Under the pieces are notes generated by a model. The model was not told the DNA's origin. It saw only the letters and a list, made by a program, of their open reading frames with translations, and did no database searches. Shown in pieces: positions 1-64,000 of a stretch of 64,000 nucleotides of DNA (its first letter is position 1; each line of letters opens with the position of its first letter). The stretch covers positions 1 through 64,000 of the forward strand of contig NZ_JAUTAE010000002.1 of assembly GCF_030818415.1 (NCBI RefSeq), given 5' to 3'. The position numbers and the translations under genes were made by a program. This DNA comes from Sphingomonas sp. SORGH_AS_0950. GTDB taxonomy: Bacteria > Pseudomonadota > Alphaproteobacteria > Sphingomonadales > Sphingomonadaceae.

Positions 1-3000
1 AAGGTCGCGCCCTGGCGGACCAGGAACTGCGCGGCGCTCATCGTCGACCCGGCGAAACCGACCAGGCGACCGCTGGTCATATCGACCGCGCCGAAGGCGG
101 CATTGCCCGACACCGTGGCATAGCCGCCGGTCATCGCCAGCGCCTCGACATTGGCGACGTTGGTGAAGGCGACCGGCGCGGCAGCGGTGCCGCCCGACAG
201 CGCGATCGTGTCGGTGCCCGCCCCGCCATCGACCGCGCCCGCAAAGGTGCCCGCGATGGTGAAGCGCTGGTTCCCGCCGGTGAAGGCGACCTGGCCCGCG
301 GTCAGGCTGCTGCCCGAGGCGATGGTCAGGTCGGTCGCGGCGTTGACCTGGGCATAGCTTTGCGCGCCCGTCAGGGTCAGCGCGCCGGTCCCTTCGGTCG
401 CCAGCGTCTCGAACCCGGTCAGCGTGCCCGCCGCCAGCATCTGGTTGCCCGCCAGCTCCAGCGTGGCGGTGTCGTTGCCCGCGCCGCCCGCGACGCTGCC
501 GATCAGGACCGAACCCGCCGCCAGGCGGAAGCTGTCATTGCCCGCGCCCAGGTCGATGACCCCGGCCAGCGTGCCGCCCCTGGCGACGGTCAGCGCCGTA
601 TCGCCGTCACCGAAGCCGAGCGGCGCCCCCTGCGACCCCAGCGAACCGGTGACGGTCAGCGCGTTGCCGGTCAGCGACACAGTCTCGAATCCGGTCGCCA
701 GCCCGCTCAGCACCACCGGCGCATTGGCGGTGAAGCGTAAGCTGTCGGTGCCCGCGCCGCCATCGTAACGGCCCGCCGCATTGGTCGTGCCCAGCGCCAG
801 CAGGTCGTCGCCCGCGCCCAGCGAAACGCTGGCGATGTCGCCATCGACGCGCAGCTGCTCGGCCGCGTCCGAGCCCGTGACCGATCCGATCCGGTTGCCC
901 GCCAGCGCGACGTTCAGCCCGGTGCCCGCCAGCGCGACCGTGTCGAAGCTCTGGTCGAGCGTCAGCGACAGCGTGCCGGTGCCGGTCACCGCCAGCTGCT
1001 GGAAATTGCTGCGCTGGCCGATGCCGCTGCGGTCGCCCGCCAGCAGCACACCGTACAGGTTGGTGCCCGTGCCGCCATCGAGAGTGCCCAGGACGCGCGA
1101 ATTGGGCCCCTCGACGAAGCTGTCATTCCCGCCGCCCAGCGCGACCGAACCGGCGATGGTGCCGGAATTGACGACCGTCTCGTTCGCATCGGTGCCGGTG
1201 ATGGTGACCGGGCCGGTGCTGGTCAGCGTCTGGCCCGCCGCGACGGTCACCGTTCCGCCCGCGACCCCGATCGTGTCGAAGCGGAAGGTACCGGCATAGG
1301 TGACATTGCCCTGTCCGACCTGGTTGAAGCGCTGGAAATTGACGAACTGGTCGCCATTGACCGTCCCGCCCCCGGTCGCGTCGACGATCAGGCTGTTCGT
1401 ACCCGTGCCGCCATCGACCGTCCCGACCAGCGTCGCGCTGGCGCGGTGCAGGAAGGTGTCGTCGCCCGCGCCGAGGAACACATTGCCCTCGATCCGGCCG
1501 TAATTCTCGATCCGGTCATTGCCGTCGCCCAGCGCGATCGACCCGAAAATGCTGCCGGTGTTGACGATCCTGTCGTCGGTCGCGCCGATGCTGTGGATCG
1601 CACCCGCCAGATAGGGACTGCCGATCTGGCGCACGAGGGTGTCATTCGCGGCCAGCGTGGTCCCCGCCCCGCCGCGAATCGTCCCGGCATTGGTCAGGTC
1701 GAGCGCGGCGCCGTTGGTCCTGACCGCGACGGACAGCGGCCCGGTCGCCTCGATCGTGCCGGTCGCGGCGTTGGTGATCGTGGCGGTTGCGGTGCCGTTG
1801 CCGAAGACCGACACGGCCGCGGCGATATAGGTGGTGGGTGCGGTGGGATCCTGCGGGACGCTGGCGCCCGCATAGGGATCGGTGATCGTCACCCCGCCGC
1901 CATTGGCGCGGATCGTGCCGCTGTTCGTGATGGCGATGCTCTGCGCGCCGGTGGTGGCGGTGCCGGAGCCGTTGAAACCGGCGCGGACGCCATAGGCCGA
2001 TGTCCCGCTGGCGTCGATCGTGCCGCTATTGTCGAGGCGGATCGAACCGCCCGTGCCCCGGTAATCGTCGATCGTCAGCAGGGCGGCCGATCGGCCCTGC
2101 CCGGTCGCGGTGATCGATCCGCTGTTGGTGACGGCGATCGCATAGGAGCGCGCGGCGTCCGATGCCGGCGTGCCGTAATAGGTGTAGCGGCCCGCATAGG
2201 CGTTGACGCCCTGGGTGACCGTGCCGCTGTTGTCGAACTGGATCGACCCGCCCAGGTCATTGTACAGCTGAAGCAGGACGCCCGATCGCCCCTCGTCGGT
2301 GGAGGCGATGGTGCCGCTGTTGGTCAGCGCGATCTTCTGCGGCTGCGGCGCGTCCGGGGGCGTCGTACCGTAATAGCTGTAGTCGCTGGCAAAGGCGTTG
2401 AACCCCTGGGCGATCGAACCGCTGTTGGTGGCGGTGATCGCCCCCCCATTGACCGACAGGTTGACACCGCGACGGCTGGCGTCGTTCAGGATGCTGCCCG
2501 AATTGGTAAAGCTCAGGTCGCCGACCGCATAGATGGAAACGGCGGTGCGCTTCAGCGCCGCATCGCCGACCGTCCCGCTGTTGGTGAAGCGCGAAACCTG
2601 GCCCGAGATGGCGCCCTTGACGACGGCCTGGTTGGTCAGCGCCGCCAGCATGGCCTGCGGCTGCAGCTGGTAGTAGGAATAATAGCTGTCGCCCAGCACC
2701 AGATCGCCATCGACATTCGCGGTGTTGACGATTTGGCCATCGCCCAGAATCCCCAGCGAGGCCAGCGCGGTCTGGGACTGGATGGTCACGACGGTATCGG
2801 CACCGATCGCCTGAAGGTCCTCACGCTCGAAGTTGACAGCGGTCAGGGTGCCCAGCGTCGCGGTCGTCGATTTTGTGAAGGCATGGCGATAGATGTCGAA
2901 CCCGCCGCCCCCGTCGATCGTGCCGCTGACGCCCGACTGGCCGTCGGTCTCGACGAACAGGTCGCTGCCGTCCCCGAAGCGCAGATTGCCGGTCAGCGTG

Positions 3001-5939
3001 CCTCCATTGGAGGTATAGATGGCATTGGAATAGGAGCGGCCGCCATAGCTGGCATAGCCCAGGTCGACATCGCCGGTGATCGTGCCCGCATTGACGATCT
3101 GGCCACCGCCCAGCCGGATGGCCAGTTGCCCGGTCGCGCCCGCGATCGTGCCACCGGCCAGATTGCGCAGCGTGGTGCCGTAACTGTAATTCTGGCCGAT
3201 CGCGATGCCGCCCGTGCTGGCGATGCGGCCGCTATTGTCGATCGTGCCGGTCGTATAGTCCATGATGACGGCGGTGCCCGCCACCTCGATCGTCCCGCTG
3301 TTGACCAGCGTGGTGAAGCCCGAGACGCCGGTCGCGGCGCGGCCGCCCGAGGCCTGGACGATGCGGCCGCTATTGGTGATGCTCTTGGCATATTGGATGC
3401 CCGCCGCGCCGTTCAGCGTGATCGTGCCGTCATTGGTCACGCTCTTGCCGCCCGAAATGGCGGTCAGCTGGCCATAGGTGGTCGGCCGCGTGTCGGCGAC
3501 GCTGATCGTGCCCGCATTGGTGAAGCTGTCCTCGCTGCCCAGCGAAACGGCATTGCCCGCATAGACGTTCGTGTTCGACACCGCGAGCGACAGCGCGCCG
3601 CGGCTGGTGATGGTCAGCGCATTGGCGGTATAGGTTTCGCCCGGTGCCTGGCTGCGCGAGGTCAGCTGGATCACCGAACCGGCGGTGCTGGCGATATCGG
3701 CGGTCAGGTCGACCGTCCCCTGCCCCGCCAGATAGAGCGGTCGCGTCGAGGCGGCGCCGGTCAGGGTCAGCTTGGCCTTGTCGAACAGTTCATAGCCGAG
3801 GGTGACGAACGGGCTGGTGGTCGGCAGGGTCGCGGCCGTGTCGGCCCGCACGCGCAGGCGCAGCCCCGCGCTCGCCCCCGACACCGTGCCGGTGATCCCG
3901 GCGAAGCGGTCGCCGCTGCTGCCGGCGAGTTCGGTGACGAGCAGATCGCCGCTCGTCAGCGTCAGATTGCCGTTCAGCACACCGCCCGGCAGCGCGAAAT
4001 AGGTGTTGTTGTTGCCGTAATAGCTGGTCGACGAGGACGGGCCGAAGGTGACGTCGCCGTTGATCGTGCCCGCATTGGCGATGCGGGCATTGAACACCGC
4101 GAAATCGCCGTTCGGCCCGATACCGCGCGTGCCCCCGGTGACGACGCCGCCCGCCTGGTTGTTGAGCACGCCATAATAGTCGATGAACACGCCGGTCCCG
4201 GTCGCGGTGATCGTGCCGCTGTTGCTCAGGCTGCTCGACAGCTTGAGCCCGGCGGTCGTGCCCTCGATCCGGCCGGTGTTGGTCCAGTTCGAGCCCGACG
4301 AGCCCGACAGGATCGCACCCACCCCGCCGGTCGAGCGGATCGTGCCCGAATTGGCGAAGCTCGGCCCGAACAGCGACACCGCGGTGCCGCTGGCGGTGAT
4401 CGTGCCCGAATTGACGAACGCACCCTGCGAGTTGAACGAGACGCCGCCCCCGGTCGCGGTCACGGTGCCGCTATTCTCGAAACGGTTCGCATAGTTCATC
4501 GAGACGGCATAGAGGCCGATCTGCGCTCCCGTGCCGATGATGCTGCCCGCATTGGTGACGCTGGGCGAACCGGACGAACCATATTCATCGGACAGCACGG
4601 TGCCGGTGTCGCTCAGCGCGGCGTTGTTGACGACCGCTCCGCCGCCCGCGACCCGCAACGGCCCCGCCACCGCAAAGTCCTTGGCCAAGGTGGTTGTCGT
4701 CTTGGTATCGGGAGCGAGGGTCAGCTGTTCGAAATTGGTCGGCAGAGTCAGCGCCGAGGACAGGGTCGTATCGCTGGTGAAGCGGATGCGCAGCGTGTCG
4801 GTGCCCGCCCCGCCGTCGATCGTACCGCTGATCCCGGTGCGGATCGCGCCGTTCGCATAGCCGACGATCAGCGTGTCGTTGCCCGATGAATAGGATACAT
4901 TGCTCGAGCCGAAGCTCACATTACCGACAATCGTGCCCGTGCTGTTATCGATGACGGTGTTGCCGAACGAGACCGGATTTGGTGTCGCAATGACATCGCC
5001 CGTGATCGTCCCGGAATTGGTCAAACTAAAGCCCACACCCGCCTGGATCGCGGTCGTACCAGCGGTCGTGATCTGGCCACCCGCTGCGTTGATTATTGTG
5101 AGCGATGTGCCGGTGATGGCCGCGCCAGTTCCGCCATTGCTGATCGTGCCGCTGTTGGTCAGCGTAATCGAGCGTGCATTGGCCAGCGTCGCGGCGCTGC
5201 CGCTGTTGCCGATCGTGCCGCTGTTCGTCCAGCCATAGCCAGAGAACGCCGCGCTATAGGTCGCGCCCACATCGATCGCGCTGCGGCTGCCGCCATCGAT
5301 GGTGCCGGCATTGGTCAGCGTGCCGACGGGGCCGCTGATCGCGCCGATCGTGCCGCCTGCGCGGTTGGTGATCGTCTGGAAGCCCGCATAGGTCGGGTTG
5401 CTCGACAGCAGCGCATAGCCGTCCGAGCCGGTCCCCGTGCCGCTGATCGTGCCGCTATTGTCGATCGACGCGGTCGTGCTGCCATAGCCGTTGCCGGTCT
5501 GGCCGATGACGATGCCGTTCGTGCCGCTGATGCTGCCGCCCGCGCGCACCGTCACCGACAGCTGGCCGCTGGAATAGCTGTTGGCGGTGGTCTGGCGGAC
5601 GAACTGCACGCCGGTCTGGCCTGCGCCATCGACCCGGCCGCCCACGGTCAGCACCCCATAGGGATAGCTGGTGGCCGAGGTCGGGATCGCGAAGGCGATG
5701 GCGGGTGCGCCGCTGTTCGTCACCGTCGCCCCGGTCGCCACATCGACCGTGGTGCCCGAGGTCGTGACGGTCAGGCCGTTGCTGTCGGTGCCGCTGCACG
5801 TCGTCGTCGTGTTGGCCTGGGTCGGATCGGGGGTGCATTGGGCGAAGGCCGGGCCCGCCACCATCACCGCAAGCAGAATGGCACTCGATTCCAGAGCGCG
5901 CGCCTTCACCTGCCGAGCGCGCGACATTGCCTTCACCAT
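1..5939 (-). CDS. Giant autotransporter-like repeat protein (C-terminus outside window)
   Basis: About 1,979 codons are open in one reverse frame and continue past the left edge. The protein starts with a hydrophobic signal peptide (residues about 17-34, ending AGPAFAQ). Dozens of degenerate NSGTI/NAGTI-type repeats follow to about residue 1,450, as in passenger domains of type V autotransporters that fold as beta-helices. After that come glycine/aspartate stretches such as GDGNDR, GAGDD and GGAGND, which resemble calcium-binding repeats. The C-terminal beta-barrel expected of an autotransporter is not in the window, so secretion type is inferred. Likely role: cell-surface adhesin or matrix protein. 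The start ATG at 5939 precedes the signal peptide directly. A 1,147-codon open frame on the opposite strand is only its antisense shadow. Size and repeats make assembly errors possible. Confidence 0.85.
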   Translation of the reverse strand, partial: MVKAMSRARQVKARALESSAILLAVMVAGPAFAQCTPDPTQANTTTTCSGTDSNGLTVTTSGTTVDVATGATVTNSGAPAIAFAIPTSATSYPYGVLTVGGRVDGAGQTGVQFVRQTTANSYSSGQLSVTVRAGGSISGTNGIVIGQTGNGYGSTTASIDNSGTISGTGTGSDGYALLSSNPTYAGFQTITNRAGGTIGAISGPVGTLTNAGTIDGGSRSAIDVGATYSAAFSGYGWTNSGTIGNSGSAATLANARSITLTNSGTISNGGTGAAITGTSLTIINAAGGQITTAGTTAIQAGVGFSLTNSGTITGDVIATPNPVSFGNTVIDNSTGTIVGNVSFGSSNVSYSSGNDTLIVGYANGAIRTGISGTIDGGAGTDTLRIRFTSDTTLSSALTLPTNFEQLTLAPDTKTTTTLAKDFAVAGPLRVAGGGAVVNNAALSDTGTVLSDEYGSSGSPSVTNAGSIIGTGAQIGLYAVSMNYANRFENSGTVTATGGGVSFNSQGAFVNSGTITASGTAVSLFGPSFANSGTIRSTGGVGAILSGSSGSNWTNTGRIEGTTAGLKLSSSLSNSGTITATGTGVFIDYYGVLNNQAGGVVTGGTRGIGPNGDFAVFNARIANAGTINGDVTFGPSSSTSYYGNNNTYFALPGGVLNGNLTLTSGDLLVTELAGSSGDRFAGITGTVSGASAGLRLRVRADTAATLPTTSPFVTLGYELFDKAKLTLTGAASTRPLYLAGQGTVDLTADIASTAGSVIQLTSRSQAPGETYTANALTITSRGALSLAVSNTNVYAGNAVSLGSEDSFTNAGTISVADTRPTTYGQLTAISGGKSVTNDGTITLNGAAGIQYAKSITNSGRIVQASGGRAATGVSGFTTLVNSGTIEVAGTAVIMDYTTGTIDNSGRIASTGGIAIGQNYSYGTTLRNLAGGTIAGATGQLAIRLGGGQIVNAGTITGDVDLGYASYGGRSYSNAIYTSNGGTLTGNLRFGDGSDLFVETDGQSGVSGTIDGGGGFDIYRHAFTKSTTATLGTLTAVNFEREDLQAIGADTVVTIQSQTALASLGILGDGQIVNTANVDGDLVLGDSYYSYYQLQPQAMLAALTNQAVVKGAISGQVSRFTNSGTVGDAALKRTAVSIYAVGDLSFTNSGSILNDASRRGVNLSVNGGAITATNSGSIAQGFNAFASDYSYYGTTPPDAPQPQKIALTNSGTIASTDEGRSGVLLQLYNDLGGSIQFDNSGTVTQGVNAYAGRYTYYGTPASDAARSYAIAVTNSGSITATGQGRSAALLTIDDYRGTGGSIRLDNSGTIDASGTSAYGVRAGFNGSGTATTGAQSIAITNSGTIRANGGGVTITDPYAGASVPQDPTAPTTYIAAAVSVFGNGTATATITNAATGTIEATGPLSVAVRTNGAALDLTNAGTIRGGAGTTLAANDTLVRQIGSPYLAGAIHSIGATDDRIVNTGSIFGSIALGDGNDRIENYGRIEGNVFLGAGDDTFLHRASATLVGTVDGGTGTNSLIVDATGGGTVNGDQFVNFQRFNQVGQGNVTYAGTFRFDTIGVAGGTVTVAAGQTLTSTGPVTITGTDANETVVNSGTIAGSVALGGGNDSFVEGPNSRVLGTLDGGTGTNLYGVLLAGDRSGIGQRSNFQQLAVTGTGTLSLTLDQSFDTVALAGTGLNVALAGNRIGSVTGSDAAEQLRVDGDIASVSLGAGDDLLALGTTNAAGRYDGGAGTDSLRFTANAPVVLSGLATGFETVSLTGNALTVTGSLGSQGAPLGFGDGDTALTVARGGTLAGVIDLGAGNDSFRLAAGSVLIGSVAGGAGNDTATLELAGNQMLAAGTLTGFETLATEGTGALTLTGAQSYAQVNAATDLTIASGSSLTAGQVAFTGGNQRFTIAGTFAGAVDGGAGTDTIALSGGTAAAPVAFTNVANVEALAMTGGYATVSGNAAFGAVDMTSGRLVGFAGSTMSAAQFLVRQGAT

Positions 5940-5984
5940 TTTTCGAAACCCCTAATTGTCGGACGATTCCTATGATGAAGTCGG

Positions 5985-6009
5985 CGTCATGTCACGTGAA
6001 TTCATGACG
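5985..6009. promoter_or_regulatory. Inverted repeat upstream of the autotransporter-like gene
   Basis: Perfect 7 bp arms CGTCATG and CATGACG are separated by 11 bp, about 46 bp upstream of the autotransporter-like start codon. Another GTCAT lies just beyond. This could be an operator or a small hairpin in the 5' leader. No matching regulator can be assigned. Confidence 0.35.
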
Positions 6010-6167
6010 CGATCGTCATAACGAAATAAAGTCATTTCTCTTTTCTTGGCACGACCGGGGTTACCGAATTTCCATCATTGACGGCTCGGGGGTCGGAAAG
6101 GATCGGGCGATCCGATCACTTGCGCGGCCAGTTGCCGGTCGACGGCACCGAAGCAAATCGGCACCGC

Positions 6168-6701
6168 TCAGGGATGCGGCGTCAGTACATGGTCCGGATC
6201 GAGCAGTTCCAGCGCCGCGCCCTCTCTCGATTCGTCGGCCCCCGGTCCGTCCGCACGGTGCCAGCGCCACAGGACCAGCGCGGTGCCGCCCGGATTTTGC
6301 GCGGAGGGGACCAGCGCGCCTTCCGCGCCGCTCGCGATCAGCGCCTGCGCCAGCGCCCAGCTCGGCGGGCGGCCGCCTTCGATCCCGGCGATGGCCTTCC
6401 AGGGTGCGGCCAGGGCCTGGGCGATCCGCTCGTCGGCCGCGCGGCCCTGTCCGTCGGTCAGGTCGGCGATCGCGGTCGCGTCCAGGCGATAGGGGGCGAG
6501 CGTGCCGGGCTTGGCGAGGCCCTGATAATATTCGGCGATGGCGGTGGCGTGGTCGGTGCCCAGATAGAGCGCCGCCTGCCCCGGCGCGTTCCAGCGGCCG
6601 CCATGCCGCCGCGCCCCCTCCCCCGACCAGGGATCGCGTTGATAGCGGATCGCCAGCATCCGCCAGAGCGGGCAGCGCAGCGCGCGCAGGGGATAGGCCA
6701 C
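6168..6701 (-). CDS. RES-domain toxin (NAD+-targeting family)
   Basis: A 177-residue protein of the RES family, whose members are toxins that degrade or phosphorolyse NAD+ or modify targets with it. Visible features are LWRM near residue 13, the GGRWN motif at about 34-38 with its conserved Arg, and AIAEYY at about 54-59 with the conserved Glu. The frame has no ATG at the right place. The GTG at 6701 is chosen because an AAGGGGGA Shine-Dalgarno lies just before it and it leaves the family N-terminus (AYPLR..CPLWR) intact. It follows the antitoxin gene by 17 bp in the order typical of the family (antitoxin first), so the two form one operon. Function is inferred from the family. Confidence 0.85.
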   Translation of the reverse strand: MAYPLRALRCPLWRMLAIRYQRDPWSGEGARRHGGRWNAPGQAALYLGTDHATAIAEYYQGLAKPGTLAPYRLDATAIADLTDGQGRAADERIAQALAAPWKAIAGIEGGRPPSWALAQALIASGAEGALVPSAQNPGGTALVLWRWHRADGPGADESREGAALELLDPDHVLTPHP

Positions 6702-6718
6702 CCCGTCCCCCTTGGCCG

Positions 6719-7069
6719 TCAGGAATAGACCCCCTCGGCCATGCGATCCAGGTCGCCCAGGACCAGCGCGGCATGGCCTTCCTCGACCAGCTGTTCGGGG
6801 GTCTTGCCGAAACCGGGCAGCGGCTGGTGGCGGAACCAGATGATCGCGCGCCCCTCGTCGCCCGACAGTTCGGCCGCGCGCGCGATGATGCGGGCGATCT
6901 CGCCGAGCCGCGCCTGGACCGCCGGGCTTCCCGGCTTGGCGGCCATGGTGTTGCGGTTGACCTGCGCCAGCTTGGCCAGCCGGGTCAGCGGCAGCCGCAA
7001 CCGCTCGGCCATGCGGCGCGGGGCGATCATGTCGTGATCGCGGATATCGTCGAGAAAGGCGGCGAGCAT
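6719..7069 (-). CDS. Xre/MbcA/ParS-type antitoxin (DUF2384)
   Basis: A 116-residue protein with an N-terminal helix-turn-helix-like part (LTRLAKLAQVNRNTMAAKPGS) and a C-terminal domain ending in a typical DUF2384 pattern (WFRHQPLPGFGKTPEQL, then a leucine-rich tail). Such proteins bind and neutralise RES toxins and repress the shared operon. The ATG at 7069 is preferred over a GTG two codons upstream because AAGGAG sits 7 bases ahead of it. It is immediately followed by the RES toxin. It probably autoregulates through the promoter region at about 7080-7215, shared with the divergent AraC gene. Confidence 0.85.
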   Translation of the reverse strand: MLAAFLDDIRDHDMIAPRRMAERLRLPLTRLAKLAQVNRNTMAAKPGSPAVQARLGEIARIIARAAELSGDEGRAIIWFRHQPLPGFGKTPEQLVEEGHAALVLGDLDRMAEGVYS

Positions 7070-7216
7070 CGGCACACTCCTTGCCCGTTATATGCCTGTT
7101 TCCTGCCCTATTCGCAAGACGCGCCTGGAAAGGCGGAGCCATTGCGGCCATCGGGAATTGATCCACATCACCCATCCGGCATCGGGATCGAAGAGGGTGA
7201 GGATCGGGAGCGGGAT

Positions 7217-8203
7217 TTGAAGGAAGCGATCGGCTTTTCCAGCGAGGGCCTGGCCGAGGATGTCGCCTTTGCCCGCTACCGCGAACTCTATGCGCAAGGG
7301 GCCGATGTGGTGCGGCTGGACGGCCCGTTCCGGGCGCGCGTCACCGGCTGGCGCTTTCGCCACCTGCTGCTGTTCGAACGGCATCTGTCGGGCATGGCGC
7401 ATGCGCGCGAGGAGCGGGTGCAGGCCGACGGTTTCGACCATATCGTCCTCCACCATGTCCTGTCGGGCACGCTGGTCGGCCATCCGCGCAGCGGGTTCGA
7501 GCACGCGGGGCCGGGCGACATCGTGTTTCTCGACACGCGGCGCGGCCACAGGACCGAGGCGCGCGACCTGCACATGATCACCGCCAGCATCGCGCGCGAT
7601 CTGGTCCATGCGGCGCTGGGCAGTCTGGGGGCGCTGCATGGCCAGGTCGCGCACGCGCCCGACACCGCGATGCTGGGGGATTTCCTGCAATCGCTGGTCC
7701 GCCATGCGCCGATGCTCGACGACGGGCACGACCGCGCCTTTGCCCGCGCGCTGATCGAGCTGCTGCCGACCGCGCTGGGCGGCCCGCGCGACGTGGCGGT
7801 GGAGGCGCGGCGCCAGGACCATCTGCGGCGCGAGGCGGTCGACCGGCTGATCGACCGCGAAATCGCCGACCCGCAGCTGACCGGCACGGCCATCGCCGAG
7901 CGGGTCGGCCTGTCGCGCGCGACGCTCTATCGCCTGTACGAGCGCAATGGCGGGATCGCGCGCTATGTCCGGCATCGTCGGGTCGACGCGGTCCGCCGGG
8001 CGCTGGAGGGGACGGTTCCCGTATCGCTGGACGAGCTGGCGCGGGCTTATGGGCTGGGCGATGCGGCCGGGCTGACCCGCGCCTTTCGCGCCGAACATGA
8101 TGTCGACCCCGACGCCTATCGGGCCCGGATGCGCCAGAGCCAGGCGGACAGCGCCACAATGGGGGCGCGGCGCTGGAACGGCTGGATGACCGAACTGGAC
8201 TAG
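7217..8203 (+). CDS. AraC-family transcriptional regulator
   Basis: A 328-residue regulator. The N-terminal about 200 residues resemble the AraC-binding-like cupin domain (LVGHPRSGFEHAGPGDIVFLDT). The C-terminal AraC DNA-binding domain has its first helix-turn-helix at about 240-265 (LTGTAIAERVGLSRATLYRLY) and a second near 285-310 (LDELARAYGLGDAAGLTRAF). No ATG precedes the domain. TTG at 7217 is chosen because GGGAG lies 6 bases ahead. It is divergent from the toxin-antitoxin pair and convergent with the MFS gene; the two stop codons overlap inside a CTAG. The effector and targets are unknown. The adjacent transporter is a possible target. Confidence 0.8.
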   Translation: MKEAIGFSSEGLAEDVAFARYRELYAQGADVVRLDGPFRARVTGWRFRHLLLFERHLSGMAHAREERVQADGFDHIVLHHVLSGTLVGHPRSGFEHAGPGDIVFLDTRRGHRTEARDLHMITASIARDLVHAALGSLGALHGQVAHAPDTAMLGDFLQSLVRHAPMLDDGHDRAFARALIELLPTALGGPRDVAVEARRQDHLRREAVDRLIDREIADPQLTGTAIAERVGLSRATLYRLYERNGGIARYVRHRRVDAVRRALEGTVPVSLDELARAYGLGDAAGLTRAFRAEHDVDPDAYRARMRQSQADSATMGARRWNGWMTELD

Positions 8204-9435
8204 CGGGCGCGCCGATAGGCGAGCAGCGCCGCGCCGCACCCCAGCGCGCAGGTCGCGCCCAGTACCAGCGCCACCGCATCGGCCAGTCCGGTCAGCGCAT
8301 GGCTGGCGATCCCGACCAGCCAGGGGCCCAGCGCGGTGCCCGACAGGGTGATGACCGTCAGGAAGATCGCCGTCGCCTCGACCCGGAGGGCGGACGCGAT
8401 GCGCGCCTGAAGCCCGATCAGCCCGTTGGCCAGCGTCACCGACAGGCCGATGACCGCAACGGCCAGCGCCGCCAGCGTCCCGCCCCAGTCCCCGCCCCAC
8501 GTCAGCGGCCACAGCGCCAGGCCGCACAGCCCCAGGCCCAGCAGCATCAGGCCGGGCGTGGTCCCCCTCCCCCGCCCCAGACGGTCGGACAGCCAGCCGC
8601 CCAGCCCATGGCCCAGCACCCCCGCCACCATCATCACCAGCCCGACCTGCGCGCCCGCCAGCGGCGGGGTCAGGCCATGCTGCCGGATCATCAGGCTGGC
8701 CGACCAGCTGGTCAGCGACTGGAGCGCCAGCGCGGCGCACAGCGCGGACAGGATATGCGGAACGAGGCTCGCGCGGTCGGCGATCATCGCGCGCAGCGCC
8801 TGGCGCATCCGGATCGCGGCGCTGCCCGGCCGGGCGACGGGATCGGGCCTTCGCCCCACATGCCAGGCGAGCGGCAGGCCGACCCCCCCCATCGCGAACA
8901 GCACGAGCCGCCACGGCGCCAGCCCGGTTGCCGGTGCCAATCCGGCGAACAGCGCGAGCAGCGCACCGCCCCCGATCATCGCCAGCCCCCGGCCCAGCGA
9001 GGCCCCGGCGGTGAACAAGGCGATGCCGCGCCCGCGATGGCCGGGCTCCATGGCAATCGCGATCAGCCCGACCGCGGCGGGGCCGATCGCGGCCTGGGCC
9101 AGCCCCATCAGCATCCGGGCGGGGACCAGCAGGGCGACCGACGCCGCGCATCCGCACAGGATCGTCGCGACGCTCGACCCCAGAAGCGCCAGCGCCAGCA
9201 ACCGCGCCAGCGGCCATCGCCGCGCCGCCAGCACCATCGGGACGATCGCCAGCCCATGGACCAGCGCGAAGGCGGGCCCCTGGACGAAGCCGATCGCGTC
9301 GTCGCCCAGATGCAGCTCGGCCTTGATCGGCTCGACCAGCACGGACAGCAGGAAACGGTCGCCGACCGCCAGCATATGGACCAGCGCCATCAGCACCGCG
9401 ACGCCATATCCCCTGTGCGGTGTCGATCGCGTCAC
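8200..9435 (-). CDS. Major facilitator superfamily transporter
   Basis: A 411-residue inner-membrane protein with about 12 hydrophobic segments and the MFS loop 2-3 region after TM2 (LAARRWPLARLLALALL, a weak version of motif A). A second motif-A-like loop (GWLSDRLGRGRG) lies near residue 275, between the two six-helix halves. It probably belongs to the organic-anion or sugar-acid type of MFS carriers, but the substrate cannot be read from sequence. GTG start at 9435. It lies 15 bp downstream of the SRAP-like gene on the same strand, so the two may be co-transcribed. Its stop codon overlaps that of the convergent AraC gene. Confidence 0.85.
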   Translation of the reverse strand: MTRSTPHRGYGVAVLMALVHMLAVGDRFLLSVLVEPIKAELHLGDDAIGFVQGPAFALVHGLAIVPMVLAARRWPLARLLALALLGSSVATILCGCAASVALLVPARMLMGLAQAAIGPAAVGLIAIAMEPGHRGRGIALFTAGASLGRGLAMIGGGALLALFAGLAPATGLAPWRLVLFAMGGVGLPLAWHVGRRPDPVARPGSAAIRMRQALRAMIADRASLVPHILSALCAALALQSLTSWSASLMIRQHGLTPPLAGAQVGLVMMVAGVLGHGLGGWLSDRLGRGRGTTPGLMLLGLGLCGLALWPLTWGGDWGGTLAALAVAVIGLSVTLANGLIGLQARIASALRVEATAIFLTVITLSGTALGPWLVGIASHALTGLADAVALVLGATCALGCGAALLAYRRAR

Positions 9436-9450
9436 GCAATGCCCCTGGCG

Positions 9451-10146
9451 TCAGCCCCGCGCGGTCCTCCGGGATGGGGGCCATGCGCTGTCGCGATCGC
9501 AACGCTCATAGGATGCGGCGGGCCCCTCGCAAAGCCCGATCCGGATCGGCAGCACGGGCGACGGGTCCTGCAGCGCGGTCACGTCCGCCCAGTCGCCACC
9601 CAGCCAGCGGGCCCGGTCCTCGGGCGCGACGATCATCGGCAGCGTCGACCAGGGCCCCTCGCCCCCCGCACAGCCCAGCATCGCGAAGCCATGCGCGCCC
9701 GCATGGCGGCGCCACAGCCCCGCCACGGTGAAGACCGGCTGGCCGTCGAGCGTGAACCAGACCGGGCGGTCCTCCTGCCCATCGGGCGAAGACAGCGCGC
9801 CGCGCGCGGCGGTCACCGGGATCAGGCAGCGTTGCGCGGGGACCTCGGCCAGTCGCCGCCACCAGGGCAGGGTCAGGCTGAAAATCTGCGTGGTCGGCCA
9901 GCACGCCTCGCCCCCGCTGATGTCCCAGCGCTGGGTATCGAGGCCCAGCCCCTGCGCGCCCTGGCGCAGGACGAAGGCGGGATGGCCCGGCACGAGATCG
10001 CGCAGCCGCAACCATGCGCCCCAGGAGACCCGATGCGTCCAGGCGACCGCGAATTCCGCGCACAGTTCGTCCGCGCTGCGGTCCAGCGTCGCCCGGTCGG
10101 ACACGGGATGCGTCGCACGCGGCAACGGGCCGGGCAAGGCGGTCAT
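9451..10146 (-). CDS. Degenerate SRAP-domain protein (SOS-associated peptidase family)
   Basis: A 231-residue protein that matches the core of the SRAP fold (YedK/HMCES), best seen in RCLIPVTAARG, PVWFTLDGQPVFTVAGLW and LPMIVAPEDRARWLGG. Active family members use Cys2 to crosslink abasic sites, with a Glu in the GFYEW motif and a His in HDRMP. Here the protein starts MTALP with no Cys2, GFYEW reads TAARG, and the HDRMP position reads WSTLP. It is therefore probably catalytically dead or has another role. The ATG at 10146 overlaps the stop of the small upstream ORF (ATGA), which suggests translational coupling. A start further upstream without Cys2 would not change this reading. Confidence 0.65.
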   Translation of the reverse strand: MTALPGPLPRATHPVSDRATLDRSADELCAEFAVAWTHRVSWGAWLRLRDLVPGHPAFVLRQGAQGLGLDTQRWDISGGEACWPTTQIFSLTLPWWRRLAEVPAQRCLIPVTAARGALSSPDGQEDRPVWFTLDGQPVFTVAGLWRRHAGAHGFAMLGCAGGEGPWSTLPMIVAPEDRARWLGGDWADVTALQDPSPVLPIRIGLCEGPAASYERCDRDSAWPPSRRTARG

Positions 10147-10334
10147 GACGCCCTGGCCCACACCCATTTGCGGCGGTTCTGCGAATAGCGGCGTCGGACC
10201 GGCTGGCAGAACAGCAGGTGGCGGCGATGGTCGTTCTCCAGCGTCACGACCCGGCACAGGACGAAGACCGTTCTCCACTGGCGCGTCCGGACGAACGGAC
10301 GGGCCAGCGACATCTTGGGGAAGCGCAGGATCAC
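10143..10334 (-). CDS. Small hypothetical protein, coupled to the SRAP-like gene
   Basis: A 63-residue, strongly basic ORF with GTG start. Its stop overlaps the start of the SRAP-like gene by four bases (ATGA). The tail HLLFCQPVRRRYSQNRRKW resembles a compact folded or nucleic-acid-binding segment, but no family is recognised. The exact coupling is the main argument that it is expressed. The start has only a weak ribosome-binding site. Confidence 0.45.
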   Translation of the reverse strand: MILRFPKMSLARPFVRTRQWRTVFVLCRVVTLENDHRRHLLFCQPVRRRYSQNRRKWVWARAS

Positions 10335-10498
10335 GATGGTTTCTTACCAGCTTGGACAGGGTGGGACGGGGTGACGCCATGGGAAGCGGCCCCGGCCCGA
10401 TCTTCGCAATCTAGATCAGTCCGGGGCGGCTGCCCATTACGGAATGGCCGGCGTCTCACGATTGAGACAATCGCTCCGGAACCGGATGGAATTTGGGG

Positions 10499-11863
10499 TT
10501 AAAGCCGGATTTCGGCCCCGATCGCCTCCGCCGCCAGCCCGCGTATATCGACCTTCGCCTTCAACCGCGCGCAGAGCAATGCCGTACCGCTGATCTTGCG
10601 TTGGACGAACAGCGTCTCGACATGGGGCACGTGCCAGGTGTCGCGGTCGGCGATCATGGCGCGGGTTTCCTCGCGCACCACCGGCACGAAGGCGCGGTCG
10701 CCGAAGTCGAAGGGGCCTGCCTTCGCCATCGTGTCGTCGATCGCGGCGATGATCCGGTCGACCGCCGGGCGGTGCGCCGCGACCGCCCTCTCGCCCAGGA
10801 AACCCGTCTCCACCGCGATCTCGCGGATGCGGTCGCGGTCGTGCGCCAGCCCCGCCTCGATCAACCGGCGATAGGAGGCGGCGGTCTCGGCCGGCACGTC
10901 GCGCGCCGCGCCGAAGTCGAGGAGGACCAGACGCCCGGTCTCCGCCTGCCAGCGGTAATTGGCGAAGTTCGGATCGGTCTGCATCATCCCGAACTCAAAC
11001 AGCTCGCGCAGGACCAGCTGGATCAGCGCGGTCATCGCGCCGTCGCGGGTCGCCTGGTCGGCCTCGACCAGCGCCTCGATCGGCTGGCCGGGGATATAGT
11101 CCATCGCCAGCACCAGCGACGTGGTCAGCGACGGCTCGGGCGCGGGCACGACATAGCGCGGATCGCCCGCCAGCCGCTCGCCAAAGCTACGCATCCGGTC
11201 GGCCTCGCGCCGGTAATCCGCCTCCTCGGCCAGTTGCCGCTTGGCCTCTTCCAGCAGCGGCTTCAGGTCGACCGAGGGCGGGATCAGGTTCGACACGCGC
11301 AGCAATGTCGCGACATTGTCGACATCCGACCCGATGCTAGCCTGCACGCCGGGATATTGCACCTTGATCGCCAGCACCCGGCCATCGGGCAGGGTCGCGC
11401 GGTGGACCTGCCCGATCGAGGCGGCGGCCATGGGGGCCGCCTCGAAATGGCGGAAGCGGCGTCGCCAGTCGGGGCCCCATTCGGCCCGGAGCAGCTTGTC
11501 GAGCTGCGCGGGCGGCATCCGGTACGCCTGGTCGCGAAGCCGCGCGAGGATGGCCTGGAGCTCGGGCGGCAACAGGTCGCCCGCATCCATCGAGATCATC
11601 TGGCCCAGCTTCATCGCCGCGCCGCGCAAATGCGACAGCCGGTCGGCGACCCGCGCGGCATTGCCGGGGGTGAGGATCAGGTCGCCGAGCCTGGGCCGCT
11701 CGCCGCTGGCCAGTCGCCGCGCGCCCTCGGCCAGCATCCCGCCCGCGACCCCGCCCGCCAGCCGCCCGAACGCGCCCGCGCGCGCGAAGCGGCCGCTGGG
11801 AACGGCGCGGTGCCGGGGCGGCTGCCCGGGCTGGGATGGGGGATTGCTGTCGTCATCGGCCAT
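10499..11863 (-). CDS. ABC1/COQ8-type atypical kinase (UbiB family)
   Basis: A 454-residue protein of the ABC1/ADCK family, which supports ubiquinone biosynthesis through ATPase or kinase-like activity. Visible are the KxGQ motif (AAMKLGQMISM, about residue 85), the alanine-rich loop (MAAASIGQVHRA, about 145), the VAIK-type lysine (VLAIKVQYP, about 163), a catalytic-loop variant QTDPNFANY (about 298, as in COQ8 rather than the HADPHPGN of UbiB) and the metal-binding LLDFGA (about 316). It overlaps the end of the upstream glycosyltransferase gene by 11 bp, so both are probably co-transcribed. Some members of the family act on lipids other than quinones, so the substrate is uncertain. Confidence 0.9.
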   Translation of the reverse strand: MADDDSNPPSQPGQPPRHRAVPSGRFARAGAFGRLAGGVAGGMLAEGARRLASGERPRLGDLILTPGNAARVADRLSHLRGAAMKLGQMISMDAGDLLPPELQAILARLRDQAYRMPPAQLDKLLRAEWGPDWRRRFRHFEAAPMAAASIGQVHRATLPDGRVLAIKVQYPGVQASIGSDVDNVATLLRVSNLIPPSVDLKPLLEEAKRQLAEEADYRREADRMRSFGERLAGDPRYVVPAPEPSLTTSLVLAMDYIPGQPIEALVEADQATRDGAMTALIQLVLRELFEFGMMQTDPNFANYRWQAETGRLVLLDFGAARDVPAETAASYRRLIEAGLAHDRDRIREIAVETGFLGERAVAAHRPAVDRIIAAIDDTMAKAGPFDFGDRAFVPVVREETRAMIADRDTWHVPHVETLFVQRKISGTALLCARLKAKVDIRGLAAEAIGAEIRL

Positions 11864-13178
11864 GATCCGGGATAGCGGCGGGCGGGCGGCTTGGTTCCGT
11901 CGCCCCGGCGATCAGGCTTGCCGCGACCCAGCCCGCCAGGATCATGACGAAGGGCATGGCGGGATAGTGATAGCGGGTCTGGCCGGTGAAGCCGAAGGCC
12001 AGGACGGTGCAGAAGACCGGCATGGCGGCGGGGATCAGCATCGCCGCGCCGGGCGCCCCCCGCCAGGCCGCGCGCGCCGCCCGGCCGGTGCCGACCAGGC
12101 CCAGCGCCAGCACCGCCAGATAGAAGAGCTGGTTCACCCCCTGCATCGCGCGCCACAGCCCGAGGCGCGCCGGATGGCTGGCGTCGAGCGGCCAGAAGCC
12201 GTCGCTGTCCTTCCACCAGAGCAGCCCCATCTTGCGCAGGCCGAGCAGCCCCCAGCGCAGCGGATGCGCGGCGATCCAGTCGATCGCCAGCGTCTTCAAC
12301 CGGCGCTCCATCTCCATCTGCCGCTCGACCCGCTGGGCAAAGGGGATGCCGACCTGGTCCCACAGCGGCGATCGCTCGACCTGGAAATAGCCGCCATCGG
12401 CCAGGTCGTTGGCCCCGGCGTGGAGCGCGACGCCGCCATTGCTCGACACCAGGACCGGCGCGCCCAGCATCGCCTGGTTGCGCCAGCTCCAGGGCAGCAG
12501 GACCGCCGCCATGCCCGCCAGCACCAGCGCCAGCATCAGCCCCGCCCGCCGCACGCCATGGCCGCGCCACGCCACCGGCAGGACCAGCGCCAGCAGCACC
12601 GGGAACAGCATCATCTGCGGCCGCATCAGCGCCCCCGCCCCCAGCACCAGCCCGGCGAGCAGCGCAGGGCCGATCCGCCCCCGCGCCTTCAGCATCAGCG
12701 CGGTCCCCGCCATGACGATCGCGGTCGAGCTGGGTTCGGCCGCGGTGTCGCCGCTATAGGCGATATGCGCGGGATAGACGGCATAGAGCAGCGCCGCGAG
12801 CCGCGCCGCCCCCTCCCCTGCCCCCAGATGCCGCGCGAACCACAGGATCAGCGCCAGCGTGGCGGCCTGCGCGATCAGGTTGACCAGGATCGGGCCGACC
12901 AGCGACGGCCCGAACAGCGCGGTCGCCAGCCCCAGCAGCGCGGGATAGCCGACCGGCCAGAAGGCGGTGGGAAAGCCCCCTTCCTGATAGCCCAGCCCCT
13001 GCGCGATCTCGCGCCCCCGGATCAGATACCAGAGCGAGTCGCCGCGCGGCGCGATCGGAAAGGCGAGGATCAGCCCCAGGCGCAGCGCGATGGCGGCCAG
13101 CAGGATCGCGGGGATCACCCGGCGCGAGGTGGCGAAGCCGTGCCATAGGCCGGACGGCGCGCGCACAGGATATGGCAT
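11853..13178 (-). CDS. GT39/ArnT-like integral membrane glycosyltransferase
   Basis: A 441-residue membrane protein with about 10-12 hydrophobic segments. The first periplasmic loop holds an acidic residue (APRGDSLWYLIRGREIAQG, about residues 38-56) where GT39/GT83 enzymes keep their catalytic Asp/Glu. These enzymes transfer a sugar from a polyprenyl-phosphate donor to a protein, lipid A or polysaccharide in the periplasm. The ATG at 13178 is chosen for the GGGGGGAT ribosome-binding site ahead of it; upstream in-frame codons look non-coding. The gene runs into the ABC1 kinase gene. Donor and acceptor are unknown. Confidence 0.75.
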   Translation of the reverse strand: MPYPVRAPSGLWHGFATSRRVIPAILLAAIALRLGLILAFPIAPRGDSLWYLIRGREIAQGLGYQEGGFPTAFWPVGYPALLGLATALFGPSLVGPILVNLIAQAATLALILWFARHLGAGEGAARLAALLYAVYPAHIAYSGDTAAEPSSTAIVMAGTALMLKARGRIGPALLAGLVLGAGALMRPQMMLFPVLLALVLPVAWRGHGVRRAGLMLALVLAGMAAVLLPWSWRNQAMLGAPVLVSSNGGVALHAGANDLADGGYFQVERSPLWDQVGIPFAQRVERQMEMERRLKTLAIDWIAAHPLRWGLLGLRKMGLLWWKDSDGFWPLDASHPARLGLWRAMQGVNQLFYLAVLALGLVGTGRAARAAWRGAPGAAMLIPAAMPVFCTVLAFGFTGQTRYHYPAMPFVMILAGWVAASLIAGATEPSRPPAAIPDHGR

Positions 13179-13385
13179 GGCGTGATCCCCCCGTGACGAC
13201 CCTGTCCCCATCGCCGTCCCCCGCTTCCCCCCGGATGCCTCCCCCCAAAGGCCACCCGCGCGGGACAGGCGAGGGCGGCCGCGCATCGGAACGGCGATCC
13301 GGCTTAGGATGGCGGGGGCGCCGGGGACAAGGGGACGGCTTCGGGGCGCTGTGCCGGGTCGGGATGGCCGACCGCGCCCCGATCG

Positions 13386-14588
13386 TCAGCCGGTGACGGC
13401 GACGATCCCCAATGACGGCTCCATCGGCAGCCGGTCGGCGCTGCCGTCATGCACGCCGTTCAGATCGTCGGGATCGGTGGCCAGGCCATAGGAGACGCCG
13501 CGCGCGCCGGTCCCGACCGCGCCGTGCGACAGCAGGATCGTCGTCCGGCTGGTCCGCACCGCGGCGGTGATCGGCACGGCCTGTCCGTTGTCGGTGACCT
13601 GAAAGCCCAGGATCGCGCTGGCCGGGGTGAAGTCGACGCCGTCCGCCAGCGCCAGCGTCACCTCGGTCTGGCTCACCCCGACCGCGCGCGCCGAGGCCAG
13701 GCGCGGTCCGCGCGGGCCCGGTTGCCCCTGCAACCAGGCCAGCACCTGCGCGGCGAAACGCTGGCCCGACCGGATCTGCCCCTGTTCGCTCTGGTGGATG
13801 CCGTCGACCACCGGCAGGTCATAGGTGGTGAAGCCATAGCGGACATGGGGGTCGCCCAGCGCGACGGTCATCTCCGCCTGGCGCTGGATCGCCTGCATCC
13901 GGTGCAGCCCGGCGTCGCTGCCCCCGATATTCTGCGACCCGCCGAGGAAGACGGTCAGGTCGGGCAGCCGCGTCTCAGTGCGCAGCGCGGCGATCAGCGT
14001 GCGGATCAGCCCCAGCTGGGTGGCGAGATCGCCGGTCAGCCGGTCCGCGACATCGTTGCGCCCGACCTGCAACAGCACCGCATCGACCCCGCCCGCCGCG
14101 ACGATCGCGCGGACCAGGTCGGCGCGCATCGTCGAATTGGACGCGGCCCATTGGATCAGCGTCGTGCTGCCCACTCCGCCACGGACATAGCGCACCGTCC
14201 GCCCGGTCGCCGCGTTGATCGCCAGCCCCGCCGTCTTGCCGAACGCCCCCCGGCCGAGCGGCGCGAAGCTGATCCCGTCGCCGGTCGACACGACCGCCGA
14301 ACTGGTCGCCGGGCCGTCATAATTGGACAGATATTGCGCGCTGCTGCTCGACCCGGCGAAGGCGATGGTCAGCCGGTCGGCCGCCAGCGTGGTCGGCCGC
14401 GCGGGTGTCGGTGTCGGCGTGGGAGTCGGCGTGGGCGTCGGGCTGGGTTGCGGGGTCGGGGTGGGGGTCGGGATGATCAGGTCCGACGGCGCCTTGTCGT
14501 CGGCACAACCGGGGATCAGCGGCAACGCGATCGTACAGGCGGTGCCGGCCAGGAAACGGCGTCGGCTCGGAAAGGGCGTATCGGTCAC
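13386..14588 (-). CDS. SGNH/GDSL-hydrolase lipoprotein with Thr-Pro linker
   Basis: A 400-residue exported protein. The N-terminus has a twin-arginine-like SRRRFLAG followed by a hydrophobic stretch and lipobox LIPGC (Cys about 28). A linker of about 30 residues of alternating Thr-Pro follows, encoded by a repetitive stretch at about 14403-14475. The catalytic domain shows GRND (block III, about 173-176) and DGIHQSEQG (block V, Asp and His of the triad, about 263). The nucleophile region FAGSSSSAQY departs from the usual GDS. Such enzymes often deacetylate polysaccharides, which would fit the exopolysaccharide genes elsewhere in the window, but the substrate is inferred. GTG start. Confidence 0.75.
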   Translation of the reverse strand: MTDTPFPSRRRFLAGTACTIALPLIPGCADDKAPSDLIIPTPTPTPQPSPTPTPTPTPTPTPARPTTLAADRLTIAFAGSSSSAQYLSNYDGPATSSAVVSTGDGISFAPLGRGAFGKTAGLAINAATGRTVRYVRGGVGSTTLIQWAASNSTMRADLVRAIVAAGGVDAVLLQVGRNDVADRLTGDLATQLGLIRTLIAALRTETRLPDLTVFLGGSQNIGGSDAGLHRMQAIQRQAEMTVALGDPHVRYGFTTYDLPVVDGIHQSEQGQIRSGQRFAAQVLAWLQGQPGPRGPRLASARAVGVSQTEVTLALADGVDFTPASAILGFQVTDNGQAVPITAAVRTSRTTILLSHGAVGTGARGVSYGLATDPDDLNGVHDGSADRLPMEPSLGIVAVTG

Positions 14589-14677
14589 GGATCAACTCAT
14601 GGCGGGGGGGAGCGGGGCGGCCCTGCGCCATTAACCATCAATATAGATTAAATGTGACGCAGAATTTCATTCCCGCG

Positions 14678-15085
14678 TCATGCCCCCTCGAACGACCGGA
14701 GGATGGGGCACGGCCCCGCCCCCTCGCCCGCGCACCGCTCGGCCAGCGCGTGGAGCGAGGCGCGCGCCTGTTCGAGCGCCGCGATCTGCGCATCCAGCGC
14801 GACGATCCGCTCGCGCGCGAGCTGGCGCACCCGCGCCCGGTCGTCGGTCGCGTCGAGCGCCAGCAGCTCGCCGATCTGCTCCAGCGTGAAGCCCGCCGCC
14901 TGGCCCGACCGGATGAAGCGCAGCCGCCCCAGATCCTCCGCGCCATAGCGCCGGACCCGCCCCCCCGCACTCGCCCCGGCGGGGCGTTGGGGCGTGTCGA
15001 GCAGCCCGCGCCGCTGATAATAGCGGATCGTCTCCACCCCCACCCCGCCTTCGCGCGCCAATCTGGCGATGGTCCATTCCGACAC
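14678..15085 (-). CDS. MerR-family regulator with two of three MerR metal cysteines
   Basis: A 135-residue MerR protein: winged helix-turn-helix (WTIARLAREGGVGVETIRYY at the N-terminus), the second helix-turn-helix region (RRYGAEDLGRLRFI), then a dimerisation helix and a C-terminal metal loop. Cys118 and Cys126 (RC....PCPIL) line up with Cys117 and Cys126 of mercury-sensing MerR, but the third ligand (Cys82) is Asp here, so classical mercury sensing is doubtful. The GTG at 15085 is preferred over the ATG at 15103 because the latter lies inside the palindromic operator and adds six non-family residues. It is divergent from the glutaredoxin-MauE gene, which it probably controls. Confidence 0.85.
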   Translation of the reverse strand: MSEWTIARLAREGGVGVETIRYYQRRGLLDTPQRPAGASAGGRVRRYGAEDLGRLRFIRSGQAAGFTLEQIGELLALDATDDRARVRQLARERIVALDAQIAALEQARASLHALAERCAGEGAGPCPILRSFEGA

Positions 15086-15088
15086 GTC

Positions 15089-15120
15089 TTGACTCCGTAC
15101 CATGGTACGGATGCCATATG
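15089..15120 (+). promoter_or_regulatory. mer-like promoter/operator for the glutaredoxin-MauE gene
   Basis: TTGACT (15089-15094) is followed by a perfect 16 bp palindrome CCGTACCATGGTACGG (15095-15110) and a weak -10 (CCATAT or CATATG, 15114-15120). The spacer is 19-20 bp instead of 17. This is the known layout of MerR-activated promoters, where the regulator binds between the two elements and untwists the DNA. The -35 box and half-site closely resemble the mer operators of Tn501 and Tn21. It lies between the divergent merR-like gene and its likely target. Confidence 0.8.
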
Positions 15121-15148
15121 GCGCATGGACCCCAGTCGGAGAAGGACC

Positions 15149-15889
15149 ATGACCGCCCCCCGCAAAGCCATTCTCTACCGCATGGTGATGCCGACCCATA
15201 GCTGCCCTTACGGCCTGAAGGCGAAGGACCTGCTCCGCCGACAGGGTTACGCGGTCGAGGACCATCACTTGCGCACCCGCGAGGAGACCGACGCCTTCAA
15301 GGCCGAGCATGGCGTGAAGACCACCCCGCAAATCTTCGTCGGGGGCGAGCGGGTGGGCGGCTATGACGATCTGCGCCGCTTCTTCGGCAAGCGGGTCGCC
15401 GATCCCAAGGCGACCAGCTATCGCCCGGTCGCCGCGCTCTTCGCGATGACCGCGCTGATGGCGCTGGCCGCATCGCAGGCGGTCTATGCCACCCCCTTCA
15501 CGACCCGCGCGGCCGAATGGTTCATCGCGTTCAGCATGGCGGTGCTCGCGCTTCTGAAGCTCCAGAATGTCGAGAGCTTCGCGACCATGTTCCTGAATTA
15601 CGACCTGCTCGCCAAACGCTGGGTCCCCTATTCCTATATCTACCCCTTTGCCGAGGGGCTGGCCGGGGTGCTGATGATCGCCGGGGTGCTGACGTGGCTG
15701 TCCGTCCCGATCGCGCTGTTCATCGGGGGCATCGGCGCGGTGTCGGTGGTGAAGGCGGTCTATATCGACCGGCGCGAACTCAAATGCGCCTGTGTCGGCG
15801 GATCGAGCAACGTGCCGCTGGGCTTCCTGTCGCTGACCGAGAATCTGATGATGATCGGGATGGCGGTGTGGATGGTGCTCCATGCCTGA
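15149..15889 (+). CDS. Glutaredoxin-MauE/DoxX fusion membrane protein
   Basis: A 246-residue fusion. Residues about 5-80 are a glutaredoxin domain with a monothiol CPYG active site (THSCPYGLKAK) and the cis-proline region TTPQIFVGG. Residues about 95-245 are a four-helix MauE/DoxX-type membrane domain with a CxC pair in LKCACVGGSSNVPLG. MauE-type proteins move reducing equivalents across the membrane, so the fusion probably passes electrons between cytoplasmic thiols and periplasmic partners. The ATG at 15149 has GGAGAAGGA ahead of it; an in-frame ATG at 15125 is possible. It is controlled from the mer-like operator, so it is probably induced by a thiol-reactive metal or similar stress. Confidence 0.85.
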   Translation: MTAPRKAILYRMVMPTHSCPYGLKAKDLLRRQGYAVEDHHLRTREETDAFKAEHGVKTTPQIFVGGERVGGYDDLRRFFGKRVADPKATSYRPVAALFAMTALMALAASQAVYATPFTTRAAEWFIAFSMAVLALLKLQNVESFATMFLNYDLLAKRWVPYSYIYPFAEGLAGVLMIAGVLTWLSVPIALFIGGIGAVSVVKAVYIDRRELKCACVGGSSNVPLGFLSLTENLMMIGMAVWMVLHA

Positions 15890-15892
15890 GCC

Positions 15893-16010
15893 TATTCCTC
15901 CCCTGCAAGGGGAGGTGGCAGGCGCAGCCTGACGGAGGGGTGTCGCGCTATCGAGAGGGGGACACCCCTCCGACGCGCTACGCGCGCCACCTCCCCTTCC
16001 AGGGGAGGAT
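15893..16010. repeat. Dispersed palindromic repeat, copy A
   Basis: A ~115 bp element with outer arms CCTCCCCTGCAAGGGGAGG and CCTCCCCTTCCAGGGGAGG, and an inner pair GGAGGGGTGTC / GACACCCCTCC. The whole forms a long imperfect hairpin. The same unit recurs at about 50286, 60418 and 61840. It lies between the glutaredoxin-MauE gene and parA. It is a repetitive extragenic palindrome or small non-autonomous element, not coding. Confidence 0.85.
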
Positions 16011-16018
16011 TTGGGAAA

Positions 16019-16034
16019 GTTTCCCCGGGGAAAC
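16019..16034. other. parS: parS-like centromere site 1
   Basis: Perfect 16 bp palindrome GTTTCCCCGGGGAAAC, 82 bp before the parA start. The same 16-mer occurs twice more, between parB and repA (18435 and 18474). The outer arms GTTTC/GAAAC are those of chromosomal parS (core ACGT), but the core is CCCGGG. Position and exact triplication point to the ParB binding site of this replicon. ParB binding is inferred. Confidence 0.75.
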
Positions 16035-16115
16035 ATGCCTTCCCCCTTCCCCCACCTTGCCCGATTGAATGAACTTTGCCATTAACCACCCCCAAAAGCT
16101 TCAAGGGGTGCGCGA

Positions 16116-17324
16116 GTGGCGGAAGATCATGCAATGCTGTCCCAGATCGGGGATCTGGCCAGCGCGGGCGAGCGGATGATCGAGCGGTTGCGGCGCAAGG
16201 CGTTCCTGCCCGAAAGCCGGAAAGGTCTGCACGTCCGCTTCGGGATTGCCGAGGCCGCGCAGCTGCTCGGCTGTTCGACCAACCGCATCCGCATGGCCGA
16301 GGAGGATGGCCGCCTCCCCCCTGCCCCGACCACCGACAATGGCCGACGCCAGGGCTATACGGTCGAGGAGCTGCTGCACATGCGCGAGGTGCTGGGCGCC
16401 TCCCCCGCGCGCGCGCCGCTCGACATTCCGGCGATCATCGCAGTGCAGAACTTCAAGGGCGGCGTCGGCAAGTCGACCGTCACCACCCATCTCGCCCATT
16501 ATTTCGCCGTGCAAGGCTACCGCGTGCTGGTCGTCGATTGCGACAGCCAGGCGACGACGACGACTTTGTTCGGCTTCAACCCGCATTTCAACGTCACGCG
16601 CGAGGAAACGCTCTACCCCTATCTGTCGATCGACCCGACCCAGACCGACCTGGCCTATGCGGTCAAGCCCACCCCCTGGCCCAATGTCGACCTGATCCCG
16701 TCCAATCTCGAACTGTTCGATGTGGAATATGAGCTGGCCGCAGCGGGCAGCGATGGCGGATCGGTGCTGGCGGCCCGCTTCCGCAAGCTGAAGCGCGGGC
16801 TGGCCGACCTGGCGCGGAATTACGACGTGGTGCTGCTCGATCCGCCCCCTGCCCTCGGCACGATCAGCCTGGCGGTGATGCAGGCGGCCAATGCGCTGCT
16901 GGTGCCGATGGCCGCGACCACGCCCGATTTCTGTTCGACCGTCCAGTTCCTGTCGATGATGGATCAGGTGCTCAACCAGCTGACCGGGGCGGGCATCGAG
17001 GTCGATTACCAGTTCGTCCGGCTGATCTGTTCCAAGTTCGACGGCAACGACCCCAGCCATGCCATGGTCCGCGCGATCATGGAGCAGAGCTTCGGCCCCG
17101 CGCTCCTCCCCGTGCCGATCCTGGAATCGGCCGAGATCAGCCATGCCGCGATGCGGATGATGACCGTCTACGAGCTGGAAAAGCCGATCGGCACGCCCAA
17201 GACGCACAAACGCTGCCGCGCCAATCTGGACGAGGCGATGCGCCAGGTCGAGCAGCTGGTCCGCCAGAGCTGGGGCCGGGTCGAACCGCTGAGCGAAGAG
17301 GCGGTGATCCATGCCGCGGCTTGA
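16116..17324 (+). CDS. parA: ParA partition ATPase
   Basis: A 402-residue type Ia ParA. An N-terminal helix-turn-helix/MerR-like DNA-binding part (FGIAEAAQLLGCSTNRIRMAE, about 43-63) allows operon autoregulation. The deviant Walker A is FKGGVGKST (about 114-122), Walker A' is VVDCDSQA (about 144-151) and Walker B is VVLLDPPPAL (about 239-248). With ParB it moves plasmid copies apart over the nucleoid. The GTG start at 16116 follows AAGGGG. The stop lies 59 bp before the parB start, which together with parS-like sites on both sides of parAB defines a partition operon. N-terminal DNA-binding ParA proteins are typical of plasmids rather than primary chromosomes. Confidence 0.95.
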   Translation: MAEDHAMLSQIGDLASAGERMIERLRRKAFLPESRKGLHVRFGIAEAAQLLGCSTNRIRMAEEDGRLPPAPTTDNGRRQGYTVEELLHMREVLGASPARAPLDIPAIIAVQNFKGGVGKSTVTTHLAHYFAVQGYRVLVVDCDSQATTTTLFGFNPHFNVTREETLYPYLSIDPTQTDLAYAVKPTPWPNVDLIPSNLELFDVEYELAAAGSDGGSVLAARFRKLKRGLADLARNYDVVLLDPPPALGTISLAVMQAANALLVPMAATTPDFCSTVQFLSMMDQVLNQLTGAGIEVDYQFVRLICSKFDGNDPSHAMVRAIMEQSFGPALLPVPILESAEISHAAMRMMTVYELEKPIGTPKTHKRCRANLDEAMRQVEQLVRQSWGRVEPLSEEAVIHAAA

Positions 17325-17383
17325 TCGGCTTCCCCTTTCCTACACGACAATGTTCTGCCTATGTTCCGGGCGGGAGGCATAAG

Positions 17384-18433
17384 ATGGCGCGTAAACAATC
17401 CGATTATCTGGCGGCCCTGCTGGCGGAGGAAGAGGGCGACGCCCCCTCCCCCAGCCCGGCCCGCGAGACCGTGGCGGAACGCAGCCGGGGCACGACGCTG
17501 CTCGGCCGCGAGTCCGCGCTCGCCCGCGTCGCCAGCGGCGAGGTGCGACAGGTCACGCAGCTGTTGCTCGACCCGGCGCGGGTGAAGATTTGGCCCGGCA
17601 ATGCCCGCAATTACGACCTGCTGACCGAGGCGCATTGCCGCGAGCTGATCGACTCGATCATCGCCGAGGGGGGGCAGAAGGTCCCCGCCGTGGTCCGCCG
17701 GATCGAGGGCGATCCCGATCATGACTATGAGGTGATCGCAGGCACGCGGCGCCACTGGTCGATCAGCTGGCTGCGCGCCAACAGCTATCCCGACATGGTC
17801 TTCGTGGCACAGGTCGCGCAGCTGGACGACGAGGCCGCGTTCCGCCTCGCCGATCTGGAGAACCGCGCGCGCGCCGATGTCTCGGACTATGAGCGGGCGC
17901 GCAATTACCTGGCCGCGCTGACCACCCATTATGGCAACCACCAGACCCGCATGGCCGAGCGGCTGAAGCTGTCCAAGGGCTGGCTGTCCAAGATGCTGAA
18001 GGTCGCCGCGCTGCCCGACGAAGTGGTCGCCGCCTTCGCCTCGCCGCATGAGGTGCAGCTGAAGCCCGGCTATGCGCTGGCGCAGGCGATGCAGGACAAG
18101 GGCGAGGCGTCGGCCATCATGAGCGTGGCTCAGTATATCACGCGCCAACAGGCCGAGCGGCGCGAGGCGGGGCAGTCGCCCATCCCGGCCAGCGAAGTGC
18201 TCCACCGCCTGCTGACCGCGCGCAAGATGATGCTGGGCGAGGATGGCGAGCCGGAACGCTACAGCTATCACAACCGCTATGGCCGCCCCGTATTGTCGGT
18301 CCAGTCGGCCAATCGCCAGGGCGTGACGGTGCGGCTTCATGCCGGTTCGGGCGCGGATGTCGAGGAAATCGTGACGGCGCTGCGCGGCGCTCTGGCGCAT
18401 CTCGAGCAGGCGGGCAGGGGGCTTCAACCCTGA
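17384..18433 (+). CDS. parB: ParB centromere-binding protein
   Basis: A 349-residue ParB. The N-terminal CTP-binding/ParB-Srx domain includes a TRRHWSISWLRA segment (about 122-133) corresponding to the family's GERR-type motif, and ENRARADVSDYERARNY (box III region). The helix-turn-helix is at about 190-210 (MAERLKLSKGWLSKMLKVAAL), and a C-terminal dimerisation region follows. It would load on the GTTTCCCCGGGGAAAC sites next to the operon and activate ParA. The ATG at 17384 is preferred over an upstream in-frame start because GGGAGG lies 6-7 bases ahead. It is followed within 2 bp by the second parS-like palindrome. Confidence 0.93.
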   Translation: MARKQSDYLAALLAEEEGDAPSPSPARETVAERSRGTTLLGRESALARVASGEVRQVTQLLLDPARVKIWPGNARNYDLLTEAHCRELIDSIIAEGGQKVPAVVRRIEGDPDHDYEVIAGTRRHWSISWLRANSYPDMVFVAQVAQLDDEAAFRLADLENRARADVSDYERARNYLAALTTHYGNHQTRMAERLKLSKGWLSKMLKVAALPDEVVAAFASPHEVQLKPGYALAQAMQDKGEASAIMSVAQYITRQQAERREAGQSPIPASEVLHRLLTARKMMLGEDGEPERYSYHNRYGRPVLSVQSANRQGVTVRLHAGSGADVEEIVTALRGALAHLEQAGRGLQP

Positions 18434-18434
18434 T

Positions 18435-18450
18435 GTTTCCCCGGGGAAAC
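18435..18450. other. parS: parS-like centromere site 2
   Basis: Exact copy of GTTTCCCCGGGGAAAC, starting 2 bp after the parB stop codon. Confidence 0.75.
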
Positions 18451-18473
18451 ACGCTTGCCCGCCCATCTTGCAT

Positions 18474-18489
18474 GTTTCCCCGGGGAAAC
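18474..18489. other. parS: parS-like centromere site 3
   Basis: Exact copy of GTTTCCCCGGGGAAAC, 23 bp after site 2 and 20 bp before the repA start. It could also let ParB influence repA expression. Confidence 0.75.
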
Positions 18490-18509
18490 ATGCGCCGGGG
18501 TCATGACGC

Positions 18510-19712
18510 ATGAGCACGAAGCCCAAGGACGGATCGGCCGAACAGTTCGAGCTGTTCCTGCCCTATCTCGCCGACCTGCCGCTGCGCGACCAGCGCGAGA
18601 TGATGGAGCGGCCTTTCTTCAGCCTGGCCAAGTCGAAACGGGTCAAGCCGATCGACTATCGCTCGCCCGACGGCAAGCTGTGGGTCCATGTGTCGGGCAA
18701 TCCCGATTACGGCATGGCGACGATCTGGGATGCCGACATCCTGATCTATTGCGCCTCGATGCTGGCCGACATGGCCAGGCGCGGGATCAACGACGTGCCG
18801 CGCAAGCTGCACCTGATGCCCTATGACCTGCTGCGCGCGATCGGGCGCCAGCCGACGGGGCGTGCTTACGAGCTGCTCGGCCAGGCGCTCGACCGGCTGG
18901 TGTCGACCACGGTCAAGACCAATATCCGCGCCGAGAACAGGCGCGAGGCGACGTTCAGCTGGCTCGACGGCTGGACGCAATTGGTCGACGAAAAGACCGA
19001 ACGCTCGCGCGGCATGACGATCGAGCTGTCGAGCTGGTTCTATGAAGGCGTGATGATGACGGGCGGCGTGCTGTCGATCGACCGCGCCTATTTCGACATT
19101 TCGGGCGGCCGCGAACGCTGGCTGTACAAGGTCGCGCGCAAACATGCCGGCGGGGCAGGGGAGGGAGGCTTCGCCATCTCCATGCCGACCCTGTTCGAGA
19201 AATCGGGGGCCGAGGGGCAATATCGCCGCTTCAAGTTCGAGATCGCCAAGATCGCCGAGCGCAACGAGCTGCCCGGCTATGCCCTGACGCTCGAACAGGC
19301 CGAGGGCAAGCGCGAGCCGAGCCTCAGGATGCGTCGGCGGACGGAAGGGGAGGGGGCTGGCCCCGCCGTCCCTGCGCGCCCGAAAAAGACCAGGGCCGCT
19401 ACCGCGCCAGCGCCCAAGCCATCGACGCCGGAGGACACTGCGCCGCCCCCCGTCGATCACGACATGGATGCCAGCGGGCTGATCCGTCGCAGCGTCAAGA
19501 GCCTGTCGACCCGCTCGACCTTCGGAGAGATCACCGACGCGACCCTGGCCCTGCTGCGATCCGAATGTCCGGGCTGGGACTATCAGACGCTGCACGCCGA
19601 GTTCAAAGCCTGGGTCGAGGGCGATCCGGCCCGCACGCCGGTCAGCTATCAGAACGCCTTTATCGGCTATGTGCGCCGTTTCGACGCCAAGAACCGGCAC
19701 TTGCTGCGCTAA
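18510..19712 (+). CDS. repA: RPA-type plasmid replication initiator
   Basis: A 400-residue replication initiator of the RPA (replication initiator protein A) family of alphaproteobacterial plasmids. Conserved stretches include QRDMMERP-like REMMERPFFSLAK (about 31-43), DADILIYCASML (about 75-86) and SGGRERWLYKVARKHAG (about 195-211). A proline/alanine-rich linker at about 285-315 joins a C-terminal domain with the WDYQTLHAEFKAWVEG pattern (about 357-372). It would bind the iterons just downstream and open the origin. It is downstream of parAB in the same direction and separated by two parS-like palindromes. ATG start at 18510. Confidence 0.92.
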   Translation: MSTKPKDGSAEQFELFLPYLADLPLRDQREMMERPFFSLAKSKRVKPIDYRSPDGKLWVHVSGNPDYGMATIWDADILIYCASMLADMARRGINDVPRKLHLMPYDLLRAIGRQPTGRAYELLGQALDRLVSTTVKTNIRAENRREATFSWLDGWTQLVDEKTERSRGMTIELSSWFYEGVMMTGGVLSIDRAYFDISGGRERWLYKVARKHAGGAGEGGFAISMPTLFEKSGAEGQYRRFKFEIAKIAERNELPGYALTLEQAEGKREPSLRMRRRTEGEGAGPAVPARPKKTRAATAPAPKPSTPEDTAPPPVDHDMDASGLIRRSVKSLSTRSTFGEITDATLALLRSECPGWDYQTLHAEFKAWVEGDPARTPVSYQNAFIGYVRRFDAKNRHLLR

Positions 19713-19824
19713 CGACAGGGGAGGGGGGCGCGGCAAAGGCGCTCCCCTCCCGCCATTTCAGCCGCTGGAATTGCGACGCAGGAGGGATGCGCAGCCTGAA
19801 CGCGTTCCCGAAATATCGCGTGTT

Positions 19825-19842
19825 CGATCGTCGCTACGATCG
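19825..19842. repeat. Inverted repeat between repA and the iterons
   Basis: Perfect 7 bp arms CGATCGT and ACGATCG around a 4 bp loop. It lies about 100 bp before the first iteron and may be part of the origin or a regulatory hairpin behind repA. Confidence 0.35.
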
Positions 19843-19939
19843 CGTGGCCCGGCGGGTCGCCACTTTGAACCTCACCGCGCGGGATCGGTCGAAAACTGAT
19901 TCAATCCGACCCGCTCCGACGGCGTCCGTCCCGCCTTTT

Positions 19940-20043
19940 CGATATATCGGGAACGGGCAACGATACTCCCGGAACGGTCGGGCGATACATCGGGAACGCC
20001 CATCACGATATTCCGGGAACGGATATTCGATATGTCGGGAACG
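19940..20043 (+). other. oriV: Iteron array, candidate replication origin (oriV)
   Basis: Five direct repeats of a 16 bp unit close to CGATANNNCGGGAACG start at 19940, 19961, 19983, 20006 and 20028. The start-to-start spacing of 21-23 bp puts them on one face of the helix (two turns), as expected for initiator-binding iterons. They follow the RPA-type repA gene directly. A DnaA-box-like TGTGGAAAA (20084-20092) and an AT-rich stretch (about 20095-20200) come next, completing a typical iteron origin. Unit 2 (CGATACTCCCGGAACG) is the most diverged. The role is inferred from position and periodicity. Confidence 0.85.
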
Positions 20044-20083
20044 CGAGGGACCCGAAAAAGCGCGTGAAATCGGTATTTTAGCC

Positions 20084-20092
20084 TGTGGAAAA
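20084..20092 (-). other. DnaA-box-like site
   Basis: TGTGGAAAA differs at one base from the reverse complement of the DnaA consensus TTATCCACA. It sits between the iterons and the AT-rich stretch, where host DnaA often helps melt plasmid origins. Confidence 0.45.
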
Positions 20093-20234
20093 CACGGCTT
20101 AACCCTTTAAATCCCTTCTAACGCTCTAACCCTTCCGGATATGTTTTTTTGAGCTTTTTTGAAGAGCTTGATGAGTTTTCTGAATCAGTCGCCTTTTCGC
20201 TTTGGGTTTGCGGCCCATCGATTCACAAAGGGCC

Positions 20235-20687
20235 ATGCCGATCGCACGCGAACATCGCTGGCTCTACCCGATCGACTGGCGCGAGCTGTCCGCGCTGATC
20301 CGCTTCGACCGCGCCAAGGGGCGGTGCGAGCATTGCGGGAGGCCGCACGGACGCGACATCGTGCATCTCGGCGACGGAACCTGGTGGGACGACACCCGCG
20401 CCCGCTGGCGCGACGGCCGGGGCAGGGGGGTCAGGGCGCTGCCCAGCCCCACCGCCATGATCCACGCGCAACCGGGCCTGGCAGGCATCGCCCCGCCCCT
20501 TCCGTTCCGCCGAACCCGCGTGATCCTGGCCAGCGCGCATCTCAACCACGACCCCGGCGACAACCGGCCGCGAAATCTCGCGGCGCTGTGCCAAGCCTGT
20601 CACATGCGCCATGATGCGGGGGAGCATCACAGGCGCCGGTTGCGGAACCGGTTCCGGGGAAGCGCCATTCGCGATCTTTTTGCCTGA
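20235..20687 (+). CDS. HNH-endonuclease-like protein
   Basis: A 150-residue protein with a zinc-finger-like pair CEHCGRPHG (about residue 31), an HNH-type core ASAHLNHDPGDNRPRNLAALC (about 98-118), a second Cys pair (CQACH) and a basic C-terminal tail. This pattern is common in small HNH nucleases of phages and plasmids. The ATG at 20235 follows AAAGGG and the downstream sequence (MPIAREHRWLYP) looks like a family N-terminus. It lies next to the origin with no partner gene. A role in plasmid maintenance or defence is possible but not shown. Confidence 0.7.
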   Translation: MPIAREHRWLYPIDWRELSALIRFDRAKGRCEHCGRPHGRDIVHLGDGTWWDDTRARWRDGRGRGVRALPSPTAMIHAQPGLAGIAPPLPFRRTRVILASAHLNHDPGDNRPRNLAALCQACHMRHDAGEHHRRRLRNRFRGSAIRDLFA

Positions 20688-20749
20688 GCGGGTCGGGATT
20701 TCCTTGCCGCCGTGTAAAGATAGGGAGACCCGCAAAATTCGCTACGAGC

Positions 20750-20818
20750 ACCTGTCCCATAGTGCATCCTTCCGATACTTGCGCCGATGATGCACTATCA
20801 AATCTCGGGATCAAACAC
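20750..20818 (-). mobile_element. IS481-type 5'-end remnant (copy 1)
   Basis: Read on the reverse strand, this ~69 bp segment matches the leader and first codons (ATGGGACAGGT) of the IS481-type element at 35.63 kb, including TTGATCCCG and GTGCATCATCGGCGCAAG. Homology stops within the first codons, so only the left end survives. It lies between the replicon and the exopolysaccharide locus, so it may mark an old junction. Confidence 0.7.
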
Positions 20819-21759
20819 CTAGACCGGGGACTGATCGATATCGCGCTGTTCACGGGAATTATAACATACCCACGGCCGCCAATCAGAGTCTGGTTCCACC
20901 TATGCGCGATGATAAAAAAAGCCGGCTTTTTTTGCACCCATTCGCGAAGGCACCGTGTATTCCAATCTCATGCATGATGTCACACCGAGTCAGATACTGT
21001 CGGTTTCCTTTTTCTTTTGAATCATATGGTTTGGCGTGGTGAAAGGGGCGGCGTGGAACGCTGATTGCTCTGCTTCTGCGTGAGACATCGGGGGAGGGGG
21101 GCGCCGTCGATCAGGGGGCGCATCACTTTCACGGCAATACGTTTCAGGGCGAGGCTCGCGAACTCTGTGGTTTGGAGATGCAGAAATATCCGAGAACGGG
21201 AAAGCTTTCGGCGGGCTTCGGTAAATGTCTACCCGCCTATGAGCACCGTTTGGGCTATGATATGTTGGTCAAACGATCACCAGATGAAACCGGCAGATGG
21301 TTATGATTGGCGAAATTCAAACCCGATGTGATCTTCATCTATGGCGATCATGTTGCGCCTTTTGTCAGCGAGGGGGGCGGGGCGTTTTCCAATCCGATCT
21401 CATTCTGTTCCGGCGTTTGCGCCAAATCAAGTGACCGGCTTGCTCGCCGGGGTCTCCTGTCGGGTGGAACACATGGGCTGCAGGTCTTCCGGTTACCTCG
21501 ATGGACCATAGCCGGCCATCTTCGGGCCAGGCGTGGTACCCGACGTAGCCTGATCCCTACACGGGTGGGCCGGGGAAGTGCGTATCTCAACGGACTGAAT
21601 GGACATCGATTTCCATGCTGCAGTCGGTGTTTGACGGTGAAACTGGCAGCAGTTCAGTTTCTGATAATAGAACCAACGACATCAGGTGACGGGGCGGAGC
21701 TTTTGCGATACACGCCGTCGCTATCCTCCGACTCCTCTAAAACCCTCGGGAGCATTTTC
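20819..21759. other. Gene-free or decayed stretch upstream of the exopolysaccharide locus
   Basis: No intact gene is convincing here. It holds an A7GCCGGCT7 palindrome (20914-20933). A plus-strand frame at about 21061-21305 reads like protein (for example EARELCGLEMQKYPRTGKL) but has an in-frame stop just upstream and no good start. A second, unrelated frame begins at 21307 (KFKPDVIFIYGDHVAPF). These look like pieces of one or more decayed genes. The promoter of the downstream glycosyltransferase operon should also lie here. Confidence 0.4.
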
Positions 21760-23139
21760 TTGGTGATTGCTTACCAGTCCGCGATTGGCTCAAATTTGAC
21801 GGACGCCCCGTCGAAGCAGGCTATCCGCACCCGATTGGTGCTGGGGCTAGCAGTGTTCGATTTTTTTGCGATATCGCTCGGCATGGTCGCGGTCGCTTTG
21901 GTTTATTTGGGACAGATCGACCATAAGCGCCTAGTGATATTCCTCCCGCTTCTATTGCCTGTCTATTATGCATTCGCGGCACGGCAGCATTCCTATCGGC
22001 TGAATACCGTTATCAATGCTGGATGGAGCATGAGCCGTGCTGGGCTGTCGTTCATTTTCGCGACCGCCACTGTCATTCTTGCTTTGTTTTTCCTCAAGGC
22101 ATCCGATGAACTGTCTCGTGGATTGGCCCTGGCTGGCGGTTTGGTGAGCGTCGCGTTCCTGGTCATCGGGCGCGCTCTGTTCGCGACCTATGCCTATCGA
22201 AAGCTCGACGGCCAGCCGCAGAGCGAGATCGTTCTGGTCGACGGGCTGGAGCCGCCAGCCGTTTGCAATGCGCCGAAGATCGACGTTGCCCGACTGGGCC
22301 TAAGGCCGGATATCAACGAGCCAGCAATGCTTGATCGGCTCGGAAAGATCATCAACGGCGTCGATCGGGTCATCGTATCTTGCGAGCCGGGCCAGCGTGG
22401 CGCCTGGGCCCTGGCCTTAAAGGGGGCGGGGATCAACGTTGAAGTGCTAGCGCCAGAACTTGATGAGATAGGTGCCATAACCCACAACCGCTACCATGGC
22501 ACCGCGACGGCGCTGATCGCGTCAGGGCCACTGACTCCGGTAGATAGGTTCCTGAAACGGTGCCTAGATTTGGCTTTAGCCATTCCCGCGATGATCATCC
22601 TCTCACCCTTCATGGGTGCGGTAGCATTGGCGATAAAGTTGGATTCCCCCGGGCCATTTTTGTTTAAGCAAAGTCGTATCGGCATGGGTAATCGAATGTT
22701 CGCCATGTATAAGTTTCGTAGCATGTATACTGACCGCCTTGATCATGATGCTAGCAAGCTTACAACGCGCAACGATTCCCGCGTAACTCGAATTGGCAAG
22801 TTCATTCGGGCAACCAGTATTGATGAGCTGCCGCAATTGCTAAATGTGATTCGTGGCGACATGAGCATTGTAGGACCTCGACCCCATGCGACGGGGGCGC
22901 TGGCTGGCGACGCACTCTATTGGGAGGTCGCCACGCATTACTGGAGCAGGCATGCGGTCAAGCCTGGCCTGACGGGTCTCGCACAGGTAAAGGGTTTCCG
23001 CGGAAATACGGAGACCAGCCTCGATCTGATGAATCGACTTCAGGCCGATCTGGATTATCTCGAGGAATGGTCGCTGGGCCGGGATATTTCGTTGATCATC
23101 AAGACTTTCGGCGTTCTGATCCACAGAAATGCCTTTTGA
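21760..23139 (+). CDS. Polyprenyl-phosphate sugar-1-phosphate transferase (exopolysaccharide initiation)
   Basis: A 459-residue membrane enzyme of the WcaJ/GumD/SpsB group that transfers a hexose-1-phosphate to undecaprenyl phosphate to start repeat-unit assembly. It has an N-terminal membrane part (about four helices, residues 30-150), a CoA-binding-like middle domain, and the C-terminal bacterial sugar transferase domain from about 258: [57 protein letters not shown] and [15 protein letters not shown]. No ATG fits; TTG at 21760 has GGGAG 7 bases ahead and gives the usual family length. It is the first gene of the polysaccharide locus. The sugar is not predictable, but glucose or galactose is most likely. 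Confidence 0.88.
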
Positions 23140-23323
23140 GACGAGCATTTAGTTTGGCTGGTTCGGGGGGCGGGGCCTGCGGGCGGTGAGCGTATCCGAC
23201 CCGTAGCCTTGCGGCGCCAAGCCGTCGCAGCGTAAGGTCACCTTGACACAGAGTGCTATCCCTTTTCAGAGGGGTAGCGCTTGTCGACCACCAGGCTCAC
23301 CGCGCATCTGTGAAAGCCGCCTA

Positions 23324-24745
23324 ATGAAACAGCATCTGAAACATCGGACTACCCGTTCCTGGGCGGAAAGCGGCGCTCTCGCAGGCTGGCGTCACCACCT
23401 GTTGTTTTTCATGGCGTTCATCGTGGTCATATTGGGCGGCGGATCAAACCGGGTCGAAGTGGCATCGCTGATCTATGTCCGCCCGCTTCTGGCGTTGTTG
23501 CTAGTCGCGATGGCGTTGTCAGTCGATCGCGCGGAGATGGCCGACAAGAAATGGCCATTGGCTCTTCTGCTGGCGGCGTTCGCACTGGTCGTCGTCCAAC
23601 TCGTCCCATTACCGCCATCGCTCTGGGAGAAACTCCCCGGCCGCAGTCTTGATATTGCGGTCGACCGAGCGCTCGGTGGCGCAGCGCCGTGGCGACCATT
23701 GTCGCTGACCCCGGATCTGACGCTTCAGTCCGCGTTCTGGTTCACCGCGCCGGCCTGCGCCTTGCTCGGGGTTGCGATCGCTGAGCGGGGAAAACCGCAG
23801 ACCATGCTGCACATCGTTATAGGCTTCATGGTTTGTTCGGCGGTCTTGGGCGGCTTGCAGGTCAGTCAGGGCACAGACAGCGGATTATACCTATATAATC
23901 GAACTTACCCTGGTTTCGGGGTCGGCTTCCTGGCAAACCGCAATCACGAAGCTGCGCTGCTGGCCTGCGGCTTCCCTATCCTGCGACTATGGTCGCTGCT
24001 GCCGGCGCGTTCCTTTGCCATCCAGCGTGGACGGCTGCTGGCGATGCTGGGCGGATGGATCATCTTTATTCCAGCGATTCTGCTTACTGGATCGCGGGCG
24101 GGACTCGTACTTGCGGTCGTCGGCATGGCATGCGCTTTCGTAATCGCGCCGCTGTCCGATTTTCGCAAGATAGGCGGGCAGTGGGGCAAGTATCTACCGA
24201 TCGCCGGGATCGGCATATTCCTTCTTACGGTAGTTATAGTAACAGTCGCTGGCCGAAGCTTCGCATTTTCGCGCTTGATCGAGAATAACGCGGCGGATGA
24301 CCTTCGAATAACCTATAGTAGCTTCATACTGAAGCTGGCGAATCAGTATCTACCGTTCGGAAGTGGGTTTGGATCGTTCGACACTATCTTTCGGCAAGCG
24401 GAGCCAGACCGTTACCTCAAACCGACATATTTCAACCATGCCCATAACGAATATATCGAAATCCTCATGAATGGTGGTATCGTCGCTATTTTTCTTGTAG
24501 TGGTTGGAGTGATTTACTGGGGTGTGACGGGATATCGGACTTTCTTTTCGAAATCGGAAAAAGGTTTCTCGATCTGGCAGGCTCGAACCGGCTGGGCAAT
24601 CATTCTGATATTCCTTTTGGAAAGTGTCGTGGATTATCCATTGAGAACTCCACTTCTTGCATTTGTTTTTGCGATGGCGGCAGCGTGGATGAGCTACGGC
24701 AAGCAAAGAGTTGTCGGAGACTTTGGTTTACAAAGCCGAGACTAG
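23324..24745 (+). CDS. O-antigen ligase/polymerase family membrane protein
   Basis: A 473-residue membrane protein with about 12 hydrophobic segments and the Wzy_C (O-antigen ligase) signatures: FLANRNHEAALLACG (about residue 205), LTGSRAGLVLAVVG (about 250) and the large periplasmic loop ending FNHAHNEYIEILMNGG (about 372-387). In exopolysaccharide clusters such proteins act as the polymerase that joins lipid-linked repeat units in the periplasm. The ATG at 23324 starts just before the first basic and membrane segment; an upstream in-frame GTG/ATG region looks non-coding. It is followed closely by the Wza-like gene. It could instead be a ligase. Confidence 0.85.
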   Translation: MKQHLKHRTTRSWAESGALAGWRHHLLFFMAFIVVILGGGSNRVEVASLIYVRPLLALLLVAMALSVDRAEMADKKWPLALLLAAFALVVVQLVPLPPSLWEKLPGRSLDIAVDRALGGAAPWRPLSLTPDLTLQSAFWFTAPACALLGVAIAERGKPQTMLHIVIGFMVCSAVLGGLQVSQGTDSGLYLYNRTYPGFGVGFLANRNHEAALLACGFPILRLWSLLPARSFAIQRGRLLAMLGGWIIFIPAILLTGSRAGLVLAVVGMACAFVIAPLSDFRKIGGQWGKYLPIAGIGIFLLTVVIVTVAGRSFAFSRLIENNAADDLRITYSSFILKLANQYLPFGSGFGSFDTIFRQAEPDRYLKPTYFNHAHNEYIEILMNGGIVAIFLVVVGVIYWGVTGYRTFFSKSEKGFSIWQARTGWAIILIFLLESVVDYPLRTPLLAFVFAMAAAWMSYGKQRVVGDFGLQSRD

Positions 24746-24783
24746 GCCGTAGGGAGGGCGCCGCTGTCTTGACCGTGGGCTTT

Positions 24784-25509
24784 ATGTCAAAAATACGAGA
24801 TTTTTCGCTGGGCGGTATCGTTTTGATGACGGCCACTCTCATGGGGGGGTGTGCATCGAAACCCGCGCCTGTTAGGACCGATCTGTCGATGGTCGTTCCA
24901 GGGCAGTTGCCGCCCCCGAAGACGACGGACCTCATCATTCCGCCCCGGTCTTATCTGATTGGTCCGATGGACAAGCTGCAGATCGACGTGTTCGGCCTGC
25001 CCGAGCTTTCGCGTTCGATCCAGGTTGATTCTAGCGGTTATGTCTCGTTGCCTCTCGTCGGCCCGATTCAGGCATCTGGCAAAACGCCGATCGAACTCGG
25101 CGAAAGCTACGCTACAAGTCTGCGGCGCAGCTATGTCCGCGATCCGAAGGTGACGGTGAATTTGACCGACACCGTTTCGCAGATCGTCACGGTCGGCGGA
25201 TCGGTCATGAAGCCGGGCAATTACCCGGTCATGGGTCGCATGACGTTGATGCGGGCACTCGCGCAGGCCGAGGGACTGACTGAGTTCAGCAAGCAGGACG
25301 AAGTCGTCATCTATCGGCGCGTCAACAACCGCGACATGGCGGCACTGTACGACCTGCGGGCGATCCGCCAAGGCGCTTATCCTGACCCCGATATCTATGC
25401 CAACGATGTGATCGAGGTCGGTGAGTCGCGTGGTCGCCGAATCTTTAAGGATCTCATTGGCGCATCGGCCCTTCTAACGGCGCCGATTGTCGCGTTGATA
25501 ACACGGTGA
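24784..25509 (+). CDS. Wza/GumB-like polysaccharide export lipoprotein
   Basis: A 241-residue outer-membrane polysaccharide exporter. It has a signal peptide with lipobox LMGGCASK (Cys about 23), a polysaccharide export (PES) domain at about 54-130 (YLIGPMDKLQIDVFGLPELS, then YVSLPLVGPIQASGKT) and an SLBB-type domain at about 135-215 (VTVGGSVMKPGNYPVMGRMTL). It lacks the long C-terminal helix barrel of E. coli Wza, as is usual for the short GumB/GelD type. The start ATG at 24784 fits the signal peptide. Its last bases overlap the start of the co-polymerase gene (GTGA), so both are translationally coupled. Confidence 0.9.
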   Translation: MSKIRDFSLGGIVLMTATLMGGCASKPAPVRTDLSMVVPGQLPPPKTTDLIIPPRSYLIGPMDKLQIDVFGLPELSRSIQVDSSGYVSLPLVGPIQASGKTPIELGESYATSLRRSYVRDPKVTVNLTDTVSQIVTVGGSVMKPGNYPVMGRMTLMRALAQAEGLTEFSKQDEVVIYRRVNNRDMAALYDLRAIRQGAYPDPDIYANDVIEVGESRGRRIFKDLIGASALLTAPIVALITR

Positions 25510-27773
25510 CTGGGGCATCCCGCATGAGCTCGTTACAGGAAGTTGCAGTCGCCGGTGGCGGCCATCAGGAAGGCGACCGCTGGTTGCCGGGCGCGATTGC
25601 GCATGTTCACAATGCCACGGACAGCGGCGTGTCGCTAGTCAATCAGCTGCTGAGCCTGCTGCGTCGTCGCAAGTGGGTAGTGGGCGGTTTCATTCTGTTC
25701 ACGCTGCTGGTCGGTTTGTTGGTCACCATTCTCACGACGCCGCAATACACCGCGTCCAGCACGATCGATATCCAGCGTGAAGGTCGTAATTTCGCCTCGG
25801 TCGATGACAAGCAGAGCGATAGCGGCCAGTGGATGGATAACGAGTTTTACCAGACGCAATATGGCCTGTTGAAGTCACAGTCGCTAGCTGAACGCGTCGC
25901 GACGCAATTGTCGCTAGTCGATGATCCCCGTTTCTACGAACGCTTTTCGTTCAGCAAGGCGGAGTCATGGTTCGAAGGCGGTCGCCTGAAGCCAGGTGCC
26001 TCCACGCGCGATGAGCGTCTGCACGAAGCTGGCAATATTCTGCTCGATCACGTCGACATCGTCCCGGCACGCCTGTCGCGACTGGTGACGATCAGTTTCA
26101 CGTCCCCCGATGCGGCGTTCTCGCAGAAGGTAGCGAATGCCTGGGCCGCACAGTTCATCCAGCAGACGCTGGCGCGCCGGTTCGATACCACGGCGTATGC
26201 CCGCAATTTCCTGGAGGGCCGACTGGAGAATCTACGCAAGCGCATCGACCAGTCGGAACGGGCGCTGGTGGATTATGCGTCGCGCGAAGCCATTGTGAAC
26301 TTGCCGACGGGATCGGGCAGCAAGGATGGTACGAGCGTCGAGCGTCCGCTGGTCGCCGACGATCTGGCTGCGATCAACCAGGAACTGGCGCAAGCGACGG
26401 CTGACCGGATCCGGGCGCAGACCCGGCTGGCGAACAGCCAGGGCTCACAGACCAGCGAGGCGCTGCAAAGCTCCGGCATTGCGCAGCTCCGAGTGCGGCG
26501 CGCCGATCTTATGGGCGAATATCAAAAGATCTTGGTTCAATTCGACCAGGAATATCCGCCCGCCGTGGCTCTTCGCCGTCAAATCCAACAGATTGACGCG
26601 GCGATCTCGAAGGAAGAATCGCGCTTCAACGGGGCGCTGCGCGATACTTATAATGCCAGTGTCGCGCGCGAAAACGCCCTTCGCGCCCAGGTCAAGCAAT
26701 ATGAAACGCGGATGCTCGATTTCCGCCGGCGTAGCATTCAGTACAACATCTATCACCGCGATGTTGATACCAATCAGCAACTTTATGACGGCCTGTTGCA
26801 GCGCTACAAGCAGATCGGCATTGCCGGTGGCGTGGGTGTCAACAATATTGCGATCGTGGACAATGCGGATTTGCCGCTGAAGCCGTCTCGCCCACGCCCG
26901 CTGATCAACATGTCGATCGCCTTGCTGGCCGGTCTGCTGCTCGGTATCGGTGCTGCCGTCGTGATCGAACAGATGGACGATCGCCTGCGCGATCCGATCG
27001 ACATCCCTCGCGGGTTGCATATCCCGCTCCTGAGCACGACGCCGAAGGTCTCGGGCGAAAAGATTCAGGATACGCTGCTCGACGTCAAATCGGCGCTGTC
27101 TGAGGCGTATCTGTCTCTTCGGACGGCCTTGTCGTTCTCGACCTCGCAGGGCATACCCCGCACCATCGCCATCACCAGCAGCCAGCCCGCAGAAGGCAAG
27201 TCGACGACGAGCCTGGCCCTGGCCTATACGCTGGCCAGAACGGGAGCCCGGGTTCTGCTAATCGATGGCGACATGCGCTCGCCGTCGGTGCACCATATGC
27301 TGGGCGAGAAGAACGAGCGGGGGCTGAGCAACCATCTGTCGGGGCAGACTGGGACATTCTGGTTCCCCGCTCAGGTTCCGGGCCTGTCCGTCCTGACCGC
27401 CGGACCGCAGCCGCCCAATGCCGCCGAGTTGTTGACGGGGGGAGCGTTCCGCAAGCTCCTCGATGATCTCCGGGCGGATTTCGACCATATCATCATCGAC
27501 GCACCGCCGGTGATGGGGCTGGCCGACGCACCGTTGATCGGCAGCGTAGTTGAGGGAATCGTGTTCGTGCTCGACTCGCAGGCTACCCGGCGGCCGGTGG
27601 CGCAGGTCGCGGTTGGACGCCTGAAGGGCGCGCAGGCCCACGTTCTCGGCGCGCTGATGACCAAGTATGATGCACGCAACAGTTCCTACGGGTACGGCTA
27701 TAACTATCATTATGGCTATGGCGACGAGGCCGAGGACGGGGCCGGGGCCGAACTGCAAGGTCGTGCGCAATGA
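25506..27773 (+). CDS. Wzc-like polysaccharide co-polymerase with BY-kinase domain
   Basis: A 755-residue inner-membrane protein that controls chain length and export. It has a Wzz domain (about 40-130, first membrane helix GGFILFTLLVGLLVTIL), a long coiled-coil periplasmic region, a GNVR-like part (about 340-440) with the second helix near 470, then a bacterial tyrosine kinase domain. That domain shows Walker A SSQPAEGKST (about 558-567), Walker A' LLIDGDMRSP (about 584) and Walker B HIIIDAPPV. The C-terminal tyrosine cluster (YGYGYNYHYGYG) is the expected autophosphorylation site. The GTG start overlaps the exporter stop; an ATG lies six codons on. No dedicated phosphatase gene is nearby. 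Its stop overlaps the next gene by 4 bp. Confidence 0.92.
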   Translation: MTGASRMSSLQEVAVAGGGHQEGDRWLPGAIAHVHNATDSGVSLVNQLLSLLRRRKWVVGGFILFTLLVGLLVTILTTPQYTASSTIDIQREGRNFASVDDKQSDSGQWMDNEFYQTQYGLLKSQSLAERVATQLSLVDDPRFYERFSFSKAESWFEGGRLKPGASTRDERLHEAGNILLDHVDIVPARLSRLVTISFTSPDAAFSQKVANAWAAQFIQQTLARRFDTTAYARNFLEGRLENLRKRIDQSERALVDYASREAIVNLPTGSGSKDGTSVERPLVADDLAAINQELAQATADRIRAQTRLANSQGSQTSEALQSSGIAQLRVRRADLMGEYQKILVQFDQEYPPAVALRRQIQQIDAAISKEESRFNGALRDTYNASVARENALRAQVKQYETRMLDFRRRSIQYNIYHRDVDTNQQLYDGLLQRYKQIGIAGGVGVNNIAIVDNADLPLKPSRPRPLINMSIALLAGLLLGIGAAVVIEQMDDRLRDPIDIPRGLHIPLLSTTPKVSGEKIQDTLLDVKSALSEAYLSLRTALSFSTSQGIPRTIAITSSQPAEGKSTTSLALAYTLARTGARVLLIDGDMRSPSVHHMLGEKNERGLSNHLSGQTGTFWFPAQVPGLSVLTAGPQPPNAAELLTGGAFRKLLDDLRADFDHIIIDAPPVMGLADAPLIGSVVEGIVFVLDSQATRRPVAQVAVGRLKGAQAHVLGALMTKYDARNSSYGYGYNYHYGYGDEAEDGAGAELQGRAQ

Positions 27774-28966
27774 CCTTCCGAGCTGGAAGGTTACGGATAA
27801 TCGTCGTCATTGTATGCGGAATCCTGTTGGTCCCGCTGTCGCTGGCTGTCAGCGTAGCGGGCGTTCTCGCCTCGTCCAATCCGCTGGGGGCACTCACGTG
27901 GTGGCCATGGTCGGCAACGGCGAACGGGAACGCTAGCGCTCTGCTAATGACCAAGCCCGGGCAGGCTGATTACTCGCTCGCGCAGGCAATGGCCGAAAGG
28001 GCGTTGCGCCGACAGGCCCTTATCCCGGCTGCAGCCCGGGCGATGGCGCTGATTGCTGTTCTTCGTGACCGGAATCCGGCGGTGGCCGAACGGTTCATGA
28101 ATCTAAGCGAGCGCATGTCGCGCCGCGACTATGCGACGCAGCTGCTCTTCATTCAAACGAATGTCGAGCGCGGTGACGTCGGCTCGGCGCTCGTCCACTA
28201 TGATCGCGCTCTTCGCACCAGCGAAGAGGCGCGGACGACCTTGCTGCCGATCCTGGTGGCGGCTGTCGGTGACGAGGGTATTGCCCACGAACTGGCGCCT
28301 TTCCTGGCGCAACAGCCCATGTGGAAGGGAGATTTTCTCACCGCTCTGGTGCTGAACGGGCAGAATGCTCGCAGTATCGCGACGCTGCTGGCGGCGTCCC
28401 GGCTCCAGCTGGATCACCTCGCGGACCGAGCTTTGTTCGTGCAGGGGATGCAGCGTATCGTCCAACTCGGCGATCCACGGCTGGCCTATGCCACTTATCG
28501 CCGCGTTGGCGGCAAAGGGAAGACCACATTGCTGGCCGACGGGGATTTTTCGACCGATCCCGTTTTGCCGCCGTTCGACTGGTCGTTCAACGATGCCGGG
28601 GGCATATCCGCCGTTCGCGAACAGGGCGATGGCGGAAAATGGGCGCTCCGTATCGACCTTCCGTCCGGGAGCAGGGGGTGGGTCGCCCGTCAACTGGTGA
28701 TGATGGAGCCGGGACGCTATCGCCTTTCGCGGACGATCTCAGTCGACGGTTCGGGCGGGAGCGATGGGCAATTGTCGATGACCGTCAACTGCATCAACGG
28801 GACCGTTTTGATGCATGAGGACAAGATGATGTCCAGCCGGACAGCTTTCGACATGACGGTGCCTGATGGATGCATCGCCGCCTGGGTGGTGATCGAGGGC
28901 GTGGGCCCTCTGGATGGCGCCGTGACGACTTTCCGTCTTTCTGACGTCAAACTCACCCCGAAGTGA
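27770..28966 (+). CDS. Unknown membrane-anchored helical protein of the exopolysaccharide operon
   Basis: A 398-residue protein, translationally coupled (ATGA) to the Wzc-like gene. An N-terminal membrane anchor (about 8-32) is followed by an alpha-helical, TPR-like region (about 60-255, alanine/leucine/arginine-rich). The C-terminal beta-rich domain begins ADGDFSTDPVLPPFDWSF (about 258), like the start of carbohydrate-binding jelly-roll modules. No named family is recognised with confidence. Similar membrane-anchored helical proteins occur beside Wzc in other alphaproteobacterial loci. It could be a periplasmic scaffold for polymerisation and export, or bind the polymer. This is inference from context. 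Confidence 0.75.
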   Translation: MTFRAGRLRIIVVIVCGILLVPLSLAVSVAGVLASSNPLGALTWWPWSATANGNASALLMTKPGQADYSLAQAMAERALRRQALIPAAARAMALIAVLRDRNPAVAERFMNLSERMSRRDYATQLLFIQTNVERGDVGSALVHYDRALRTSEEARTTLLPILVAAVGDEGIAHELAPFLAQQPMWKGDFLTALVLNGQNARSIATLLAASRLQLDHLADRALFVQGMQRIVQLGDPRLAYATYRRVGGKGKTTLLADGDFSTDPVLPPFDWSFNDAGGISAVREQGDGGKWALRIDLPSGSRGWVARQLVMMEPGRYRLSRTISVDGSGGSDGQLSMTVNCINGTVLMHEDKMMSSRTAFDMTVPDGCIAAWVVIEGVGPLDGAVTTFRLSDVKLTPK

Positions 28967-29077
28967 TCAGCATTGTATGTCTAGGTTTACCGAAGACCGT
29001 ATAGCGCGGGTCATTGAAGTGATGGCGATGGTCCGCTATCGGGTGAGCTGTGCGGCCCGTGTCTGCGCAGCTATCCA

Positions 29078-30184
29078 ATGAAGAAGCCCATCATCCTCAA
29101 CAATGTTCAGATCGCCCGTTTTTGGGCGGCGCTGGTCGTTGTAGTGAGCCATGTTCAGCACGAGGCCCATCAAGGACTGGAGCATATCGTCGACCGCGCC
29201 GACCGGCCCCGCTGGTTCGACGGCGCGGTCGGCGTCGATGTCTTCTTTGTGATTTCCGGACTCATCATGGTCCTGTCGTCGCAGAAGTTGCACGGGCCGG
29301 CCGGGATGGTCGAGTTTGTCAAGCGGCGCCTGACGCGGATCGTTCCGCTCTATTGGATATTTACCCTTCTGATGGTGCTTGCGTTTACGCTCACGCCGAG
29401 CTCCCTGGCGCACCATGAAGGCGGGCTCTGGCAGCTTGTGTCGTCGCTCCTGTTTATACCAGTGCGGGACTCGATGGGCGGCATCCAACCGGTGCTGGCG
29501 CTGGGCTGGACGCTCAATTACGAGATGCTGTTCTACGCTATCTTCGCTCTGACCCTGCTTGTACCCAAAAGCTACTCGCTAGGGACGGTCGTGGCGGTCA
29601 TTTTGGCATTGACGCTGATCGGGTTGGTGGTGCCCCGGAACGGATGGGCCCCCCTGGTATTCTGGACCGATCCGATCATGATCGAATTCGTCCTAGGTAT
29701 TCTTTTGGCCCAGGCGGTCCTGCGCGGCTGCGTGATCAACTTCCCAACCGGACTACTTCTGATCGTCGTCGCGATTTTGCTACTGAGTGTGACGAGTAGG
29801 ATGCTGTTGCTCAATACGCCGTGGCGCTGGCTGGTCGCGGGTAGCCCCGCTTTGCTGATCGTGGCTGGCGCAGCGCTGGGACCGCAGGCGGGGGACCGGC
29901 CATTGTCGCGCTTGTTCAGATTCTTAGGCGACAGCTCCTACGCCTTGTATCTCTCCCATCCCTTCACCATCAACCTGCTGGTCATCGTGTGGCGCAAGCT
30001 GGGCTGGGCCACGGGTTCGTTCATTGTCGCTGGAACGGTCCTGTCCATCGTGATGGGGGGGCTGACCTATGTACTGCTCGAGCGGCCTATTCTCGATGCC
30101 CTGCATCGCCGACCGCTTGCGCTGCTGCGCTACCCTCTGGTGCTTCGGGTGCGCGGCAGCCATCGCGGGCCGCGTGTCCCATGA
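29078..30184 (+). CDS. Acyltransferase-3 family membrane O-acyltransferase
   Basis: A 368-residue protein with about 10 membrane segments and the acyltransferase-3 pattern: NVQIARFWAALVVVVSHV at the N-terminus (His of the catalytic site), GVDVFFVISGLIM (about 51-63), KRRLTRIVPLYW (about 83-94) and LSHPFTINL near 295. These enzymes transfer acetyl or succinyl groups to sugars on lipid-linked intermediates or the finished polymer. It is in the polysaccharide locus, and its stop overlaps the start of the GT4 gene (ATGA), which suggests a shared operon. The acyl group cannot be predicted. Confidence 0.9.
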   Translation: MKKPIILNNVQIARFWAALVVVVSHVQHEAHQGLEHIVDRADRPRWFDGAVGVDVFFVISGLIMVLSSQKLHGPAGMVEFVKRRLTRIVPLYWIFTLLMVLAFTLTPSSLAHHEGGLWQLVSSLLFIPVRDSMGGIQPVLALGWTLNYEMLFYAIFALTLLVPKSYSLGTVVAVILALTLIGLVVPRNGWAPLVFWTDPIMIEFVLGILLAQAVLRGCVINFPTGLLLIVVAILLLSVTSRMLLLNTPWRWLVAGSPALLIVAGAALGPQAGDRPLSRLFRFLGDSSYALYLSHPFTINLLVIVWRKLGWATGSFIVAGTVLSIVMGGLTYVLLERPILDALHRRPLALLRYPLVLRVRGSHRGPRVP

Positions 30185-31323
30185 CGGATAGATCGGGTAA
30201 GATGCGCATCTGTGAGGTGATCGAATCCGCAGCAGGCGGGTCCTGTCGTCATATGATCGATCTGTGTGCCGGACTGGCAAGGCGAGGCCATGACGTCCAT
30301 GTGATCTATTCGCCCCTGCGCGCCGATCCGCGCTACGTGGCCGAACTCGAGGCTCTGTCGGTCACGCTTCAGACGGTTGACATGCACCGCAGCATTGGGA
30401 TGCATGATTTGCGGTCCGCACGCGATCTCGCGCGCGCCATTCTGTCGGCCGGACCCTTTGACATCGTGCATGGCCATAGCTCGAAGGCCGGAGCGTTGAT
30501 TCGGCTGATCCCCGTCGCCGGGGCGCGACGGGTCTATACACCGCACGCATTTCGGGGGCTGGATCCCTCAGCAAAGTTGGTGACGCGATGCGTGTTCGAC
30601 GGCGCGGAGGTGATGCTGGGCTATCTTCGTACCGATGCCGTCATCACGGTGTCGCACGAAGAACTGGATTTCGCCCGTCGCCGCCATATTGCACCCGGTC
30701 GCTGTCACGTCATTCTGAACGGAGTCGTCGATCCGGTAAGCGCCGATCGGCGAGAGGCGCGAGAGGCGCTAGGTGTGCCGTCGGACGCCGTGGTGATCGG
30801 CTTTATCGGGCGGCTGACCGCGCAGAAGAGCCCGGAACGCTTTTTGGAAGCGATGATCCGCCTGTTGCCGATGGCAACGTCAGCCTATGCGGTGATGATG
30901 GACGACGGCGAGAATGCCGGGGCGCTGGACGATCTGCTGAAGGCGCCTGCGCTTCGGGAACGCTTGATCAGGCTGAGGGGGCTGCGGGCGAGCGATTATC
31001 TGCCCGGCTTCGATATGCTGATGATGACCAGCCGTTACGAGGGGCTGCCCTATGTAATGTTGGAAAGCCTCGCGGCCGGGGTGCCGATCGTCACCACCGA
31101 TGTCGCTGGTGCGCGCGATGTGATCGCAGACACCCAATGCGGGGTCATCACGTCGAACGGACCGGGCGCGGTCGAGGAACTGACCGCAATCGTACTAGAA
31201 CTCATTACAAATCCGGGCCGCCGTGCAGAAATGGCGGCCCAAGCCCTGTATCGCAGCGGGCAGCTGAACGGTCCGCGTATGGTTAGCGAAACCGAGGCTT
31301 TGTACAGGTCGTTATGTGATTAG
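30181..31323 (+). CDS. GT4-family glycosyltransferase
   Basis: A 380-residue GT-B fold retaining glycosyltransferase. The N-terminal half holds the acceptor-side motif SAAGGSCRHMIDL (about 14-26) and HGHSSKAGALIRL (about 97-109). The C-terminal half has VIGFIGRLTAQKSPERFLEA (about 203-222) and the EX7E motif in SRYEGLPYVMLESLAAG (about 281-297), which binds the nucleotide sugar. It would add one sugar to the lipid-linked repeat unit at the inner face of the membrane. The ATG at 30181 overlaps the acyltransferase stop; an in-frame ATG at 30202 (MRICEV) is an alternative. The sugar is unknown. Confidence 0.9.
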   Translation: MTDRSGKMRICEVIESAAGGSCRHMIDLCAGLARRGHDVHVIYSPLRADPRYVAELEALSVTLQTVDMHRSIGMHDLRSARDLARAILSAGPFDIVHGHSSKAGALIRLIPVAGARRVYTPHAFRGLDPSAKLVTRCVFDGAEVMLGYLRTDAVITVSHEELDFARRRHIAPGRCHVILNGVVDPVSADRREAREALGVPSDAVVIGFIGRLTAQKSPERFLEAMIRLLPMATSAYAVMMDDGENAGALDDLLKAPALRERLIRLRGLRASDYLPGFDMLMMTSRYEGLPYVMLESLAAGVPIVTTDVAGARDVIADTQCGVITSNGPGAVEELTAIVLELITNPGRRAEMAAQALYRSGQLNGPRMVSETEALYRSLCD

Positions 31324-31388
31324 CCTGCTCGCTGACATTGAGGGGCAATCCGGCCTGGGGGTTGGTGTTCGACATTGAAGGAACCTGG

Positions 31389-32948
31389 ATGAGCGATCTG
31401 TCACGACGTGGAATCTTGGCGGGTACGACGATGGCCGGTCTCGGTTCCATAAAGGCCGGCTTTTCGCAAGGCGATGCAGGTTCTGGCGCTCGCCATACGC
31501 CGAGTGATTTTGGTGGCGATCCGTCCGGTCAGCGCGATTCCACCGCCGCGTTGAAACGCTGGGCGGCGCAGGGTGGGGCGCTCTTTCTGCCTGCGGGGCA
31601 TCGTTATCTGGTATCCGACACGCTAATCGTCACGGTCGATGGTACGCATATCGACGGGCATGGCACGCTGGTGGCGGGTTCCTCGCTCCTGGGTCGGACG
31701 CTGCTCCGGATCGATGCCAGCGACTGTATCGTCGAGAATATTCAGGCGGTGAATCCCGGACGGGTCCAGGCCAAGACCGGGCCACGAACCGGAGCTGTTC
31801 TGCTGCGCGGCCATCGCAATCAGGTGAGGGGCTGTACGATCGTCGATTTCCAGATGTGCCTGACGACCGATTCGACCGGCGAATTCTTCGACAATCTGTT
31901 CGCCTTCAATCGCTGCGTCGTGATCGGAACTGGGGGAGAGGATCGCGGCGACGGGATCACCGACTGGGGGGGGCGTTCACGCATCATCGGCAATGTGGTC
32001 GAGGCGGCCCCTGGGATCGGCGGCAAGGTGAATGATTGCCGGATCGGGATTCATGTCGAGGCAATCGGGGCCGATGCCAGGGAGCCCGGTAATCCGGATC
32101 ACGACGCCGCATCGGAGATCACCGGCAACATCGTCATCCCCTCGCCTGACGGAAGCGGCCGTTTCCGGCGGTGCTATTCCGCCGAGGGTATTCGTGGCGT
32201 GCGCATCGTCGGCAATTACGGCCGGGGCTGGACATGGGACGGAATCTGGCTGGTCGGTGCCAGCAGCCGCGCGGTGGCGATCGGCAACGTCCTGCGTCAT
32301 GACTCTCCGGCGCCGGCGCCTACCGATGGCGCGGAATGGAGCCCCGACCGCGCGGGCATCCTGGTTTATGCCAGTCTTGGCGTGGCGCAGCGCGACGTGC
32401 GGATATCGGACAATATCGTCGAACTCGGACGGGCGAACAACTATGGCATCGCCGTCCGCGCCGCACAGAGCGACATCACGGGCATCGTCATCAGCAACAA
32501 CAGTTGCATCGCCGATCAGCCTGGCAATCGGGGTTCGGTGGGCATCTTCTCCACCGATGTCTCGGACGTCCAGATCAAGAACAATCGTGTGAAAGGACCA
32601 TGGCACTATGGTATCGCGGTGATCGCGACCGATCGTGCCGATGTTGCGGACTGCACCGTTTCCGGGACGGCGGATTTCGGCATTTCTTGCCAGAACAATC
32701 CCGGCCTGATGCGGGTCGCGCGTAACGTGGTCGAACAATGCGCCCATGGCATTGAAAGCGCGGGGAATAAAACGGCGATTCTGTCCGACAACGTCCTCGA
32801 CCGGGTGGCTGGCATGAACCTGTCATTCGCCGGGCGCGATAACGCGATCGTCCAGAACAACATCAGCACCGAGGCGGGTGCGAGGGTGGTGCAATTCGGC
32901 GAAGGCCTGCGCGTGGCGCTGAAGAACAATATCGGTTTCGATCAGTAG
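31389..32948 (+). CDS. Tat-exported parallel beta-helix protein (lyase/hydrolase-like)
   Basis: A 519-residue protein with a twin-arginine signal (SRRGILAGTTMAGLG) and a right-handed beta-helix domain. It shows DFGGDPSGQRDSTAALKRW (about 39-57, the usual entry of pectate-lyase-fold proteins), then many short turns rich in IxxN/VxxN (ISDNIVE, ISNNSC, IKNNRVK, VQNNIST). The family includes polysaccharide lyases, hydrolases and epimerases. Within the locus it could trim or modify the polymer in the periplasm. The ATG at 31389 follows AAGGA; an upstream in-frame start adds 17 residues before the Tat signal and is rejected. Catalytic residues cannot be named. Confidence 0.85.
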   Translation: MSDLSRRGILAGTTMAGLGSIKAGFSQGDAGSGARHTPSDFGGDPSGQRDSTAALKRWAAQGGALFLPAGHRYLVSDTLIVTVDGTHIDGHGTLVAGSSLLGRTLLRIDASDCIVENIQAVNPGRVQAKTGPRTGAVLLRGHRNQVRGCTIVDFQMCLTTDSTGEFFDNLFAFNRCVVIGTGGEDRGDGITDWGGRSRIIGNVVEAAPGIGGKVNDCRIGIHVEAIGADAREPGNPDHDAASEITGNIVIPSPDGSGRFRRCYSAEGIRGVRIVGNYGRGWTWDGIWLVGASSRAVAIGNVLRHDSPAPAPTDGAEWSPDRAGILVYASLGVAQRDVRISDNIVELGRANNYGIAVRAAQSDITGIVISNNSCIADQPGNRGSVGIFSTDVSDVQIKNNRVKGPWHYGIAVIATDRADVADCTVSGTADFGISCQNNPGLMRVARNVVEQCAHGIESAGNKTAILSDNVLDRVAGMNLSFAGRDNAIVQNNISTEAGARVVQFGEGLRVALKNNIGFDQ

Positions 32949-32984
32949 GCGACTGCCGGCTGCCATCGAACGGGGAGTGATCGA

Positions 32985-34049
32985 ATGAATATAGTTATTC
33001 TCGCACCGATGGTGCGGATCGGCATGCGCCTTTATCTTCAGCGCCTCCTGGACGAGGCCGCGATCGCGGGCGCGCGCGTGACGGTCATTGCGCCCGACCA
33101 TGTCGATATCGACACGGCATATCCCATCGTGAAGATTCGGGGCGGCAGCAAATGGGCGGTGGCCTGGGCCCAGGTCAGTCCGTTCACCTTCCTGCGTATC
33201 GCCTTCACGATGATTCGGGGCCACTTCGAATTGTTGCACATCATCAATGGCGAAAATCGTCCGATGGTGTTGTGGGCCTTGCTGCTCGCCCGGATACTTG
33301 GGATACGGAGCCTGGTCACGGTTCACGACCCCTTGCCGCATCCGTGCGCACGGTTGGATGTCGCGACCCATCGCCTAGGAGTCCTGTCGCGCCAGTTGGC
33401 GGACGAGTTGAACATTCACGATAAGGCGCATCTGCCTATCGTCGACGAGGGGCAAGGCAAGCCGATTCACGTCTTTCCTCTGCCCGATATCTCAAAGTCG
33501 TTTCCCAAGCCTTCGGTGTTTCAAAAAGAGCAGGAGGTCTTGTTCTTCGGCCGGATGGAGCCGTACAAGGGGATCGACAATTTCGTCGAGTTGGGCCTGC
33601 GAATGCGCGGCGAGGCGCGCTTCGTGCTTGCGGGCGCGGGCAATATCCCAGCCGCACTGCTCGAGCGGATGCGCGAAAATCCCGACATCTTCGTGATCGA
33701 GCACCGCTATATCTCGGACGAGGAGATGATCGGTTTCATGGACCGGGCAAAGGTTTTGCTCTTGCCGTATCACAACGCTACCCAGTCCGGCGCACCACCC
33801 GTTGCGGCTGCGCGAGGCGCGATGCCCATCGGATTTGCCGTCGGGGGATTGGCCAACCAATTGCCCGCGCTGGGCGGCATTGCTGTCGCTGCTGGGGATC
33901 TTGATGCTCTGGAACGCGCGGTGCGTACTGGCCTGGCGACCAGCGAGAGCGCACTTTACCAACTTACGCTTCAGTCGGACCCGTTCGAGGGAGCAGTTCG
34001 CGAATTGTATAGCGCGCAAAATCTACTCACCCCGATCGTCGTGGCTTAA
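32985..34049 (+). CDS. GT4-like glycosyltransferase lacking the EX7E motif
   Basis: A 354-residue GT-B protein. The N-terminal half starts MNIVILAPMVRIGMRLYLQ and contains LVTVHDPLPHPCAR (about 110-123), a pattern seen in amylovoran-type glycosyltransferases. The C-terminal half has LFFGRMEPYKGIDNFVELG (about 187-205, the nucleotide-sugar domain entry). The usual EX7E is replaced by LLPYHNATQSGAPPVAAARG (about 260-279). That variant is known in a subgroup of GT4 enzymes, so loss of activity should not be assumed. It follows the beta-helix gene by 36 bp in the same direction. It is convergent with the next acyltransferase gene across a hairpin. Confidence 0.85.
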   Translation: MNIVILAPMVRIGMRLYLQRLLDEAAIAGARVTVIAPDHVDIDTAYPIVKIRGGSKWAVAWAQVSPFTFLRIAFTMIRGHFELLHIINGENRPMVLWALLLARILGIRSLVTVHDPLPHPCARLDVATHRLGVLSRQLADELNIHDKAHLPIVDEGQGKPIHVFPLPDISKSFPKPSVFQKEQEVLFFGRMEPYKGIDNFVELGLRMRGEARFVLAGAGNIPAALLERMRENPDIFVIEHRYISDEEMIGFMDRAKVLLLPYHNATQSGAPPVAAARGAMPIGFAVGGLANQLPALGGIAVAAGDLDALERAVRTGLATSESALYQLTLQSDPFEGAVRELYSAQNLLTPIVVA

Positions 34050-34071
34050 GGGGCTACGCAACCCGTAGAGC

Positions 34072-34100
34072 ACCCGCCGCTATTCTGCTGGGCGGCGGGT
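34072..34100. terminator. Bidirectional hairpin between convergent genes
   Basis: Perfect 9 bp GC-rich arms ACCCGCCGC and GCGGCGGGT are separated by 11 bp and followed by AAAA on the plus strand. It lies between the GT4 stop and the acyltransferase stop (the latter is inside the loop). It probably terminates both transcripts. Confidence 0.55.
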
Positions 34101-35174
34101 AAAACGAAATTCCTTGTTGACCTCGCCGTTTGCACTGCTGCGACCGTAAGGCAAGGCTACCAAAATGCGGGTCACCGCCCGGGTCAGAGGGCGTTCGAGA
34201 TACCAGTATCCATACAGGGCAATTTCGCTTGCGACCACGATGCAGGTGAAGGTCACGGCCATTGCGGCGATCGAGCTATGAGCGCCCACCACGCCGAAGA
34301 CCAGGTAATTCACCAGAATGACCACATAGATGTGGATCAGGTACAGGAAATAAGAGGCATCGCCTAAATCGGCCGGGCGCTGCCATCGCAGCGACGCGAA
34401 ATACGGTTCAGCGATCAGAACGCCCAGCACGATCAGGGTGGCGGAGGCGAACCACCCCATATCGCCGTGATTGAGCGCATGGTTGCCATAGAGCATGGCG
34501 ATCCCAACGCACCCGGCCATCGCCGTAACAACACCGACCAGGGGTGAGATCTTGACGGCCTTACGTGATAATAGGGCCCAGATTAGGCCACCTGCCACGA
34601 ATTCCAGCGCCACGGGTTTCCCGGGAATGAAACCCGGATGATTGAACACGGTACGAAATATAAAGCAAAGAAAAAGTACAGCCGCGATGAAAACCAGCCT
34701 GGTATATCCGTGCCGAAAGAACGCCAGGGCTATTGTCGAGAGTGCATAAAACAGCATTTCGTATGATAGCGTCCAGCCGACCGTAACGATCGGTTTTTTG
34801 TCGATGAAGAAAAGGTTCAGCACGATCCGCCGAATACCCGACCTGTCGTTTAGGTCACTGAACATGTCGGCTCCGGTCATCGACCAAGCGAAAATCACCG
34901 CCGCGATCATTAACCAATAGATCGGAATAATGCGGCCGATGCGTCTTGCAGCAAAATCATAGGCAGTTGTCAGCCCTCTGGGCTTGCCAGCCATAAGGCT
35001 GAACATTACATAGCCACTTATGATAAAGAAGATATCTACACCAATGCCGCCGATCCATCCATCATAGATTTGCATGTTATATTGGTACATCACGTCGTGG
35101 TTATGCGCGATCAGAACCAATAGAGCGGCAATCGCTCTTAGCCACTGAAGTCCAATGATTTTTTTGCCAGTCAT
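34080..35174 (-). CDS. Acyltransferase-3 family membrane O-acyltransferase (second)
   Basis: A 364-residue polytopic protein with the same acyltransferase-3 features as the gene at 29.1 kb: LQWLRAIAALLVLIAHNHD near the N-terminus (catalytic His), GVDIFFIISGYVMF and RRIGRIIPIYWL. It probably decorates the same polysaccharide with a second acyl group or at another sugar. The ATG at 35174 is chosen; a TTG four codons upstream is also open. The first four codons and the upstream region lie in a 73 bp tandem duplication (35154-35299), so its promoter region is duplicated. It is transcribed against the rest of the locus. It is bounded upstream by IS remnants. Confidence 0.9.
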   Translation of the reverse strand: MTGKKIIGLQWLRAIAALLVLIAHNHDVMYQYNMQIYDGWIGGIGVDIFFIISGYVMFSLMAGKPRGLTTAYDFAARRIGRIIPIYWLMIAAVIFAWSMTGADMFSDLNDRSGIRRIVLNLFFIDKKPIVTVGWTLSYEMLFYALSTIALAFFRHGYTRLVFIAAVLFLCFIFRTVFNHPGFIPGKPVALEFVAGGLIWALLSRKAVKISPLVGVVTAMAGCVGIAMLYGNHALNHGDMGWFASATLIVLGVLIAEPYFASLRWQRPADLGDASYFLYLIHIYVVILVNYLVFGVVGAHSSIAAMAVTFTCIVVASEIALYGYWYLERPLTRAVTRILVALPYGRSSANGEVNKEFRFTRRPAE

Positions 35175-35299
35175 TGTATGGCTCAATGGCCGCCCTAAAG
35201 TTGAAACTCAATCAACATATTGAGAAAATGATTTTTTTGCCAGTCATTGTATGGCTCAATGGCCGCCCTAAAGTTGAAACTCAATCAACATATTGAGAA
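35154..35299. repeat. Perfect 73 bp tandem duplication at the acyltransferase 5' end
   Basis: Two identical 73 bp units (35154-35226 and 35227-35299) cover the first codons and leader of the acyltransferase gene. IS remnants begin right after. It may be a replication or transposition scar. The second copy also carries the ribosome-binding region and initial codons, followed by unrelated sequence. Confidence 0.9.
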
Positions 35300-35347
35300 A
35301 TCGCGGTTTTCCTGATTAACTTGCGTTTAGATTCGGGGGATTGGAGT

Positions 35348-35620
35348 ATGGCGCTGTTTTGGTTGTCGGATGAGGCGTGGACGGCGATCGAGCCGCATCT
35401 GCCGAAGAACCAGCCCCGGCGCGCGGCAGGTAGAGATCGGCGGGTGATCTCGGGCATCGTGCATGTACTGAAGGTGGGCTGCCGCTGGGTGCGACTGCCC
35501 TGCCGATTACGGGCGATCCACGACGATCTACAACCGGTTCAATTGCTGGGCGCGCCGGGGCTTCTGGCTTAAGCTGCTCGACGCGCTGATGGGTGTAGGC
35601 GTGGTCACGAGGAGCACTGC
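35348..35620 (+). pseudogene. IS5-family transposase, N-terminal fragment with frameshift
   Basis: Starts MALFWLSDEAWTAIEPHLP and continues RRVISGIVHVLKVGCRW, typical of IS5-group (IS1031-like) transposases. A frameshift occurs near 35500: the expected continuation (STTIYNRFNCWARRGFW) is found in the next frame. Homology stops near 35620, where an IS481-type end begins. About 90 of the family's ~260 residues remain, without the catalytic DDE part. Inactive remnant. Confidence 0.8.
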
Positions 35621-35628
35621 GTCTATTG

Positions 35629-36264
35629 ATCCCGGCATTTGATGGTGCATCATCGGCGCAAGCCTGAAAGGATGCACTATGGGACAGGTTCTACACGGGA
35701 GCGCCCGCACGACAGAGGCAGTCCGTCGAGCGATACAACATAGTCAAGAAGGCCTGAGAACTCTGGCGAAGCGCTATGGCATCAACCAAAAGACCGTGGC
35801 GAAGTGGAAGAAGCGCACAGCAGTCAAGGATTTGCCGACCGGGCCGAAAGACCCGCATTCGACGGTGCTGACCATTTAGGAGGAGGCTGTCATCGTTGCC
35901 TTCCGCCGGCATACGTTACTGCCGCTGGATGACTGCCTGTACGCGCTACAGGCGACGATCCCACACCTCACACGCTCGTCGTTGCATCGCTGTCTACAGC
36001 GTCACGGGATCAGCCGTCTGCCCGAGGTCACCGGCGACAAGACCCCAAAGCGCAAGTTCAAGACCTACCCGATCGGCTATTTTCACATCGACATCGCCGA
36101 GGTCCAGACGGCCGAGGGCAAACTGCGGCTGTTCGTTGCAATCGACCGGACGAGTAAGTTCGCCTTCGTCGAACTGCATCAGGAAGGCGGCAAAATGATC
36201 GCGGCGCAGTTCCTGCGCAATCTGGTCGCGGCCGTGCCTACCGTATCCACATCGTGCTGACCGA
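35629..36264 (+). pseudogene. IS481-family transposase remnant (copy 2)
   Basis: The left-end region starts TTGATCCCGG, then the ORF begins at 35679 (MGQVLHGSARTTEAVRRAI). The N-terminal helix-turn-helix is visible (LRTLAKRYGINQKTVAKWKK) and the start of the DDE domain (YFHIDIAEVQ..GKLRLFVAIDRTSKFAF). An in-frame TAG at 35877 breaks it. A one-base deletion near 36238 shifts the frame before RIHIVLTDN, and the rest is lost at about 36264, where unrelated sequence starts. It cannot make active transposase. The copy is a relative of the element at 40.4-43.7 kb but from a slightly different subgroup. Confidence 0.85.
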
Positions 36265-36482
36265 CAACGTCCTATGTCGGGAAGCAGCGGCGGGTTTTGG
36301 CCAGCAGATATCCAAGCGCCGATAACCATCGGCGCGGCATGCATTCTGAGCCAGATGGCTCCCGCCGTCAACGGGATCGCTCCCTGCCATAGCAAACATA
36401 GGATCCAGCGGCACCGGGGCGGCCGTGGTCCTCACTGTCCTTAAAACGAGATACGCACCCAGGTGGAAGGCCCGAACATTAT
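36265..36482. other. Short stretch between IS481 and IS110 remnants
   Basis: No gene is seen. It is probably the 3' flank of the IS110-type remnant plus junction sequence left by rearrangement. Confidence 0.4.
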
Positions 36483-37545
36483 CTACAGGGTCGCCCGACG
36501 AGCGCCCTCACGGCACTTGGCTAGAGAGGGGGCCTTCCACCTGGCATCCGACCGTTCGAGGAACGGCCGGTACTCCGTCCCCGTCTTGACGACGGCGTGA
36601 GCCACGCGCGCCATCTTGGCGGTGAGCGCCGTCATCGCCTTGCGGCGACGGTCGGCATTGTCCGCGTGCCCGGCAGTGTACTGTCCGAGCTTGTCGCGGA
36701 AGCTGTTGTCGCGCTGACGCGCGGCGACCTGGGCAGCCATCTAGAAGGTGCGGCGCATGCGCGCGTTGCCGTACTTGGACAGCCTGGTGCGGCCTCGGAA
36801 CGTGCCCGACTGACAGGTCGCGAGATCGAGGCCGCAAAACTTCCGGAACTGGCGATGATGGTTGAAGCGCCGCAGATTACCGGCCTCCGCCAGGATGGTC
36901 AGCGCGTTGATGGGACCGATGCCCGGAATGTTGCGCAGCAGTTGGTAATCGACGTCATCGGCGAGCCGGCTATGGGCCAGCCGCTCGATCGCGTCGCGCT
37001 GCTGGATGAGGTTGCGCCCCTGCGCGATGACCATGCGGAACATGGTGATGGCTGCTGAGTCTTCCGGCACCGGCAGTGCTGCCGAGGCGGACGCCGTCTC
37101 GTAGATGTCGTTGATGAGCCGTGCCTTGGAGACCTTGCGGCCGATAAGCGGCCAGGCCGCGGCCGAGAACGCCTCGCGGTCCAGGGCCGTGATGGTGGCC
37201 GGTGTCGGAAACCGCTCGATGAGCGCGAGAAACCAGTCGGACCGACTATTGCCTGCGAAGCGGGCGATCTCGGGGAAGTACAGTGGCAGGTAGTGGGTCA
37301 GAATCCGGTGCCAGGTCTGCGTCTTCATCCGAGAGATCGTCTCGTGGGTCTTCGAGATCTCCTGCAGGTCATTGATGCCCGCAGCGAGCGGGTCGACGTA
37401 GCGCTGCGTCGCGCCGATCCGCAGCATGTGCAGGATGACTTGCGCGTCCTTGGTGTCGTTCTTATCCCAGCCGTTGTGCAGCGCCTCGCGCGTTCGGGCG
37501 AGCGCCACCGACGAGATGAGGCGCAGCTCGAACTGAGAAGCCCCT
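36483..37545 (-). pseudogene. IS110-family transposase, 5'-truncated with internal stop
   Basis: Reverse-strand frame with IS110 features: NDTKDAQVILHMLRIG (RuvC-like domain), LLRNIPGIGPINALTILAE and the C-terminal domain KFCGLDLATCQSGTFRG. The frame is cut by a TAG (36741-36743), where relatives have a Trp before MAAQVAARQRDNSFRDK; the rest of the C-terminus continues in the same frame to 36483. The 5' end is missing: homology begins at about 37545, right next to the stop of the polymerase-like gene. Inactive. Confidence 0.85.
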
Positions 37546-37551
37546 AGTTTT

Positions 37552-38631
37552 CTAGGCGTTCCTGTCGATTTTCTGGCGAAACACGCTGTCCCACATGGCC
37601 AAGCTGGAGGCAAGCAACAGAATCGCGGTACTGGCGTGTCTCAGATAGCTGCCAAGATCGGGTTCGAAGATCGTAATGACAACGATATGTGCAAAAAACA
37701 GCGAAGACGGCCAGGATACGATTCGGTTGGCGCTGCGCATTCCGGAAAAGGAAAGCCAAAAGTATATGCAAACATTCAGGAAAAGGAAAATGTTGTTTGG
37801 TGCCAATCTATCAAAAGGAAGGTTGAGCCGAAAGGCGGCGTAAAAGAAATTTGCGATGAACGAAAATACGCCGTTGGGTTCAACAAGATTTAGGAATGCG
37901 CTTCGATTTCCTTCACCGGCGAATCCGGCACGTGCCATATTCACCATATCTCTTTGCATTTGAAGGGTGTCGTATACCTCCTTGGGAACGAGCGCCATGA
38001 CGATCGGAATCGCGACCAAAAGCACCATTCGCCACGAAATTGGTGCTTCTATGAACAGAAGAAGGAAAAGCCATACCGGAATAATCAGCAGATAATATTG
38101 CCGGAATATCACGGCATAGGCGGCGTAAAACAGGGTTACGCCCGCCACTTTTACCCACACAGAAACACGCCCGCGGGTCAGGAGAAATGTTGCCGCGATC
38201 GCGAGTGGGATCGTAAACGTGTCTTTCACGAAGAACGGCAGATACAAGCTCAATGGCGCCAGAAGCATAAAGCCGGCGATTGCCAGCATGCGCGGCATTC
38301 GCAGCCACCACAGGAACATGGCGATCAGGACACCACCGAAACCGAAAAGGATTAGATTGCGCAGGCCAGCATTGGTGTGGGCGTAGATGAGCGACATGAA
38401 GCCATAGCCGTCGAACGCCTCGGGCGAGTCCGCGCTTCCCGCCATCGTCGCCACTGTCTCGGCGTCGCCGGCCTGGAGGGGAAACAATATGGGGACGACG
38501 ATGATGGCAGCGATCAGCAACGCTCCGGACAGAACGATCGCCAGGTTGCGTGGCCAAAGCGGCCATGCCCGTACGTGACGGACAACATTCCTGGCGGATC
38601 GATGGGGGTGTATCGGGGTGGACATCGTCAT
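37552..38631 (-). CDS. Polytopic membrane protein, probable polysaccharide polymerase
   Basis: A 359-residue protein with about 10-11 hydrophobic segments, for example LAIVLSGALLIAAIIVVPIL, LAIAGFMLLAPLSLYLPFFV and VWLFLLLFI. A periplasmic loop at about 205-250 is rich in charged residues (RDMVNMARAGFAGEGNRS). The KDTFTIPLA and FRQYYLL patterns are seen in Wzy/EpsG-like polymerases, but no signature is decisive. The locus already has an O-antigen ligase-like protein, so the two could be polymerase and ligase, or one could be inherited from another cluster. ATG at 38631 (an alternative lies two codons downstream). The stop abuts an IS110 remnant. It is divergent from the flippase gene. Confidence 0.7.
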   Translation of the reverse strand: MTMSTPIHPHRSARNVVRHVRAWPLWPRNLAIVLSGALLIAAIIVVPILFPLQAGDAETVATMAGSADSPEAFDGYGFMSLIYAHTNAGLRNLILFGFGGVLIAMFLWWLRMPRMLAIAGFMLLAPLSLYLPFFVKDTFTIPLAIAATFLLTRGRVSVWVKVAGVTLFYAAYAVIFRQYYLLIIPVWLFLLLFIEAPISWRMVLLVAIPIVMALVPKEVYDTLQMQRDMVNMARAGFAGEGNRSAFLNLVEPNGVFSFIANFFYAAFRLNLPFDRLAPNNIFLFLNVCIYFWLSFSGMRSANRIVSWPSSLFFAHIVVITIFEPDLGSYLRHASTAILLLASSLAMWDSVFRQKIDRNA

Positions 38632-39023
38632 TCTGCATCGTCCGGGAAAACAATGAAATTCCGGTTGCCGCTCAGGTGGCGCATGACAAGCTGCGACATG
38701 GCGAGGCCCTGGGGTAAGGCCCTTATGGGAAAAGCGGAATCACCCGTGCAAGACATCATTCTTCCCTTAAAGCGAACCGCCACATCATAGCACTGACGTC
38801 CTTAGCGCGCCCATGGCCTATTCAGGAAGCCAGGAAAAACGCCGGCTTAGCGATCACCGCCGGTCCCTTCTCGATCACGCTTTCTTTTTTGCCGAAAATG
38901 CCTACATGCAGGCGCCGTATTCGCGGATCATGGGCATGATCGGTCCATCTCATCTTTTCGCATCCCCACCTGTCACAAAACCGACGCTCATCTCAAAAAT
39001 TGAGGTTCCGGCTGGAGGAATCA
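38632..39023. promoter_or_regulatory. Divergent intergenic region of the polymerase-like and flippase genes
   Basis: About 390 bp without a convincing gene. It should hold the promoters of both divergent genes. No clear operator, riboswitch or repeat was seen. Confidence 0.35.
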
Positions 39024-40376
39024 GTGTTTTTTCGAAAATTTTCGAAGTTCAATCCTTCATCATCTGTTTCCTACTTTCTATATTCGAGAGTATGGCAGGT
39101 CGTATCTTTTTCTGTGAACCTCGTCCTGATAACGACTGTATTTCGTCCTGTTGAACAGGGTTTCTATTACGCATTTTTGAACTTCATCGCCTATATGACG
39201 CTGGCAGAGTTCGGATTCAATTTCCTGCTTACCCAATTTATGAGCCATGAATGGGTCAACGTACAGGTCATCGATGGATGCGTACATGCTCCCGATCGCA
39301 CCAAGGCACGCCTCGCCTCTCTTTTGCGCGTTGCCTCGATCTGGACATCGTTCATGATCGCCGCATCGATATTGGTGATCGGCGTGGGCGGGTGGGTGTT
39401 TTTCCGTACGTCCCCAAATGCCAATACGCTGACGTGGCAAATGCCCTGGGCGCTTCTGGTCCTGGCGATTTCGACGAACCTGATCGTCTATACGTTGCGC
39501 GCAATCTTGGAAGGCATGGACCTGATGCATCTGTCGCAGCGAGCGGCCTTCATTGCGACCGCGCTGTCGTGCATCGTCCTTTGGACCGCAATGACATGCG
39601 GGCTGGGCCTTTACTCGCTCGCACTGTCCCAGGCCTGCGTGTCGGTGGTGCTACTGGCGCTGTATGTTCCGCCACTTCTGCCGATCCTACGCCTCCACGG
39701 AACGAAGACGGCCGGCCATAACGTCATCAGCTGGTGGCGGGATGTGTGGCCCGTGCAGTGGAAGATCGGTGTGAGTTGGATCGCGAACTTGATCATCAAC
39801 CAGTCGTTCGTGCCGTTCATCTTTCACTATCAGGGTGCAATTGAAGGCGGACGGGTCGGCATTCTCATCCAGGCCTATTCCTTCGCCAACATGGCGGGGC
39901 AGGCCTGGCTGCAAACCTCGATGCCGAAACTCGCGCAACTCTGGGCACGCGATGATGTCGAAGGTCTTCGTCGCATCGCCAGCCGCATCGTCCTGAAATC
40001 CACTGCCTTCACTTTTACGATTGGGGCGGCCGCCCTTGTCGCCGTCGCCTTGGTGAAGATTATGCTTCCCTTTTATGGGCAGCGCATCGGCAATCTTTCC
40101 GCGCTGGCATTTCTGATGGCGAGCTGCGTTGCCTTTCAGGCCATCAACGTTTTCTCCTATGCCGTGCGGGCCAACAAACGTGAGCCGTTCATTTGGCAGA
40201 ACATCGTCTTCGCTATGTTGATTGCCACCAACAATTTTATGCTGTCGAGAGTGTCGAGCACGATAATGTTTGCCGGATTTCTCGCTGTTATCCTGTTTGC
40301 CATCATACCTTGGGTGCACAGCATCTGGCGGCGGGAAACTCAACTTCCCTCGCACAATGCGAGGCGAACGGCTTAG
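39024..40376 (+). CDS. Wzx-like polysaccharide flippase
   Basis: A 450-residue membrane protein with about 12-14 hydrophobic segments in the style of MOP-superfamily oligosaccharide flippases: SYFLYSRVWQVVSFSVNLVL at the N-terminus, FRPVEQGFYYAFLNFIAYMT (about 40-59) and the second-half repeat WKIGVSWIANLIINQSFVPF (about 245). It would move the lipid-linked repeat unit to the periplasmic face. The GTG at 39024 is preferred because GGAGGAA lies 4-5 bases ahead. The stop codon touches the end of an IS481-type element on the other strand, so the last residues may have been changed by that insertion. Confidence 0.82.
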   Translation: MFFRKFSKFNPSSSVSYFLYSRVWQVVSFSVNLVLITTVFRPVEQGFYYAFLNFIAYMTLAEFGFNFLLTQFMSHEWVNVQVIDGCVHAPDRTKARLASLLRVASIWTSFMIAASILVIGVGGWVFFRTSPNANTLTWQMPWALLVLAISTNLIVYTLRAILEGMDLMHLSQRAAFIATALSCIVLWTAMTCGLGLYSLALSQACVSVVLLALYVPPLLPILRLHGTKTAGHNVISWWRDVWPVQWKIGVSWIANLIINQSFVPFIFHYQGAIEGGRVGILIQAYSFANMAGQAWLQTSMPKLAQLWARDDVEGLRRIASRIVLKSTAFTFTIGAAALVAVALVKIMLPFYGQRIGNLSALAFLMASCVAFQAINVFSYAVRANKREPFIWQNIVFAMLIATNNFMLSRVSSTIMFAGFLAVILFAIIPWVHSIWRRETQLPSHNARRTA

Positions 40377-40755
40377 GTGTTCAGTCCCGGCATCTGGTGG
40401 ATCGGGTCGACGATGAACCGGTCTGGCTCTGACGTCCAGATCTTAGCGATGTATTCGTAGGGTGTGAGCCTGCTGAGCGTCTTGAGCCGGCGGGCAAAGT
40501 TATAGGCGGCCATTAAGTCGGCGAGGTGCGTCCGGAGCTGGTCGTGGCTCTCGTAGTGGAAGCGTTTGACGGTCGCCTCCTTGATGGTGCGGTTCATCCG
40601 CTCGACCTGTCCGTTGGTCCAAGGATGGTTCGGTTTGGTGAGCCGGTGCTCGATGTCGTTTGCCTCGCAGATGATGTCGAAGCGCATTTGGCGGGACCAG
40701 GCGGTTTTCCGGTTGCGGGGCTGCTCAGCTGTACGCCTGTCAGCCTTGCCGACTA

Positions 40756-41805
40756 GAGCGGATTCTGATCAGTCTGGATCATAACCACAGGAGGTGAAGT
40801 AGTTGGCGCATTCCTGTGGTTGGAACAGATCGACCAACCTGCCGATGAGGGACCACAAGCCCGACACGGTGCGTTCGCCGGCCCTGCGCAGCATAGCCTT
40901 GAGGCGGGCGAAGGCCTTCTCGATCGGGTTGAAGTCGGGACTGTAGGGCGGGAGAAACATGAGGCGGGCGCCTGCGGCTTCGATGGCTTCACGGACGCCG
41001 GCACGCTTGTGGCTGGACAGGTTGTCCATGATGACCACGTCGCCGCGTCCGAGGTCGGGCACGAGAACCTGTCGGACGTAGGCCTCGAACCAGTCGCCGT
41101 TGATCGGGCCGTCGAGCACCATCGGCGCGATCATGCCGGTCATGCGCAGGCCAGCGACCAGCGTGGTCGTCTTGCGATGACCATGTGGGTAACCCATCCG
41201 CAGCCGCTCGCCCCGCCGGCAGCGGCCGTGGCTGCGGGTCATATTGGTCGCCGTCCAGGTCTCGTCGATGAAGACGAGCCGCGCAGGGTCGAGGTCGAGC
41301 TGGCCATCAAACCAGTCCTCACGCGCACTCAGGACGTCGGCGCGATCCTGCTCGATCGCATGCCCGGTCTTTTTTTGCGCGTGATCCCGTGACGGGCAAA
41401 GAAGCGGTGCAGCGTCGAGATCGCCACCGTCACGCCCGCCTGACCCAGCTCGCGACGCAGCTCGTCCAGCGTGATGTCGCGACGCGCTTCGTGCAGCGCC
41501 AGGATCGTGGGCGCATGCGCTTCGATCCGCCGCGACCGCGTGTCCCCGCCCTGCGGCTTGGCGGCATAGGTGCCCGTGCTGCGGCGCTGGTCGTGCCACC
41601 GGATCACCGTCGCGGCCGCCACACCGAACCGCACCGCCGCAGCCCGGCAACTCATCCCCTCGTCAACCGCGGCCAGCGCTCGCGATCGTAGATCCATCGA
41701 CAACGGCTTGCCCATCAATGCCGGCCTCCATCCAGCCAGCACCGTGAATCAGATCAGCTCGGCCATGGGAATCCCCCGTCGACTCAGGTCGGCCGGAAAA
41801 CGCTC
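40756..41805 (-). mobile_element. IS630-family insertion sequence, 1,050 bp, complete
   Basis: It is bounded by GAGCG...CGCTC ends and flanked on both sides by TA (40754-40755 and 41806-41807), the target duplicated by the Tc1/mariner-IS630 group. It is inserted in an IS481 transposase gene. The internal transposase is complete apart from the family's usual frameshift. Confidence 0.85.
40769..41715 (-). CDS. IS630-family transposase (two frames joined by frameshift)
   Basis: The N-terminal frame begins MGKPLSMDLRSRALAAVDEG, with a helix-turn-helix (SCRAAAVRFGVAAATVIRW). It ends past a run of seven A (41370-41376, reverse strand), where the second frame takes over (KKTGHAIEQDRADVLSARE). The second frame carries the DDE catalytic domain: LVFIDETWTATNM (first Asp), VVIMDNLSSHK (second Asp) and LPPYSPDFNPIEKAFARLK (third acidic residue). 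The A7 slippery run with overlapping frames is the known programmed frameshift arrangement of this family. Probably active. Confidence 0.88.
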
Positions 41806-42283
41806 TAGTTGAGTGACCGCGAACTTGCTCGTGCGGTCTATGCCGACGAACAGGTAGAGCTTGCCTTGGGTAGTCTGCACTTCGGCAATATCGATGTGGA
41901 AGAAGCCGATCGGGTAGCGTTTGAAGCGTTGCCGCTTCGGTTTGTCGCCTTCGATGTCCGGCAGGCGGGAGATCCCGTGCCGCTCCAGGCATCGGTGCAG
42001 CGCGGAGCGCGTCAGATGCGGGAGCGACGGTTGCAGGGCGTAGAGGCAGTCCCCCGCCTACGCGGGGGCAGGCCAGCTGCAGCAGCGTGTCGCCGGAACG
42101 CCACAACCATTGCCTCCTCGGCCTCGGACAGGGTTATCGAATGAGGGGCCTTCAGGTCCTCGACCGTCGCCCTCTTACGCCACTTCGCGACCGTCTCGGG
42201 GTGATCCTGAGCTGGCCCCCATTTCGACCGGACGGATTCAAGCCTAAGAAGGAGGCTTGGGGCTATCCCCTAAGCATAGGCTT

Positions 42284-42661
42284 ATGTCCGTGTCCGAAAT
42301 CATCACCGACGGCGGTCGTCGCCGTCACTGGAGCACGCCTGAGAAGCTGAGGATCGTCGAGGAGACGCTCGATGGTCGCGAGAGCATATCGGTGGTGGCA
42401 CGCCGCAACGGCGTGGCGCCGAACCTGCTGTACCGCTGGCGGCGGCTGATGCTGGAGGGCGGGAGCGTCGCGGTCGCCGGCGACGACGACGTGACCAGCA
42501 ATCGCCAGGTCCGCGAGATGGAGACCCGCATCCGCGAACTGGAGCGCCAGCTCGGCCGCAAGACGCTGGAGGTCGAGATCCTGAAGGAGGCGCTGGAGCG
42601 CTCACGCCCAAAAAAAGCGAGCTTGCTCATGCACTCGCCGTTGCCGGAGACTATCCGGTGA
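42284..42661 (+). CDS. IS3-family transposase OrfA
   Basis: A 125-residue protein with an N-terminal helix-turn-helix (WSTPEKLRIVEETLDG through VARRNGVAPNLLYRWRR) and a C-terminal leucine zipper (METRIRELERQLGRKTLEVEILKEAL). It binds the ends and dimerises. A run of seven A at about 42610-42616 near its 3' end is the likely slippery site for frameshifting into OrfB to make the OrfAB transposase. Its stop overlaps the OrfB start by four bases. Confidence 0.9.
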   Translation: MSVSEIITDGGRRRHWSTPEKLRIVEETLDGRESISVVARRNGVAPNLLYRWRRLMLEGGSVAVAGDDDVTSNRQVREMETRIRELERQLGRKTLEVEILKEALERSRPKKASLLMHSPLPETIR

Positions 42662-43491
42662 GCCTGGTCGCCAAGACGCTCGGGGTCGGGCGCTCGACGG
42701 TGTACGACCGCCTGACCGGCCGCACCCGGACGCGCGGGCCGTACGCCAAGGCCGACGACGCGGACCTGCTGCCCCGCATACGCCAGATCGCCGCGCAGCG
42801 GCCCACCTACGGCTACCGCCGCATCGCGGCAGTCCTCAATCGACAGCAACGCGCCGAAGGACTGGCGCCGGTCAATCACAAGCGCGTCTATCGCATCATG
42901 GCCGCGGACCGCCTGCTGCTGGCGCGGCGCTACACCGAGCGGGCCGACTATGGCCATGACGGCGTCGTGGTGGCGATCCGCTCGAACCTGCGCTGGTGCT
43001 CGGACGGCTTCGAGTTCACCTGCTGGAACGGCGAGGTCGTGCGCGGCGCCTTCATCATCGACGCCCATGACCGCGAGATCATCGCCTGGCGCGCGATCGC
43101 CAATGCGGGCATCAGCGGCTCGGACGTGCGCGACATCATGCTGGAAGCCGTGGAAACCCGCTTCGGCGGTATGCGCGCGCCCGTGCCGGTCGAGATGCTG
43201 TCCGATAACGGCTCGGCCTATACTGCCCGCGAAACACGCACCTTTGCCCGGCAGCTGGGCCTCAAACCCTGCTTCACGCCCGTTCGCAGCCCGCAGTCCA
43301 ACGGCATCTCGGAGGCCTTCGTTCATACCCTCAAGCGCGATTACGTCCGCGTCTCGCCGCTGCCTGATGCTCCCACCGCGTTGACATCGCTTGCCGGATG
43401 GATCGAGGACTACAACGACAACCACCCCCATTCAGGGCTCAAAATGCGTTCACCGCGCGAACATCGCGCACTGGTTTCTGCAACCGCCTGA
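42658..43491 (+). CDS. IS3-family transposase OrfB (DDE integrase domain)
   Basis: A 277-residue catalytic subunit. It has an HTH_21-like region (PTYGYRRIAAVLN, about 55-67) and an rve/integrase core. The first Asp lies in WCSDGFEFTCWNG (about 117), the second in MLSDNGSAYTA (about 184), and the Glu in PQSNGISEAFVHTLKRDY (about 220). The end shows the usual YNDNHPHSGLKMRSPREH pattern. With an intact OrfA, terminal repeats and target duplication, the element looks recently active. Confidence 0.92.
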   Translation: MSLVAKTLGVGRSTVYDRLTGRTRTRGPYAKADDADLLPRIRQIAAQRPTYGYRRIAAVLNRQQRAEGLAPVNHKRVYRIMAADRLLLARRYTERADYGHDGVVVAIRSNLRWCSDGFEFTCWNGEVVRGAFIIDAHDREIIAWRAIANAGISGSDVRDIMLEAVETRFGGMRAPVPVEMLSDNGSAYTARETRTFARQLGLKPCFTPVRSPQSNGISEAFVHTLKRDYVRVSPLPDAPTALTSLAGWIEDYNDNHPHSGLKMRSPREHRALVSATA

Positions 43492-43752
43492 ATCCGTCCG
43501 GTGAAACGGGGGCCAGATCAGATCCCCAACTCACGGCTCAGCGTCACGAGCGAAGCTTGGCGTGCTGTATTGCTGCTCGGACGGCGTGCGTGGTCGTGGC
43601 GCTTCCGTGACGTACCTGACCCATACGGCATCCTTCCTTTCCAACGAAGGGATCGCACCATCAAACCGTGGGACCAAACACTTCACGTCGTCGCTTTCGC
43701 CTGTATCATGATGAAACAAGCTACCGCACTCGCCGTAAGTTCATAGCAACCT

Positions 43753-44811
43753 CTAAAACCGAACCTGGGTCACCAATTTGCAGAACCGGTCGATCGTCAT
43801 GCGGGCAATGACGCTGACCCGATCATCAATGCTATACGAGAACGTCGCGTGGTTCGCATCCACGATCAGACCAGCGCAGAATTCCGTCCCCTTCTTCTCG
43901 AAGAAAAACGGACGCGACATCGATAGCGGGCGCATGTCGCGATCGACGTGAACGAGCTGGCTGAGATAGTAAAATGGCATGAACTTTACGGAGGCACTGC
44001 GCAATTTCCGGCAAGCGAAATGGACTACGAAGACATAGCCATTTTCCCACTCTATAAGCTGGCTGGATCCACAAAAACCGGCTAGCTCCTCCGCTCCCTC
44101 ATGTAATATCCCGGTAGCTCGAGGCTCGATGCGGGAAGGTTGCGTCATGTCATGGGGCAGGGGCAGCGCATAGGTTTCCATGCGAGCGGCGTCATAGACG
44201 ATCTCGATGTTCCCATCGCGTACGAAAGGCATCCAATTCTTTTCACGTCTTTGCCCATGGGGCGATGAAACCAGGCAGAGCCCAGTGATTTTGTGACCTT
44301 CTATTCGACCTACGACCATTGTGTTGCGAACGTCCGTCCAGTCTTTGGAACGAACATTGCTCGCAGACCAGATTGCGTAGATTTGCTTATCGAAGATAAA
44401 TATTCGGGGATCCTCAAGTCCGTTCTTCGCCTCTGGAATTGCCTTGCGGAAATTTCCCTCATCAAGCTTTTCGGTCGATTTTATATTCATATCTCGATCG
44501 AAATGGACGACCCAGTTTTCCGAATCGACAGAAGATGGCCCACCTACAACAGTAATTCTTTGAAGAAACCTCGATAAGGTGTAATTTACTGTGCGAACAA
44601 GCGCTAGGATTCCTAAATCTGTCTGAGCTACAGATAGATTATGCGGATGATAGTTGGACGGAATATCGACAACGATCCGCTTTTCGGGAGGATGATCCGA
44701 GAAAATCACTGCCGCCTCGCGAACGATATTATATTCGCGTCGGAGCGCCGGCTGAGACGAAATCCACACCCGAGCGGCATCGGCGACCATTGACGTTATT
44801 CGCTTCAACAT
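43753..44811 (-). CDS. GH130/GH43-like five-bladed propeller protein
   Basis: A 352-residue protein. The EDPRIFIFDKQIYAIWSA stretch (about residues 135-152) matches the GxEDPRI blade of GH130 and related propeller enzymes. Repeated hydrophobic-Asp blades (VVHFDRDMNIKS, MPFVRDGNIEIVYDA, GYVFVVHF) fit a five-bladed fold. GH130 members are phosphorylases or hydrolases of beta-mannosides; in polysaccharide loci, related proteins may act as glycosidases or glycosyltransferase-like partners. There is no clear signal peptide. The ATG at 44811 starts a typical N-terminus; the upstream extension is not convincing. It is isolated between IS remnants, so it may be a leftover of the polysaccharide locus. 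Function uncertain. Confidence 0.6.
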   Translation of the reverse strand: MLKRITSMVADAARVWISSQPALRREYNIVREAAVIFSDHPPEKRIVVDIPSNYHPHNLSVAQTDLGILALVRTVNYTLSRFLQRITVVGGPSSVDSENWVVHFDRDMNIKSTEKLDEGNFRKAIPEAKNGLEDPRIFIFDKQIYAIWSASNVRSKDWTDVRNTMVVGRIEGHKITGLCLVSSPHGQRREKNWMPFVRDGNIEIVYDAARMETYALPLPHDMTQPSRIEPRATGILHEGAEELAGFCGSSQLIEWENGYVFVVHFACRKLRSASVKFMPFYYLSQLVHVDRDMRPLSMSRPFFFEKKGTEFCAGLIVDANHATFSYSIDDRVSVIARMTIDRFCKLVTQVRF

Positions 44812-45375
44812 GTGTGATGCAGATCCTAAAACTGGATAATCAGAAGGCACCGGAGGGGGCCGAAGGCGAAGGACGCCCACATATAGGGATCGTACACGGT
44901 GTCCTATAGCTGGGCCATTCCAATCCGCTATAGCGCTTATAGCCCATCATGGTCCCTACCACTTTGGTAGAAGAGTGATTGACGCTTTGTCCGGGGTGCG
45001 TCTGCAGTAAGGGCATTTCGTGGGGCGGAGAGCGTGCCAAGTGGATTAAGGATCGCTTGGCGGACTACTGGGAGGCTGGGTTGCGGCAGCGGCCCAAGGG
45101 ATTTTCCCGTCCCGCCTTAGGCTCAGGATCTATAATTTGCGTCCACTCGTCGGTCGTCGCTTGAGGGTCTCTAGGATCTGTCCGCACTCGCCGACCTGTT
45201 GGTCGGTGGTGCTGTATCGGGTCTCACAAGGCCGGACGTTGCATTGACTCGAAGCGGGCTTGGCAGCCCATCTGATAACCTTCGCAGATCGTCCGTCCCT
45301 GCGTTCCCTCGCGGGACACCGCCATCGGGTCAGCTGGAGAGCGTCACCGCTGGCGAGGGGGGGGCTTACCGTATT
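44812..45375. other. Gene-poor stretch between the propeller gene and an IS110 remnant
   Basis: No convincing gene is seen on either strand; short open frames have poor composition. The part next to 45375 is probably the 3' flank of the IS110 element. Confidence 0.4.
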
Positions 45376-46324
45376 TCAGGCCTCGAACAAGGTGCCGTCG
45401 CGCAGCATGGCATGCATGATGACGGCAAGGCTGCGGGCGAGCGCAACCCGGGCTTTCTTGAGGCCGCGCCGCTTTGCGATCTTCAGCGCCCAGGTCTTCA
45501 GTGCAAAGGTCTGCCGCGTGCGAGGCAGGATCGAGTTCGCTGCTTCGTATAGGAGCTTGCAGACAGTGCCGTCGCCCTGCTTGGTGATCTGGCCAGTCCA
45601 GTCGAGTTCGCCGGACCGATGGCGGCGGCGACCGCGGCCGAGGCCGAGGCCAAGGTCTGCACGCCGACGCCCGGAATGCTCATGAGCGCCTGGCAAGGCG
45701 GAGACGTGATGCTGATGGCCTTGAGTTCGCGGTCCATTTGGCGGATCTCATCAACCAGGCCGACCCGCGGCCGGAGCAGCGCGGCCACCGCCTCGCCGAG
45801 ACCCGGGACAGCGATGGCGGCCTGCACCCGTACGAGGAACCGTGCCCCCTGGCCTGCCCCCGGCCTGATCCCGAAGGTGGCGCAGAGGCCGCGGATGGCG
45901 TTGTCGAGGCGGACACGTGCTTCGACCAGATGCGCGCGGGCGGTAATCACCGAGCGCACCCCATGCGACGTCGGCGATTTGACGTGCACTTCCTTGTAGA
46001 AGCCGGTCCGGGCCAACTGTGCGAGGCCTGCCGCATCATGTGGATCGGTCTTGTTCGCCTTCATCGCCTTTAGGCTTTGATGCGCCTGCCGTGCATCGAC
46101 GCACACGATCGCGACGCCCAGCGCGTGCAAGCCCCGCGCGACCCACGGCGTCATCCGGCCGGTCTCGATCACCACGCGTTCCACGGGCCATGGCGTTCCA
46201 GGAGCGTGGCGTTCGCTTCCGGCGTGCTGTCCACGCCTTCCGCCGCGACCTTGCGCCCTTCGGCATCGACAATGCAGACGTGCGACGTTTCCATCGATAG
46301 GTCTATTCCGGCATAGTGCTTCAT
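45376..46324 (-). pseudogene. IS110-family transposase (second) with two frameshifts
   Basis: It begins MKHYAGIDLSMETSHVCIVD at 46324 (the first catalytic Asp of the RuvC-like DEDD site is visible). A frameshift occurs near 46190, then VERVVIETGRMTPW, AMKANKTDPHDAAGLAQL and QALMSIPGVGVQTLASA follow. A second frameshift lies near 45640, before GELDWTGQITKQGDGTVCKLLYEAAN and the C-terminus LKKARVALARSLAVIMHAML. The two shifts make it inactive unless they are sequencing errors. It cuts an IS481 5' end at about 46390-46400. Confidence 0.82.
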
Positions 46325-46399
46325 AGCTGCTTCCTTCCTTCGGGTCTGACAACCAGAAGGTGTGCCGCTCAGCCGGTCAGAGGAAGCAGCTACAAATTA

Positions 46400-46540
46400 C
46401 GGGATGACTCAGGGCCGCGAGCAAAGCCTGCGATTGCTGTTTGCAACTCGGACGGCGTGCGTCGTAGTAGCGCTCCCGTGACGTACGGCCTCCTTCCATT
46501 CCAACGAAAGGATCTCATCATCAACCAAACATCAATGGTG
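46400..46540 (-). mobile_element. IS481-type 5'-end remnant (copy 4)
   Basis: Reverse-strand sequence matches the left end and first codons of the 40.4-43.7 kb element: TGTTTGGTTGATG, GATCCTTTCGTTGGAA, then CGTCACGGGAGCGCTACTACG (HGSATTTHAVR). The homology ends beside the IS110 remnant, so the IS110 probably landed in it or deleted the rest. Confidence 0.75.
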
Positions 46541-46985
46541 CTCTTTCCATTTGGCAAGATGGTGTCATTCGAATCTGGCACCGCTATTCTAAAATTGATA
46601 ATATTTCTTATGTTAAATATTCTGGCGCGGTCAGGGTGTTACGTATATTGTGCACAACATGGTGCACATCAAACGACAGTCAAACAACCGTAATAGCCTG
46701 ATCGCAGCGCGAATCCGGTCTTGAGCCTCTCTGCAAGCGGCTGCGTCAGGCTCCCGCACCAGTTGCCCGCCGGTCACCCTATGACGCAGAGGCCGTCCAT
46801 GGACGACCCATATCGAGCAGGAAATGAGGGCCCGAATATACGGCCAGGAATGGGACCCATCCGAACGTCGTGGTCGATCGCCGACCGCCTGGCGCGGTTT
46901 GGGTTTTCTTTTTCGTAAGATTTTGTAAAGAAGCATGGCTAACGCAGGCGAAGCCATTGTTTTCCAATGGGAAGATGTGTTTCAA
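46541..46985. other. Gene-poor AT-rich stretch left of the recombinase module
   Basis: No convincing gene is seen. The composition is lower in GC than the neighbours (for example 46590-46680 and 46905-46985), which suggests foreign DNA. Confidence 0.4.
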
Positions 46986-47004
46986 AATAGCCAAAACTGT
47001 AACA
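46986..47004 (+). repeat. Left arm of a 19 bp perfect inverted repeat around the recombinase gene
   Basis: AATAGCCAAAACTGTAACA. Its exact reverse complement lies at 47740-47758. The two arms enclose the recombinase gene at 47.1-47.7 kb. Confidence 0.9.
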
Positions 47005-47023
47005 TGCCGCAATATGATTGTGT

Positions 47024-47047
47024 AAGTCCTTGACCCTCCAAGGACTT
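47024..47047. terminator. Hairpin downstream of the recombinase gene
   Basis: Perfect 9 bp arms AAGTCCTTG and CAAGGACTT around a 6 bp loop, 40 bp beyond the recombinase stop. There is no T-run, so it may be a weak terminator or an accessory recombination site. Confidence 0.4.
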
Positions 47048-47086
47048 GCCTGGCGCAGTCATGGGCGTCGATACGTCCCGCTTGCC

Positions 47087-47656
47087 TCAGACTCCGTGCC
47101 ACATGCGTTTGGCGAGGTTTCGTTCTTCGTGCCCCGTGGCGTGGGTGTAGATCGCGGTCGTCTTGATGTCGGCATGGCCGAGCCAGCGCTGGACCATGTT
47201 CAGGGGCACGCCGGACTGCACGGCGTTGACGCCAAAGGCATGGCGCAAGCCTTTGGGGGTCGCATAGCTTCCCCGGATTCCAGCGGCTTGCATGACCTCG
47301 CATATGCGGCGATAGCCGGTCATCCGGCACCAGGGGAATAATCGTTCGGGCGGCAGCTGGCCCTTTTCCAGCCCATGGCGCAACTTGCTGATGATCGATC
47401 GTTTGACCGGGACCGATCGGAACATGACTTTATCCCTCTTCTTCAGGCATTTGATGACGATGCACTGTTGATGGAAGTCGATATTGCTTTCCTCCAGCGC
47501 CAGCGCTTCGGATATCCGGCATCCGGTATAAGCAACGATCAGGCAGAATATTTCTATCTCGGGAGGATAGCATCGCGTCAGCTTGATGAACGCTTGCAGC
47601 TCGTCCCGCGTCAGATACTTCCGTTGACCCTTCGCGTCGTACATCGACCAAGGCAT
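47087..47656 (-). CDS. Short tyrosine recombinase (FimB-size)
   Basis: A 189-residue site-specific recombinase that is almost only a catalytic domain: TGCRISEALAL (catalytic Arg I), a beta-strand Lys region (IKCLKKRDKVMFRSVPV), GLRHAFGV (His/Arg box II, preceded by Lys instead of the first His), WLGHADIKTT (box III His) and IYTHA with the nucleophilic Tyr. The usual N-terminal core-binding domain is missing, as in FimB/FimE invertases (~200 residues). The ATG at 47656 is chosen because MPWSMYDAKGQRKYLTRDEL starts the domain; codons upstream look non-coding. It is enclosed by a 19 bp inverted repeat. Most likely a DNA invertase or integrase of a small element. Confidence 0.85.
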   Translation of the reverse strand: MPWSMYDAKGQRKYLTRDELQAFIKLTRCYPPEIEIFCLIVAYTGCRISEALALEESNIDFHQQCIVIKCLKKRDKVMFRSVPVKRSIISKLRHGLEKGQLPPERLFPWCRMTGYRRICEVMQAAGIRGSYATPKGLRHAFGVNAVQSGVPLNMVQRWLGHADIKTTAIYTHATGHEERNLAKRMWHGV

Positions 47657-47739
47657 GTTCGAAGCCTCTCCCCGGTTTGAAGGTCCCGAAGATAGCGGGA
47701 TTATGGTTTGAATTCTGTTCAATGGCTGACGACCCGGTT

Positions 47740-47758
47740 GTTACAGTTTTGGCTATTG
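47740..47758 (-). repeat. Right arm of the 19 bp perfect inverted repeat
   Basis: TGTTACAGTTTTGGCTATT, the reverse complement of 46986-47004. It lies between the recombinase leader and the EAL gene. Confidence 0.9.
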
Positions 47759-47806
47759 CGTCACCGGGCGGCGATCTGCGGCGGATCGCGACGACAGGGG
47801 GGGAAG

Positions 47807-48685
47807 GTGGCGCGACATTCCGACGACGGGCCATGGGAGGACCGCGAGGATACCGGGGCCGAGCGCGTGGCGCTGGCCGAGCGCGGCGATGAAGGGGCTA
47901 TGCTGGCATGCCCGTCGGCATCGATGGCGCTGGTGTGGCAACCCGTCCGCGACGTGCGGCCGGGCGGCGCGATCCTGTATCACGAAGGGCTGGTGCGCTT
48001 CCCCGAGACCGATGGCTGGGACGCCGCGCCGCACGCGACTCTGGCGATGATCGAGCGTTGCGGCGGAAGCCTGTCCTTCGACCGGCTCATCGTCCGCCGC
48101 GTGATCGAAGCGCTGCGGTCCGATCCCGTCGCGGTCCTCGGCGTCAACCTGTCCGCCGCCAGTACCGATCCCGATGGCTGGAGCGATGTGGTGGCGATGC
48201 TGCGGAGCGATCGCACGATCGCGCACCGCCTGATCGTCGAGATCACCGAAACCGCGCCCTTTGCCGACATCGACAGGGCTGCCTCATTCTGCACGCAGCT
48301 CCAGGCCTGCGGCGTGCGCGTCGCGCTGGACGATTTCGGGGCGGGGCATTCGTCCGTCGCCACCGCGCTGGCGTTGCAGCCCGCGATCATCAAGATCGAC
48401 GGCGCGTTCGTGCAGCAGGCCGGGGCGAGCGCCACCGGCGCGGCGCTGTTCCGGCATTTGGTCGGCATCGCCCGGTCGATCGGCGCCTTGACCATCGTCG
48501 AAGGGGTCGAGACCCGCGAACAGGCCGATATCGCCCAGGACGCGGGAAGCCTGTGGCAGCAGGGCTATTTCCATGGCAGGCCGATGCGGCTGCGCCCCGC
48601 CAGGACCCAGGCCGATTTCATCGCGTGGAGCGACCCCGCGCATCGCGCCGGGGCGGGACTGTTCACCCCCATCTCCTGGCGATGA
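47807..48685 (+). CDS. Stand-alone EAL-domain c-di-GMP phosphodiesterase
   Basis: A 292-residue protein dominated by an EAL domain from about residue 45. The key residues of active enzymes are kept: YHEGL (EAL variant with Glu), GVNLS (Asn), EITET (Glu), LDDFGAGHSS (both Asp), IKIDGAF (Lys), VEGVET (Glu) and QQGYFHG (Gln). It should hydrolyse c-di-GMP and so lower exopolysaccharide and biofilm output. There is no sensor domain beyond a short basic N-terminus. GTG at 47807 follows a G-rich ribosome-binding region; an internal ATG near 47899 is possible. The promoter region contains the right arm of the recombinase-flanking inverted repeat, so expression may depend on orientation. Confidence 0.85.
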   Translation: MARHSDDGPWEDREDTGAERVALAERGDEGAMLACPSASMALVWQPVRDVRPGGAILYHEGLVRFPETDGWDAAPHATLAMIERCGGSLSFDRLIVRRVIEALRSDPVAVLGVNLSAASTDPDGWSDVVAMLRSDRTIAHRLIVEITETAPFADIDRAASFCTQLQACGVRVALDDFGAGHSSVATALALQPAIIKIDGAFVQQAGASATGAALFRHLVGIARSIGALTIVEGVETREQADIAQDAGSLWQQGYFHGRPMRLRPARTQADFIAWSDPAHRAGAGLFTPISWR

Positions 48686-48701
48686 TGGCGGCGCGGCCGC
48701 T

Positions 48702-50237
48702 TCACGCACCCGAACAAGCAGCAGGCGCGTCGGCCGGTCGCGGCGTGACCGGCGCGGGGCTGGGCGACAGCGCTTCCCATTCCTCCACCGCCAGCCCCGC
48801 ATGGCGGTCCCCCGCCCCCGACGCCTCCATCACCGCGCGCAGGCAGCGGGTGGTGACGGGGGCGAAACGCACTTGCTGGAATCGCTCCACCCCGGTCGGA
48901 TAGGTCCCCGCGATCCGCCGCCAGCCCCCCTGCCCCCAATATTCCAGATGCCAGGCGGCGGGCGGGGCGACGCCTTCGTCCGAACCTGCGGGATGATCGG
49001 CGAAGAAGCGGATGCGCGCGCCGTTCAGCGTCACCGGCCGGGGCCAGCGATATTCGATCCAGGCGCTCGCCGGGTTCTGCTTCGTCCAGTTGCCCCACAT
49101 ATCGGGCGGCAGCGGACTTGCCCGCACCACGCCGTCGTTCAGCGCGGCGATCCAGTATTGCACCGGGCCGGGCGCGTTGGAGGCGGTGGCCCATGCGCTC
49201 AGTGCCCGGTTGCGCGTCGGCGGGGGCGGCGGGGCGGGCGCCCTGCTCGGCTTTACGGGGCGGATCGCGGGCGGCGAGACGCTGTCGTCCCACGCCATCG
49301 GATCGAGCGCGACCGAGCGGCGGAAATGCCCCCCGCCCTTCGCATCCGCGGTGTGATAGGCCAGATACCAGCGTCCCTTGAACGGGACGGCCCCCGCATG
49401 CGAGGTGGTCGACGTCACCGGGGGCAGCACCACCCCGCGATAGGTCCAGGGCCCCATCGGGCTCGGCGCCGAGGCATAGGCCTGGCACGCATGATAGAGC
49501 GTCGGCGTACAGGCGCTGCCCGGCCCGGTCGTGTTGGCGGCGTAGAGCAGATAATAGGTGCCGCGCCGCTTCATGATCCAGGGCGCCTCGAAGAAACCCG
49601 TTGCGCCGGTCACGACCTGCTCGGGGCCCTTGGGGGTGACCATGTCGGGGGCCAGCTCCATCGCGCGCAGCCGCCCGAACGTGCCCCAATAGATATAGAT
49701 ACGGCCGTCATCGTCGATCAGCACGGTCGGGTCGATATTCTGGATATCGTTGGCCACCGGCACCGTTTGCGAGATGATCGGGCCCGAGGGGTGCGCGTCG
49801 CGCCACGGCCCGGTCGGGCGGTCGGCCACCGCCACGCCGATCGCGAACCGATCCTTCGCCCCGCCGTCCCGCTGGAGCACCGGCGCGTAAAGATAGAAGC
49901 GCCCGTCCCGCCCCTTCACGATCTGCCCGGCATAGGCGCGGCCCGGCCCGGCCCAGGCGAAGACGCGCTCGGGCCGGGCGATGGCGGGATAGTGCCGCCA
50001 CACGCCGCTGGCGGGGTCTTTCGTGGAGAGAAGCTGCCACTCGTTCATGATGAAGTCGTTGACGCCTTTGGGCGCCTCGTCGCGCCCCGCCAGGATCCAC
50101 AGCGTGTCGCCATCGACCAGCGGCGCGGGGTCGGTGGAATAGTAACGCCCATCGGCCAGGATCGGATTGCCCCGGCTGTGAATGGTTTCGGGGGCGAGCT
50201 GGGCGGCGAGGAGGATCAGCGGGATCATGGCGGGCAT
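48702..50237 (-). CDS. GH43-like secreted glycosidase with C-terminal carbohydrate-binding-like domain
   Basis: A 511-residue protein with a short signal peptide (IPLILLAAQLA). A five-bladed propeller domain has the GH43 catalytic pattern: STDPAPLVDGDTLWILAG (Asp base, about 34), NIDPTVLIDDDGRIYIYWG (pKa-modulating Asp, about 168) and FFEAPWIMKRRGTYYLLYA (Glu acid, about 215). A proline-rich linker (about 345) joins a beta-sandwich domain resembling F5/8-type modules (about 360-490). GH43 enzymes are arabinofuranosidases or xylosidases acting on plant polymers. It is convergent with the EAL gene and lies beside a second membrane glycosyltransferase. Secretion suggests use of plant material or turnover of the own polysaccharide. 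Confidence 0.88.
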   Translation of the reverse strand: MPAMIPLILLAAQLAPETIHSRGNPILADGRYYSTDPAPLVDGDTLWILAGRDEAPKGVNDFIMNEWQLLSTKDPASGVWRHYPAIARPERVFAWAGPGRAYAGQIVKGRDGRFYLYAPVLQRDGGAKDRFAIGVAVADRPTGPWRDAHPSGPIISQTVPVANDIQNIDPTVLIDDDGRIYIYWGTFGRLRAMELAPDMVTPKGPEQVVTGATGFFEAPWIMKRRGTYYLLYAANTTGPGSACTPTLYHACQAYASAPSPMGPWTYRGVVLPPVTSTTSHAGAVPFKGRWYLAYHTADAKGGGHFRRSVALDPMAWDDSVSPPAIRPVKPSRAPAPPPPPTRNRALSAWATASNAPGPVQYWIAALNDGVVRASPLPPDMWGNWTKQNPASAWIEYRWPRPVTLNGARIRFFADHPAGSDEGVAPPAAWHLEYWGQGGWRRIAGTYPTGVERFQQVRFAPVTTRCLRAVMEASGAGDRHAGLAVEEWEALSPSPAPVTPRPADAPAACSGA

Positions 50238-50285
50238 AGTGGCCGAGCCCGTCGCGTCTGTCGATATAGTATACCTTCTTCCTTT

Positions 50286-50375
50286 TCCTCCCCTGCAAGG
50301 GGAGGTGGCAGTCCGCAGGACTGACGGAGGGGTGTCACTCCTTTCGAGAGCGGGACACCCCTCTTTTGCAGGGGA
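50286..50375. repeat. Dispersed palindromic repeat, copy B (3' part shortened)
   Basis: CCTCCCCTGCAAGGGGAGG, then GGAGGGGTGTC and the matching GACACCCCTC. The right outer arm is reduced to TTGCAGGGGAAA. It lies between the GH43 gene start and the GT39-like gene end. Confidence 0.85.
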
Positions 50376-50382
50376 AAAACGG

Positions 50383-51891
50383 CTATCGATTCAGCATCGC
50401 CGCACTCGGACACCCCGCCGCCCCCGCGCCCGCGCCCGGCCGATAGACCAGCCGCACCCGGCTCGGTCCGGTGGGCACGCAGGCGGCCAGGTGATAGTCG
50501 CGCGCCAGCACCTCGCGCAGCACCGCGCGGGTCGCCGGGTTGCCGAAGGCGAAGCGCGGATAATCGTCGACGATCGCGCCGGGCCGCGCGGCCAGGATGC
50601 GGCGGACCTCGGCGACGGGATCGACGCCGATCGCGGCCGCGCTCGCCTCGTCCCGGGTGGCGAGATGGCCCGGAAACACCCATTTCGACGGCAGGCAGCT
50701 GTGCGTCAGCATGTAGAGCGCGGGATAGCCGTCATAGACATAGAGACAGCCGCGCGCCGGGGTCGCCGCATTGGCGACGGCCCGCGCCTCGGCCGCGCCG
50801 CCCTTGGTCCGCTCGCTGAGGTGCAGCACGATCTGCCCCGCCGCGCCGATCGCGAGCAGGAAGGCCGCGATCCCGGCGCGGCGCCAGCGGGCCAGCTCGG
50901 GCGCGGCGACCAGCGTGGCGGGCAGCACGATGGGCAGCGCATAATGCGGGCTGCCGAACCGGCCATAGAGCAGGACCGCCGCGCCCGCGACCGCCAGCCA
51001 GACGAGCAGCAGGCGAAAGCCCTCGCGCCGCTCCGCCGGGACATGGCGCCAGGGCCGCCCGAAACCGATCGCCAGCGCCAGCGGCGACAGGATGCCGACA
51101 CAGGCGGCCAGCCCCTCCAGCTCGTCGGCCAGCGGCCGCGCCGCCTGTCCGCCGAGCGAGACGATATTGGCGAAGAGCCAGGCCTGCCCCTGCCCCATCG
51201 CGGCATAGCTGCCCAGGGCGACCAGCGTCGGCAACAGCGCCAGCGCAACCCAGACCAAGGCCATCCCCGCCAGCCGCCCCAGCGGCACCCGCTCACGCCA
51301 GCCCTGCCAGAGCAGGATGCAGCCGAACGCAAACCCCTCGGGCAGCACCGAATATTTGACCTGGAGCGCCAGCCCCACCGCCGCCATCGCGACCGCGCCG
51401 CAGGGAAACAGCCGCCCCCGCCCCTCGACCGCGCGCAGCACCGCGCTCGCGGCGACCAGCATCGGCGCATTGTAGAAGACGGGCGACTGGCCCCCTTCCC
51501 CCTCCATCAGGTTCAGCCAGAGGATATAGAGGATCGCCGCCACGACCGCCGCCCCCGGCCCCGCAAAGCCCCGCGCGATACGCTGGATACCGAAGGCGGT
51601 GGCGATGACGAAGCCGGTCGCGACCAGCTTATAGGCGAGGAACCCGTCCCCCCCGAGCCCCCGCGCCCCCGCATAGAGGAGGAACAGCCCGATCGGCTTG
51701 CGATCGAAGATATCGACATAGGGCATCGCGCCATGGAGCATCCGGTCGCCGACCAGCAGATAATATTGCTCGTCGAACCCGATCACCGGATTCCCGAACG
51801 TCCGCGCCCGCACCACCAGCGCGACCAGCGTCAGCAGCAGCAGGACCAAAGCCTGCCCCCGCCACCCGCTTTGCCCCTGTCCCTTGCTCAT
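50383..51891 (-). CDS. GT39/ArnT-like integral membrane glycosyltransferase (second)
   Basis: A 502-residue membrane protein with about 10-12 hydrophobic segments. The first periplasmic loop has FGNPVIGFDEQYYLLVGDRML (about residues 33-53), with the Asp-Glu pair expected at the catalytic site of GT39/GT83 enzymes, and a second loop motif IFDRKPIGLFLLY (about 62-74), a hallmark of this group. The C-terminal periplasmic part includes YVYDGYPALYML. It would transfer a sugar from a polyprenyl donor. The ATG at 51891 is chosen; a 31-codon upstream extension looks non-coding. Its target could be the envelope polysaccharide or a glycoprotein. Confidence 0.8.
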   Translation of the reverse strand: MSKGQGQSGWRGQALVLLLLTLVALVVRARTFGNPVIGFDEQYYLLVGDRMLHGAMPYVDIFDRKPIGLFLLYAGARGLGGDGFLAYKLVATGFVIATAFGIQRIARGFAGPGAAVVAAILYILWLNLMEGEGGQSPVFYNAPMLVAASAVLRAVEGRGRLFPCGAVAMAAVGLALQVKYSVLPEGFAFGCILLWQGWRERVPLGRLAGMALVWVALALLPTLVALGSYAAMGQGQAWLFANIVSLGGQAARPLADELEGLAACVGILSPLALAIGFGRPWRHVPAERREGFRLLLVWLAVAGAAVLLYGRFGSPHYALPIVLPATLVAAPELARWRRAGIAAFLLAIGAAGQIVLHLSERTKGGAAEARAVANAATPARGCLYVYDGYPALYMLTHSCLPSKWVFPGHLATRDEASAAAIGVDPVAEVRRILAARPGAIVDDYPRFAFGNPATRAVLREVLARDYHLAACVPTGPSRVRLVYRPGAGAGAAGCPSAAMLNR

Positions 51892-52222
51892 GAGACGCGC
51901 GGGTGGGTCGCTTTGCGGGCAAAGGCAAGGATAAAGAGGGTCATGTCGAACGGCCCCGCCCCCGTTTGACGAAGGAAAGGGCATCGATCAGCATCGCGCC
52001 ATGTCATCCCTCCTCTCGCGATTGAGTCGCGCAGCGATGCGCAAGCCACGGTGGCGAACACCATGGAATATCGTCGCAACAGGACTGGCCTGGCTGTTGA
52101 GTCGGTTGTCAGGCTTGAGCCGATGGCCTCTGAACCGCCATGATTGTCTTGTCGCCGCTGCGTTTCTGGGCGCGGGCCTGGCGGTGGATATAGGGGGTTT
52201 GCGGTCCGAGAGGCGGTAGGCG
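51892..52222. other. Gene-poor stretch between the GT39-like gene and the orphan RES gene
   Basis: Only very short open frames are present. A 27-codon frame at 52063 is not convincing. Nothing else is recognised. Confidence 0.4.
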
Positions 52223-52681
52223 TCAGCCTGCGGTGTATCGTTCCAACATCGGCGGTCGATGCAGACACTCGGAGAAGCGGAAAGGTCGGGTGGATAGAGG
52301 GGCTATGTCGGCCGCGTCGGCGTGCAGCGGGTTCATCAAAATTATGTCGGCTTCGGGCAGGACGGCGGACTGGACGGCAATTGCGAGCGACCGCCGCTGC
52401 TTTGCCCAGGCGTCGACGAAAGCGACCTTTGCCTCGCGGCTCAATGCGTGGGGAACCCGCTCGACATCACAATCGATGGTCGTCCAACCCAAAACGAAAT
52501 CGTCGTCGGAGAATGCCGGGGTGGCCTGGACATAGCGCAGTGCTACCAAGACCGCTAATCCCGGCTCACTTGCGAAGTTGACCAATGGGATGCCGGGCGA
52601 TGAATAGCGCCCACCCGATTTCGCCGCACCCGCCCCATCGAGGGCGACATATTCTGGTCGCGTAAGCCGCCATAGTTTCAT
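52223..52681 (-). CDS. Orphan RES-domain protein
   Basis: A 152-residue RES-family protein: MKLWRLTRPEYVALDGAGAA, GGRYSSPGIPLVNFASEP (conserved Arg in GGRY, about 28-30) and the VALRYVQ helix. Its middle (DCDVERVPHALSREAKVAFVDAWAKQRRSLAIAVQS) and the end (PLHADAADIAPLSTRPFRF) follow the long-type RES pattern. No antitoxin gene of the DUF2384 type is visible upstream, unlike the pair at 6.2-7.1 kb. It is either an orphan toxin whose antitoxin was lost or is unrecognised, or it is inactive. ATG at 52681 follows GGTGGA; a GTG seven codons upstream is also possible. Confidence 0.8.
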   Translation of the reverse strand: MKLWRLTRPEYVALDGAGAAKSGGRYSSPGIPLVNFASEPGLAVLVALRYVQATPAFSDDDFVLGWTTIDCDVERVPHALSREAKVAFVDAWAKQRRSLAIAVQSAVLPEADIILMNPLHADAADIAPLSTRPFRFSECLHRPPMLERYTAG

Positions 52682-52903
52682 TCCACCGCGTTTATCAGGC
52701 ACGAAGCGGTTGCCTCAATACACCAGCCTTGCCGATCGGAAACGACGAACGAGACGCTGTGGGCGCTTCCAGAATCGATCGGAAAAGGAGAATGCGAGCG
52801 GCTCCTCAAAACCCGCGGCGGATAGGGAAATGCGAACTATCGACGCACGGTGATCGTCTGCGATATATGGAACATCCGGTATCGAGACGGGGGTTGAACG
52901 GGG

Positions 52904-53080
52904 AGCAAGGGGTATGATCTACTCGGGCTTTATCATGATGCCGGCGATCCCCGCGTAATTGTTCCAAAGCGCGTCAAGGCGCTTGGCTGGACGATCAATG
53001 TCGGCCATCAAAGGGGCCGATTGGCTCTTGCCGGTGTCGGCGTGGCGATCCTGATAGCTGCCGCCTTGCAGTATGGATGA
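52904..53080 (+). pseudogene. DUF5808-like fragment without a start codon
   Basis: A plus-strand frame reads GLYHDAGDPRVIVPKRVKAL, then GWTINVGHQRGRLALAG, followed by a hydrophobic tail. This matches the short DUF5808 pattern (a DxRxxVPKR..GWTxNFG box next to a membrane helix). An in-frame TGA lies just upstream and there is no usual start codon between it and the motif, so it is probably the remnant of a larger membrane protein. Confidence 0.45.
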
Positions 53081-53146
53081 AAGCACCTGCCGGGCAGAAT
53101 CTAATCCCTGTAGGGATCGAATATCAGGAATGACCGAGTTGGGTGG

Positions 53147-53476
53147 TTAGCTGCCGATCCGGTAATCAATTCCCGCTTCGATCTCGCGCCAACGCCTGAC
53201 AAGATTAAACGGCAACAGGATTAGTAATGCCCAAGGTGGCGTTAGCAAAAGGCCAAAAACGGCGGTAAAGCCGAAGAACGTTGCGGCATCGAAAACGCGG
53301 GTGTCCAAGACGGTAAAAACATTCGCAGCCAGTGAAAGCAAGAACGGTAACGCGGTCCATACTACCACGAGGGTGGTGCGTGCTTTTGACTTCGTCAGAA
53401 AGCCGAGGCCAATCCCTACTGTCACTGCGGCAGCGGCGAGGCCGACCAACGTCGAAATAGGCAATTCATCCCACAC
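53147..53476 (-). CDS. Small membrane protein, unknown
   Basis: A 109-residue protein with about three hydrophobic segments (STLVGLAAAAVTVGIGLGFL, TTLVVVWTALPFLLSLAAN, FFGFTAVFGLLLTPPWALLIL) and a charged C-terminus. No family is recognised. Codon use looks normal for the replicon, with a somewhat lower GC content than its neighbours. Confidence 0.6.
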   Translation of the reverse strand: MWDELPISTLVGLAAAAVTVGIGLGFLTKSKARTTLVVVWTALPFLLSLAANVFTVLDTRVFDAATFFGFTAVFGLLLTPPWALLILLPFNLVRRWREIEAGIDYRIGS

Positions 53477-53602
53477 GGATCTAGATTAGTTTCATGCCGA
53501 AGTGCCTGCAACTGGGTGTTAGCGGAATGTGTGATCGTGGTGGGCTGCGGACGGGCGGCTTTGTGGCTGGATCATCGTCAAAGCTGCCGCTAATCTCATC
53601 TG

Positions 53603-53905
53603 ATGGACTTTTCCGGTTTCATCGCACTTCCGCTCGCCGCGATAATTACTGCCTGCTGGATCGTTGGCGCGGCAGTTTTATCGAAGGATGATCCGGGCTT
53701 TCGGGCACCCTTTCTTCTGTCCTATGGCCTTAGCGTCATATTCATGGAGCCATGGAATATAGCGGCATGGCAAGACCTCGGCATGTTCGCGATTACGCTC
53801 GTGATGCTCGCGGTCCCGGTTGCGGCCGGATGTGTCATTGGTGGCATTCCAACTGCACTCATCGTGTCCGTAGCGGCAAAGTCGCGCCAGCGCTTCCGGC
53901 ATTAA
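53603..53905 (+). CDS. Small membrane protein, unknown
   Basis: A 100-residue protein with three predicted membrane helices (FIALPLAAIITACWIVGAAV, FLLSYGLSVIFMEPWNIAA, FAITLVMLAVPVAAGCVIGG) and a short basic tail. No family is recognised. ATG start at 53603. It is divergent from the small membrane protein on the other strand. Confidence 0.55.
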   Translation: MDFSGFIALPLAAIITACWIVGAAVLSKDDPGFRAPFLLSYGLSVIFMEPWNIAAWQDLGMFAITLVMLAVPVAAGCVIGGIPTALIVSVAAKSRQRFRH

Positions 53906-54143
53906 ACGATCGGCAGCGTCTTGGAACGGCCATGCCGGCTTTCGGTGTCCGACTCGGGCCGCTTCCAGCCATTCTCGTTTGGGAATGGCCGCGCGGGACG
54001 GCGTTGCTCGATGGGCCTGAGCACGCCTGCCTCCGCCGCTGGCGTCTCGCAATCCGGTCCCAGTGGCTCTTTCCCGAAATGGTGCCGGATCGACAGGCAA
54101 CGGGGCGCCGCTGCCCCCCTCATCGCAACGATGACGCGCAAAG

Positions 54144-54905
54144 TCAGTCCACGACCGCGATCAGCGCCATCAGCGCGAAGCCGAACCAGGGCATGACCCA
54201 GCGCGCCCTGCCGGATGTCGGGGCGCGGGCGCGATGGCGTTGCAGGCCGAAGTGCAGGAAGGTGCCCGCGCCCAGCGCCAGGATGGTCGGCTTGGCCAGG
54301 GGCCAGGCCTGTTCCTGCCGTATTGCCACCGCCCCCAGCGCGACGCCGAGCGGCAGGGCGGCGATGAACATGTTCTGCATCGTCAGGGCCCTGCGGCGGG
54401 AGAGCGGGCTTTCGGTGAGCACCTGCGCCAGCGAAAACGACGCCGCCCCCTTGTGCGCGATCAGCGCGAGGAACAGCGCCAGGACCGCGGCTTCGCGCGA
54501 CGTGGCGCCCAGGGCCGCCCCGGCCAGGAAGCTGTGCGCCGCCAGCGCGATGGCGGCCGCGAGCGCGGGGACGGCGGAGCGGCCGCTGCCCAGGGCCAGA
54601 TGCTCGAGCAGGGCAAGGCCCAGGATCGTCGCGCCGCAGATGACGAAGGGCCAGGGATAGCCGGTGCCATAAGCGGCATAGCCCTGCGCCGCGTCCGGCA
54701 GCATGTGGATCAGGCCCGCGCCCAGGAAGATACCGGCGGCCAGCGCGTCGCCCGTCGCGGCGATCGGCGACCCGTGCAACGGGCGGCTCGTGCGGAACCA
54801 GGGTATCGCCGCGACCACCGCCACGACGACCAATGTCCCGGTCAGCAGGATCAGGAGAAGCTCCCGGTTCAAGCTGTCACGCCTCCCATCGCCCGTGCCC
54901 ATCAT
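54144..54905 (-). CDS. ZIP-family metal transporter
   Basis: A 253-residue membrane protein with eight hydrophobic segments. ZIP signatures are FLGAGLIHMLPDA (TM2, His-Pro region), LAAHSFLAGAALG (TM4, HSxxxG metal site) and LIAHKGAASFSLA (TM5, HK site). It imports zinc, iron or other divalent metals into the cytoplasm. The His-rich loop between TM3 and TM4 seen in many ZIPs is missing. It stands alone with no metal regulator next to it. A TTG/ATG N-terminal choice (MMGTGDGRR) does not affect the domain. Confidence 0.85.
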   Translation of the reverse strand: MMGTGDGRRDSLNRELLLILLTGTLVVVAVVAAIPWFRTSRPLHGSPIAATGDALAAGIFLGAGLIHMLPDAAQGYAAYGTGYPWPFVICGATILGLALLEHLALGSGRSAVPALAAAIALAAHSFLAGAALGATSREAAVLALFLALIAHKGAASFSLAQVLTESPLSRRRALTMQNMFIAALPLGVALGAVAIRQEQAWPLAKPTILALGAGTFLHFGLQRHRARAPTSGRARWVMPWFGFALMALIAVVD

Positions 54906-55076
54906 GGATCGATGGCGATGTGATGGTGTATCATTGGGGGTCGGTCAACATGGCCCGCATCGGACCGCCGCCCCCTCATAACGAATACGTCACGACAGGG
55001 TATCGTTTTTCCCGCCAGTCATGCTATCGGCCGGAAATATGGGCGGGCTTTCGGTGGATCCTCTGCGGCGATCGGG

Positions 55077-56249
55077 GTGGACGGCGTTTTGCGCGTCCTG
55101 ACCTTCCTTCACAGTTTCGAGCCGGGCGGGGTCGAGCGGATCGCGTTGCGGCTCGTCCGGCGCTGGCGCGATAGCGGCATCGATGCGCCGCTGTTCCTGG
55201 GGCGGACCGACGGCGCGATGGCGCGGGATGTCGGGGCGGGGCTGGACTTCGTCACGCCCCGGCGCCGCTGGCCGGGCATCGCGCATTGGGAGACGATCTG
55301 GATGGTCGCCACCCTGCCGCGCGCGGTGCGGGCGATGCGGCCGGACATGCTGTTCTGCGCGGGCAATACCTATGCCTTTGTCGCGGTGATGCTGAAGCTG
55401 ATCCTGGGGCGCGACTGCCCGCCGATCGTCGCCAAGATCAGCAACAATCTCGACCGCACCGACGCGTCCTGGTTCTACCGATTCTTCTACCGCATCTGGC
55501 TGCGCATCCAGGGGCTGGCGATCGACCATTTCGTCGGCATGGAAAAGCCGATGCGCGCCGAGATCGTGCAATGCGTCGGCGTGTCGCCCGCCCGCGTCGC
55601 GATCATCCCCGACCCGGCGCTGTCCGAGGCGCAGATCATGGCGCTTCGGACGCCGGTGGCCGCGCGGCCGCCTGTGGCGGGGCGGCGCTTCGTCACCATC
55701 GCGCGGCTCGCGCCGCAGAAGAACCTGGCGCTGATGCTGCGCGGCTTCGCGGCGGGCAGCGATCCCGCCGACACGCTGACCCTGTTCGGCGAGGGGCCCG
55801 AGCGGCCCGCGCTGGAGGCGCTGGCGGCCACGCTCGGCGTCGCGGACCGGGTCGATTTTCGCGGCTATGTCACCGATCCGGCGGGGCGGCTGGGGGCGTA
55901 TGACATGCTGCTGCTGTCCTCCGACTATGAAGGCGTGCCCGCGGTGATCCTGGAGGGGCTGGCCGCCAATATCGGCATCATCGCCACCGATTGCAGCCGG
56001 TCGATGGCCGCGCTGTTGCAGCAGGGGACGCTCGGGACGCTGGTGCCGGTCGGCGACGCGGCGGGCTTTGCCGCGGCGATCGCACAGGCCCGGCCGGGGG
56101 CGCAGGACGCGCACCGCACGCTGCACCAGGCGCGGCGCTTCGCCATCGAACAGGGCGCGGACCATTATCTGCGCGTGATGCACAGCGTCCTGCGGCGTCG
56201 CGCCGCGCCCGCCCCGCTCTGCGGCGAACCGGTCCTGCCGCTCCTGTAA
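55077..56249 (+). CDS. GT4-family glycosyltransferase
   Basis: A 390-residue GT-B retaining glycosyltransferase. The N-terminal half has FLHSFEPGGVERIALRLVRR (about 9-28, acceptor side). The C-terminal half has VTIARLAPQKNLALMLRGFA (about 205-224), LTLFGEGPER and the EX7E motif in SSDYEGVPAVILEGLAAN (about 280-297). It would add one sugar to a glycan; because it lies outside the main polysaccharide block, its acceptor is not clear. GTG start at 55077 follows GGGG. No partner gene is next to it; a TonB-dependent receptor gene follows in the same direction after 142 bp. Confidence 0.88.
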   Translation: MDGVLRVLTFLHSFEPGGVERIALRLVRRWRDSGIDAPLFLGRTDGAMARDVGAGLDFVTPRRRWPGIAHWETIWMVATLPRAVRAMRPDMLFCAGNTYAFVAVMLKLILGRDCPPIVAKISNNLDRTDASWFYRFFYRIWLRIQGLAIDHFVGMEKPMRAEIVQCVGVSPARVAIIPDPALSEAQIMALRTPVAARPPVAGRRFVTIARLAPQKNLALMLRGFAAGSDPADTLTLFGEGPERPALEALAATLGVADRVDFRGYVTDPAGRLGAYDMLLLSSDYEGVPAVILEGLAANIGIIATDCSRSMAALLQQGTLGTLVPVGDAAGFAAAIAQARPGAQDAHRTLHQARRFAIEQGADHYLRVMHSVLRRRAAPAPLCGEPVLPLL

Positions 56250-56391
56250 GTGGCTTCGATCAGGGGGGAATTCCGGATCGGGCGAGAGGCCCCGCCGGAT
56301 AAGTCAACCCTCCCGAAAAATTCGCCTTAATTGTGACATCATCGCCACAGTATGAATAACCCATCACGTCAGCGATGGGAGTGGCTGGACG

Positions 56392-58965
56392 ATGTTCTAC
56401 AAGGGGAGCGCGCGGCCCGGGTGTCGCGCGGGATGGTCGACGATCGCGCTGGCCTGGGGCCTGGCGACACCGCTCCAGGCGCAGACCGCGCCGCCCCCCG
56501 CCGCCACCGACATCCCCCCGCCCGAAGTCACCGTCACCGGCAAGCGCATCCCCGGCTCGGTCGTCGGCGCGGTCGAGCCGGTCGCGGTCCTCGATGCGCA
56601 GGCGCTCGACGCGCTGGGGGTCAGCAGCCTGAGCGACCTGCTAAAGAAGGTGAAGGCGCTGGCCAGTTCGTCGGGCGGGGGCGATCCGGTCATGCTGCTC
56701 AACGGGCGGCGCGTGTCGGGCTTTTCCGAATTCCAGTCGCTGCCCTATGAGGCGATCGAGAAGGTCGAGGTGCTGCCCGAGCAGGAGGCGGCGCGCTTCG
56801 GCTATCCGCCCAATGTCCGGGTGATGAACTTCATTACCAAGAAGAAATTCCGCGCGGTCACCGTCCATGTGCTGCCCGGCATCACCACCGAGGGCGGGGG
56901 CGGCACCCAATATACCGAAGTTACCTCCGCCCGGATCGACGGGCCGCGCCGCCTGACCTTCAACGTGTCGCATCTGCGCCAGGACCCGGTGCTCCAGAGC
57001 CAGCGCGCCATCGTCCCCGATCCCGAGACGCTCTATGCGACGACCGGCAATGTCACGGGCGTCAATGGCGCCAGCCTGGACCCCCGGCTCGATACGCTGG
57101 CGGGGCGGGCGGTGACGGTGGCGGGGGTGCCGGTCGATCCGGCCGCGCGGGGGTCGCTGGCCGCCTATGCGAACAGCCCGGCCGGGGTCACCGACCTGGG
57201 CCCCTATCGCACGCTCCAGCCGCTGAGCGACACCATCCATAGCGAGGCCAGCCTGGCCGCGCCGCTCGGCAAGACCATGTCGGGCTCGCTGATCCTGTCG
57301 ATGGAGGCGGTCCAGACCAAGGGGCTCAACGGGCTGGCCCCCGCCCTGCTGCGCGTGCCGGGCGGCGCGGGGAATTTTCCCTTTGCCAACGACACGCTCC
57401 TCTATCGCTATCTGCCCGGCAGCGTGCTGCACCAGCGGACGACCAGCATGGCGCTGCATGGCGGGGGCACGCTGACCGGCGATGTCCGCCGCTGGAGCTG
57501 GGCGATCACCGGCAATTACGACCGGATGGTGTCGCGCGGCACCTCGGAGACGGGGGTGCCGCTGGGCGCGCTCCAAGCGTCGATCGATGCCGGGGGCGAT
57601 CCGATGGCGGCGATCGATCCCGCCCTCGCCGCTGAGCGCAACCTCAACCGCAGCCGCGCGGTGTCGGACACGCTGGGGGTCAAGGCGACCGCCAACGGTC
57701 CGGTCGCCCACCTGCCCGCGGGCGAGGCGATGCTGACCGTCACCACCGACTATGCGCGGGTCGACAGCGATGCGCGCACCAATCTGGCGCTGCCCGCCGA
57801 CGGCATCGGGCGCACCACGCGCGGGGCCAGCGTCAATGCCAGCGTGCCGCTCGCCTCGGCGCGCGAGGGCTCGCTGGGCTTTCTGGGCGAATTGCAGCTC
57901 AGCGGCATGGCGGGCGTATCGCAGGTGTCGGGCTTCGGGCGGCTCGGCACCTCCAATCTGGGGCTGAACTGGACGCCGTTCCGCCCCGTGCAGCTGGGCG
58001 CCTCGGTCAATGTCGCGCAGGCCGCGCCCGCCGTGACCCAGCTGGTCGCGCCGGTCGTGGCGACGCCCAACACGCCCTTTTTCGATTTCGTCACCGGGCG
58101 CAGCACGCTGGTCACCACGATCATGGGCGGCAATCCGAACCTGGCCCCCGAAAAGCGGCGGGTGACGACGCTGGGCCTGGCGGTGCAGCCGATCAAGGAC
58201 AAGGAGATCCGGCTCAGCCTGGACTATCTCGACACGCGGATCGACAACCAGGCCGCCTCGCTGGGCGGGGCGACCCCGGCGTTCCAGCGCGTCTTTCCCG
58301 ACCTGTTCGCGCGCGACGCGCTGGGCGCGCTGACCCGCGTCGACCTGCGCCCGGTCAATCTGGCGTTCGAGCGGGAGCGCAAGCTGCGGCTGACCTTCGA
58401 CGTGCAGACCCAGCTGGGCAAGAGCCCCCCGCCCCCCGCCGCACCCCCCGCCCCGGATGCCGGCAAGACCGCGCCCCCGCCGCGCCCGCGCAAGCAGCCC
58501 GGTTTCCTGATGGTGTCGGCGACGACCAGCTACCGGCTGGAGGACCGGCTGACCCTGCGCGACGGCGGGCCGGTGCTCGACCTGCTCGACGGGGCGACGC
58601 TGAACGGCACGGGCGGGCGGCCGCGCTGGGATGTCGAGCTGAACGCCCATGTCTCGAAGGGGGTCGCCAATCTGGGCGTGTTCGGCCGCATCCAGGGCCC
58701 GACCCGCATCCGCAGCGACATCGCCGCCTCGGACCTGCATTTCTCGGGGCGGACCTGGCTGGTCCTCTACAGCTTCATCAAGGTCGAGAGGATCATCGAC
58801 AAGCCCTGGGCCAAGGGGCTGAACGTCAGCATGGCGGTCGAGAATCTGCTCAACGACCGGATCAACGTCACCGACCGCGACGGCCAGACCCCCAACCGCT
58901 TCCAGCCCGCCTATCTCGACCCGATCGGCCGCTCGATCCGGATCGGGGTGCGGAAATTGTTCTGA
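56392..58965 (+). CDS. TonB-dependent receptor
   Basis: An 857-residue outer-membrane protein. It has a signal peptide (residues about 1-31, ending LQAQT), a proline-rich spacer, a plug domain from about 45 (VTVTGKR TonB box-like start; SSLSDLLKKVKAL; VMLLNGRRVSGFSEF; YEAIEKVEVLPEQEAARFGYPP) and a barrel to the terminal aromatic residue (IRIGVRKLF). A proline/alanine-rich insertion (about 680-705) in an extracellular or periplasmic loop is unusual. It imports an unknown ligand in a TonB-dependent way. ATG start at 56392, with a promoter expected in 56250-56391. Confidence 0.9.
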   Translation: MFYKGSARPGCRAGWSTIALAWGLATPLQAQTAPPPAATDIPPPEVTVTGKRIPGSVVGAVEPVAVLDAQALDALGVSSLSDLLKKVKALASSSGGGDPVMLLNGRRVSGFSEFQSLPYEAIEKVEVLPEQEAARFGYPPNVRVMNFITKKKFRAVTVHVLPGITTEGGGGTQYTEVTSARIDGPRRLTFNVSHLRQDPVLQSQRAIVPDPETLYATTGNVTGVNGASLDPRLDTLAGRAVTVAGVPVDPAARGSLAAYANSPAGVTDLGPYRTLQPLSDTIHSEASLAAPLGKTMSGSLILSMEAVQTKGLNGLAPALLRVPGGAGNFPFANDTLLYRYLPGSVLHQRTTSMALHGGGTLTGDVRRWSWAITGNYDRMVSRGTSETGVPLGALQASIDAGGDPMAAIDPALAAERNLNRSRAVSDTLGVKATANGPVAHLPAGEAMLTVTTDYARVDSDARTNLALPADGIGRTTRGASVNASVPLASAREGSLGFLGELQLSGMAGVSQVSGFGRLGTSNLGLNWTPFRPVQLGASVNVAQAAPAVTQLVAPVVATPNTPFFDFVTGRSTLVTTIMGGNPNLAPEKRRVTTLGLAVQPIKDKEIRLSLDYLDTRIDNQAASLGGATPAFQRVFPDLFARDALGALTRVDLRPVNLAFERERKLRLTFDVQTQLGKSPPPPAAPPAPDAGKTAPPPRPRKQPGFLMVSATTSYRLEDRLTLRDGGPVLDLLDGATLNGTGGRPRWDVELNAHVSKGVANLGVFGRIQGPTRIRSDIAASDLHFSGRTWLVLYSFIKVERIIDKPWAKGLNVSMAVENLLNDRINVTDRDGQTPNRFQPAYLDPIGRSIRIGVRKLF

Positions 58966-59044
58966 GGGGGGCGAGGTGGGGCGATGTGCGCATCGAGTGG
59001 ACGTCGGTCGAACGAACCTCTACATCTGGCGTTGGAGGATCGAT

Positions 59045-59215
59045 ATGCGCGTGAACACCAGCACTTCGATGCGGCTGGCCCGCCGGGTCAAGAACCGCTT
59101 CGGCACATGGCAGGCCGTGCGCCAGGCGTCGCGCATCGAGAACGGCGTCTATGTCGTGCGCTCCGCTGGGACCGAAAGAGATGAGAAGGACGGGTCAGGC
59201 ACCTTGACGGCCTGA
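59045..59215 (+). CDS. Small hypothetical protein
   Basis: A 56-residue basic protein (MRVNTSTSMRLARRVKNRFG, then TWQAVRQASRIENGVYVV). It has a very good ribosome-binding site (GGAGG, 7 bases ahead of the ATG), which is the main support. No family is recognised. It is followed closely by the membrane protein at 59.2 kb. Confidence 0.5.
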   Translation: MRVNTSTSMRLARRVKNRFGTWQAVRQASRIENGVYVVRSAGTERDEKDGSGTLTA

Positions 59216-59220
59216 ATGCC

Positions 59221-59994
59221 GTGGCATTCAGCTATTCTCTCTTCCTCGTACTTTTGCTGATATTTCCAGGGCTTTGCTTCTGGGCGGGCTGGAGAGCCGG
59301 TGAGCGCACCGATTTTCTGAGCCCCTCTCCCGATCGACCCAATTCGACGGTGACGCTGTTCATCGTCGTTTTCGGGACGATCGCCGGACATTTGCTCGGA
59401 ACGGGCGCCTTCGCCGCGCAGTCGGCCTGGTGCCGCTGGACCGCTCGATGCTTCGATGTCGGTTTCGATCCGAACGTCTATCGGGCCTTGCTGGGCGGCG
59501 CTTCGGGCGCACGCCGCGCATCCGACTTCGCGCTCGAAGCCTGGCTTTTGGCCATGCTGCTCATCGGCCTGGCGACGGGAGCCTTGGCGCAGTGGATGGC
59601 CCAGCGCGAGGCCGTCACCGACAAAACCGATCCGATCGCATTCGGCTGGCTCAACCCGGTCGTTCAAGCCGTCAAGCGCGGCGACTCGTTCGTCGTCGCC
59701 TATGTCCTGACCAAAACCGGCCATGACGGTTTTATCGTGGCCTATGAAGGCACGGTGCAGCAGCTGGCGCTTGACGAGGACCAGTCCATCAAGCTGGTCG
59801 TCCTTAACGACGTCGATCGCTTTCTGGTCAAGATTTCCGAAACCGGGGTGGACCGCGTCGACAGCAGTTCGAGCCCGATCACGCAGTTGCAGGTGACCGC
59901 CGCAGAAATAGCCAATATCGCGCTGGAAGTCGTCCAGGCCCCGCCTGGCGATGTCGCCGCAGTCGCACGCGAGGTGGCGACGGAGCGCGCCTGA
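59221..59994 (+). CDS. Membrane protein of unknown function
   Basis: A 257-residue protein with an N-terminal membrane helix (SYSLFLVLLLIFPGLCFWAGW), a second near 43-60, a third near 112-130, and a cytoplasmic or periplasmic domain of mixed alpha-beta type (about 145-257: DSFVVAYVLTKTGHDGFIVAYEG). The outline resembles DUF6338-type proteins, but this is only a resemblance. GTG start at 59221, 5 bp after the stop of the small upstream gene. No functional context is seen. Confidence 0.65.
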   Translation: MAFSYSLFLVLLLIFPGLCFWAGWRAGERTDFLSPSPDRPNSTVTLFIVVFGTIAGHLLGTGAFAAQSAWCRWTARCFDVGFDPNVYRALLGGASGARRASDFALEAWLLAMLLIGLATGALAQWMAQREAVTDKTDPIAFGWLNPVVQAVKRGDSFVVAYVLTKTGHDGFIVAYEGTVQQLALDEDQSIKLVVLNDVDRFLVKISETGVDRVDSSSSPITQLQVTAAEIANIALEVVQAPPGDVAAVAREVATERA

Positions 59995-60116
59995 GGCGTG
60001 CCCGCGTCTCCAACCCGACATTCCTGAACGCCAGAGAACAACCGCGTTCAGCCTCGCGAAGCACGGCGCGTGATACATCCGTGCCATGCCCGGTGATGGG
60101 CATGGAGGGACCAGTC

Positions 60117-60413
60117 ATGAAGGTGACGCGTATCATTGTCGCCGGCCTCGCGATCGCAACGCTGGGCTTCAGTGCAAATGCCAGTGCGCAGGAATGGGGA
60201 CCGCCCCCGCCTCCGCCGCCTCCCGGCTGGGGTCCCCCGCCGCCCCCACCCCCACCCCCGCCCCCTCCGCCGCCTCCGCATTGGGGTGGCTATGACGGGG
60301 GCTATGGCTGGCGCGATGCGGGCTATGGCTACCGGCCCTATCGGCCGTATCGCCCCTATCGTCGCTGCTGGACCGAATATCGCGGCTGGGAGCGGGTGCG
60401 GATCTGCCGGTGA
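60117..60413 (+). CDS. Small secreted proline/tyrosine-rich protein
   Basis: A 98-residue protein with a signal peptide (IIVAGLAIATLGFSANASAQ) and a mature part made of two polyproline runs followed by YGYRPYRPYRPYRRCW and a final Cys/Arg-rich piece. Such proteins are common in sphingomonads, and their role is unknown; cell-envelope or matrix association is plausible. ATG at 60117 with GGAGGGA ahead. The polyproline stretch is encoded by a C-rich low-complexity tract that could vary in length. It is convergent with ugd across palindromic repeat copy C. Confidence 0.75.
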   Translation: MKVTRIIVAGLAIATLGFSANASAQEWGPPPPPPPPGWGPPPPPPPPPPPPPPPHWGGYDGGYGWRDAGYGYRPYRPYRPYRRCWTEYRGWERVRICR

Positions 60414-60417
60414 TGGA

Positions 60418-60540
60418 ATTCCTCCCCTGCAAGGGGAGGGGGACCATGCGCAGCATGGTGGAGGGGTGTCCCGCTCGCGAGAGGGTGACACCCCTCCGTC
60501 AGGCCTTCGGCCTGCCACCTCCCCTTGCAGGGGAGGAATG
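60418..60540. repeat. Dispersed palindromic repeat, copy C
   Basis: Full copy with outer arms CCTCCCCTGCAAGGGGAGG and CCTCCCCTTGCAGGGGAGG and the inner pair GGAGGGGTGTC / GACACCCCTCC. It lies between the convergent small secreted protein gene and ugd and may act as a transcription terminator for both. Confidence 0.85.
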
Positions 60541-60548
60541 GGGAGCGA

Positions 60549-61715
60549 TCAGTCCGAGCCGAAGATATCCCGCGTGAACAGCTTGCCCGCGACATCGGCC
60601 AGTTCGGGGTCGTTGCGATTGGCGATGATGACGTCGCAATCGGCCTTGAACGCGGCCAGGTCGCGCACCACCCGCGAGCCGAAGAACGCGTCTTCGTGCA
60701 GGGACGGCTCGTAGACCACGACCTCGATCCCCTTGGCCTTGATCCGCTTCATGATCCCCTGGATCGAGGATTGGCGGAAATTGTCCGACCCCGCCTTCAT
60801 CGTCAGGCGGAAGATGCCGACGCGGCCGGGCTTCCTGGCGATGATCTGGTCGGCCAGGAAATCCTTGCGGGTGCGGTTGGCGTCGACGATCGCGCGGATC
60901 AGGTTCTGCGGCACGCTGGTATAATTGGCCAGCAGCTGCTTGGTGTCCTTGGGCAGGCAATAGCCGCCATAGCCGAAGCTGGGATTGTTGTAGTGCGTGC
61001 CGATGCGCGGGTCGAGGCCGACGCCCTCGATGATCTGGCGCGTGTCCATGTCGCCCGCGATCGCATAGCTGTCGAGTTCGTTGAAGAAGGCGACGCGCAT
61101 CGCGAGATAGGTGTTGGCGAACAGCTTGATCGCCTCGGCCTCGCGGGTGCCGGTGAACAGGACCGGGATGTCGGCCTTTTCCGCGCCCTGGACCAGCAGC
61201 TCGGCGAAGATCCGCGCCCGCTCCGACTGTTCGCCGACGATGATCCGCGACGGGTGGAGATTGTCGTGCAGCGCGCGCCCCTCGCGCAGGAATTCGGGGC
61301 TGAAGATCACCTGTGTCGTATCCAGCCGCGCGCGGACATCGTCGACGAAGCCGACCGGGATGGTCGACTTGACCACCACGGTCGCTTGCGGCGCATGGGT
61401 CTTGGCCAGGGTGATGACCGCCTCGACCGAGTGGGTGTTGAAGCTGTTGGTGTCGATGTCGTAATTGGTCGGCGTCGCGACGATGACGTAATCGGCGCCC
61501 GCCAGCGCCTCGGCCGCATCGGTCGTGGCGGACAGGTCCAGGTCGCGGCCGGTCAGGAAGTCCTGCAACTCGGCATCGATGATCGGCGAGGTCCGCGCAT
61601 TCACCATCGCGACCCGCTCGGCCGAGATGTCGACCGCGACGACCCGGTTGTGCTGGGCCAGCAGCACGGCGTTGGACAGTCCGACATAGCCCAGGCCGAA
61701 AACGGCAATCTTCAT
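60549..61715 (-). CDS. ugd: UDP-glucose 6-dehydrogenase
   Basis: A 388-residue enzyme that oxidises UDP-glucose to UDP-glucuronate with two NAD+, giving the precursor for glucuronate in exopolysaccharide. It has an NAD-binding motif at the N-terminus ([11 protein letters not shown], about 6-16), VKSTIPVGF (about 115-123), [21 protein letters not shown] (substrate binding, about 141-161) and the catalytic Cys in [14 protein letters not shown] (about 247-260). The length equals that of the short E. coli-type Ugd. It stands alone on this replicon, 15 kb from the main polysaccharide genes, but would serve them. Other UDP/GDP-sugar dehydrogenases share these motifs; Ugd is the best fit. Confidence 0.92.
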
Positions 61716-61839
61716 TTCAACATCCCCAGACGGGGCGGGCCATCGGTCCGTCCGTCAGCTTGCGTTGCACCTTGTCCCGCGTGCCATGCATGAGCGGTCC
61801 CGCAATCGCAAATGCCGTGGCGAAGGAATGCGCCCCCCT

Positions 61840-61952
61840 TTCCTCCCCTGCAAGGGGAGGTGGCAGGCCGGGGGCCTGACGGAGGGGTGTCACCACTCGC
61901 GAGAATGGGCGCGATCACGACTGGGGTCACCCCTCCACCATGCTGCGCCCTC
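61840..61952. repeat. Dispersed palindromic repeat, copy D
   Basis: Left arm CCTCCCCTGCAAGGGGAGG and GGAGGGGTGTC intact; the right half is altered (GGGGTCACCCCTCC, then ACCATGCTGCGCCCTCC). It lies between ugd and the end of the phytase gene. Confidence 0.8.
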
Positions 61953-61953
61953 C

Positions 61954-62970
61954 CTACAACCCCAGCGCCTTCCGCACCTTGTCCCAGCCGACATATTTGA
62001 AATTCTGGGTATCGGGCGCATTGTCGCCGTCCTGCGCGACGAACAGGCCTTTGGGGTAAGCGGGGCCGAAATCGCCCAGCGCCAGCTCGATCCCGTCGGT
62101 GTCGCTGGTCCCGTCGATCGCCCCTCCGCCGATGCGGAAGCGCCCGGCATAGATCACGCCGGGCAGGCGATAGAGCGTATAGGCATTGTCGCCCTGGCTG
62201 GAGACGACCAGATAGCCGCCCTTGGCCCCCCGTGGCGCCAGCGCCAGCCCCTCGGCATCGGCGACCAGGGTGCGGTCGTCGACCCGCGCGATCGGGGTGG
62301 CGGTGCCGGGCGCGGCGGGGTCGGCCGCGAAGCGCCACAGCCCGACATCCTCCTCCGCCACATAGAGCAGCCCGGTCCGGTCATCGACCACGCACCCCTC
62401 GGCCTGGCTGCCCAGCTTCATGCTGCGCACGGTCTCGACGCGCGGGGCCGCGCCGGACAGGTCGATGCGGACCTGGTCGATCCGCCCGTCCTTCAGCACG
62501 ACAAAGCCGAACAGCGCCTTGTCGCTGGCGCGGGTCCACAGGCACATGCCATAGGCCTCGCCCGCCCCCACCGGATAGCGGCCCATCGGCACCAGCCGAC
62601 GCGCCACGGTGTCGAGGGTGAACAGCGCGACATGCGCCTGCGCCTTGTCCGCGCGGTCGCTGGCCGCGACGATCACCCGCCCCCCCGTCTCGCGCAGATC
62701 GACATTGTTCAGCCGCGCGGCCGGGGTGAAGGACAGCCGCCTGCCCGCCAGGTCATAGACATGGATGCCCGCCTGCTTGTCGGTGCCGATCACCAGGCTC
62801 GCGGCCGGATTGGCGGCGTTGCGCCAGATGGCGGGATCGTCGGCCGCATCGGAGGTGCTGTCGACCGGATCGGTCTCGGCGCTGGCCGCCACGGTCGGCG
62901 CGGCGATCGGCGTCGCGGCGGGCACGCCGGCACACCCGGCGAGCAGCAGCGCCGTCAGCGCCGCCCTCAC
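61954..62970 (-). CDS. Beta-propeller phytase (3-phytase) lipoprotein
   Basis: A 338-residue protein with a signal peptide and lipobox (LLLAGCAG, Cys about 13). A six-bladed propeller has the BPPhy pattern: DAADDPAIWRNAANPAASLVIGTD (about 42-65), LNNVDLRE (about 87), GEAYGMCLW (about 137), QAEGCVVDDRTGLLYVAEED (about 189-208), DAEGLAL (about 240) and SDTDGIEL (about 290). It releases phosphate from phytate in a calcium-dependent way. The ATG overlaps the stop of the upstream TonB receptor gene (ATGA). The pair of receptor and phytase is a known arrangement in sphingomonads and related bacteria. Confidence 0.9.
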   Translation of the reverse strand: MRAALTALLLAGCAGVPAATPIAAPTVAASAETDPVDSTSDAADDPAIWRNAANPAASLVIGTDKQAGIHVYDLAGRRLSFTPAARLNNVDLRETGGRVIVAASDRADKAQAHVALFTLDTVARRLVPMGRYPVGAGEAYGMCLWTRASDKALFGFVVLKDGRIDQVRIDLSGAAPRVETVRSMKLGSQAEGCVVDDRTGLLYVAEEDVGLWRFAADPAAPGTATPIARVDDRTLVADAEGLALAPRGAKGGYLVVSSQGDNAYTLYRLPGVIYAGRFRIGGGAIDGTSDTDGIELALGDFGPAYPKGLFVAQDGDNAPDTQNFKYVGWDKVRKALGL

Positions 62971-64000
62971 AGCTTCACCCGCAGGCCACCGAACACGGTG
63001 TAGCCGAACTTCTCATATTCATAGGTCCGGTAACGCTGCCCGAAATAGCGGACGCCCGGCGTGTTGGTCAGGTTCTTGCCCTCGGCGAACAGGTTGATGC
63101 CGCGTGCCAGCTGCACGCTGCCCGTCACGTCGAGCTGGCCGCGCCCTTCCCAATACAGGTCGAGCGCGGGATTGTCGGCGTTGATCTCGTCCAGATAGTC
63201 GCTGCGCTTGGTATAGGCGACGCGCAAATTCACCGGCCCGCGCTCGTAGAAGACGCTGGCATTCCACATATGCGTCGACTGGCCCGGCAGCGCGAAGCGG
63301 CTGCGCCCGGCATAGCTCCCGTCGAAGCGTGCGCTCCCCTTGGTATAGGTGTAATTGGCGAACACGCCCAGCCCGCCCAGCACGCCGGGCAGGAAGCTCA
63401 GCTGCTGCTGCCAGTTCAGCTCGACGCCGTACAGCTCGCCACGCCGCGCATTGACCGGACGGCTGAGGATCGCGCCGCCCACGCCGTTGTAAAAGCCCGT
63501 GCTGGTCAGCGTGTAGCGATAGTCGGACAGGTCCTTGTAGAAGCCGTTGACCGAGATCACCCCCAGCGGCCGGATGTAATATTCCAGGCCCGCATCGACA
63601 TTGTTCGACAAGGTCGGCTTCAGGTCGGGATTGCCGAACTCGACCCGCACCGTATTGCCCTCGGTCGTCTCCAGCACGCGCGGCGCGATCTGCGGGAAAT
63701 TGGGGCGGTTGATCGCGCGGCTGAGGGCGGTGCGCAGGATCAGGTTGGGGGTGAAGGCCTGGCGCAGCGTCAGGTTCGGAAAGACATCGGCATAGCCATT
63801 ATGCCCCCGCGCGGTCGTCACCGCGCCGGTGCGCGAGACGCTGGGCGCGCTGCTCTCGAAATCGGTGGTCTCGACGCGCAGCCCCGCGATCAGGGTCGTG
63901 CCGTCCTTGACGTATTTGGCCATGCCGAACAGGCCGAGGATCTTCTCCTCGGCGGTATAGTCGGCGGTCAGCGATTGCGGCAGGCGACGCTCGGACGCCG
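62967..64000 (-). CDS. TonB-dependent receptor (N-terminus outside window)
   Basis: The C-terminal about 340 residues are in the window and the frame continues past the right edge. It shows barrel features of TonB-dependent receptors: RTALSRAINRPNFPQIAPR, FGNPDLKPTLSNNVDAGLEYY (the typical NPxLKPxxSxNxxxGxEYY strand), NLFAEGKNLTN and the C-terminal aromatic strand (FGYTVFGGLRVKL). It is translationally coupled to the phytase gene. It probably imports a phosphate ester or another phytate-related ligand, inferred from context. Confidence 0.92.
   Translation of the reverse strand, partial: ASERRLPQSLTADYTAEEKILGLFGMAKYVKDGTTLIAGLRVETTDFESSAPSVSRTGAVTTARGHNGYADVFPNLTLRQAFTPNLILRTALSRAINRPNFPQIAPRVLETTEGNTVRVEFGNPDLKPTLSNNVDAGLEYYIRPLGVISVNGFYKDLSDYRYTLTSTGFYNGVGGAILSRPVNARRGELYGVELNWQQQLSFLPGVLGGLGVFANYTYTKGSARFDGSYAGRSRFALPGQSTHMWNASVFYERGPVNLRVAYTKRSDYLDEINADNPALDLYWEGRGQLDVTGSVQLARGINLFAEGKNLTNTPGVRYFGQRYRTYEYEKFGYTVFGGLRVKL

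Follow-up and report, generated by a model that had tools for sequence, protein, structure and literature searches.

A compact tyrosine-recombinase segment as the probable inversion switch of an adjoining EAL-domain gene in sphingomonads

The window analysed here, by which we mean the whole stretch of 64,000 nucleotides, comprises bases 1–64000 of a 73,558-bp contig from a genome of 4.39 Mb. Within this window, AATAGCCAAAACTGTAACA is found at positions 46986–47004 on the forward strand and once more at positions 47739–47757 on the reverse strand, forming a perfect 19-bp inverted repeat (100% complementary). The perfect repeat described in the original prediction is real, with the correction that its right arm, given there as 47740–47758, lies at 47739–47757. 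Enclosed by the two arms is a gene on the reverse strand (47090–47656) for a tyrosine recombinase of 189 residues which, as had been proposed, is made up of the catalytic domain only (PF00589, Phage_integrase, E 2.9e-23, residues 14–174); an alternative TTG start gives a 211-aa form. Located 49 nt outside the right arm, on the forward strand (47807–48685), is a gene with a GTG start codon encoding an EAL-domain protein of 292 aa, a predicted c-di-GMP phosphodiesterase. On the other side, outside the left arm, are a region in which no gene can be clearly made out and frames resembling, by eye, insertion-sequence transposases.

The arms form part of two slightly larger recombination sites. The left site (46978–47004, forward strand), which is the 3′ site of the recombinase, consists of an outer box TGTTTCAA, a core TAGCCAA (46988–46994) and an inner box CTGTAACA, whereas the right site (47739–47765, reverse strand), its 5′ site on the EAL side, consists of the inner box CTGTAACA, the same core (47749–47755) and an outer box GGTGACGC. 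Measured from arm to arm, the presumptive invertible segment, delimited by comparison with flipped relatives, spans 772 bp (46986–47757, no strand assigned). Between the recombinase stop codon and the left arm, a hairpin with a 9-bp stem, AAGTCCTTG/CAAGGACTT, can be read directly at 47024–47047 and is a possible insulator or terminator.

A chance origin of the repeat had been considered unlikely, and our controls bear this out: the 19-bp arm had no match in 100 dinucleotide-preserving shuffles, and enclosing arms are far scarcer at shifted control positions (see below). Allowing up to three mismatches, the window holds no further match to the arm beyond the two described. Five perfect 19-mer inverted pairs lying 40–1000 bases apart were counted in the real window and none in 20 shuffles of two-base blocks; one of the five corresponds to the arms and the other four to a single 22-bp inverted pair (60418–60439/60518–60539, from 15-mer seeds), indicating that perfect repeats of this kind are rare in the window, not unique. 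The region 60418–61934 as a whole contains a cluster of inverted and repeated stretches with many 15-mer pairs and bears no relation to the segment; elsewhere, the palindrome GTTTCCCCGGGGAAAC occurs in several copies within 16019–18475.

A second copy of this arrangement is present in the same genome. On contig C1, a paralogous recombinase gene (131081–131641, reverse strand; 74% protein identity to the window copy) is enclosed by another perfect 19-bp pair of arms, AATAACCAAAACTGTATCA, and accompanied by a separate EAL gene; layout and divergent orientation match those of the window copy. The alignment of the two copies covers the segment and the EAL side and stops at the other arm, suggesting that the unit which was copied or acquired is the segment plus the EAL gene. 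In both EAL proteins, all 12 catalytic and metal-binding positions checked are as expected for an active enzyme. A partial arm match elsewhere on the same contig (C1:3227172, 3 mismatches) was set aside, as no second site lay nearby among the genome-wide matches and the surrounding stretch looked unrelated.

In an alignment of ten recombinase sequences, R47, K72, R138, H161 and Y170 (window numbering), which we take to be the catalytic residues, are invariant. Residue 135, at the box II position, is Lys or Arg in all ten; in tyrosine recombinases His is usual there (PKGLRH). By sequence, the closest solved structures are XerA, XerC-like, XerD and XerH, and the window protein remained far under the cut-offs of the XerA, XerC, XerD and integron models, with matches confined to the catalytic part. 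Against the NCBIfam models of tyrosine-type DNA invertases it reached 47.2 and 44 bits, compared with cut-offs of 222 and 221.

Using a search profile built from the ten sequences (the window recombinase, its paralogue and eight relatives), we matched 376 relatives in species genomes; the top 80 loci were retained, 66 of which entered the main set. In a genus-level draw, 8 of 151 genomes contained the recombinase (E 1e-40), and in a family-level draw 19 of 397 did (E 1e-45). We defined enclosing arms as an inverted repeat with one copy located 40–130 bp ahead of the start of the recombinase and its partner 10–330 bp past the matched end. Such arms were present at 47 of 81 distinct loci (the window's two included), as compared to 20 of 438 shifted controls within the same loci, and the difference sharpened with the score, from 34 loci versus 2 controls at score 15 to 24 loci versus none at score 17. 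Excluded from the 81 were ten recombinase rows duplicating others and L041, a second Sphingobium faniae contig. A further 19 recombinase loci checked apart (14 left over from the best-80 set, L018, L019, L013, L123 and L137) had no enclosing arms, bringing the overall count to 47 of 100 and indicating that enclosing arms belong to part of the recombinase family; on the recombinase tree, loci with arms and loci without arms each cluster. In sphingomonads, the segment measures about 770–975 bp.

Enclosing arms were absent from all 13 recombinase relatives found on phage contigs, and among the Komagataeibacter, Acetobacter and Methylobacterium loci of the main set the only enclosing match was that of L081, which had the lowest score and is doubtful. 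Among plasmid records, nothing matched the window cassette closely at the nucleotide level, and the match to the flipped L034 region was limited to 291 bp of a single Sphingobium plasmid; a protein search returned 2206 plasmid records with some tyrosine recombinase match, a single one of which lay in the 60–80% identity band. At L107, L079 and the viral contigs L162, L163, L164, L166, L167 and L169 we observed a different arrangement, two inverted site-like stretches about 120–145 bp apart and both upstream of the recombinase gene (e.g. at −166 and −43). This pairing in other orders and on phage contigs is a fimS-like layout; the pair of L079 is weak, with 6 mismatches.

When the sites of 46 rows were registered (leaving aside L066 and L081, whose sites are doubtful), they resolved into inverted boxes of G-T-K-A-C type, with an inner box like CTGTAACA, around a core of 7–8 bp. 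The cores vary between loci (TAGCCAA, TATCCAA, TGGGCAA, TCCCCAA, TGGGGTA, TAACTAG and others) and agree between the two sites of one locus: identity over 8 bp was 0.97 within loci as compared to 0.61 between loci, a value equalled in none of 5000 permutations (33 loci, after leaving out 13 of the 46 rows, namely 12 close relatives and L041). The bases directly outside and inside the core show no agreement between the two arms of a locus. Strand exchange by tyrosine recombinases needs a centre that matches its partner.

The original prediction had proposed that the segment should occur in both orientations if it were part of a DNA inversion system, and this was borne out in other sphingomonad genomes. 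To compare loci, we cut each one at the core into flank, segment and flank; 14 pairs were run, drawn from the 90 top rows of one locus listing plus further loci. In three groups of relatives, both flanks are conserved and have changed places with respect to the segment, and the alignments extend as far as the core, so that the segment is cut exactly at the arms and its surroundings are left unchanged. The flanks of L033 (a Sphingosinicella MAG) and L034 (Sphingobium indicum BiD32) aligned over 4357 bp (93.3%) and 4727 bp (93.7%), and those of L031 (Sphingomonas sp. ATCC 31555) and L039 (S. pokkalii) over 2133 bp (89.4%) and 1718 bp (77.2%). The third group sets oL150 against four Sphingosinicella loci, with 4783 bp (86.4%) and 3142 bp (88.2%) aligned in the case of L044; the weakest of these comparisons is that with L046, in which only 271 bp (77.1%) aligned on one side. 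The pairs W1/W2 and L063/L068 were not counted, as their flanks are not conserved on both sides. Six further groups whose flanks can be aligned on both sides share one orientation: the Sphingosinicella loci compared with each other, L052/L053, L058/L061, L067/L071, L036/oL142 and L072/L074.

In the draft genome containing L034, codon 11 of the recombinase is a stop (5031–5033), whereas the frame is open from a possible start at codon 34; the gene may thus be non-functional at present or may be read from this later start. Neither this stop nor the 19 armless loci touch the flips themselves, and our estimates for the readings discussed below are therefore unchanged by them.

Both junction types were also found in a single assembly. 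In the draft of Sphingobium faniae, a 100% identical segment of 898 bp is carried by contigs C85 and C89, which have different flanks at the 5′ site and both run out at the 3′-site core; the assembly contains only four copies of the site. The simplest reading is that the sequenced culture held both orientations, while two true copies could in principle give the same picture.

We then considered the gene next to the segment. Among the 48 site-bearing rows, 28 have an EAL gene facing away from the segment, located on the 5′ side of the recombinase in 21 (divergent) and on its 3′ side in 7 (tandem). An in-frame EAL start codon lies 24–54 nt from the arm in 27 of these 28 rows, with none listed for oL143a. 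The remaining 20 rows are without EAL match (L041, L039, the doubtful L066 and L081, and 16 others); the EAL-side flank of L039 is syntenic with that of L031, and on this basis its tree label was set to divergent by hand. At four more loci an EAL gene is present and the arms fall below threshold, one of them being L035, in which a matching pair of sites is visible by eye. Mapped on the recombinase tree, the tandem state takes 7 changes for 7 rows, a number as low in 500 of 500 label shuffles; it is no more clustered than shuffled labels, as expected of a fast-turning element.

The EAL proteins themselves are not uniformly intact. Catalytic residues are lost beside the site in L058, L061, L067, L071, L031, L045 and oL154b, and the proteins of L035, L047, L054 and L062 aligned partly or with changes; the target is therefore not a phosphodiesterase activity in every case. 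In L058, L061, L067, L071 and oL154b, the degenerate gene has been kept in the same place. Beside the 5′ site of L050 is a 245-residue gene without Pfam match that resembles, by eye, a decayed EAL protein, and the EAL partner of L034 is a longer protein, with 195 residues preceding the EAL match. In other orders (Rhodospirillales, Parvibaculum), what lies past the 5′ site frequently looks, by eye, like a small lipoprotein-like protein; the neighbours tested, those of L051, L059, L063, L064 and L072, matched no Pfam family at its cut-off.

A candidate element through which inversion could act on the neighbour lies at the 3′ site. In 39 of 44 rows (close relatives included), a −35-like TTG pointing outward occurs at one fixed offset inside this site, whereas at the 5′ sites no triplet, whatever its letters or its offset, was shared by more than 10 of 46 rows. 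In sphingomonad rows, the outer edge of the site, 17 bases beyond the −35-like box, is occupied by a hexamer starting with TA; L035, which fell below the search threshold and is outside the 44-row set, reads TTGCCC-17-TATTTT by eye. In the window, the putative promoter crosses the left site on the reverse strand (46984–47012), with TTGCGG at 47007–47012, a spacer of 17 nt and TATTTT at 46984–46989. The recurrence of the TTG box at one offset suggests an outward promoter which would face the EAL gene only when the segment is flipped. A general promoter scan left this proposed promoter unflagged in 9 of 12 cases. Towards the EAL gene, the −10 element is weak: a flip of the window would form TATTGC, and L034 reads TAGACC. 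In many cases the −10 towards the other flank is the stronger of the two.

Collectively, these observations make it probable, in our estimation, that the segment is a self-contained invertible switch which turns the adjoining EAL gene reversibly on and off. According to this model, the recombinase encoded within the segment would recombine the two inverted sites around their 7–8 bp core, and inversion would turn the whole segment end for end, recombinase gene included. What the sequences show directly are the sites, the flips in relatives and the conservation of the EAL neighbour; that this enzyme cuts the sites, that the strain studied here, whose two copies have one and the same orientation, still inverts the segment, and the promoter with its ON state and the consequences for c-di-GMP, are inferences. 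Only about 50 bases separate the EAL start codon from the site, which gives the gene scarcely any space for a separate promoter. The −35 element just inside the 3′ site would travel with the segment, with the −10 element at the outer edge contributed in part by the flank. The EAL gene would thus be ON if the recombinase points towards it and OFF if the two are divergent, and in the window and C1 copies, whose putative promoters face away from the EAL gene, it is predicted to be OFF; the flipped window would read TTGCGG-17-TATTGC into the EAL gene.

The same inversion can also be read in the opposite sense: a promoter in the stretch that separates the right arm from the start of the recombinase would drive the EAL gene, which would then be ON in the divergent state and OFF in the tandem one. 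The weakness of the EAL-facing −10 formed by the flip would agree with this, as would a TTGAAG-16-GATTAT motif directed towards the EAL gene at the 5′ end of the recombinase (by eye) and the divergent state being the commoner one (21/28). Nevertheless, nothing is conserved in the 5′ inner stretch that would compare to the TTG box of the 3′ site (10/46 versus 39/44), and we regard the reversed polarity as unlikely, if deserving of attention.

A further reading accepts the inversion and makes the EAL gene a passenger, the switch mainly setting the expression of the recombinase or of a gene on the other flank. One feature pointing this way is a recombinase frame that continues across the 3′ site, as it does at 17 of 44 loci (L032, L033, L036, L037, L039, L040, L043, L044, L046, L047, L048, L052, L053, L054, oL142, oL147a and oL150; the count excludes both rows of S. 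faniae, where the sequence breaks off ahead of any stop codon), so that a flip would alter the C-terminal tail of the recombinase. Sixteen of the 17 share one frame, in which the site is translated as L-I-Q-F-W-L or similar; substitutions in the tail are spread nearly evenly over codon positions, which gives weak support for coding selection, and the frame of the window copy does not run through the site. The degeneration of some EAL neighbours and the different neighbours in other orders, often small and lipoprotein-like by eye, with a regulator at L056, would fit as well. Set against these points are the near-constant distance between EAL gene and site in both states and the fact that, among the loci listed, the other flank is common only to close relatives; we therefore hold the passenger reading to be improbable.

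The original prediction had also raised a minimal, integrase-only mobile element, that is, a cassette with terminal inverted repeats moved by its recombinase. Two copies in one genome and the patchy distribution across the genus and family draws are what such an element might produce, whereas inverted sites would lead to inversion, not excision, and the flipped relatives retain both flanks. Moreover, there is no target duplication at the ends (identity of the outer 8 nt was 0.15 within loci and 0.26 between loci), and the two copies in this genome share the EAL gene, so the moved unit exceeds the segment. Mobility of this kind thus appears very improbable. That the 19-mer is a fixed operator of the recombinase gene, or a product of chance, has next to no probability left: one site does lie upstream of the recombinase start, but the other lies past its 3′ end, the two centres co-vary, shifted controls are low and flips were found.

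Returning to the self-contained switch, several genomes (L043, L057/L145, L035, L147) carry beside it a further, diverged member of the recombinase family. The diverged copies tested (L013, oL143b, oL147b) had no arms detected in the enclosing position, and the neighbour and the switch recombinase possibly form a FimB/FimE-like pair.

In bacteria, c-di-GMP commonly governs the choice between swimming and settling. If the switch operates as proposed, one sphingomonad clone could hold both kinds of cell through a heritable and reversible switch of c-di-GMP breakdown. Moreover, a compact tyrosine-recombinase cassette with recognisable sites would make phase variation predictable from sequence alone in Alphaproteobacteria. 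A wider reading, possible in our view rather than probable, joins these elements into a broad, undescribed alphaproteobacterial family, with a split promoter whose ON level is set by the flank and, in many copies, with recombinase tails rewritten on inversion. Under this joint reading, c-di-GMP breakdown in sphingomonads with two copies would become a multi-state inherited lottery, the same module would drive lipoprotein-like genes in other orders, and the flip-rewritten tail could bias switching according to state.

Our search of the open-access journal literature, to which the word undescribed refers, returned nothing on invertible tyrosine-recombinase elements in Sphingomonas and nothing on phase variation by invertible recombinases in Methylobacterium; other papers listed dealt with C. 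difficile or general topics, or appeared unrelated. FimB and FimE of Escherichia coli are catalytic-domain-only tyrosine recombinases of ∼200 residues acting on inverted sites; in the fim switch, the recombinases lie outside the promoter segment and fimbriae are switched. The likeness to FimB/FimE that had been suggested holds for the window recombinase as a short, catalytic-domain-only enzyme of FimB-like size; unlike in fim, its gene is inside the segment, and the invertase-model cut-offs are missed by far. Providencia stuartii, a member of the Gammaproteobacteria, has a site which likewise encloses a recombinase and differs in its fimbrial neighbourhood and imperfect repeats. According to an inversion survey, this putative invertible segment measures 844 bp, encloses the recombinase gene near fimbrial genes and is bounded by 14-bp imperfect repeats, the fim invertible segment is roughly 300 bp long, and four Alphaproteobacteria samples gave no inversion signature (PMC5903667).

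In its layout, with the recombinase gene inside a segment of ∼1 kb and a neighbour gene being switched, the sphingomonad segment resembles Hin/fljBA of Salmonella. The sites of Hin are 26 bp long. The invertible segment, with Hin inside, measures 966 bp in the survey (PMC5903667), and Hin is described as a serine recombinase regulated by an enhancer (PMC3798978), whereas the window enzyme is a PF00589 tyrosine recombinase.

With regard to the switched function, the nearest parallel is the pdcB switch (Cdi2) of Clostridioides difficile, together with the Cdi3 site, in which short inverted repeats likewise flank DNA whose inversion switches a c-di-GMP phosphodiesterase. PdcB combines a degenerate GGDEF with an EAL domain, according to two reports (PMC9286219, PMC5903667), and one of them describes the element as 174 bp long and situated 840 bp upstream of pdcB, its recombinase being then not identified (PMC9286219). 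Compared with the pdcB switch, the sphingomonad segment is longer (about 770–975 bp), carries a recombinase and is found in Alphaproteobacteria. If the switch proposed here is true, it would parallel C. difficile pdcB in a distant lineage and with another layout, a convergence on the same target.
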